34,260 bases of DNA. Source: Lachnospiraceae bacterium (GTDB lineage: Bacteria; Bacillota; Clostridia; Lachnospirales; Lachnospiraceae). Position numbers and translations under genes: made by a program. Shown here piece after piece: positions 1 to 34,260 of the stretch. Where the stretch lies: the NCBI GenBank assembly GCA_017433725.1, contig JAFRGQ010000062.1, positions 1 to 34,260 of the forward strand, read 5' to 3'. Numbering within the stretch: the first letter of the stretch is position 1; the number at the start of each line of letters is the position of its first letter. The notes beneath the pieces were generated by a model. That model ran no database searches. It saw only the letters and a list, made by a program, of their open reading frames with translations, and had not been told where the DNA came from.

Positions 1-295
1 ACCCCGCAGGGGGTGCGTGGATTGAAATCGTCACACGATGGCAACAACGGCAATCAATCAGGGTCGCACCCCGCAGGGGGTGCGTGGATTGAAATACGTC
101 GGACATCCGTTTGTGGTCTATGAACGGCAGTCGCACCCCGCAGGGGGTGCGTGGATTGAAATTTCCGTTAGAGCATCGCCCAGAAGAACGAACATGTCGC
201 ACCCCGCAAGGGGTGCGTGGATTGAAATTGTGAAGACCTCATATAATAATTTGGGGTTTGAGGTCGCACCCCGCAGAGGGTGCGTGATTTGAATA
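1..295 (+). CRISPR. Type I-C-like CRISPR array, leader-distal end
   Basis: Five repeats of 33 nt are seen at 1-28 (cut by the window edge), 63-95, 130-162, 196-228 and 263-295. They are separated by four unrelated spacers of 33-34 nt (29-62, 96-129, 163-195, 229-262). Each repeat starts GTCGCACCCC and ends in the ATTGAAAT handle, the pattern known from type I-C systems. The repeat core folds as a 7-bp GCACCCC/GGGGTGC stem with a GCAG loop. Repeat 4 has one change, in the loop. Repeat 5 is degenerate in both stem and handle, which marks the trailer end. The leader and any cas genes should therefore lie to the left, outside the window, with transcription running rightwards. Subtype is inferred from the repeat alone. 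Reading frames through the array are artefacts. Confidence 0.97.
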
Positions 296-361
296 AAATA
301 ATGGACAGAGAACCTTGAAATACTTTGCTCTGCGTGTCATCATAAAATGAGCATACAGATC

Positions 362-367
362 TATAAT
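362..367 (+). promoter_or_regulatory. Possible -10 box for addB
   Basis: A perfect TATAAT lies 18 nt before the addB start, but no convincing -35 hexamer is present 16-18 nt upstream. A transcript from here would have a leader of only about 11 nt, including the GAGGT ribosome-binding site at 376-380. The 89 nt between the last CRISPR repeat and addB hold no clear terminator, so read-through from the array is also possible. Confidence 0.35.
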
Positions 368-384
368 AGAATTTCGAGGTCACC

Positions 385-3300
385 ATGTCCCTACACATCT
401 ACACCGGAAGCAGCGGCTCCGGTAAAAGCCACCTAATCTATACGCAGATCATCAGGCAGTCCATGGAACATCCCACAGATCGCTTCCTGGTCATTGTACC
501 TGAGCAATATTCGATGCAGACACAGAAGGAACTTGTCCGTCTGCACCCAAGGCACGGCATCCTGAATATTGACGTGCTTTCTTTTGCACGCCTCGCTTAC
601 CGAGTCTTCGCGGAAGTGGGGGAGAGATCTCAACTGTTGGAGGAGATCGGCAAGAGCTTCGTGCTGCAGAAAATCGCCCTGGATCACAAGGGAGACATGT
701 CTGTCTTGGGGGCTAATCTGACCAAGCCCGGTAACATCGCGGAGATGAAGTCCATGATTTCAGAGCTCCTGCTCTATGGCATCCGCGCTGATATGCTGTC
801 TCAAAACTCAGAAAAACAGCAAGGTACATCCCTCCTTGACCGCAAGCTCCACGACATACAGGTTGTCTACAACGCCTTTGAATCCTATCTTGCGAATCGG
901 TATATGACTGCGGAGGAAGTTCCGGATGTCCTTGCGCGCGTCGCCGGGAAATCGGGAATCCTCCGTGATGCTATACTCGTTTTTGACGGCTTTACCGGTT
1001 TCACGCCCGTACAGCTCGCACTTGTCGAGCAACTCATGCCCATCTGCCGTGATATGTATGTCACGGTCACCATGGATCCGACAGAAGATGCTTTTGGCAA
1101 GTATCGCAAGACAGACCTCTTTTCTATGAGCCATGAGACGACAAGTGCGCTCTATGCCATCGCTCGTAAGACACATGTGACAGTGGAGCCTGTCGTATAT
1201 GTTTCTGCATCTGAGAGCAGTCGTTTTGCCATATCTCCATCCCTCGCTTTTCTTGAACAGAATCTGTTTCGTAGAAACCGCAAGGTCTGGAATGCGGGAC
1301 AGACTAATTCAAAAAGCGCCGCTGATAGCGATACTGCATCAAAATTCTCAGATGTGTCTGGTTCCGTTGCATCATTAGGTAGAGAGGGCACCGGTTCGCT
1401 CGACATATCCATCTTCGCAGCCCGCAACCCCCTCGCTGAAGTTCAGCACGCCGCCCAATGTATCGCACGCATGGTCAGGGAAGAGGGGCTGAGATACCGG
1501 GACTTCGCCATCATAACCGGAGATCTGGCCACATACGACGATTATGTGCGGCAGGTATTCGGCGAGGTCGATATACCGTATTTCCTGGACGTAAAACGCT
1601 CTCTGATTCATAATTCGTTCGTCGAATATGTCCGCGCAGCCGTTGAGGCCTGCTCGGAGGACTACTCTTACGACAGTATATTCCGCATGCTGAAAACCGG
1701 TATGTCCGGCATTCCGGTGGCGGACATAGACCGTCTCGAAAATCATGTCCTCGCACTCGGTATCCGCGGAAAGCGCAGATGGCGCGAAAAATGGGTCAAT
1801 CACTCCAGAAATGAAAATCCGGAATATATACTGGAACTCGACGAAATTCGCAAGCAGGTTTGTGCACTGCTCGATCCGATGGCGGATGCATTTGCGAGGA
1901 GGGGCAGCACTGTTAGAGACAAGACTGCAGCCCTTTTCGAATTTTGCCAGCGCAGCGGTTGTGAGGTGAGACTTGCCGCAGATGCAGAGCGATTTGCAGA
2001 GACGGGCAGACAGGATCTGACACGGGAGTATAAGCAGGTATATGCGAGGGTCATGGGATTTTTGGATAAGCTTGTACAGGTCCTTGGGGATGAAAGGATA
2101 TCCATGCGTGATTACCGTGCAGTCCTCGAGGCGGGATTTGCCGAGGAAAAAATCGGCATCATCCCTCCCGGTACCGATCAGGTCATGGTCGGCGATATGG
2201 AGCGCAGCAGGCTTGCCGATATTAAAGTGTTGTTCTTCCTCGGCGTGAACGAGGGCATGGTCCCGAAGAGCGAAAGCGCGGGCGGAATTCTGACCGAAAT
2301 CGAGCGCGAGCAGCTCCGTGAGCGCGACATACGGCTGAAGCCGACTCCGCGTGAAAATATAGCAATCGGAAGATTTTATATATATCTGGCTCTCACAAAG
2401 CCCTCACAGAAGCTGATTTTGTCCTATGCAGCAGCCACCTCGAGGGGTGAGGTGATGAGACCGTCGTATCTGATTGCAACGATAAGGCAGCTGTTTCCGG
2501 GTCTTGATGTGCAGACTGAGTCAGATGATCTTATAGATCATATCGAGCGTCCTGCAAATGGACTCTCTCTCCTCACAGATTCCCTTGCCAGACTGAAGGA
2601 TCAGCCGCCGGCTCCGGCATTTGTGGAACTCTTTTCGTGGTATCACAGTCAGAAAGAGTATCGGCAGCAGGCTGAAAATCTGCTTGTGGCAGCAACCGCA
2701 CGTAAGCCGCAGGATCAGATCGGCAAGGCGGCAGCGCGTGTGCTTTACGGCACGCAGCTGACTAACTCGGCGTCGAGGCTTGAGAGGTTCTCGGCGTGTG
2801 CATTTGCACACTACCTCCAATACGGTTTGCGCCTGAAAGACCGCGAGGAGTTCGAATTCTCCGGTATGGATCTGGGCAATGTGATACACAGTGCGCTCGA
2901 ATTGTTCGGCAGGCAGGTGCGCGAGATGAAAGATGCAAATGGCACTCCGCTCTCATGGGCCACCCTCGACGACGCGCAGCGCGACAGTCTTGCCCGAAAA
3001 TGCGTCATGGACGCCGCACAGGTCTACAATCCTATCCTTCTGCATGATTCGGCACGCAACGAGTATCAGATCAAGCGCATGCAGAGACTTATGACGACTT
3101 CTGTATGGGCTCTTCAGAATCAGCTCGCAAGAGGGGATTTCAATCCGACGGAGTTCGAGGTAGACTTCAGGGATGTCACGGACCTGTCTTCCGTAAATCT
3201 GCATCTTCCTGACGGAGCGAAAATGATGCTCACCGGACGCATTGACCGTCTGGATACCTGCAGGATTGACGGTAAGACGTATGTTAAGATTATTGACTAT

Positions 3301-3903
3301 AAGACGGGCGGGATGTCATTTGACATGACGGCAGTCTATTACGGATTGCAGCTCCAACTCGTAGTCTATCTGAACGCGGCGCTGGAGATGTACGAGCGGG
3401 ATGGTGCAGTAGCGGAACCGGCCGGAATCTTCTATTATCAGATCAATGATCCAATAGAGGATTTTGAGGCGGGAGATACGGTCGAGACCATCCGGCAGAG
3501 GGTGCTCAGGGACATGAAAGCTTCCGGTATCGTTTCCGATGATCCTGCGGCAGTTGGACATCTGGATAAGACTCTCGGACCGGGGAATCAGAAATCGGAT
3601 GTTATACCGGTCGAGCTGAAGAAGGACGGAAGTTTCTCCGCGAGATCTAAAACGGTGAGCAGTGACGGATTCCGTCTGATCTCTGCGTATGTCAATAATA
3701 AGATCCGCGATATCGGAGCCTGCATCCTCGAAGGTGATGTGGATATCAACCCCTACGTATATAAGAACCGTACGGCTTGCGATTTTTGTCCGTACAGGCC
3801 GGTCTGCGGATTTGACCGCAAGGTTCGCGGTTATGTGTTCCGAAACCTTGTGACAATGAAGGATGAGGACGTCCTACAGAAGATGGAAGAGGAACAGCAG
3901 TAA
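385..3903 (+). CDS. addB: ATP-dependent helicase/deoxyribonuclease subunit B (AddB)
   Basis: This 1172-residue protein is the AddB half of AddAB, the Firmicute counterpart of RecBCD. That complex resects double-strand ends up to a Chi-like site so that RecA can load. The N-terminus carries a P-loop (GSSGSGKS, Lys14). The C-terminus carries a RecB-type nuclease domain with GRIDRLD and IDYKTG (Asp971, Lys973). Four cysteines, Cys805, Cys1132, Cys1135 and Cys1141, have the spacing of the 4Fe-4S staple known in Bacillus AddB. Length matches the family. The ATG at 385 follows GAGGT at a usable distance. addA begins 49 nt after the stop, so the two are almost certainly co-transcribed. The gene directly follows the CRISPR array; AddAB/RecBCD products are known to feed spacer acquisition, but any functional link here is inference. 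Confidence 0.96.
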   Translation: MSLHIYTGSSGSGKSHLIYTQIIRQSMEHPTDRFLVIVPEQYSMQTQKELVRLHPRHGILNIDVLSFARLAYRVFAEVGERSQLLEEIGKSFVLQKIALDHKGDMSVLGANLTKPGNIAEMKSMISELLLYGIRADMLSQNSEKQQGTSLLDRKLHDIQVVYNAFESYLANRYMTAEEVPDVLARVAGKSGILRDAILVFDGFTGFTPVQLALVEQLMPICRDMYVTVTMDPTEDAFGKYRKTDLFSMSHETTSALYAIARKTHVTVEPVVYVSASESSRFAISPSLAFLEQNLFRRNRKVWNAGQTNSKSAADSDTASKFSDVSGSVASLGREGTGSLDISIFAARNPLAEVQHAAQCIARMVREEGLRYRDFAIITGDLATYDDYVRQVFGEVDIPYFLDVKRSLIHNSFVEYVRAAVEACSEDYSYDSIFRMLKTGMSGIPVADIDRLENHVLALGIRGKRRWREKWVNHSRNENPEYILELDEIRKQVCALLDPMADAFARRGSTVRDKTAALFEFCQRSGCEVRLAADAERFAETGRQDLTREYKQVYARVMGFLDKLVQVLGDERISMRDYRAVLEAGFAEEKIGIIPPGTDQVMVGDMERSRLADIKVLFFLGVNEGMVPKSESAGGILTEIEREQLRERDIRLKPTPRENIAIGRFYIYLALTKPSQKLILSYAAATSRGEVMRPSYLIATIRQLFPGLDVQTESDDLIDHIERPANGLSLLTDSLARLKDQPPAPAFVELFSWYHSQKEYRQQAENLLVAATARKPQDQIGKAAARVLYGTQLTNSASRLERFSACAFAHYLQYGLRLKDREEFEFSGMDLGNVIHSALELFGRQVREMKDANGTPLSWATLDDAQRDSLARKCVMDAAQVYNPILLHDSARNEYQIKRMQRLMTTSVWALQNQLARGDFNPTEFEVDFRDVTDLSSVNLHLPDGAKMMLTGRIDRLDTCRIDGKTYVKIIDYKTGGMSFDMTAVYYGLQLQLVVYLNAALEMYERDGAVAEPAGIFYYQINDPIEDFEAGDTVETIRQRVLRDMKASGIVSDDPAAVGHLDKTLGPGNQKSDVIPVELKKDGSFSARSKTVSSDGFRLISAYVNNKIRDIGACILEGDVDINPYVYKNRTACDFCPYRPVCGFDRKVRGYVFRNLVTMKDEDVLQKMEEEQQ

Positions 3904-3952
3904 CGAGCAACGAAAAAAGTACTGCAGCCGATAGAATAGGAGCAATAAACAG

Positions 3953-6900
3953 ATGCAATGGACACCAGACCAGCAGAAAGTAATAGATAAGAGGGACGAC
4001 AACATCCTTGTCAGCGCCTCCGCAGGCAGCGGCAAGACTGCTGTACTTGTTGCGCGCATCCTTGCATACATCATGGACCCGAAAGAGCCTGTGGACATAG
4101 ATCGTCTTCTGATTGTCACGTTCACCAAGGCAGCGGCCGGTGAAATGCGGGAGAGGATCGGCAAAGCAATCACGGATGCCTTGGCGGAGGATCCGGATAA
4201 TGAGCACTTGCATCGCCAGTCCTCACTGATTCACAATGCGCAGATTACGACCATTGACGGATTCTGCTCATATATTGTGAGAGCATACTGCCATACTACG
4301 GACCTTGAGCCCGGATTCCGCGTGGCGGATGAGGGAGAAGTGAAACTCCTGCGCGCGGATGTGATGCAGGAGATTATCGAGGAACTCCATGGCCAGGAGG
4401 ACGAGGAGTCAAGGGCGAAATTTGAGGATTTCATCGAGAGTTTTGCCACCGGCAAAACGGACAGGGTGGTGGAAGATGTCATTATAAAAGTTTTCGAAGC
4501 GGCAGAGAGCCAGCCGTGGCCGGATGTGTGGCTTGAGAAGTGCCGTGCAAATAACGCCGCCGATGATTATGAGACAATGGAGCGGACAGCCTGGATGCAA
4601 GCGTACATGCGGGACGCCGACCTGCTTATTCGGGACGGCCTTGCATGGGCTGAGCAGAATATGGCGCTTTGCGATAGTCCGGACGGACCGTCTGCCTATC
4701 TTCCGGTGGCGCAGGATGACCTCAGGTTCTTTGAGGAGCTCTCTGCAATAGATAGTTATGCAGAGAGAGTCGACTATGTTCGCGATTATCTCTCAGCCAA
4801 ACCGCCCAGGTTGTCGACTAAAAAGCCGGCTCCCGGGGAGGATCCTGCGCTCAGGGATGTCTTCAAGGCGAACCGCGCGGAAGCCAAGGCAATCAAAGAT
4901 GATCTGGCAGAAAATGTTTACTCCTATACGCCGGACGAAGTCATGCGCGCCATGTCTGAAAATGCCCCGATTCTCGACACGCTCATCGACGTCGTCCGAT
5001 ATTTCAGTCTTCGCTATGCAAGGAAGAAACGTGAGCGCAAAGTCGTGGACTTCGCGGATCTCGAGCATTTTGCGCTGCGGATCCTGCGGAATGAGGACGT
5101 TAGCCGCCGGGAACCCGCCAGAGAGCTCGCGAAGCGGTTCCGGGAAGTTATGTGCGACGAGTACCAGGACAGTAATTATCTCCAGGAAGCGATCCTTACG
5201 GCGGTCAGCCGGATAGAGGATGGTCAGAACAATTATTTCTGCGTAGGTGACGTCAAACAGAGTATTTACGGTTTCCGCCATGCGAGACCGGATCTCTTTA
5301 TGCGTAAGTTTCATGATTATGTACCGTATGGTGCAGATGTATCTCCAAAGACAGGAGTCAGTCCTGCTCCATCCGATGCTCATCTTACCGGTACCCGCAT
5401 CGACCTTCGACAGAACTTCCGGAGCCGGCGCGAGGTGCTCGACTCCGCAAACGGCCTCTTTGAACAGCTTATGATCCCCGGCGTGGGAGGAGTAGCCTAC
5501 GATGATGAGGCGGCTCTTGTCGTCGGCGCTTCGTATCCGGAGTTCCAACACGGAGAGTTCAACACGGAGATCCTGCTCACCATGACACATGAAGAAGACA
5601 CGGAAGGGAATTCTATCCTTGAAGATGAGTCGTCCGGAGCGGCAAGGGAGCTCGAAGCCCGCACAATTGCCGACCGGATCAGTCATCTGGTCAGACATGA
5701 GCAGATTTATGATATGAAGAGCGGACAGATGCGCGGTATTGAATACCGTGATATCGTCATTCTTCTCCGGACGATGAGCGGGTGGGCTGATATATTTGTA
5801 AATATTCTCGAACAGCAGGGCATCCCGGCATACTCGACAGCCAAGGGCGGATATTTTTCAGCGACCGAAGTCGTCACCATACTGAACTATCTGGCGATTC
5901 TCGATAACCCCGAGCAGGATGTTCCGTATGCGTCTATATTGCGTTCACCGATCGTCGGTCTGACTGCTGAGGAGCTTGCGATGGTGCGGTGCGTGAACGG
6001 GACTCCGTCCTCCTGGAATAAGGAGGCGTGGTATCTGTCGCTGGCAGAATGCACGCGCAGATATGCTGCGGGTCAGGCGGAGCGGACGAATTATGCACTG
6101 CGGGATAAGCTTGCCGAGTTTCTTTCTTTTTATGATACAATGCGCGATAGTGTGTCATACACACCAATTCACGAACTGATTTGGAATATTCTCACGGAGA
6201 CCGGATATCTTCACTATGCTTCGGCGCTCCCGGGAGGAGCGCAGCGCGCAGCCAATCTGCGTATGCTGACAGAGAAAGCGATCGCTTACGAGGAGACCAG
6301 TTATGTGGGACTTTTCAACTTCATACGATATATTAAGAACCTCCAGAAATATGATGTGGATGATGGCGAAGTCAGCGTGCTCGGTGAGAATGAAAATGTT
6401 GTTCGAATCGTCAGTATCCATAAGAGCAAGGGTCTGGAGTATCCTGTTGTGTTTGTTGCGGGGAACAGCAAAGCCTTCAACAGGAAAGATCTCTACGCGT
6501 CGCTTCTGATCGATCAGGAGTACGGACTTGCTTCGGATTATGTGGATTTCCGGTCGAGAGTCCGCGTTCCTACTATTAAGAAAGCTGCGGTGAAGCGCAA
6601 ACTGTTACGCGAAAATGTCGGTGAGGAGATGCGTGTTCTGTACGTTGCGCTGACACGTGCGAAGCAGAAACTTATTCTGTCCGGCACGATCAAGGATGAG
6701 GAGACGTACGAAAAGCTTAAAAATATGCAGGCGCCGCTCAGAGATGTGCAGTTTCCGGAGAATTATCTGTTGAACTCGCGAAATCCTATGGTCTTTTTCA
6801 TTCCGGCTGTGGAGCGGATGATTGCCAGGGCGGATGCAGCAAAACCCTGTCCGGTCACGGTTACGTTCGTGAAACCTTCGGACCTTACGATTGAGGAAAT

Positions 6901-7840
6901 CAAAGAGGAATCACGCTTCGGTGAAACAATAAGGCTCCTCGGTTCTACGAATGGACGGAAAGTCTATGATTCTGCTGCACGTGAGATTATTGAGGAGCGG
7001 TTCTCCTATGTGTATCCGTATGAGGGGAGAGGAGCAGTACCTGCCAAGGTATCGGTCTCAGAATTAAAACACGGTCAGTTTACCGATGAGGAGGCTGAGG
7101 AGCAGTTTCCGGAGCCGGAGATCGTCCCGTACATTCCTGAGTTTATGCGGAAAATATCACATGAAGATGAGAAATCTATGCCGAATGTCGACTCCGAAAG
7201 ATCAGCTTCGTCAGAAGACCATTCTGTCAGTGCCGATAGCACAGCTGTCATGCGTGGCACGGCCTACCATCGCGTTATGGAGCTTCTGGACTATGAGAGT
7301 ATAAGAGCCGTGAGAAAAAATTCAGGTATGGCAGGAGGCGCCGGAACAAGCGGTGTGTCCGGTAACGATGTCAAAGAGAGTATATCTGCGGCACTTATGT
7401 CCGAACTTGATCGCCAGGTAAAAAACTTCGTCCGGTCGGGACGCATCCTGCAGGAAGAAGCAGCTTTGGTTGAGTTGCGGGATATCCTGACTTTCGTTGT
7501 GAGTGGATTGGGTGAGAGAATGGCGGCTGCATTTGCAGAGAAGAAACTATATCGCGAACAGCCCTTCACGCTCGGCGTGAGGGCTTCGGAGATTAATTCG
7601 GATTATCCGGAGGATGAGCCGATTCTTGTTCAGGGTATTATCGACGCTTTCTTCTATGAAGGGGATTCCATCGTACTGGTCGATTACAAGACGGATCGGG
7701 TGCGGAACCTCGACGAGCTACGGAAGAGATATCAGATTCAGCTTGATTCTTACGAGGAGGCTTTGGCGCGTGTGACGGGATATCCGGTAAGTCAGAAGAT
7801 CATCTGGTCGTTTGCAAAAGGGAGAGAGCTGGTTCTATAA
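3953..7840 (+). CDS. addA: ATP-dependent helicase/nuclease subunit A (AddA)
   Basis: A 1295-residue UvrD/Rep-family helicase fused to a C-terminal nuclease; it is the motor subunit of AddAB. Visible motifs are the Q-motif region (WTPDQQ at 3-8), Walker A SASAGSGKT (Lys28), Walker B/motif II CDEYQD (Asp402-Glu403), motif III GDVKQSIYGFR, motif V VSIHKSKGLEYPVV, motif VI RVLYVALTRAK, and the nuclease core VDYKTDR (Asp1244, Lys1246). The protein is slightly longer than Bacillus AddA; extra length lies in Ser/Glu-rich linkers near residues 1065-1105 and 1120-1145. The start is set by AGGAG at 3938-3942. No clear terminator follows within the next 100 nt. Confidence 0.97.
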   Translation: MQWTPDQQKVIDKRDDNILVSASAGSGKTAVLVARILAYIMDPKEPVDIDRLLIVTFTKAAAGEMRERIGKAITDALAEDPDNEHLHRQSSLIHNAQITTIDGFCSYIVRAYCHTTDLEPGFRVADEGEVKLLRADVMQEIIEELHGQEDEESRAKFEDFIESFATGKTDRVVEDVIIKVFEAAESQPWPDVWLEKCRANNAADDYETMERTAWMQAYMRDADLLIRDGLAWAEQNMALCDSPDGPSAYLPVAQDDLRFFEELSAIDSYAERVDYVRDYLSAKPPRLSTKKPAPGEDPALRDVFKANRAEAKAIKDDLAENVYSYTPDEVMRAMSENAPILDTLIDVVRYFSLRYARKKRERKVVDFADLEHFALRILRNEDVSRREPARELAKRFREVMCDEYQDSNYLQEAILTAVSRIEDGQNNYFCVGDVKQSIYGFRHARPDLFMRKFHDYVPYGADVSPKTGVSPAPSDAHLTGTRIDLRQNFRSRREVLDSANGLFEQLMIPGVGGVAYDDEAALVVGASYPEFQHGEFNTEILLTMTHEEDTEGNSILEDESSGAARELEARTIADRISHLVRHEQIYDMKSGQMRGIEYRDIVILLRTMSGWADIFVNILEQQGIPAYSTAKGGYFSATEVVTILNYLAILDNPEQDVPYASILRSPIVGLTAEELAMVRCVNGTPSSWNKEAWYLSLAECTRRYAAGQAERTNYALRDKLAEFLSFYDTMRDSVSYTPIHELIWNILTETGYLHYASALPGGAQRAANLRMLTEKAIAYEETSYVGLFNFIRYIKNLQKYDVDDGEVSVLGENENVVRIVSIHKSKGLEYPVVFVAGNSKAFNRKDLYASLLIDQEYGLASDYVDFRSRVRVPTIKKAAVKRKLLRENVGEEMRVLYVALTRAKQKLILSGTIKDEETYEKLKNMQAPLRDVQFPENYLLNSRNPMVFFIPAVERMIARADAAKPCPVTVTFVKPSDLTIEEIKEESRFGETIRLLGSTNGRKVYDSAAREIIEERFSYVYPYEGRGAVPAKVSVSELKHGQFTDEEAEEQFPEPEIVPYIPEFMRKISHEDEKSMPNVDSERSASSEDHSVSADSTAVMRGTAYHRVMELLDYESIRAVRKNSGMAGGAGTSGVSGNDVKESISAALMSELDRQVKNFVRSGRILQEEAALVELRDILTFVVSGLGERMAAAFAEKKLYREQPFTLGVRASEINSDYPEDEPILVQGIIDAFFYEGDSIVLVDYKTDRVRNLDELRKRYQIQLDSYEEALARVTGYPVSQKIIWSFAKGRELVL

Positions 7841-7952
7841 AGCAGCAGAAACACGAGAACCATATAACATTATGGCTGAGGAGTTCCTATATTGAATTTG
7901 TGATCGGAGAAGCTGCGCAATTCTTTGATTTAACGTGCTGAAATGAAAAAAC

Positions 7953-7982
7953 TTGTCAATTTATGTAAAAACGGTATATACT
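7953..7982 (+). promoter_or_regulatory. Promoter for the sortase gene
   Basis: TTGTCA (7953-7958) and TATACT (7977-7982) are 18 bp apart, with an overlapping TATATA at 16 bp. A start near 7989 would give a leader of about 57 nt. A GGGGAG ribosome-binding site sits at 8032-8037. Confidence 0.65.
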
Positions 7983-8045
7983 GATTTGTACGTAATTAGT
8001 ATCATTTCCATAGATTCGGAAGTGTAGTTTTGGGGAGCTTGCAGA

Positions 8046-8732
8046 ATGGATAATAAACCAAAGAAACGAAAAGGCGGATTTCTGATTACGATAGGGTTGC
8101 TTACGATTATCGCCGCACTCGGACTGGTAGGTTACAATGTCTGGGATGCGAAGCGTGCGGAAGATGCCAGCAAAGAAATAGTGGACCAGTTGGATGCGGT
8201 GCTTCCGGAGGAGAGAACGCTTCCCGAAGAGCCTATGATCGAGGAAGCCCCGACCCGAGAGGAAGAAGCACAGGAGGAAGAAGAGAAGTACCCTCCGATG
8301 CCGGTCGTGGAGATAGACGGATACTATTATATCGGTGAGCTTGATATTCCCGATCTTGGCCTGCATCTTCCGGTCATGTCAGAGTGGGATATGGACAGAC
8401 TCAAGATTTCTCCCTGCCATTACAGCGGCTCCTATTATTCGAACGATCTGGTCATCCTTGCGCATAACTATGCGCGGCATTTCAGTCTGATTAAGTGGAT
8501 CGATATCGGGGCGGAGATTTATTTTACAAATGTCGAGGGCGTCGTATATCAATACGAGGTCTCGAACCGAGTCACGCTCGAGCCGGCACAGGTGTCCGAG
8601 ATGATAAAGAATCAGAACAATACGAAGGGTGAGGAGCAAGAGGATGTCGAGGATTGGGATCTCACGCTGTTCACCTGTAATACAGGCGGTTCTACGAGAT
8701 GCGCGGTGAGATGCGTGCGTGTAGACGAGTAA
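8046..8732 (+). CDS. Sortase family transpeptidase
   Basis: A 228-residue membrane-anchored sortase, which cleaves a C-terminal sorting signal and links surface proteins to cell wall or to pilin lysines. The N-terminus is Lys/Arg-rich (KPKKRKGG), followed by one membrane helix (about residues 12-30). An acidic Glu/Pro linker (about 50-85) leads to the catalytic barrel. The triad can be read as His140 (LAHNYARHF), Cys211 (LTLFTCNTGG) and Arg218 (STRCAVRC). The protein ends soon after the Arg. The HNY/TC context resembles class B or D enzymes of Clostridia, but the class cannot be fixed by eye. No LPXTG-like substrate or pilin gene is present in the window, so this appears to be an orphan or housekeeping sortase. 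It has its own promoter. Confidence 0.88.
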   Translation: MDNKPKKRKGGFLITIGLLTIIAALGLVGYNVWDAKRAEDASKEIVDQLDAVLPEERTLPEEPMIEEAPTREEEAQEEEEKYPPMPVVEIDGYYYIGELDIPDLGLHLPVMSEWDMDRLKISPCHYSGSYYSNDLVILAHNYARHFSLIKWIDIGAEIYFTNVEGVVYQYEVSNRVTLEPAQVSEMIKNQNNTKGEEQEDVEDWDLTLFTCNTGGSTRCAVRCVRVDE

Positions 8733-8824
8733 AACGTATAGGCAGAGTCCGAATCTAACTCGCGAGATCCTGCATGACATATATGTCGGAATAACGGGAC
8801 CGACTACGAAAGACGGTTCTGCAC

Positions 8825-8853
8825 TTGCAACATCGTTCAAATTTTAGTATAGT
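8825..8853 (+). promoter_or_regulatory. Promoter for prfB
   Basis: TTGCAA (8825-8830) and TATAGT (8848-8853) are separated by 17 bp. A start near 8860 gives a leader of about 93 nt before the prfB ATG. Confidence 0.6.
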
Positions 8854-8908
8854 ACAGTGGAAATATATAAATCACGCTTTCGCCTTACGTCGGGGCGGCA
8901 GCGCACAC

Positions 8909-8924
8909 CTCCTCCCCTGAGGAG
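8909..8924 (+). other. Leader hairpin of prfB containing an anti-SD-like CCUCCU
   Basis: CTCCTC (8909-8914) and GAGGAG (8919-8924) form a 6-bp stem with a CCCT loop in the prfB leader, about 28 nt before the ATG. The left arm belongs to CACCTCCTCCCC-like sequence that resembles the anti-Shine-Dalgarno end of 16S rRNA. A regulatory role is speculative. Confidence 0.35.
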
Positions 8925-8952
8925 CGGTCTTAACGAAAGAGGGTGAGACTAA

Positions 8953-10102
8953 ATGGTAGAGTTAGATCCGATCAGATACGAACTGAATTCCTACGACGAA
9001 CCTTTAGTTGAAATGAGGGATTCACTTTAACCTCGCTATCAAAGAAAAGCGAATTCAGGAATTAAACAGAGAAATGGAAGATCCTCATCTCTGGGATAAT
9101 CCGGATGAGGCACAGAAGAAAACCAAACTGCTTGCCAGTCTGAAAGCTGATGTGAGCGGATATGATGAACTTATCGCGGCACGCGATGATATCCGTGACA
9201 TGATCGAGATGGCTGACGAGGAACCGGATCCGGCCCTTGTTCCGGAAGTGCAGGAAATGTTCGATGCGTTCAAGGCTAAGTTCGAGAAGATCCGCATGAA
9301 GACACTCCTTTCCGGCGAATATGACAACTGCAACGCGATTATCACGCTGCATGCCGGAACGGGCGGAACCGAAGCGATGGACTGGACAAATATGCTTTAC
9401 CGCATGTACACGAGATGGTGCGAAGCGCATGGGTATTCCTATGAAGTGCTGGATATACTCGAGGGCGATGAAGCGGGTCTCAAATCCGTTACATTCCAGG
9501 TCAACGGAGAGAATGCTTACGGCATGCTGAAATCCGAGCACGGTGTTCACAGGCTTGTGCGTATTTCCCCGTTCAATGCCAACGGCAAGCGGCAGACATC
9601 CTTCTCCGCATGCGAAGTCATGCCGGACATCGAAGAGGATCTCGATATAGAAATCGATCCGAAGGATATCCGCATCGATACCTATCGTTCATCCGGTGCG
9701 GGCGGTCAGCATATCAATAAGACGAGTTCTGCGATTCGAATCACGCATTTCCCGACCGGTATCGTCGTGACTTGCCAGAATGAGCGGTCCCAGTTCCAGA
9801 ATAAAGACAAGGCTTTCCAGGAACTGAAGATTAAGCTCTTCATGCTCAAGAAGCAGCAGAATGCGGACAAGCTTGATGATATCCGCGGAAAGGTGACAGA
9901 GATTGCATGGGGCAATCAGATCCGTTCTTATTTCCTTCAGCCGTATCAGCTGATCAAGGATCTCAGGACAAATGAAGAGCAGACCAACGCTCAGAAAGTC
10001 CTCGACGGAGACATTGACCCGTTCATCAATGCTTTCCTCAAATGGGAGGCGCTTGGCGGCAGAGCCAGAGAAGCAGCCGCAGATGCCACGGCAATTCGGT
10101 AA
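8953..10102 (+). CDS. prfB: Peptide chain release factor 2, expressed by +1 frameshift
   Basis: RF2 ends translation at UGA and UAA. The gene is in two frames. A 25-codon frame-0 segment (ATG at 8953, preceded by GAGGGTGAG) ends at TAA 9028-9030. After a +1 shift on CTT T, reading continues from AAC at 9029 to 10102. The joined product is 382 residues. Joining is supported by family numbering: the SPF stop-recognition motif falls at residues 205-207 and GGQ, the peptidyl-transferase motif, at 250-252, the same numbers as in E. coli RF2. The sequence after the shift (NLAIKEKRIQELNREM, then DPHLWDNP) is the normal RF2 N-terminal helix. The odd point is that the frameshift stop is TAA, not TGA. 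A conventional caller would start at the internal ATG 9074 and lose 40 residues. Confidence 0.95.
9016..9031 (+). promoter_or_regulatory. prfB programmed +1 frameshift site with UAA stop
   Basis: The internal Shine-Dalgarno-like AGGGA begins at 9016, exactly 9 nt before the slippery CTT at 9025-9027, as in the classical site (AGGGGG-UAU-CUU). The stop that follows is TAA (9028-9030) followed by C (9031). The classical site reads CUU UGA C and yields Asp after the shift; here the shift yields Asn from AAC. The SD-like stretch is also shorter than the classical AGGGGG. Confidence 0.9.
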
Positions 10103-10114
10103 TTTGCTTCTCCA

Positions 10115-10184
10115 GGGTCAGGCGACAATGCTTGCATGGTCATCTGACCCGCCAATCAAAGTTTGAAAGTTTTCTTTCAAACTT
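10115..10184. other. Two inverted repeats between prfB and hom
   Basis: GGGTCAG (10115-10121) pairs with CTGACCC (10144-10150). A perfect 11-bp dyad, AAGTTTGAAAG at 10159-10169 and its complement at 10174-10184, encloses a TTTT loop. Neither is followed by a T-run, so these are not standard intrinsic terminators. The second dyad ends 26 nt before the hom ATG and could be an operator, an RNA-stability hairpin or a weak terminator. Confidence 0.6.
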
Positions 10185-10210
10185 AAGAATAAATAAGGCA
10201 GGGTAACAAA

Positions 10211-11413
10211 ATGATTAATGTTGCGATTTTAGGGTATGGTACAGTAGGAGCAGGCGTTTACCGCGTTCTAAATATGAACAGGGAGACCATTGCCAGACGG
10301 ACAGGAGAAGAAATCTATGTTAAGTACGTTCTCGACCTGCGCGAGTTCCCGGGAGATCCGGCTCAGGAAGTCCTGACACATGACTACAATGACATCCTGA
10401 GCGATCCTGAGGTCAAGATCGTCGTGGAGACAATGGGAGGTCTTCGCCCTGCATACATGTTTACGAAGCAGGCTCTCGAAGCCGGTAAGAGCGTATGCAC
10501 ATCCAACAAGGAGCTGGTTGCGGAGCATGGATTGGAACTGCGCGATGTAGCGAAAGCCAATAACGTCAACTATCTCTTTGAAGCGAGCTGCGGCGGCGGA
10601 ATTCCGATCATCCATGCACTTGACAATGCCCTTACAGCGGACGAGATCGATGCCGTGACCGGTATCCTGAACGGAACGACGAACTACATTTTGACACAGA
10701 TGGCTGTCGAAAATGAAGACTTCGCCGAGGCTCTCAAAGGTGCACAGAAGAACGGTTATGCCGAGCTGCACCCGGAAGCTGATATTGAAGGATGGGATGC
10801 ATGCCGAAAAATCGCGATTCTTTCATCCCTTGCGTACGGGAAATACATTTCCTATAAAAATGTATATACCGAGGGTATTACCAATATTGATACACTGGAC
10901 ATTGCCTATGCAAAGGCTCTTGGGCTGAAAATCAAGCTGCTTGCTGCCAGCAAACGGACAGAGAGCGGAACCTGGGCGATGGTCGCTCCGAGACTCGTGG
11001 ATAAGAGCAACATGCTCTACCACGTGGAGGGCGTTCTGAACGCAGTTTATGTACACGGTAATGCGCTCGGCGATTGTATTCTCTACGGCAGCGGTGCGGG
11101 AAGCCTTCCGACGGCGAGCGCTGTGGCGGGTGATGTCATTTCCGCAGCACGCAATCATGGCAGGCCGCTTCCCTCCGACTGGTCCGACGAGGTACTGGAG
11201 CTTCTTCCGATCGACGAAGTCCGCAATACATTCTTTGTGCGCTTCTCCGGAAGTGAGGAGGAGGCCGAGGCTGCATTCGGTAAGATCGACGCGGTCCGTA
11301 TACCCGAGGCGGAAGGCGAGTTCGGATTCTTTACGGCTGAGCTCAGCGAGAAGGAGTTCCGCGATAGCGCAGAAAAGAGCGGCAAGGTTATCAAGGCGAT
11401 CCGCAGAGCGTGA
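10211..11413 (+). CDS. hom: Homoserine dehydrogenase
   Basis: This NAD(P)-dependent enzyme reduces aspartate semialdehyde to homoserine, the branch point to threonine and methionine. It has 400 residues. A Rossmann fold opens the protein (ILGYGTVGAGV, 6-16). The signature EASCGGGIP and GILNGTTNYIL follows, and the substrate-binding region contains HPEADIEGWDACRKIAIL. After about residue 335 there is only a compact domain of some 65 residues (TFFVRFSG to the end) in place of the full ACT domain of about 430-residue homologues. Feedback control by threonine may therefore differ, which is inference. The ATG follows AAGGCAGGG. lysC lies downstream in the same direction but behind a terminator and with its own promoter. 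Confidence 0.95.
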   Translation: MINVAILGYGTVGAGVYRVLNMNRETIARRTGEEIYVKYVLDLREFPGDPAQEVLTHDYNDILSDPEVKIVVETMGGLRPAYMFTKQALEAGKSVCTSNKELVAEHGLELRDVAKANNVNYLFEASCGGGIPIIHALDNALTADEIDAVTGILNGTTNYILTQMAVENEDFAEALKGAQKNGYAELHPEADIEGWDACRKIAILSSLAYGKYISYKNVYTEGITNIDTLDIAYAKALGLKIKLLAASKRTESGTWAMVAPRLVDKSNMLYHVEGVLNAVYVHGNALGDCILYGSGAGSLPTASAVAGDVISAARNHGRPLPSDWSDEVLELLPIDEVRNTFFVRFSGSEEEAEAAFGKIDAVRIPEAEGEFGFFTAELSEKEFRDSAEKSGKVIKAIRRA

Positions 11414-11545
11414 TACGATCGTACGAAAGCTTCGCATTAAGGCAGGCGCTTCGCATCATGCGCGGCGCGGCAAGAACGCCGAGGCGTTCTGGATAGAATC
11501 AGGAGTATGCCGTAAGAATATGCCCGACCTGTAATCAGAATAGTG

Positions 11546-11597
11546 ACAGCCGAAGATGGCGATGTACTTACACATATGCCTGCCTTCGGCTGTTTTT
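11546..11597 (+). terminator. Intrinsic terminator after hom
   Basis: ACAGCCGAAG (11546-11555) and CTTCGGCTGT (11584-11593) form a perfect 10-bp stem. The 28-nt interior can pair further (GGC/GCC, ATGT/ACAT). A run of T ends at 11597. The 130 nt between the hom stop and this hairpin hold no recognisable gene. Confidence 0.85.
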
Positions 11598-11778
11598 CAT
11601 TGTTAGGGTAAAAACCGGTTTTCTCGAAAGCACCCTGTTTTGCATTATCAGGGAAATACCGTTTTCCCCGGAAATACCCTGTTTTTCATTGCCCGGGAAA
11701 TACCGTTTTCCTCGGAAATACCCTGTTTTTCATTGCTCGGGAAATACTGTTTTCCTCGGAAATACTCAGTTTTTCACA
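11590..11778. repeat. 44-bp tandem repeat array, about 4.3 copies
   Basis: The element CTGTTTTTCATTG recurs, with variants, at 11590, 11635, 11679, 11723 and 11767, a spacing of 45, 44, 44 and 44. The companion GGGAAATACC element recurs at 11606 (degenerate), 11651, 11695 and 11739. Each unit holds GGAAATACC twice, first followed by GTTTTCC and then by CTGTTTTTC, so the unit is itself a diverged doublet. The first copy of the T-rich part is the tail of the hom terminator. The copies become imperfect at both ends. No reading frame here is credible. Confidence 0.92.
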
Positions 11779-11794
11779 TAGTTGTCACAAATAT

Positions 11795-11823
11795 TTGCAA
11801 ATCTGCAATCCTTGTATTATAAT
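11795..11823 (+). promoter_or_regulatory. Promoter for lysC
   Basis: TTGCAA (11795-11800) and a perfect TATAAT (11818-11823) are 17 bp apart. A start near 11830 leaves a leader of about 77 nt, too short for a lysine riboswitch. The leader has a small GAGC/GCTC hairpin and a GGAGG ribosome-binding site before the ATG. Confidence 0.8.
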
Positions 11824-11906
11824 CGCATTGTTTACAGACTCTTGGGACCGGATTCTGATTCGGAAGGAGCATTTGCTCGTAGAGAGAGACAACCGGAGGA
11901 CAAAAA

Positions 11907-13115
11907 ATGCTTATTGTTAAGAAGTTCGGCGGCACATCAGTGGGATCGCCCGAACGAATCATGAATGTTGCAATCCGTTGCGTTGAGGATTTTAAGAAAG
12001 GTCACGATGTGGTCGTTGTCCTTTCCGCAATGGGAAAGACTACAGATGAATTGATCGAGCTGGCTCACAAGGTAAACCCAAAGCCACCTAAGAGAGAGCT
12101 CGATATGCTGATGACGACCGGTGAGCAGGTCTCTGTCGCGATGATGGCCATGGCGATGGATTCACTTGGAGTCCGCGCCGTATCCCTCAATGCATATCAG
12201 GTTGCAATGCATACGACAAGCCGTTACGGCAATGCCCGTTTAAAGAGAATAGACAGCGACAGAATCAGACATGAACTGGAAGATCACAAGATCGTCATAG
12301 TGACAGGCTTCCAGGGCATCAACAAGTATGATGATTATACAACACTCGGCCGCGGCGGATCGGATACGACAGCGGTTGCTCTCGCAGCAGCGCTCCATGC
12401 TGATGCCTGCGAAATCTACACGGACGTTGACGGCGTTTATACATGCGATCCGAGAATCGTAAAAAGTGCAAGAAAGCTTAAGGAGATCACGTATGACGAG
12501 ATGCTTGAGCTCGCAACGCTGGGTGCCGGCGTGCTTCACAACCGTTCTGTGGAGATGGCAAAGAAATATGGTGTTACGCTTGTAGTAAGATCCAGCCTGA
12601 ATTATTCGGAAGGCACACTTGTTAAGGAGGATACAAAAGTGGAGAGAATGTTGATCAGCGGTGTTGCTGTAGATAAAAATGCGGATCGTATTTCCGTAAT
12701 CGGCCTCAAGGATCAGCCGGGCGTTGCATTCAGACTTTTTGATGTTCTCGCGAAAGCCAACGTCAATGTCGATATGATCCTTCAGTCTATCGGTCGTGAC
12801 GGTACAAAGGATATTTCTTTCACTTGCGATGACGGAGCGATTGATGACGCCATTAAGGCGCTTGAGGCAAATAAAGAACGTCTCGGCTATAAGAGCCTCG
12901 ATACACTTGAAGATGTTGCCAAAGTCTCCATCGTCGGCGCCGGCATGATGTCTCATCCGGGCGTAGCAGCCAAAATGTTTGAGGCTCTTTACAATGCAGG
13001 CATCAACATCAACATGATTTCTACATCTGAAATTCGTGTCACAGTCCTGATTAGAGAGAAGGAAGCCGAGAGAGCAGCGGAGGCAATTCACGATCTGTTC
13101 GACCTCGGAGACTGA
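11907..13115 (+). CDS. lysC: Aspartate kinase
   Basis: This enzyme phosphorylates aspartate, the first step to lysine, threonine and methionine. It has 402 residues, normal for monofunctional aspartokinase. The N-terminal KFGGTSVGS (6-14) is the family signature. The kinase core includes TTGEQVS, GFQGIN, TTLGRGGSDTTA and the metal/ATP region YTDVDGVYTCDPRIV. Two C-terminal ACT domains follow (from about residue 265: ISVIGLKDQPGVAFRLFD; and from about 340: VSIVGAGMMSHPGVAAKMFEAL), so allosteric inhibition by pathway amino acids is expected. The start is set by GGAGGACAAAAA before the ATG. Together with hom it forms an aspartate-family amino acid locus, although the two genes appear to be separate transcription units. 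Confidence 0.96.
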   Translation: MLIVKKFGGTSVGSPERIMNVAIRCVEDFKKGHDVVVVLSAMGKTTDELIELAHKVNPKPPKRELDMLMTTGEQVSVAMMAMAMDSLGVRAVSLNAYQVAMHTTSRYGNARLKRIDSDRIRHELEDHKIVIVTGFQGINKYDDYTTLGRGGSDTTAVALAAALHADACEIYTDVDGVYTCDPRIVKSARKLKEITYDEMLELATLGAGVLHNRSVEMAKKYGVTLVVRSSLNYSEGTLVKEDTKVERMLISGVAVDKNADRISVIGLKDQPGVAFRLFDVLAKANVNVDMILQSIGRDGTKDISFTCDDGAIDDAIKALEANKERLGYKSLDTLEDVAKVSIVGAGMMSHPGVAAKMFEALYNAGININMISTSEIRVTVLIREKEAERAAEAIHDLFDLGD

Positions 13116-13323
13116 TGTACACAAATTGTTAATAAATTAGAGGTATTGGCGGGGTCTAACTGTTACAAATCGTTCATTTTTTATTGGGAATATGGACATA
13201 CAGAGTTCATAAAGAGACTTTAATATATAGCATGTAAAGCAAGAGATGACTTGTATAAAGAGCCAATTACCTTTTTCTTTTTCATTATCCGTCGGGAGAC
13301 GGAACTCCTTCCCTTTATAAATT
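13116..13323. other. Gene-free stretch after lysC
   Basis: An AT-rich stretch of 208 nt without a credible reading frame. It holds one small hairpin, CCGTC (13289-13293) with GACGG (13298-13302). The first good terminator after lysC starts only at 13324, so either lysC has a long 3' untranslated region or a small RNA is encoded here. I see no clear promoter to support the second choice. Confidence 0.5.
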
Positions 13324-13358
13324 AAGAGGCCGCACTGCCATGCGGCTTCTTATTTTTT
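13324..13358 (+). terminator. Intrinsic terminator, plus strand
   Basis: An 11-bp stem (13324-13334 with 13341-13351, one G-T wobble) around a CTGCCA loop is followed by A and a run of six T (13353-13358). It would end the lysC transcript. Confidence 0.85.
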
Positions 13359-13381
13359 GCGTTGTAGGAAATATAGGAAAT

Positions 13382-13415
13382 AAAAAAAGAGACAGATGAA
13401 ACATCCGTCTCTTTT
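13382..13415 (-). terminator. Terminator of the ferredoxin gene
   Basis: Read on the minus strand, AAAAGAGACGGATG pairs imperfectly with CATCTGTCTCTTTT, around a short loop, and runs into seven T. It lies 22 nt after the ferredoxin stop. Its sequence is nearly symmetric and may also stop plus-strand transcription. Confidence 0.85.
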
Positions 13416-13436
13416 AGGCAGTTCTGATCGTGTTTA

Positions 13437-13607
13437 TCAGCCTTCAGAAATAGCTTCTGTCGGGCATACGCCAGCGCATGTGCCGCAATCAAGGCATGCA
13501 TCTGCATCGATTACATAATGATCTTCACCCATAGAAATAGCGCCTACCGGGCACTCAGCTTCACATGTTCCGCAGCTTACGCAGTCATCAGAAATTACAT
13601 ATGCCAT
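13437..13607 (-). CDS. 2[4Fe-4S] ferredoxin
   Basis: A 56-residue clostridial-type ferredoxin, a soluble low-potential electron carrier. Two cluster motifs are seen: CVSCGTCEAECP and CLDCGTCAGVCP, that is CX2CX2CX3CP twice, each Cys quartet complete. The ATG at 13607 is chosen over an in-frame ATG five codons upstream, because that upstream ATG is part of the ATGGAGG Shine-Dalgarno sequence, at normal distance from 13607. The gene stands alone, with a terminator behind it. Its acidic composition fits the family. The partner enzyme cannot be told from the window. Confidence 0.96.
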   Translation of the reverse strand: MAYVISDDCVSCGTCEAECPVGAISMGEDHYVIDADACLDCGTCAGVCPTEAISEG

Positions 13608-13654
13608 AGTAAATACCTCCATTAATAAAATACATAAGTATTCTTGTTGAGTTT

Positions 13655-13684
13655 ATTTTAAGACCCAGTCACAAGGTTATTCAA
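13655..13684 (-). promoter_or_regulatory. Possible promoter of the ferredoxin gene
   Basis: On the minus strand TTGAAT (13684-13679) and TAAAAT (13660-13655) are 18 bp apart, giving a leader of about 40 nt. The -35 match is moderate. Confidence 0.42.
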
Positions 13685-13841
13685 GACAAACCGTAAACAA
13701 TATATGTGCAATTTGCAATACAGTTGGTTAGAATTGAACAACTTCTGAAATTTCAGGCAACAATCTGCAGTTTTAATAAATATACAGAAATTTTACTTCT
13801 AATCGAAGATATGTGGCTGACCCTTTACGGAAAATATCACA

Positions 13842-13871
13842 TTTACATTGTGAGGGAGAATAGGTTATACT
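13842..13871 (+). promoter_or_regulatory. Promoter for mecA
   Basis: TTTACA (13842-13847) is followed by TTATAC (17 bp) or TATACT (18 bp, 13866-13871). A start near 13878 gives a leader of about 80 nt. The rest of the stretch between ferredoxin and mecA is AT-rich and without features. Confidence 0.6.
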
Positions 13872-13956
13872 TTACTTACGGAGAACATTAACTGTCATCA
13901 GGCTGAATACCGAAAGCGTATGTACGGTCGGATAACAGCCGGGAAAGTGTGACGTT

Positions 13957-14721
13957 ATGAAGATAGAGAAAATCAGTGAAAACCAGATTCGCTGCACTCT
14001 GACGGCAGCTGATCTTGAAGAAAGAAAGATAAAACTCTCTGAGCTGGTCTACGGCGGCGAGAAAGCCCGCAGTTTATTCAGAGATATGATGATAGAGGCA
14101 TACCAGAAATTCGGATTTCTGGCTGATAATATCCCGCTTATGATAGAAGCTGTGCCGATGAGCTCCGAGGGGCTGGTCCTGCTCATCACCAAAGTGGAAG
14201 ATCCGGAAGAGCTTGATACACGCTTTTCCCGGTTCACTATGCCCCGAGAAGCCGGAAAGGGTGACAGGGAGCTGACCGGGGCGGATGATATCCTTGATAC
14301 GATTCACAAGATTTATGAATCGAAGGTGAAGGCGTCCCAGCGCAATAAGAATAAGGAACAGGACAACGGGAAGGTATCCGGCGCCGACATTGTGAGCGAG
14401 GATGCCGACGGAGATAAGAAGGTCGACATCGTAAGTTGCTATCAGTTTCCGGATATGGACACCGTTATTTCGACTGCCGGCGCGCTTGGAGGGTTCTATA
14501 CGGGACCGAATACCCTTTACAAAATCAGAAAGACCGGAAAGTTCCAGCTGGTCGTTCATCGGGGAGAGCATACTGCCGAGGACTTCAATCGTGTGTGCAA
14601 CATACTGTATGAATATGGAGAAAAACGCCCGTATTCTGCGGCACAGGAAGCGTATCTGGCAGAGCATGAGGAGCTTATTATTCGTGATGAGGCGCTTCAG
14701 AAGCTGGCGATGCTCCTGTAA
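13957..14721 (+). CDS. mecA: MecA-like adaptor protein for Clp protease
   Basis: A 254-residue adaptor of the MecA/NegD family, which recruits substrates to the ClpC unfoldase. The N-terminal substrate-binding domain begins MKIEKISENQIRCTLTAADL and continues through FRDMMIEAYQKFGF (about 1-90). A charged, Lys/Asp-rich linker (about 105-155) joins it to the C-terminal ClpC-binding domain (CYQFPDMDTVI, LYKIRKTGKFQLVVHRG, about 158-254). The N- and C-terminal signatures are both present and the length is usual. The ribosome-binding site is weak (GGGAAAG). No clp gene is nearby. It is monocistronic: its own promoter lies upstream and a strong terminator follows. Confidence 0.9.
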   Translation: MKIEKISENQIRCTLTAADLEERKIKLSELVYGGEKARSLFRDMMIEAYQKFGFLADNIPLMIEAVPMSSEGLVLLITKVEDPEELDTRFSRFTMPREAGKGDRELTGADDILDTIHKIYESKVKASQRNKNKEQDNGKVSGADIVSEDADGDKKVDIVSCYQFPDMDTVISTAGALGGFYTGPNTLYKIRKTGKFQLVVHRGEHTAEDFNRVCNILYEYGEKRPYSAAQEAYLAEHEELIIRDEALQKLAMLL

Positions 14722-14853
14722 ATGAGTTCACGTGTCAGAACAGATCAAAGAGACATGCATAAGCTTTATAGCTTTGAAGCTAAAACGGTCTCAGTGAGAT
14801 ATGTCACGCTTTGCGTTTGCCTGAACTTGATTTTGTTTATTCTCATATAAAAG

Positions 14854-14922
14854 AAAAGGGCTGCTCCGTCAACAGTTCCGGCATGTACTGCTTTGGAAAT
14901 GTTGGCGGAACAGCCCTTTTTT
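14854..14922. terminator. Bidirectional terminator between mecA and the DUF1858 gene
   Basis: AAAAGGGCTG (from 14854) pairs with CAGCCCTTTT (14911-14920). The stem extends inward through TCCG/CGGA and CAACA/TGTTG with small bulges. A-runs and T-runs flank both sides, so it can stop the converging mecA and DUF1858 transcripts. The 130 nt between the mecA stop and this hairpin show no gene. Confidence 0.9.
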
Positions 14923-14940
14923 GCCGTTCCCTCTTAAATA

Positions 14941-15174
14941 TCAAAGGTAAGTATTCTCATTCGTCTCTTCCGGATGTGCTTCGATATACTCGTTCAGCTC
15001 TTTCAGAACGATTTCCGGATCAATTCCGTGTACCCATGCAGCCTCTTCGACTGTCTCGCCCTGCGAAGCGGGGCATCCGAGACAATGCATTCCCATTCCG
15101 AAAAATACCGGTGCAACATTCATGTTGATCGCGAGAACTTCGCCGATCGTCATATCTTTGGTGATCTTTGCCAT
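14941..15174 (-). CDS. DUF1858 domain protein (CxxC, possible redox/metal role)
   Basis: A 77-residue small protein that is nearly all DUF1858 domain. It opens MAKITKDMTIGEVL, has the family hallmark GMHCLGCPASQGETVEEAAWVHGID (shown here by its CxxC and VEEAA core), and ends in an acidic helix. The domain is common in anaerobes, often beside redox or hybrid-cluster proteins; its biochemical role is not firmly known, and the CxxC suggests thiol or metal chemistry. The ATG at 15174 is chosen because GGAGG lies 8 nt before it; a longer frame upstream has no domain match. It has its own likely promoter and shares a terminator with mecA. Confidence 0.88.
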   Translation of the reverse strand: MAKITKDMTIGEVLAINMNVAPVFFGMGMHCLGCPASQGETVEEAAWVHGIDPEIVLKELNEYIEAHPEETNENTYL

Positions 15175-15199
15175 TTCATCATCCTCCATACCTGTTTTT

Positions 15200-15283
15200 C
15201 GCTGCTTTTTGCAGCGTGTATAAGCAATATCATATAGTTTATAAAATGTTATCTCTATACGGTGTTGATATTTTAACTTGAAA
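15200..15283 (-). promoter_or_regulatory. Promoter and leader hairpin of the DUF1858 gene
   Basis: On the minus strand TTTCAA (15283-15278) and TATAGA (15259-15254) are 18 bp apart. The leader contains a 6-bp hairpin, CGCTGC/GCAGCG with a five-base loop (15216-15200), just upstream of the ribosome-binding site. Confidence 0.45.
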
Positions 15284-15305
15284 TATTGCGAAATGCAAGA
15301 GGGAC

Positions 15306-15396
15306 ATTCTCTGAAACGGGCAAAACGGGTTCTCCTATGCATAGGTGCCAGGGATGAGATTCGTTTCAAACAATTCTCCGAAACGGGCAAAACAGG
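15306..15396. repeat. 24-bp direct repeat pair with a palindrome between
   Basis: Two 24-bp copies sharing GAAACGGGCAAAAC lie at 15306-15329 and 15373-15396 and differ at two positions. Between them is a perfect 12-bp palindrome, CCTATGCATAGG (15334-15345). CGTTTC (15362-15367) also pairs with GAAACG (15380-15385). No gene is seen here. On the minus strand the element contains CCTGTTTTGC, a 10-mer also found in the first unit of the 44-bp array at 11590-11778. Confidence 0.8.
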
Positions 15397-15435
15397 CCCG
15401 CCTGTGACCGCTCTATGAAAAAGCAGAAAGCGGCA

Positions 15436-15489
15436 TCAAAAAGAGCCGCCCGGTTGTGCAGGTCAGAGACAAATATCGTGCCGGGCGGC
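15436..15489 (-). terminator. Terminator of the 79-residue orphan gene
   Basis: A perfect 9-bp GC stem (15481-15489 with 15445-15453) around a 27-nt loop is followed on the minus strand by TCTTTTTG. It lies about 48 nt after the stop of the gene at 15537-15776. Confidence 0.82.
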
Positions 15490-15536
15490 ATTTCGTATGG
15501 ATGTTTGAATTTAAAAAAGGAGATGACCTTCGGAGA

Positions 15537-15776
15537 TCAGTTTTCCGAGTCACCTAAAGCTATTCTTGTAAAGCTGATTCGCATCACCTTCCCTTCCTGA
15601 TCATATATGGGGTCCCGCATGTAAGTCGCGTTCGTGTCATAAGCTATTTTTTCTGCCAGAAACTTAGGGCTGACTTCAACGCCGTCCGGATAATAAAAAC
15701 GGCAGCCTTCTTCCTTTAGGTGTCTGAACTCCTTAAAATATGCTTTGTAACGTTTGCGGACTGACTCTTTGGACAT
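15537..15776 (-). CDS. Small hypothetical protein, 79 residues
   Basis: I do not recognise this protein. It is soluble-looking, without signal peptide or membrane helix. The N-terminal third is basic and aromatic (SVRKRYKAYFKEFRHLKEEG), followed by YYPDGVEVSPKFLAEKIAYD and a C-terminal part that looks like beta strands (EGKVMRISFTRIAL). Evidence that it is a real gene: GGAG sits before the ATG at 15776, a good promoter lies upstream (15879-15906), and a GC-rich terminator lies downstream, so it is a complete single-gene unit. There are no cysteines other than Cys25. Function cannot be assigned. Confidence 0.75.
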   Translation of the reverse strand: MSKESVRKRYKAYFKEFRHLKEEGCRFYYPDGVEVSPKFLAEKIAYDTNATYMRDPIYDQEGKVMRISFTRIALGDSEN

Positions 15777-15838
15777 AGTTATAGTGCTCCGGTTTCGTGA
15801 GAAAAGTGTTGAAAAAACATGAATTGATATGTTGCGGT

Positions 15839-15906
15839 GGGCAAAGGAATATTGCCCGGGAGGATCCTCTGTAGTCTCATTATGTATTTTTAGATTTGAA
15901 AGTCAA
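15839..15906 (-). promoter_or_regulatory. Promoter and leader hairpin of the 79-residue gene
   Basis: On the minus strand TTGACT (15906-15901) and CATAAT (15884-15879) are 16 bp apart. The leader then forms a GGGCAA/TTGCCC hairpin (15857-15839). The leader is about 95 nt long. Confidence 0.6.
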
Positions 15907-16019
15907 CAGTTTGCCTGAAAGTCCGTAATCCGGGATAAGGAATTCTCAAAAGTTTCGAAATTTGTACCATTTGGATACTTTCGGGAGCTTCTTCTTTCTT
16001 TATCTTTTAATATCGACGA

Positions 16020-16048
16020 TTTACGAAACAGAAGATTGGTGATAAAAT
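16020..16048 (+). promoter_or_regulatory. Promoter for the GH18 gene and tsaC
   Basis: TTTACG (16020-16025) and TAAAAT (16043-16048) are 17 bp apart, about 40 nt before the ATG. The stretch 15907-16019 holds nothing else I can name. Confidence 0.6.
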
Positions 16049-16087
16049 GTTCAAGACTATAGGCAAGAATGAATAAAGAGAGAATAT

Positions 16088-17770
16088 ATGGAGAAAAATA
16101 GAACACCGGTAGTTTTTGTTTTGATTTTGGCCGGAGTCGTTGCTGTCCTTGGCATCATTGCATTTGCAATCGGGCGCGTGACACCGACCAAAGAGCGGAT
16201 GGATCTGAAAAGCTATTTTAATATTACCTCGGACGATGAAGTAGCAATTATAACGGATGACGGAATCGAGGAAATAAACGGCAGGATCATTGACGGGGAA
16301 ATATTCCTCCCGTACGATGAGGTTTCAAATGATATCTCCGGAAGCATTTTTTATGACGATGTTGCCAATATAATGATTGTGACCACACCGACGGAAAAGA
16401 TGCGGTTCGATGCGACCAATGAGATACGGGTAGTGGACGATGTAAGGTATGTCGCTCTCGGACTTGTTCAGGATTATGCAAACGCAGAAATTACGCAGTT
16501 CGATGCCCCCGCCAGAGTTGTGATAAAGAGTCGCTTCAAGTGCAACGCCGAGACCACAGTCAGCGATGCATATGTGCGATACCGTGCAGGAATCAAGAGC
16601 AAAGTCCTGACGGAAGTTAAGAAAGACGCGCAGGTAAAAGTGCTGGATGTGAAAGCGGACGGAAGTGCCGACAGCCGCAAGGTCGATGGCTGGACGCTGA
16701 TTCAGACAGAAGACGGTTTTCTGGGATATGTTGAGGATAAGTGCCTGGACGGCAAGATTTTTATCAGGGAAGACGAGCCTGTCATCAAAACGGGTGCGTA
16801 TACACATATTCTGCGGAGCGAAAAAATAAATCTTGTTTATCATCAGGTCACCTCACAGGCGTCAAATGATGCTCTTATGCAGAGTCTTACAAATGTAACC
16901 GGAATAAATGTCATTGCACCGACCTGGTTCTTCCTTAATTCGGCAACAGGTGAACAGACCTCCATTGCTTCGGAGAGCTATGTGCAGACTGCTCACAGCC
17001 TCGGGCTGCAGGTCTGGGCTGTGATGAACGATTTTGACGGTCAGGTCAACGCACCGTCTGAAACTATGGCGGCACTCTCGTCGGACGCCGTGAGAGAGAA
17101 GCTTGTTGCCGATACGATCGCTATGACGCTTGCATCGGGAGCAGACGGCATAAATATTGATTATGAAAATGTATCTGAAGAGTGCGCTCCGTATTTCCTC
17201 CAGTTCGTTAGGGAAATGTCCATAGGCTGCCGGAATTCCGGGCTCATCCTTTCTATATGTGATTATGTACCTGCTTATACAAAATACCTCAATCGCAGGG
17301 AGCAGGCACGGGTCGCGGATTATGTCATCTGTATGTGCTATGATGAGCACCGTCCGGGTTCTCCTGAGGCCGGATCGGTCTCTTCGATCTCGTTTGTAAA
17401 AGACGGTATAAAAGATACTCTCGATGAAGTTCCTCCGGAACAGACTATAGTTGCTATTCCCTTCTTTACCAGACTCTGGATGACTACCAGTGAGGAAGCC
17501 CCGGCCAGCAACGTATACGGAATGAGCGACGCTTGGAACTGGGTGACGAAAACCGGTCTGGAGGTCAACTGGGATAACGAAGCTGCCCAGAATTATGTGG
17601 AGATGCAGGATGATGTCACGTATTACCAGATGTGGCTTGAAGATGCTGCATCCATCGAGGAGAAGGTAAAGCTCATCGAGGAATATAGCTGTGCAGGCGT
17701 CGCAGAATGGAAACTCGGACTTGAGACATCGGATGTCTGGGCTGTTATCGCCAATCATCTGGCCGGATGA
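16088..17770 (+). CDS. Membrane-anchored GH18-family protein with SH3 domain
   Basis: A 560-residue surface protein. One N-terminal membrane helix (about 8-28) anchors it. It is followed by a copper-amine-oxidase-like N domain (about 55-125), a bacterial SH3 domain (about 155-225) and a glycosyl hydrolase 18 barrel (about 245-558). The active-site strand reads DGINIDYE: Asp353, Asn356, Asp358, Glu360. The catalytic Glu and the neighbouring Asp are present, but the first of the paired inner Asp positions is Asn, as in spore-cortex and YaaH/YdhD-like GH18 proteins. A peptidoglycan or cell-wall glycan substrate is likely but not proven. tsaC starts 18 nt after the stop, so both are probably co-transcribed. 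RBS is weak (AAAGAGAG). Confidence 0.88.
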   Translation: MEKNRTPVVFVLILAGVVAVLGIIAFAIGRVTPTKERMDLKSYFNITSDDEVAIITDDGIEEINGRIIDGEIFLPYDEVSNDISGSIFYDDVANIMIVTTPTEKMRFDATNEIRVVDDVRYVALGLVQDYANAEITQFDAPARVVIKSRFKCNAETTVSDAYVRYRAGIKSKVLTEVKKDAQVKVLDVKADGSADSRKVDGWTLIQTEDGFLGYVEDKCLDGKIFIREDEPVIKTGAYTHILRSEKINLVYHQVTSQASNDALMQSLTNVTGINVIAPTWFFLNSATGEQTSIASESYVQTAHSLGLQVWAVMNDFDGQVNAPSETMAALSSDAVREKLVADTIAMTLASGADGINIDYENVSEECAPYFLQFVREMSIGCRNSGLILSICDYVPAYTKYLNRREQARVADYVICMCYDEHRPGSPEAGSVSSISFVKDGIKDTLDEVPPEQTIVAIPFFTRLWMTTSEEAPASNVYGMSDAWNWVTKTGLEVNWDNEAAQNYVEMQDDVTYYQMWLEDAASIEEKVKLIEEYSCAGVAEWKLGLETSDVWAVIANHLAG

Positions 17771-17788
17771 TGAGGAGTCAGATAGTAT

Positions 17789-18844
17789 ATGGAGACAGAA
17801 TATTTAAAACTTGATCCGGTTTCGCCTGATCCGGAGGTGATTAGGCGGGCAGGAGATATCCTGAAACGAGGGGGACTTGTTGCATTTCCCACCGAAACGG
17901 TCTATGGACTGGGCGGTGATGCGCTGAACCGGGAAGCGGCAAGGAAGATTTATGCTGCCAAGGGACGTCCCTCCAACAATCCGCTTATAGTACATATTGC
18001 CGATATGGAGCATCTTGAGGCTATCGCGGCTGAAATACCGGAGAAAGCAAGAAAGATTGCTTCGATCTGGTGGCCGGGACCGCTGACAATGATATTCAAT
18101 AAGAAGGATATTGTGCCGGATGCCACGAGCGGCGGTCTGCCTACCGTCGCTGTCCGTATGCCGAACCATCCCATAGCGTTGGAATTGATCCGCGCGGCAG
18201 GGGGATATATTGCGGCTCCTTCGGCCAACACCTCCGGCAGACCGTCACCGACGATCGCAGAACATGTTCGCGAGGATCTCGACGGAAAAATCGATATGAT
18301 TCTTGACGGCGGAGAGGTCAGAATAGGTCTGGAATCGACAATCGTGGATTTTACGGATGAGATTCCGATGATGCTCAGGCCGGGCTATATCAATATGGAA
18401 AAGCTGGAGGAGATACTCGGGGAGGTTCTGATCGATCCTGCTATTCTCGATGAGAATGCGAGTGAAAATATTAGGCCGAAAGCACCGGGTATGATGTATC
18501 GCCACTATGCACCCAAAGCGCAGCTTACGATCGTGGAGGGCGGTGAGAAAGAGGTAGTCGACAGGATCCTCGAGCTTGCTGCACAATCCTGCCGGGAAGG
18601 AAAGTCTGTCGGGATCATTGCCGCAGACGAAACGGCGGAGTCCTATAAGGATTATGACGTTAAGAACATCGGCAGCAGGGAGACCGATAAGGAGATTGCG
18701 AGGCGGCTATTTCGGGTCCTGAGAGAATTCGACGATGAGGGGACGGACGTCATTCTCTCCGAATCATTCGAGACGCCGAGGATGGGGCAGGCTATTATGA
18801 ACCGGCTTCTGAAAGCGGCGGGACACCGGGTCATTTACGTGTGA
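17789..18844 (+). CDS. tsaC: Threonylcarbamoyl-AMP synthase (Sua5/TsaC type)
   Basis: This enzyme makes threonylcarbamoyl-AMP from threonine, bicarbonate and ATP, the first step of t6A modification at position 37 of ANN-decoding tRNAs. It has 351 residues, the long Sua5/YwlC form. The N-terminal YrdC domain (about 10-210) shows FPTETVYGLGGDA, KGRPSNNPLIVH, WPGPLTMI and PSANTSGRPSPT. The linker HYAPKAQ (about 245) leads to the Sua5-specific C-terminal domain. GAGGAG lies 11 nt before the ATG. It follows the GH18 gene closely, a partnership without obvious functional meaning. Confidence 0.95.
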   Translation: METEYLKLDPVSPDPEVIRRAGDILKRGGLVAFPTETVYGLGGDALNREAARKIYAAKGRPSNNPLIVHIADMEHLEAIAAEIPEKARKIASIWWPGPLTMIFNKKDIVPDATSGGLPTVAVRMPNHPIALELIRAAGGYIAAPSANTSGRPSPTIAEHVREDLDGKIDMILDGGEVRIGLESTIVDFTDEIPMMLRPGYINMEKLEEILGEVLIDPAILDENASENIRPKAPGMMYRHYAPKAQLTIVEGGEKEVVDRILELAAQSCREGKSVGIIAADETAESYKDYDVKNIGSRETDKEIARRLFRVLREFDDEGTDVILSESFETPRMGQAIMNRLLKAAGHRVIYV

Positions 18845-19079
18845 ATTTGCACGTTCCGGGAACATTATTTTTGTATGGAAAGAAGAAGCGGTGCAATGCA
18901 TGGCTGTAGGTGCACATTCATTTGCATAAAGTGACAAAAGCTTTCTTCTGGAAATAAATACCAGAACTTCCGCTTTGCGCGCGAAGCTTCGGTAAATCAT
19001 TGCAACTTGAATAAGGCGTAAAGAATGCATAAAAGGAACGCCAGGGACTGAAAGCATATGCTTTCTGAGAGGAGGAAAC
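18845..19079 (+). promoter_or_regulatory. Leader region of upp with a 16-bp palindrome
   Basis: No gene is seen in these 235 nt. A possible promoter, TTGAAT (19007-19012) with TAAAAG 17 bp on, is weak. A perfect palindrome, GAAAGCATATGCTTTC, lies at 19050-19065, directly before the GAGAGGAGG ribosome-binding site of upp. It may be an operator or an RNA hairpin (6-bp stem, ATAT loop) that affects ribosome access. Confidence 0.45.
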
Positions 19080-19709
19080 ATGGGTAAGGTATTTATTATG
19101 GATCATCCGCTGATTCAGCATAAGATCGGAATTATTCGCAACATTGAGACGGGCACAAAGCAGTTTCGAGAGCTGATTTCGGAGATCGCTACACTTGAGT
19201 GCTTTGAGGCGACAAGAGATCTCGAATTGGAAGAGTATCCTGTCACCACCCCGATGGGAGATACAGTCTGCAAGAAGATCGCAGGAAAAAAACTGGCAAT
19301 CATCCCGATCCTCCGCGCCGGTCTCGGCATGGTATCGGGCATGGAAACACTTCTTCCGGCAGCAAAGATCGGTCATATCGGTCTCTATCGTGATCATGAG
19401 ACGCTGGAGCCGGTAGAATACTTCTGCAAGCTTCCGGCCGATATCGAGGACAGAGATGTATTCGTGGTCGACCCGATGCTCGCTACGGGCGGATCCGCCA
19501 ACGATGCGATCGCACAGCTGAAGAAGCACGGATGCACACGCATTCGGTTCCTGTGCATCATAGCTGCACCTGAAGGCGTGAAGGCTCTGACAGAGGCTCA
19601 TCCGGATGTCGATGTTTACATCGGAGCGCTGGATGATCACCTCAACGAGATCGGTTATATCGTTCCGGGCCTCGGCGATGCCGGCGATCGCATTTTCGGT
19701 ACAAAGTAA
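19080..19709 (+). CDS. upp: Uracil phosphoribosyltransferase
   Basis: This salvage enzyme converts uracil and PRPP to UMP. It has 209 residues, the usual length. Signatures are [13 protein letters not shown] near the N-terminus, ILRAGLGM (about 78-85), the PRPP-binding loop [12 protein letters not shown] (about 130-141) and the uracil-binding C-terminus [12 protein letters not shown]. An unusually strong GAGAGGAGG precedes the ATG, with a 16-bp palindrome just before it. The dCMP deaminase gene starts 28 nt after the stop, so the two pyrimidine genes form a likely operon, perhaps continuing into proS. Confidence 0.97.
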
Positions 19710-19737
19710 AGCACATTCCAAGAGCAAGGGGGATTGT

Positions 19738-20226
19738 ATGAGCGAAAAGAGACAGGATTATCTGACGTGGGATGAGTATTTTATGGGCGTTGCATTCCTG
19801 AGCGGCATGCGCTCAAAAGATCCGAACACGCAGGTCGGCGCATGTATCGTCAGTGACGACAACAAGATCCTTTCCATGGGTTACAACGGGTTCCCGAAAG
19901 GGTGCTCGGACGATGATTTTCCGTGGAACCGGGACGGTGACGATCCGCTCAAGAACAAATATTTTTACTCGACACACAGTGAGCTGAATGCTATTCTGAA
20001 TTATCGGGGAGGCAGTCTCGAAGGAGCGAAAATCTATGTTTCTCTGTTCCCCTGCAATGAGTGCGCGAAAGCGATTATACAGGCAGGCATTCGAACAGTC
20101 ATTTATGATTGTGACAAATACGCGGATACACCGTCTGTCATCGCCTCCAAGAGGATGTTTGATGCGGCAGGCGTTCGCTATTATAAGTACAACCGCTCCA
20201 ATCGCGAGATGAAAATCAATCTGTAA
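19738..20226 (+). CDS. comEB: dCMP deaminase (ComEB-like)
   Basis: A 162-residue zinc deaminase converting dCMP to dUMP, the precursor of dTMP. Zinc and catalytic residues are in THSELNAI (His and Glu; Ser replaces the more common Ala between them) and PCNECAK (two Cys). The substrate-side sequence DPNTQVGACIV and the GYNGFP loop fit the family. The ATG at 19738 is chosen because AAGGGGG lies just before it; the open frame extends further upstream into upp but without family similarity. The ComEB name refers to the homologue in the Bacillus competence locus; here the context is pyrimidine salvage. Confidence 0.93.
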   Translation: MSEKRQDYLTWDEYFMGVAFLSGMRSKDPNTQVGACIVSDDNKILSMGYNGFPKGCSDDDFPWNRDGDDPLKNKYFYSTHSELNAILNYRGGSLEGAKIYVSLFPCNECAKAIIQAGIRTVIYDCDKYADTPSVIASKRMFDAAGVRYYKYNRSNREMKINL

Positions 20227-20256
20227 AGAAAACTTAGTAGGAAGAGGAAAGAACAA

Positions 20257-21705
20257 ATGGCACAGGATAAGAAACTTGTTGAATCAATCACATCCCGGGA
20301 AGTAGATTTTGCCCAGTGGTATACGGATGTCGTCAAGAAGGCGGAACTCACCGGATATACATCTGTAAAAGGCTGCATGGTATTTAAGCCGGCAGGTTAT
20401 GCAATCTGGGAAAACATCCGAGCAGAACTTGACCGCAGATTTAAGGAAACAGGCGTTGAAAATGTCTACCTGCCGATGTTCATTCCGGAAAGCCTTCTCG
20501 AGAAGGAAAAGGATCACGTTGAAGGGTTCGCACCGGAAGTTGCATGGGTCACACACGGCGGTCTGAACGAACTGCAGGAGCGCATGTGCGTACGTCCGAC
20601 ATCCGAGACACTTTTCTGTGATCTCTATAATAAGGATATCCAGTCTTACCGCGATCTTCCGAAGCTCTACAATCAGTGGTGCTCCGTAGTTCGCTGGGAG
20701 AAGACGACACGCCCGTTCCTCCGTTCCCGCGAGTTCCTGTGGCAGGAAGGCCATACTGCTCATGCTACCGCTGAGGAAGCGCAGGAGAGGACAGAGCAGA
20801 TGTTGAATGTTTACGCGGATTTCCTTGAGGATTTCCTGGCTATCCCCGTCGTCCGCGGACGGAAGACGGATAAGGAGAAATTCGCGGGCGCTGAAGCCAC
20901 CTATACGGTCGAGGCTCTTATGCATGACGGCAAAGCTCTTCAGTCCGGTACGAGCCACAATTTCGGCGACGGATTTGCAAAGGCGTTCGACATCCAGTTC
21001 ACGGATAAGGACAATAAGCTGAAGTACGTCCATCAGACATCATGGGGCATGACAACACGTCTGATCGGCGCTGTTATTATGGTTCACGGCGACGATTCCG
21101 GTCTCGTCCTTCCGCCTAAGGTCGCACCGACACAGTGCGTAGTTATTCCTATCCGCCAGAAGGCTGACGGCGTTATGGACAAGGCAGCCGAGATCCGCGA
21201 CATGCTGAAAGCGGCGGGTATTCGCACAAAGATTGACGACACGGATCGCTCACCGGGCTATAAGTTCGCGGAGCAGGAAATGCGCGGATTCCCGATGCGC
21301 GTTGAGATCGGACCGAAAGATATCGAGCGCGGCGAGTGCGTGCTCGTACGCCGCGACACACGCGAAAAGGTCCAGGTCAAGATAGAGGATGTGGCAGCGG
21401 AGTCCGCAAAATTGCTTGAGACGATCCAGAAGGATATGTTCGAGCGGGCGCTTGCATTCCGCAAGGAGCATACATACGAAGCGTTCACGTATGACGAGTT
21501 CAAGAAGACAGCGGATGAGAAGCCCGGATTCATCAAAGCTTACTGGTGCGGTGACGTGGCGTGCGAAGAGCAGATCAAAGCGGACACGACATGCACATCC
21601 AGATGTATGCCGCTTAGTGACGAGGCGGAGGCTCCGGAGGAGGCTACCTGCATCTGCTGCAGAAAGAAAGCCCGTAAGCTTGTGTACTGGGGTAAGGCTT
21701 ATTAA
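20257..21705 (+). CDS. proS: Prolyl-tRNA synthetase, archaeal/eukaryotic type
   Basis: This enzyme charges tRNA-Pro. It has 482 residues and lacks the INS editing domain of the standard bacterial form (about 570 residues), placing it in the archaeal/eukaryotic (ProS type 3) group found in many Clostridia. Class II motifs are visible: [48 protein letters not shown] and the [14 protein letters not shown] region. An anticodon-binding domain follows (about 285-385). The C-terminal zinc domain has Cys residues in WCGD, TSRCMP and CICC. No T-box leader precedes it: only 30 nt separate it from the dCMP deaminase, and AGGAAGAGG is the RBS. Confidence 0.96.
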
Positions 21706-21773
21706 CTAAACTTCCGACTTGTCACTTCAGGATAAGCTTTAATCGATATGATAGCTTAAGGAAGTTCTGGCAA

Positions 21774-21806
21774 AAACGGGCTGTTCAGGTTTGCGACAGC
21801 CTGTTT
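21774..21806 (+). terminator. Likely terminator after proS
   Basis: AAACGGGCTGT (21774-21784) pairs with ACAGCCTGTTT (21796-21806), with one wobble, around an 11-nt loop. The T-run is short (TTT then CCCTTT), so it may be leaky. Confidence 0.65.
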
Positions 21807-21865
21807 CCCTTTGTAATGGGGATTTTTACGGATGATTTTCATACCGAAAATGATGGGGTACGGCC

Positions 21866-23035
21866 GTGAGACTCAGATTTCCTGAACATGTAAAGGAAAT
21901 AATTGAAAAACTGGAAGAAAACGGATTTGAAGCTTTCGCCGTCGGAGGATGCGTGCGTGACACCATTCTCGCGAGGCAACCGAAGAAATGGGATATATCC
22001 ACATCCGCACTTCCGGAGCAGGTGAAGGCGGTATTTCCCTGCACGGATGATACCGAGAATGCGCGAGGATCCGTGACAGTTCTTCTCTATGGAGACAGAT
22101 ATGAGGTAACGACTTACCGAATCGATGCGGGATATGCGGAAGACCCCGGACTTTTGAAAGTCGCGTTCACGCCGAATATCGCAGATGATCTGAAGAGACG
22201 AGACTTTACGTTCAACGCGATGGCGTACAATGACAGAAGCGGACTGATCGATCCGTACGGCGGTATGAAGGATCTTCAGAAAAAGGTGATCCGCTGTGTA
22301 CAGGATGCCGATGAACGATTCGATGAGGACGCCTTGAGGATCGTAAGGGCGATACGATATGCCGCATGTCTCAATTTCAAGATTGAAGAGAAGACATGGT
22401 ATTCTATGGCGTCCCACACCGCAAAGCTCAGCGGGGTCAGTGCCGGACGTTTACGGACGGAGATCGTGAAGCTGCTTGTGTCGCCGCATCCGGAACTCTG
22501 GGGTGATTTGTATCAGCTGGGGATCACGGCAGTTATCATGACGGAATTTGACCGCTGTATGGAAACGCCTCAGGAGACGCCGCATCATTTTTATAATGTA
22601 GGGGAGCATACGATTCGCGTACTGACAGCCGTTCCGGAAGAGAAAGTCATACGTCTGGCGGCTCTCATGCATGATTTCGGCAAGCCGGAAGTGAGATTTC
22701 GAGACAGTCTCGGGAAGGACCACTTTAACGGTCACGATAAAAGAGGAGCTGAGATAGCCTCCGAGATCATGAGAAGGCTGGAGTTTGATCCGGATACGAC
22801 AGATAAGGTAGTGAGACTGATCACTTACCACGATTATCGGCCGGATGCGACGCCGAAAGCGGTTCAGAGAGCTGTTCGAAAGGTCGGAGAGGATCTGTTT
22901 CCGGCATATCTACAGCTCCAATGGGCGGATTGCCATGCGCAAAGCCTCTATAAGAGGCAGGAGAAGACGGAAAGAATACTCGGCGTTGCGCGAATCTATG
23001 AGGAACTGCAGCGGACAGAAGGAAAGAACAGTTAA
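21866..23035 (+). CDS. cca: CCA tRNA nucleotidyltransferase homologue with altered DxD motif
   Basis: A 389-residue class II nucleotidyltransferase fused to an HD domain. The family adds or repairs the 3' CCA end of tRNA. Visible parts are GGCVRD (27-32), the metal-binding strand [10 protein letters not shown] (39-48), [25 protein letters not shown] and, in the HD domain, ALMHDFGKP with [12 protein letters not shown]. The key oddity is Lys41-Trp-Asp43 where the family has Asp-x-Asp; the codon is AAA, at least two changes from an Asp codon. The first metal-binding carboxylate is therefore missing and activity is doubtful, although all else is conserved. The start is GTG at 21866, after GGGG; nearby ATGs are out of frame. 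trmL follows after 16 nt. Confidence 0.92.
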
Positions 23036-23051
23036 GAATTCGGGAGAGACT

Positions 23052-23543
23052 ATGGCGGGAATTATACTACATGAGCCGGAGATACCGGCCAATACGGGAA
23101 ACATCGGCAGGACCTGCGTGGCTACCGGAACGTCTCTTCATCTGATCGACCCTCTGGGATTTCAATTGACACAGAAGGCTCTGAAGCGCGCCGGTATGGA
23201 TTACTGGTCGAGACTTGAGGTCTGCAGATATATGAATTACGAGGATTTTCTGGAAAAAAATCCCGGAGCACGTATCTGGTATGCGACAACAAAAGCGAGG
23301 AGAAGCTATTCGGAAGTACATTTCAAACCCGATGATTTTATTATGTTCGGCAAAGAGAGCGCGGGAATTCCGGAGGAGATCCTCGTTGAAAACGAGGAGA
23401 AGTGCATCAGGATTCCGATGATTCCGGGTGAGAGATCACTCAATCTCTCAAATTCCGCGTCGATCATACTTTATGAGTTATTGAGGCAGAATGATTTCTG
23501 CGGACTTGAGACGGAAGGAGCTCTTCATCGCCTTCACTGGTGA
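23052..23543 (+). CDS. trmL: tRNA (cytidine/uridine-2'-O-)-methyltransferase TrmL
   Basis: A 163-residue minimal SpoU/SPOUT methyltransferase that methylates the ribose of the wobble base (position 34) in certain tRNA-Leu species. The three SPOUT motifs are clear: IPANTGNIGRTC (N-terminal), FGKESAGIPEE and the trefoil-knot NLSNSASIILYEL near the C-terminus. The length fits TrmL. The ATG at 23052 follows GGGAGAG; the open frame extends 69 codons upstream into cca in another frame and that part is a shadow. It is coupled to cca, so both tRNA-related genes are co-transcribed. Confidence 0.94.
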   Translation: MAGIILHEPEIPANTGNIGRTCVATGTSLHLIDPLGFQLTQKALKRAGMDYWSRLEVCRYMNYEDFLEKNPGARIWYATTKARRSYSEVHFKPDDFIMFGKESAGIPEEILVENEEKCIRIPMIPGERSLNLSNSASIILYELLRQNDFCGLETEGALHRLHW

Positions 23544-23589
23544 TAAAAGATCGTAAATGCGTGTTTCTGGTCGAAATAGATGCATTTTC

Positions 23590-23618
23590 TTGACAAGGGG
23601 ATTTAAAAGAGATATAAA
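23590..23618 (+). promoter_or_regulatory. Strong promoter for hup
   Basis: A perfect TTGACA (23590-23595) and TATAAA (23613-23618) are 17 bp apart. The leader is about 57 nt and contains the GGAGG ribosome-binding site. Confidence 0.88.
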
Positions 23619-23681
23619 TTTAATTAAGCTCTGGCTGAGAGTATGACTAAAAAAGAGAATGGTTTGTTAAGGAGGACTATC

Positions 23682-23963
23682 ATGAACAAGACTGATTTGA
23701 TTGCAGAAATTGCTAAAGAGACCGGTCTTACCAAGAAGGATGCTGCAAGTGCAGTGAATGCATTTGTAGACATTGTTTCAGAAGAACTGAAGAAAGGCGG
23801 CAAAGTTCAGCTTGTCGGTTTCGGTACATTTGAAATATCTGAGAGAGCTGCCCGCGAAGGAAGAAATCCTCAGACAGGTGAGGCGATGGAAATTCACTCA
23901 TCAAAAACTCCGAAATTTAAAGCCGGTAAAGCTTTAAAAGATTTTGTCAATGACAAGAAATAA
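23682..23963 (+). CDS. hup: HU family DNA-binding protein
   Basis: A 93-residue histone-like protein that binds and bends DNA as a dimer and compacts the nucleoid. It begins [20 protein letters not shown] and has the arm signature [23 protein letters not shown] with the conserved Pro at the arm tip. Length equals that of Bacillus HBsu plus one. The ATG at 23682 follows AAGGAGG; an in-frame ATG 13 codons upstream lacks both RBS and family similarity. The near-consensus promoter fits high expression. A terminator separates it from rqcP. Confidence 0.97.
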
Positions 23964-23976
23964 ATCGGCAGAACAG

Positions 23977-24006
23977 AAGCTGTTGCGAAAAGCGGCAGCT
24001 TTTTTT
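23977..24006 (+). terminator. Terminator between hup and rqcP
   Basis: AAGCTGTTGC (23977-23986) pairs with GCGGCAGCTT (23992-24001), two G-T wobbles, around GAAAA, followed by a run of seven T ending at 24006. The rqcP ribosome-binding site starts only 5 nt later and no separate promoter is seen, so rqcP may depend on read-through. Confidence 0.88.
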
Positions 24007-24022
24007 CACGGGAGGAATTAAT

Positions 24023-24262
24023 ATGAGACTTGATAAATTTCTGAAAGTTTCGCGTCTGATCAAGAGACGTACGGTGGCAAATGAAGCCTGCGACGCCGGT
24101 CGCGTCTCAGTCAACGGTAAGATCGCGAAAGCTTCACAGGATGTGAAGACCGGTGACCGGATCGATATTCGATTCGGTGAAAAGGAAGTAAGCGTCGAAG
24201 TACAGGCTATTATGGACACGACGAAGAAGGAGAACGCAGCAGAAATGTACCGCTATATCTGA
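24023..24262 (+). CDS. rqcP: S4-domain RNA-binding protein RqcP (YabO)
   Basis: A 79-residue protein consisting of one S4 domain ([17 protein letters not shown], then [11 protein letters not shown] and [11 protein letters not shown]). In Bacillus this protein binds stalled 50S subunits and works with RqcH to add C-terminal alanine tails in ribosome quality control. The start is set by GGGAGGAATTAAT. It sits between hup and divIC, the normal place for yabO. The yabP and yabQ genes that usually follow it in spore formers are missing. Confidence 0.93.
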
Positions 24263-24420
24263 GACGCCGGACATGCGGGGACTTTACTTTGGACCGAATG
24301 CGGTGTAGAATTATTCAAGAGCGCTTTGGCGTTCTTGCCGCGACATGCGCGTATCATAGACTCTCGTTACGAGTATTGCGTGATGAAGAAATAAAAAAGC
24401 TGAGATTAAGGGGAGTATTT
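24263..24420 (+). promoter_or_regulatory. rqcP-divIC gap with promoter for divIC
   Basis: TTTACT (24283-24288) and TAGAAT (24306-24311) are 17 bp apart. The leader then has an 8-bp hairpin, AAGAGCGC (24317-24324) with GCGTTCTT (24329-24336, one wobble). No remnant of yabP or yabQ is recognisable. Confidence 0.55.
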
Positions 24421-24741
24421 ATGGGTAAAAAAAGGCGGAAACGCGGTCGGTCCGCTCGGGGGCCGAATCGTATGGCGATGAAGCTGATCACGATCATCGT
24501 GTGCATTCTGTTCGCAGTGCTTTTGATACAGGAAATCAACCTGAGACAGCGCATCCGCTACAATGATGAGACCCGCGAACAGCTGACTGAGCAGATCCGG
24601 GATGAAGAGGAACGAAAAGAGAGCATTCTGGCTCAGAAAGAGTATATGGAGACGGACGATTATATCAGAGAGATTGCAAGAGATTATCTTGGATTGGTCG
24701 ATGAGGATGATATTATTTTGAAAGAAAGAAAAGAGCCGTGA
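24421..24741 (+). CDS. divIC: Septum formation initiator, DivIC/FtsB family
   Basis: A 106-residue bitopic division protein. The N-terminus is strongly basic (MGKKRRKRGRSARG) and cytoplasmic. One membrane helix follows (about 20-40), then a coiled coil (about 42-75, rich in Glu/Arg/Gln) and a short C-terminal region (DYIREIARDYLGLVDEDDII) with the YLG-type motif of the family. In division it forms a complex with FtsL and FtsQ/DivIB. The ATG at 24421 follows AAGGGGAG. The terminator stem starts inside its last codons. Confidence 0.9.
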   Translation: MGKKRRKRGRSARGPNRMAMKLITIIVCILFAVLLIQEINLRQRIRYNDETREQLTEQIRDEEERKESILAQKEYMETDDYIREIARDYLGLVDEDDIILKERKEP

Positions 24742-24770
24742 CACAGTGACTGCTGTTGTCATGGCTTTTT
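24730..24770 (+). terminator. Terminator overlapping the divIC stop codon
   Basis: AAAGAGCCGTGACA (24730-24743) pairs with TGTCATGGCTTTTT (24757-24770), with two or three wobbles. The left arm contains the divIC stop codon (24739-24741). Confidence 0.82.
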
Positions 24771-24792
24771 CCTTGCTTGGACTGGAGAAAAA

Positions 24793-26310
24793 ATGCTGCC
24801 GGATAGAGTAAAAAAAACGATATACGAATATGATATGATCAGACCGGGTGACAGGATCGTAGCCGGTGTCTCGGGGGGTGCGGACTCCGTATGCCTCTTT
24901 CATATTCTGCGCATGTTGCGGGAAGAAATCGGCTTCTCTCTGTGTATTGTACATGTTCACCATATGATCCGCGGGGAGGAGGCGGACCGGGACGAAGCCT
25001 TTGTCAGGAACCTCTGCCGGGAATACGATGTGCCCTGTGTTGTCAGAAAGATGAACGTGCCGGCGTACGCTGCTGAGAACGGGATGTCTGTCGAGGAGGC
25101 GGGCAGGGTTCTTCGCAGGGATGCATTTGCCCGAATTGCATCAGAAAAAGACGGAAGCAAAATAGCGCTCGCGCATCACATGAACGATGTCGCCGAGACT
25201 GTCCTGTTTAATATGGCGAGAGGGAGCGGTATCGCGGGACTTGCTTCTCTCCGTCCCGTTCGGGGCGAATATATAAGACCGCTGCTCGGGCTGGAACGAC
25301 GGGAAATTGAAACGTGGCTCAGGGAAAAGAAATTTTCCTATTGCGATGATTCTACAAATGCAGACAGCACCTACTCCCGCAACCGCATCAGGCATAGTAT
25401 CCTGCCGGAGCTCTCGAAACACGTGAATGCGCAGAGCGTGCGCCATATCTGTGAAATATCCGAAGAGGCAGGACTCATCGAAGAGCTGCTCGATGCATAT
25501 GTTGACAGATGTTATGCGAAGTATGTGCAGGAAGGCAGCGGTGAATGCGTTATAGGGAAGGAATTGTTCGAGGAAGGAAAAGCTGTCATTGCGGGCAGGG
25601 TCGTCAGGTTGACAATGGGGCATCTGGCAGGGACGGTGAAGGACATCGGAAGGGTGCATATCCGATCAGTCTGCGAGCTTTCGAAGAAAGAGAACGGTAA
25701 GATGGTAATTCTGCCATACGGTATGTGTGCGGAGTCTGTTTACGGTGAGGTGCATATTCGTCTGAGAGGGACGGATATTATTCCATTAAATAGTGCAAAA
25801 AACTCGGATTTAAGAAGTGCAGATTACCCGGATCGGCAGAGTACGTCCGCTGTTGCACGAAAATATGATGAGCAGAGTAAGCCTGAATGCAGCCCGGATG
25901 GGGGATCTGAGTGCGTGGCGCTTGTCCCCGAAACCGGAAAAACAGCTGAATTCGGAAAATATCTTGTGACCGCAGTCCTTTCCGATGCCGAAGGAAGCGA
26001 CATGGATATCGGAAAAACCGAAAATATGTATACGAAAAAGTTTGATTATGATAAAATAAATGGTATTCTTAAAATTCGATATAGAATGGCGGGAGATTAC
26101 CTCGTCATAAATCCCGACGGAAGAAGAAAAAGCCTGTCCGACTTTTTTACTGACAGAAAAATTCCGAGGAACGAGAGGGATAGGATCCTTCTGCTGACAT
26201 GCGGAGCAGAGGTCCTGTGGGTCATAGGCTTAAGGAGCGGGGAGTCATGTCGAATTGATACAATGACGAAAACGGTTCTTACCGTGACCGTCGAACAATA
26301 CGGAGGATGA
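24793..26310 (+). CDS. tilS: tRNA(Ile)-lysidine synthase TilS
   Basis: This enzyme attaches lysine to C34 of the CAU-anticodon tRNA-Ile, so that it reads AUA. It has 505 residues. The PP-loop SGGADS (27-32) binds ATP. ALAHHMNDVAETVLFNMARGSG and YSRNRIRHSILPEL are N-terminal synthase signatures. A variable Ser/Asp-rich segment (about 335-400) precedes the C-terminal TilS domain (RMAGDYLVINPDGRRKSLSDFF, IPRNERDRILLL, about 430-500). GGAG lies before the ATG. hpt begins 2 nt after the stop. The order tilS-hpt-ftsH is classic for Firmicutes; spoIIE, common just upstream in spore formers, is absent. Confidence 0.96.
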   Translation: MLPDRVKKTIYEYDMIRPGDRIVAGVSGGADSVCLFHILRMLREEIGFSLCIVHVHHMIRGEEADRDEAFVRNLCREYDVPCVVRKMNVPAYAAENGMSVEEAGRVLRRDAFARIASEKDGSKIALAHHMNDVAETVLFNMARGSGIAGLASLRPVRGEYIRPLLGLERREIETWLREKKFSYCDDSTNADSTYSRNRIRHSILPELSKHVNAQSVRHICEISEEAGLIEELLDAYVDRCYAKYVQEGSGECVIGKELFEEGKAVIAGRVVRLTMGHLAGTVKDIGRVHIRSVCELSKKENGKMVILPYGMCAESVYGEVHIRLRGTDIIPLNSAKNSDLRSADYPDRQSTSAVARKYDEQSKPECSPDGGSECVALVPETGKTAEFGKYLVTAVLSDAEGSDMDIGKTENMYTKKFDYDKINGILKIRYRMAGDYLVINPDGRRKSLSDFFTDRKIPRNERDRILLLTCGAEVLWVIGLRSGESCRIDTMTKTVLTVTVEQYGG

Positions 26311-26311
26311 T

Positions 26312-26839
26312 ATGGCTGAAAGAATTATTACAATGATACCGGAAGAGAAAATCGAGCAGAGAGTACGCGAGATCGGAGAAGAAATCAGCAGGGATTATAT
26401 GGGAAAGTCTGTGCATATGATCTGCGTTCTGAAGGGCGGAGTGTACTTCATGACAGACCTGTCCAAGAGAATTGATGAATCTATCCCTGTATCGATGGGT
26501 TTCATGTCCGTTTCGAGTTACGGTGACGGAACTTCGTCGTCCGGAATCGTAAAGATTGAAAAGGACTTGAATGAGTCGATCGAAGGCAAGGATGTCCTCA
26601 TTGTGGAGGATATAATCGACTCCGGAAGAACACTCTCATATCTTATGAAGATTCTCAGCGCGAGAAAGCCGGCGTCCCTCAAACTGTGCACGCTTCTTGA
26701 CAAGCCGGACAGAAGGGTCACGGATGTCAAAGTCGATTACTGTGCATTTGAGATTGAAGATAAATTCGTTGTCGGATGCGGTATGGATTACAAGCAGAGA
26801 TACAGAAACCTTCCGTATATCGGGGAAGTGGTTCTTTGA
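26312..26839 (+). CDS. hpt: Hypoxanthine phosphoribosyltransferase
   Basis: This purine salvage enzyme makes IMP or GMP from hypoxanthine or guanine and PRPP. It has 175 residues. Signatures are VLKGGVYFMTDL (PRPP-site loop, about 39-50), SSYGDGTSSSG (flexible loop, about 69-79), the PRPP motif VLIVEDIIDSGRTL (about 94-107) and CGMDYKQRYRNLPYIG at the C-terminus. The GGAGG ribosome-binding site overlaps the end of tilS, so the two are translationally close. ftsH follows after 39 nt. Confidence 0.96.
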   Translation: MAERIITMIPEEKIEQRVREIGEEISRDYMGKSVHMICVLKGGVYFMTDLSKRIDESIPVSMGFMSVSSYGDGTSSSGIVKIEKDLNESIEGKDVLIVEDIIDSGRTLSYLMKILSARKPASLKLCTLLDKPDRRVTDVKVDYCAFEIEDKFVVGCGMDYKQRYRNLPYIGEVVL

Positions 26840-26878
26840 TGAGAAAATTTCGGCGCTATCGCTCGAAAGGGGAAAAAG

Positions 26879-28726
26879 GTGACGCAACAGAGACCATCGA
26901 GTAGTATAATCATATACTTAATAATAATTGTAGCAATGGTATCCGGCTATTATTTCTTTGCCGGACGTATGCAGCGGAGTGAAGCCTATACATATAAGCA
27001 ATTCGCGGCTGCACTCGAGGAAAAGAAAGTAGACAGTGTAAATATAAAACCGAACGCACAGGGATCTGCAGGCCGAATTGTTGTCTTCATGAAAGACGGA
27101 AGTTCCAGGCAGCTCTATGTGACGGACGTCTCCAAGGTAGATGAGACACTGAAAGGATACGAGGATGTGGAAGTAGTCGTCGATGATATTCCATCTGACA
27201 GTTCCCTTATGAACTCCATTCTTCTGATCGTAGTCGCTGCGGCGATTTTCCTCATATTCTTTACGTTGATGAACAGACAGGGAGGCGGGACAAATGCGCA
27301 GATGATGAACTTCGGCAAGAGCCGTGCGCGTTTATCAGCTCCTTCAGACCAGACGATTACGTTCCGTGATGTTGCGGGACTGGAAGAGGAAAAGCAGGAC
27401 TTGGAGGAAATAGTAGATTTCCTGCGTGATCCGGCCAAATATACATCCGTCGGAGCCCGTATACCGAAAGGAGTTATTCTTGTAGGCCCTCCAGGTACCG
27501 GAAAAACGCTGATCGCGAAAGCGGTCGCGGGCGAAGCAGGCGTTCCTTTCTTCTCGATTTCCGGATCGGATTTCGTGGAAATGTTCGTCGGCGTCGGTGC
27601 ATCCCGCGTCAGAGATCTCTTTGAGGACGCCAAGAAAAACCATCCGTGCATCGTATTTATCGATGAGATTGATGCAGTTGCCAGACGCAGAGGCGCAGGC
27701 CTCGGCGGCGGTCACGACGAACGCGAGCAGACATTGAATCAGCTCCTTGTGGAGATGGACGGATTCGGAGTCAATGAAGGTATTATCGTTCTTGCCGCAA
27801 CGAACAGAGTCGATATACTGGATCCGGCTATTTTGAGACCGGGACGTTTTGACAGAAAGGTAGCGGTGGGGCTTCCGGATGTCCGCGGACGAGAGGAGAT
27901 ACTTCGTGTACATGCGCGCAACAAACCTCTCGGTGATGATGTTGACCTCGAGCAGATCGCTCAGACGACAGCCGGTTTTTCCGGCGCCGATCTGGAGAAT
28001 CTGCTGAATGAGGCCGCAATCTATGCCGCCAAGGAGAACAGGAATTATATTATCCAGAATGATATCCGCCAGGCGTTCGTTAAAGTCGGGATCGGAGCGG
28101 AGAAACGCAGTAAAGTCATGTCTCAGAAGGATAAGGAGATTACAGCGTATCATGAATCGGGCCATGCTATTTTATTCCATGTGCTTCCGCATGTGGGTCC
28201 GGTCTACTCGGTCTCCATTATTCCTACCGGTATGGGCGCAGCCGGCTACACGATGCCGCTGCCGTCGAGAGATGAAATCTTTAATACAAGAGGCCGCATG
28301 CTCGAGAATATTATTGTTGACCTCGGAGGCCGTGTGGCGGAAGAGCTTGTATTTGACGACATCACGACCGGAGCATCTCAGGATATCAAGCAGGCAACCG
28401 AGCTCGCGAGGTCAATGGTGACCAAGTACGGTATGTCTGCAAAGATGGGACTCGTAGCATATGATGACGATTCCGGTGAGGTCTTCATAGGGCGCGATTA
28501 CGAGAAGACGCGCAGCTACAGTGAGAGGACCGCAGATGAGATCGATGAGGAAGTGAAATCAATCATCGACCAGTGTTACGGAGAAGCCAGAAGGATAATT
28601 AACGAATACAGATATGTGCTTGATCGGTCGGCGAAGCTTCTTCTGGAGAAGGAGAAGATCGGAAGAGCTGAGTTCGAGGCACTGTTCGAAGAAGGAGTTG
28701 TTCCAGATGGGGATTCAACAATCTGA
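26879..28726 (+). CDS. ftsH: ATP-dependent zinc metalloprotease FtsH
   Basis: A 615-residue membrane AAA+ protease that degrades unassembled and short-lived membrane and soluble proteins as a hexamer. Two membrane helices flank a small extracytoplasmic domain (about 9-28 and 110-130). The AAA module has Walker A GPPGTGKT (203-210), the pore loop [10 protein letters not shown], Walker [12 protein letters not shown] and the second region of homology ([20 protein letters not shown]). The zinc motif is HESGH (425-429), with the third ligand in [11 protein letters not shown]. The start is GTG at 26879 after AAAGGGG. The amylase gene overlaps its last 20 nt. Confidence 0.97.
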
Positions 28727-30836
28727 GGAATCGAGACGCATTCGGTATGTGGAATCTATGCGTCCGATGTTCGCAAAGAGAGCGGTTTTCAGCGATGAAA
28801 GCAAGTTCTACAGAAAACCGGTCCAGCCGGAGGCTGGAGAAGACTGTACGATCCGTATTCGTACTCTGAAAAATAACGCCGATGAAGTTTATTTTATCAG
28901 CGGCTCGCAACGTCTGTTGATGACGCTGGCTGAGACAGCCGGAGCATTTGATTACTATGAGATTACAATCAGTCTGACCGATGAGGTTGTAAAGTATTAT
29001 TTTGAACTGCGGTTTGAAGCGATTGTCTGTTACTATAATAAGCAGGGGATTACCAGAGATCTTTCCGACAGGAATTGTTTTCGAATCGTACCGGGCTTCA
29101 AAACTCCGGAGTGGGCACATGGTGCAGTGATGTACCAGATTTATACGGATCGTTTCTGCAACGGCGATAAGAGCAATGATGTCCAGACAAGAGAATATGT
29201 ATATCTGAAGGAATACGTACAGGCGGTACCGGATTGGAACCGTCCGCCTGAAAACATGGATGTCAGGAACTTCTACGGAGGGGATCTGGAAGGTGTACGT
29301 CAGAAGCTCGATTACCTACAGGATCTCGGCGTCGAGGCCATATACCTCAATCCGATTTTCGTATCTCCTTCTAACCATAAGTATGACAGCCAGGATTACG
29401 ATCATATTGACCCGCATCTCGGTCGGATCGTGAAGGATGGCGGTGATACGCTTATGTGGGAGGATCGGAATAACAGCAACGCTACGAGGTACATTATCCG
29501 GACGACGGCACCGGAGAACCTGGAGGCCTCCGACAAATTACTTGAAGAGCTCTGTGAGGAGATCCATTCCAGAGGGATGAAGATCATTCTGGACGGTGTT
29601 TTCAATCACTGCGGATCCTTTAACAAATGGCTGGATCGCGAACGCATATATGAGGGACAGAAGGGCTATGAAACGGGAGCTTATGTCAACAGGGAAAGTC
29701 CGTATCATTCTTTCTTCAAATTCAATAATGAACATGCGTGGCCTTACAATGAATTCTATGATGGATGGTGGGGACACGAAACGCTTCCAAAACTAAATTA
29801 TGAGGAGAGTCCGGAACTGTTCGAGTATATTATGTATATCGGCAGAAAATGGGTATCCCCCCCGTACAATGTGGACGGATGGCGTCTCGACGTCGCTGCC
29901 GACCTGGGACATTCGCTCGAATATAATCACTATTTCTGGCGGGAGTTCAGAAAGGCTGTGAAGGAGGCAAACCCGCAGGCAATCATTCTTGCCGAACACT
30001 ATGGCGAGGCGGGAGAGTGGTTACTGGGAGATCAGTGGGATACCGTGATGAATTACGATGCTTTCATGGAGCCCGTATCATGGTTCCTGACCGGGATGGA
30101 GAAGCACAGCGACGAATTCCGCAAAGATCTACTCGGCAACGGAGAATCTTTTGAGAGTGCAATGCGTTACCATCTCGCAAGTTTCATGGGACCTTCCGCA
30201 TTATGTGCGATGAATGAGCTGGACAACCATGATCACTCTAGGTTCCTGACCAGGACGAACCACCTTGTAGGCAGAGTTTCACAGCATGGCAGCGAGGCGG
30301 CAGGTCAGAATATCGATCCGTCCGTCATGAGAGAAGCGGTCATCATTCAGATGACATTTGTCGGTGCTCCGACACTTTACTACGGAGATGAGGCCGGTGT
30401 TGTCGGGTTTACAGATCCTGACAACAGAAGGACTTATCCCTGGGGACATGAAGACCGTGAAATGCTTGAATTCTACAGGGCTGCCATCCATATGCACAAC
30501 AGATACGACACACTCAGGCAGGGTTCCCTGAAATTCCTCGGCTGCGGTTACCAGTTCATATCCTATGGACGGTTTTCTGATAAGGAGCAGTTCGTTGTGG
30601 TCGCAAATTCCGGCGATGAGGAGATACCGGTAGAACTTCCTGTCTGGGAGACAGGTATCACCAGAAATGTAAATACGGACATGGTCGAATTACTGGTGAC
30701 AGACGCTGACGGTTTTTCTACGGAACCGAAAAAACGACTTGTTACAGGCGGCATCCTGACGTTGGATTTACGACCGCATGAAGCAGTTGTGCTTTATCAT
30801 AAGGGGTCCGGAGATACGGATCAGGAATCAGATTGA
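28707..30836 (+). CDS. GH13 alpha-amylase family glycosidase (neopullulanase/cyclodextrinase-like)
   Basis: A 709-residue intracellular-looking glycoside hydrolase without signal peptide. Residues 1-130 form a beta-rich N domain like CBM34. The GH13 barrel starts at [19 protein letters not shown]. The four conserved regions are visible: DGVFNH, GWRLDVA (nucleophile Asp395), LAEHYGEA (acid/base Glu430) and LDNHDHSRF (Asp509). A beta domain ends the protein. The N domain and cytoplasmic location suggest maltodextrin or cyclodextrin breakdown; exact specificity cannot be read. The ATG at 28707 lies within ftsH (20-nt overlap) after GAAGGAG, so translation is coupled to ftsH. This pairing looks accidental but means the amylase is expressed with a protease. 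Confidence 0.9.
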
Positions 30837-30853
30837 AACAGCGGAACACGAAA

Positions 30854-30871
30854 TCACGAACTTCTTCGTGA
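30854..30871 (+). other. Hairpin between the amylase and the lipoprotein gene
   Basis: TCACGAA (30854-30860) and TTCGTGA (30865-30871) form a perfect 7-bp stem with a CTTC loop. There is no T-run, so it is not a clear terminator; it may protect or process the message. Confidence 0.45.
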
Positions 30872-30896
30872 AGCCTGTAAAACGGAGGGCAAATGA

Positions 30897-32087
30897 ATGA
30901 ATAAGAAAATTATCTCACTGGTCATGGTTGCGGTTCTTGGTCTTTGCGGCTGCGGATCGGGAGGAAATAAGACCGGTGCCGGTAAGGATTCCGGTGACAA
31001 CGTACCCGTTACTTCCTCGACAGTCGAGAGCGCCGGTCTTGACAGCTTTATTGAGCTTGCCAACTACAAAGGACTCGAACTGACGAGAAAAGTCTCGGAA
31101 GTGACAGAGGATCAGCTCTTCGACGCGATCGATGAGGATCTCAATCATTACAGAATCGATGTTCCGGATATGGAAATTGACAATCTGTTCTGGGTTACAA
31201 TGGACTTTGAGGGGAAAATCGACGGGGAAGACTTTGTCGGCAGCAGCGATTCCAACTATGAACTCAAGCTGGGACAGGGAACTTTCCCGGATGAATTCGA
31301 GAGACAGCTAATAGGGCATAAGAAAGGGGATCACGTCAAGATCACCGTTACATTCCCGGATGATTATGAGAATAAGGATATTGCGGGAAAGACAGCGGAG
31401 TATGATGTGGATATTACACGCGTATCTGTTGCGCTCGGTGAACCGACTGAGGATTGGACACGGATGTATTTTTCGGAGAATGTCGATGAATACATGGAGG
31501 GCAAGAGACAGGAAGTAGCTGAGAATAATGAGAAGCAGGCTGATGAACAGCTTCGCACGGACGGATGGTATCAGGTATTTGACAATTCTACTGTGCTCCA
31601 GTATCCGGAAGACATGCTGGCTACGTGGACCAAGTACTGCGAGGACACATATGCAAGGTATGCTAAGAGCTACAATCTGTCCTATGAGGATTTCCTGACG
31701 GAATATGGCGCATCGGAGACCAGTATCGCCAACAACGCGAAAGATTTTGCCAAGACTTATCTTGTAGCTTCCGCGATCCTTGAGAATGAGGGAATCTTAC
31801 CGGCCGGTGAGCAGTATAATACGAGAAAGAATGAACTTCTCGCCGGTTCCGGATATGCATCCGAGGAAGCTGCGGTAGCGGCAGGTATATCTCAGGAGAA
31901 TATCGACATGACCGTGAGATATTATCTGGCTACAGATATAATTCTTGAAAACGCATCCGTCACGTACGGTGAAGGAACGAGCAGCGAAGAAGCGGAGACG
32001 GTTTCCGAAGAAGAGGCTGCTGTTGAGGAACCTGCAGCTGAAGAAGAGCCGTCGGAGGAAACATCCGAGGAGAACGCGGAAGAATAA
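30897..32087 (+). CDS. Trigger-factor-like peptidyl-prolyl isomerase lipoprotein
   Basis: A 396-residue secreted lipoprotein. The signal peptide MNKKIISLVMVAVLGLCGC ends in a lipobox-like LCGC (Cys19 the likely lipid-carrying residue). The middle part (about 95-185) matches the FKBP domain of trigger factor (LGQGTFPDEFERQLIGHKKGDHVKI, shown here by its LGxG and GHKKGD parts), followed by a helical C-domain like trigger factor (about 190-350). The ribosome-binding N-domain of true trigger factor is missing. It probably helps fold secreted proteins outside the membrane, as PrsA does; that is inference. The tail (about 363-396) is almost all Glu, Ala and Ser. ATG at 30897 follows GGAGGG; an overlapping ATG at 30893 stops at once. 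Confidence 0.88.
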   Translation: MNKKIISLVMVAVLGLCGCGSGGNKTGAGKDSGDNVPVTSSTVESAGLDSFIELANYKGLELTRKVSEVTEDQLFDAIDEDLNHYRIDVPDMEIDNLFWVTMDFEGKIDGEDFVGSSDSNYELKLGQGTFPDEFERQLIGHKKGDHVKITVTFPDDYENKDIAGKTAEYDVDITRVSVALGEPTEDWTRMYFSENVDEYMEGKRQEVAENNEKQADEQLRTDGWYQVFDNSTVLQYPEDMLATWTKYCEDTYARYAKSYNLSYEDFLTEYGASETSIANNAKDFAKTYLVASAILENEGILPAGEQYNTRKNELLAGSGYASEEAAVAAGISQENIDMTVRYYLATDIILENASVTYGEGTSSEEAETVSEEEAAVEEPAAEEEPSEETSEENAEE

Positions 32088-32164
32088 CGAACGGAGATTT
32101 CCTGAGAGAAATGACGAATCATTATTCTGAAAAACAACTGTTTTATTAAAATGTAATAGCGACA

Positions 32165-32190
32165 TCGCTCACCGTAGAGCCGGTGAGCGA
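32165..32190. other. Perfect 10-bp hairpin after the lipoprotein gene
   Basis: TCGCTCACCG (32165-32174) pairs with CGGTGAGCGA (32181-32190) around TAGAGC. No T-run follows, so it may be a 3'-end stabiliser upstream of the real terminator at 32214. Confidence 0.7.
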
Positions 32191-32213
32191 GTTAGCACTG
32201 TCATAGCGAAATC

Positions 32214-32271
32214 CAAAAAAAGCTGAGTATGATTATCGGCAAATGCCGGGAAATCATACTCAGCTTTTTTT
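32214..32271. terminator. Strong, near-symmetric terminator
   Basis: A 14-bp perfect stem (32221-32234 with 32252-32265) is preceded by seven A and followed by six T, with an inner CGGC/GCCG stem. It ends the lipoprotein transcript and would work in either direction. Confidence 0.95.
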
Positions 32272-32314
32272 GCGCTTTTTTTGCCTTTTTTGTCGGGAGA
32301 GGGATGTAGTTGTG

Positions 32315-32402
32315 TTGACTTATTGTGCCTTACACATTATAATATTTGTGGCATTAAAAGTAACAGCAGTACATTAATAGTTTTAATTTAATGTGTGACA
32401 CA
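32315..32402 (+). promoter_or_regulatory. padR promoter with two candidate operators
   Basis: TTGACT (32315-32320) and a perfect TATAAT (32338-32343) are 17 bp apart. Inside the spacer lies TGTGCCTTACACA (32324-32336), a TGTG-N5-CACA dyad. A second dyad, TGTGTGACACA (32392-32402), lies in the leader. Both could bind the PadR protein encoded next, giving autoregulation; this is inference. The leader is about 118 nt and otherwise plain. Confidence 0.7.
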
Positions 32403-32468
32403 AGGTATCGTTTCAGACAGGATACCAGTATGCTGGGGAGTGTACTTGTCATAGAAAAGGGGAGAAAA

Positions 32469-32801
32469 ATGGGAAGGGAGACTGTGGAAAGTTCTCTGGT
32501 AATGGAGATGCGCAGGGGGACGATCGTACTTGTCGTGCTGTATTGTCTCGATGAACCTGTATATGGATACAGTCTGGTCGAAGAACTTGCCCGCAAGGGA
32601 ATTCCGGTCGAGGCCAATACCCTTTATCCGCTTTTACGCAGGCTTTCTTCCCAGGGACTCCTCGACAATCAATGGGATACAAGTAACTCCAAACCACGCA
32701 AGTATTATGTGATTACCGAAAAGGGAAAGCAGCTGCGGCGGGATCTGAAAAAGCAGTGGAGTATTATGTCACAGGCTGTTGATGCCATTGTTGGTTTATG
32801 A
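32469..32801 (+). CDS. PadR family transcriptional regulator
   Basis: A 110-residue winged-helix repressor of the short PadR-s2 type. The DNA-binding domain spans about 17-85, with YCLDEPVYGYSLVEEL, ANTLYPLLRRLSSQGLL and the wing SKPRKYYVITEKGKQLR. A short C-terminal helix for dimer formation follows. The ATG at 32469 is chosen because GGGGAG lies before it; the longer open frame upstream covers the leader and operator. It is followed after 14 nt by a HAAS membrane protein gene, a pairing common in Firmicutes, where the PadR protein controls the pair. The signal sensed is unknown. Confidence 0.93.
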   Translation: MGRETVESSLVMEMRRGTIVLVVLYCLDEPVYGYSLVEELARKGIPVEANTLYPLLRRLSSQGLLDNQWDTSNSKPRKYYVITEKGKQLRRDLKKQWSIMSQAVDAIVGL

Positions 32802-32815
32802 TGGGGGTATGAATT

Positions 32816-33310
32816 GTGGTAGGCAGAATAGTTGATCAATATGTAGACGCAGTAACGCAGCAGCTTCCTATAGGCGTGAGAAAAAGCGTTGAGCGTAAAT
32901 TGAAAGATACGATATATGACAAGTTGGATGAGTACACGAACGGCCAGCGCGCTGTGAGCAGAGATGTGCGGGCAGTTCTTCGGGAAATGGGAAGCCCGGA
33001 TGAGATAGTCAACGCATATTACGAGGAGGCTGCAAGAAGAAAGAAGAGGACAAAAAAGGAGAACGACCAGAACATGGAGGACGCATCCAAGGTGATATTC
33101 GGCGTTTCTGTTATGTTGGTCATCCTGGGTATGATTCTTCTGATTGCGGGTGTGACGAGCAATGTGTTCCCGATTCTTCTCGGAGCTGTTTTGGCTCTGT
33201 CGGTGATGCTGTCGAAGATGTTCGGTCCGACCATAGAGCAGCTCGATGCGAGCAACAGGAAGATCAAAAAGGGAAAAGCCTCCTACGGGGACGACGATGA
33301 AATGTTCTGA
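32816..33310 (+). CDS. HAAS/DUF1700-like membrane protein, PadR partner
   Basis: A 164-residue protein with an N-terminal HAAS-type helical domain (about 1-75: VDQYVDAVTQQLP..., RKSVERKLKDTIYDKLDE, and VLREMGSPDEIVNAYY, the sequence typical of this domain), a basic stretch RRKKRTKKEN, two membrane helices (about 92-113 and 116-134) and a cytoplasmic, charged tail. HAAS domains accompany PadR regulators and may pass a membrane signal to them. Start is GTG at 32816 after GGGGG; the nearby ATG at 32809 is out of frame and stops quickly. Co-transcribed with padR. Confidence 0.85.
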   Translation: MVGRIVDQYVDAVTQQLPIGVRKSVERKLKDTIYDKLDEYTNGQRAVSRDVRAVLREMGSPDEIVNAYYEEAARRKKRTKKENDQNMEDASKVIFGVSVMLVILGMILLIAGVTSNVFPILLGAVLALSVMLSKMFGPTIEQLDASNRKIKKGKASYGDDDEMF

Positions 33311-33325
33311 ACGGACAAAGGCATC

Positions 33326-33382
33326 TTGACAAAGAAAAAAAACGTGAGAAAATAGACTCCAACAGAAAGGAGTCTATTTTTT
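33326..33382 (+). promoter_or_regulatory. Composite promoter/dyad before the G3E GTPase gene
   Basis: A perfect TTGACA (33326-33331) is 17 bp from AAAATA (33349-33354). The -10 lies in the left arm of a perfect 12-bp dyad (33349-33360 with 33369-33380, 8-nt loop). The right arm holds the AGGAG ribosome-binding site and ends in six T (33377-33382), directly before the ATG. For transcripts coming from padR the dyad is an intrinsic terminator that would also bury the RBS. A transcript started from the local promoter, near 33361, would lack the left arm and leave the RBS free. At DNA level it may also be an operator. Confidence 0.72.
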
Positions 33383-34260
33383 ATGGCAAACAATACAGTG
33401 AAAATAGCATTGATCACCGGATATCTCGGTGCAGGCAAGACAACACTCTTAAATCACATTCTCAGCAACGATGAAGGAATTCGCGCAGCGGTTATCGTAA
33501 ATGATATCGGTGAAGTGAATGTCGATGCGGACCTCATTGAAAAGGGTGGCATTGTTACTCAGGAAAACAGCAACCTTGTTCCGCTTACGAACGGTTGCAT
33601 CTGCTGTACGCTCAGAGACGATTTGGCAGCACAGCTCGGTGAGCTCGCTGCTACCGGAAAATATGACTACATTATTATTGAGGCTTCCGGCATCTGTGAG
33701 CCGATTCCGATTGCTCAGACAATCGCAGATATCTGCGAGGAGAGCACTGAGGACGGTATGCCGATGGTCCTCGACAATATTATTGCGGTCGTTGACTGTG
33801 CCCGCATGCACGATGAATTTGAAGACGGACGCAGCCTTCTGAAGGATACGTATGAGGAAGAGGATATCGAGAATCTTCTGATTCAGCAGCTTGAGTTCTG
33901 TAACACAGTCCTTATGAATAAGGTAGACACGGTCGATGAGTATCAGCTCGGCGAACTCAAGGCAATCATCAGGAGCCTGCAGACAAGCGCTGTGATTATC
34001 GAGGCTAATTATGCCAAAGTCGCTATCTCCGATGTTCTGAATACAGGGCGTTTTGATCTTGAGAAATCTATGGAGTCCGCAGGATGGATCGAAGCGATCC
34101 AGCATGACGGCGATGATGACGACGATGAACACGAGCACCATCACGATGACGATGATGACGACGATGAGCACGAACATCATCACCACGATGACGATGATGA
34201 CGACGATGAGCACGAACATCATCACCACGATGACGATGATGACGACGATGAGCACGAACA
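33383..34260 (+). CDS. G3E family GTPase (CobW-like metallochaperone), 3' end outside window
   Basis: The first 292 residues of a CobW/YjiA-type GTPase, a family that uses GTP to deliver metals such as zinc or cobalt to target proteins. Visible parts: Walker A GYLGAGKT (13-20), NDIGEVNVD, the family metal motif GCICC (Cys72, Cys74, Cys75), IIEASGICEP (Walker B region) and the G4 motif NKVD. From residue 242 the chain becomes a repetitive Asp/His domain: one 13-residue unit, then 14-residue units DDDDDDDEHEHHHH, running off the window. His-rich stretches occur in other G3E proteins, but this regular form is striking. The C-terminal CobW domain cannot be seen. A metal, likely zinc or nickel, is inferred. 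Confidence 0.92.
   Translation, partial: MANNTVKIALITGYLGAGKTTLLNHILSNDEGIRAAVIVNDIGEVNVDADLIEKGGIVTQENSNLVPLTNGCICCTLRDDLAAQLGELAATGKYDYIIIEASGICEPIPIAQTIADICEESTEDGMPMVLDNIIAVVDCARMHDEFEDGRSLLKDTYEEEDIENLLIQQLEFCNTVLMNKVDTVDEYQLGELKAIIRSLQTSAVIIEANYAKVAISDVLNTGRFDLEKSMESAGWIEAIQHDGDDDDDEHEHHHDDDDDDDEHEHHHHDDDDDDDEHEHHHHDDDDDDDEHE
34106..34260 (+). repeat. 42-bp coding tandem repeat (Asp/His units)
   Basis: A diverged 39-bp unit (34106-34144) is followed by 42-bp units at 34145-34186 and 34187-34228 that are identical, and a fourth that is identical as far as it is seen (34229-34260). Each encodes seven Asp, then EHEHHHH. Identity at the third codon positions shows recent expansion or gene conversion. 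The copy number beyond the window is unknown. Confidence 0.95.

Follow-up and report, generated by a model that had tools for sequence, protein, structure and literature searches.

Published prfB shift sites and the gene in the window

The frameshift in prfB, the gene for release factor 2 (RF2), is a textbook autoregulatory switch. UGA is read by RF2 only, UAA by both RF1 and RF2, and UAG by RF1 only. In the survey of Prince et al. 2025 (PMC12421855), as far as its available text reports, 8,164 of 12,753 genomes carry the motif, with TGA in 98.6%, TAA in 1.4% and TAG in none. The TAA sites occur in several phyla; the authors state that TAA is tolerated poorly, without broad fixation in clades, and expect these sites to be still sensitive to RF2. 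The absence of TAG from the 8,164 genomes is used as an argument for RF2 autoregulation as the universal purpose of the shift. A 2026 study of how prfB autoregulation is lost (PMC13245932, accessible part) shows for Pseudomonas that a weaker shift leads to selection for frame-fusing deletions. In the available text of Lalanne et al. 2021 (PMC8073009), queues in Bacillus subtilis formed at UAG upon depletion of RF1 or PrmC, at UGA upon depletion of RF2 and at UAA upon neither; swapping the stop of rsbV re-aimed the response accordingly, and the UAA allele answered to neither knock-down. Two further sources, again in their accessible parts, concern E. coli: CUU_U shift variants with UAG as the next codon have been measured and gave results in line with UGA where the two were compared (PMC5009743), and RF2 with Ala or Ser at position 246 reads UAA well and has a major role there (PMC5373646). 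No paper on prfB frameshifting in Lachnospiraceae was found in the literature search, with subscription papers mostly outside its scope.

The window analyzed here is a stretch of 34,260 nucleotides from a Lachnospiraceae bacterium. Its genome, a 2.66-Mb draft of 98 contigs that is 76.8% complete, contains one prfB above the cut-off and one RF1 gene. Its closest relatives with a name are MAGs of uncultured Lachnospiraceae and Clostridia, with a best RF2 identity of 99%. The prfB locus has the following features:

8938 to 8947, plus strand: Shine-Dalgarno (SD)-like AGAGGGTGAG, read in the sequence 5 nt 5' of the prfB ATG at 8953
8953 to 9030, plus strand: prfB zero-frame leader of 25 codons and stop TAA, from translation
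9016 to 9020, plus strand: internal SD-like AGGGA, read in the sequence; AGGGATTCA is the family form and occurs at UGA sites too
9025 to 9031, plus strand: shift site, CTT TAA C, made up of the slippery codon, a UAA stop and the +4 C, read in the sequence; present in 17 of the 40 genes read in the genus
9029 to 10102, plus strand: RF2 body in the +1 frame, closed by TAA (10100-10102); Pfam PCRF and RF-1 domains, TIGR00020 at 501.4 bits
9566 to 9574, plus strand: SPF codons, residues 205-207 of the joined translation
9701 to 9709, plus strand: GGQ codons, residues 250-252 of the joined translation

Direct translation of the window from 8953 to 9030 gives MVELDPIRYELNSYDEPLVEMRDSL* in the zero frame, which ends with CTT (9025-9027) and TAA (9028-9030), followed by C at 9031. 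From AAC at 9029 the +1 frame stays open up to the stop at 10100-10102. Both frames thus translate as an earlier note on this DNA had read them, and the positions it gave for SPF and GGQ are also confirmed: the joined product has 382 residues, with SPF, which we take to be the tripeptide for stop recognition, from 205, GGQ from 250 and Ser at 246. The protein is RF2, as it scores above the cut-off of the NCBIfam model for prfB (TIGR00020, 501.4 bits, cut-off 370) and below that for RF1 (TIGR00019, 271.9, cut-off 423.25); all RF1 models remain under theirs.

The gene fits the build of a +1 frameshift gene, having a short zero-frame leader with an in-frame stop, a body in the +1 frame and no in-frame route between them. 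With the E. coli-type site (CUU UGA C) it shares the 25-codon leader, the internal SD-like purines upstream of the slippery codon, the CUU, the stop, the +4 C and the +1-frame body. It differs in that the RF2-specific UGA is replaced by UAA and that the SD is AGGGA, shorter than AGGGGG, the latter difference being family-wide. Its CTTTAA motif is that of the TAA sites described by Prince et al. (PMC12421855, available text), and the window is one more such case. A search of the window with Rfam gave 0 matches at the gathering threshold. A TGA within ATGAGGG (9013-9015, +1 frame) overlaps the internal SD four codons 5' of the shift, so that a ribosome shifting too early would terminate. Most AGGG-type loci of the family have a +1-frame stop at equal spacing to the shift.

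UAA at the shift site in the genus and the family

A count of UAA against UGA in relatives had been proposed in the earlier note. From the window's genus 42 genomes were sampled, 40 of which had prfB above the cut-off, and all 40 genes including the window's own were read. They comprise 17 UAA sites, 18 UGA sites and five genes with fused frames. The shift cassette is hence present in 35 of the 40, which is more than chance. On a protein tree of the genus, built without the residue encoded by the bases of the stop, 15 of the 17 UAA rows group together in a single clade with an SH-aLRT of 99. The remaining two do not belong to it, and the fork that bears one of them, L009, is unresolved. Judged from this tree, UAA is fixed in a clade of 15 species within the window's genus.

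Some single genomes of the genus deserve mention. L024 (G010) has a fused prfB, GGGGGATTCACTTGACCTC, in which the cassette is intact save for one T less than CTTTGAC, as if the shift had been lost recently. The fused prfB of L029 (G002) reads CTT AGC (Ser), the residue that a UAG state would encode, and its neighbors L031 and L142 have CTT TAA C and CTT TGA C, respectively. The assembly G033 contains two prfB genes (L003 and L152). One is 89% identical to that of the window; the other, with 55% identity, is in-frame without a shift and represents either a foreign contig or a second gene. This distant copy (L003) was left out of the genus count.

For the family, about one genome was sampled from each genus (299 genomes, 298 genera), and 293 of them had prfB above the cut-off. 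Among the best 150 of these 293 there were 89 UGA, 16 UAA and 1 UAG sites (106 shift sites in all) and 44 fused genes; one of the 16 UAA loci has its leader cut off by the contig start. In a pattern search of 397 family genomes, GGGAYTCACTTTARC matched in 49 (48 AAC, 1 AGC) and GGGAYTCACTTTGAC in 218, at least three genomes matching both, and the backwards controls gave 3 matches and 1 match, respectively. Thirty loci retrieved by GGGAYTCACTTTARC comprised 28 prfB genes with UAA, one with UAG and one locus without a prfB hit. The UAA share of the shift sites in the family is approximately 15-18%, which clearly exceeds the 1.4% in print (Fisher p 6e-12; the number of TAA sites in the published set, about 114, was back-calculated from the percentage). 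The earlier note had held that its view would fall if UAA were common at this site. This applies in part: UAA is fairly common in Lachnospiraceae, but it is rare across bacteria according to the available text of Prince et al. (PMC12421855), where such sites had already been published. The note read the sequence correctly, and the idea at its core is reasonable. The suggestion that a weaker SD had been retuned along with UAA did not hold up, as AGGGATTCA was found at 75 of 89 UGA and 15 of 16 UAA sites (best 150 of 293 family genes). The AGGGA-type SD is family-wide and unlinked to UAA. CTT and the +4 C are present in 238 of 238 shift sites (all loci read, duplicates between collections counted).

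On a family tree of 178 rows, enriched in UAA through added pattern loci, the starred branches require the UAA label to change 16 times or more. The label is weakly clustered, with 30 changes against a shuffled mean of 34.1 (14 of 500 shuffles were as low). UAA is thus scattered between genera, as stated in the accessible text of Prince et al. (PMC12421855). The sites described there are not broadly fixed, whereas UAA is fixed in the 15-species clade of the window's genus.

The +1 codon begins with the second and third bases of the stop, so that UGA C encodes Asp, UAA C Asn and UAG C Ser. At the same position the 44 family members without a shift have Asp (29), Asn (6) or another residue (9). 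The ratio of UGA to UAA in shifters (89:16) is the same as that of Asp to Asn in these relatives (29:6; Fisher p 0.79, a rough test because the 44 rows are related). The simplest reading of these sequences is that stop choice in the family follows the tolerance of RF2 at this residue, with no visible selection for an RF2-specific stop. The equal ratio argues against UAA being an adaptation, and just as much against its being poorly tolerated in Lachnospiraceae.

Three other ideas about UAA found no support. For AT-biased mutation as its cause the data point in the opposite direction, as the median locus GC is 0.491 for the 16 UAA and 0.453 for the 89 UGA sites (p 0.007); inside the window's genus locus GC did not differ between the two (p 0.61). 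Genome-wide avoidance of UGA is not borne out by a small sample of ORFs, called with a simple script: TGA ends 24 of 38 in the window and one 20-kb stretch of its genome, 12 of 28 in one UAA congener and 21 of 39 in two UGA congeners. Nor did UAA stand out as a path to loss of the shift: the shifter nearest to each of the 44 fused rows was UGA in 33 cases, UAA in 10 and UAG in 1, which is no excess over the background of 91 UGA, 37 UAA and 6 UAG among all 134 shifters on the family tree.

A genus with UAG and conservation of the cassette

The single UAG genome of the family sample (G308) led to its genus, for which 8 genomes were available, 7 of them with prfB above the cut-off. Six of the seven genes carry CTT TAG C (L303-L308) and the seventh CTT TAA C (L309, in the 67% complete genome G444). 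In the six UAG genes the +1 body has 349-350 residues, and SPF and the context of GGQ are as in relatives. Reassignment of UAG is ruled out, as it terminates 35 of 176 ORFs called over 201 kb of the six UAG species, and each of these has a full-length RF1 above the NCBIfam cut-offs (L311-L316). UAG is an ordinary stop in this genus. In G444 (L330, L331), TGA ends 1 of 24 called ORFs at a GC content of 31.5%, compared with 47 of 176 at 40.1% in the UAG species, again a small sample.

The genus's six UAG genes and its UAA gene, together with one fused row, make up a starred set (96) on the family tree. By RF2 identity (76-79%), the named rows closest to the UAG genus are L063 and L065. The genetic code and the tree neighborhood suggest the order UGA to UAA to UAG; the tree itself gives no direction. 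In a search for UAG sites elsewhere in the phylum, the pattern AGGGGGNNNCTTTAGC matched at 13 places in 12 of 299 genomes; tblastn gave a prfB hit at none of them, and the pattern read backwards, as a control, matched more often. In the order, GGGRYTCACTTTAGC matched 2 of 392 genomes: one was G308, and the match in the other lay on a locus of 1,965 bases (L351) that gave no prfB hit. UAG may occur elsewhere, since patterns of this type miss other SD forms. The genus is without counterpart among the 8,164 motif genomes of Prince et al. (PMC12421855, available text), and no report of UAG at a prfB shift was found in the literature searched (titles and starts of abstracts, subscription papers mostly outside the scope).

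All 15 members of the UAA clade have the same final 28 nt through the +4 C, compared with 13 of 89 identical codons among one-amino-acid codons near GGQ. In the UAG clade the final 18 nt are identical in 6 of 6, compared with 18 of 89 codons, and the leader upstream of them is also well conserved (12 of 58 positions variable). Among 14 UGA congeners the final invariant run is 10 nt, interrupted by one synonymous GAT/GAC site. The far higher identity of the final nucleotides than of codons near GGQ argues that the cassette is kept with UAA as well as with UAG, and the UAA switch looks maintained. With the cassette otherwise conserved, the fixed-UAA clade and the UAG genus indicate that the frameshift can persist after the RF2-specific stop is gone. 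Both contradict the generalization given in the available text of Prince et al. (PMC12421855).

What the altered switches may sense

From the sequences we infer that ribosomes do shift at these sites and respond to RF1 and RF2. It is quite probable that the window's prfB works as a programmed +1 frameshift switch of the usual prfB kind but with UAA as its stop, the output of which follows the sum of RF1 and RF2, that UAA is maintained in the clade and that the switch of the UAG genus is gated by RF1. Shifting would compete with termination at the stop. A ribosome at CUU UAA would either terminate via RF1 or RF2, releasing a 25-residue peptide, or slip from CUU to UUU, aided by the internal SD, and make RF2. 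Because either factor terminates at UAA, RF2 output should follow the summed activity of both, and as long as RF1 is abundant, RF2 by itself should exert little feedback. Within the 15-species clade UAA is inherited and maintained, and it is one of many UGA/UAA changes in Lachnospiraceae. One further change, AAC to AGC (Ser), would yield the UAG carried by one genus, in which RF1 alone should gate RF2 synthesis.

The published stop data from B. subtilis (PMC8073009) and the CUU_U/UAG measurements (PMC5009743), in their available parts, likewise lead to the expectation that a UAA switch answers weakly to RF2 alone and a UAG switch to RF1. As with the rsbV alleles of B. subtilis (PMC8073009), the identity of the stop would set the shortage that is sensed: RF2 for UGA, RF1 for UAG and neither alone for UAA. 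Those alleles were engineered gene-end stops with a downstream stress response, whereas the swaps described here are natural and concern a frameshift in the RF2 gene. The weaker RF2-specific sensing proposed in the earlier note follows in principle, since both factors read UAA; as RF2 sensitivity is expected by Prince et al., uncoupling is no more than a possibility. We lean slightly towards the view that the switch drifted from UGA over UAA to UAG in Lachnospiraceae, turning self-regulation of RF2 into cross-regulation in which less RF1 gives more RF2, with the cassette otherwise under selection. The textbook RF2 feedback loop may thus have changed hands in these bacteria.

A possible though less probable explanation is that UAA works like UGA. 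RF2 would then perform most termination at UAA, its autoregulation would be intact and the base would drift neutrally between Asp and Asn, in keeping with the equal ratios of stops and residues reported above. The accessible text of Prince et al. argues in this way for UAA (PMC12421855). RF2 with Ser246 is expected to be active on UAA (PMC5373646, available part), so that the window's RF2 may still dominate at UAA, which counts against a response to the sum of both factors. On the other hand, UAA stops of B. subtilis were insensitive to losing either factor singly (PMC8073009, available text), and the explanation cannot cover the UAG genus unless its RF2 reads UAG; SPF and GGQ are unchanged there.

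It is doubtful that the shift merely sets a constant low yield of RF2, with release-factor feedback of little importance. Such a role agrees with retention of the cassette with UGA, UAA and UAG alike and with the frequency of fused, shift-less prfB (44 of 150 in the family, best 150 of 293), but gives no reason for a stop beside a slip site rather than another throttle. The natural cassettes differ by one or two bases and make the purpose of the shift, be it feedback, a fixed low RF2 level or a balance between the factors, directly testable.

Synthesis of RF2 by internal initiation, with the shift site as a relic, is highly improbable. An in-frame ATG (9074) does occur 15 codons into the +1 body and is the first start-like codon in this frame past the last upstream stop, but it has no clear SD before it, the cassette is conserved at the nucleotide level and the residues from the shift to the ATG are conserved among relatives. 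A sequencing or assembly error at 9028-9030, conceivable in so fragmented and incomplete a draft, is refuted in practice, because TAA is common to the 15 species of the clade, 14 besides that of the window, and is also found in a named MAG with a 99% identical RF2 (L032).

In the window, prfB lies between a gene with a sortase domain (8046-8732) and a homoserine dehydrogenase gene (10211-11413), the latter being followed by an amino-acid kinase gene with an ACT domain (11907-13115), all assigned by Pfam.
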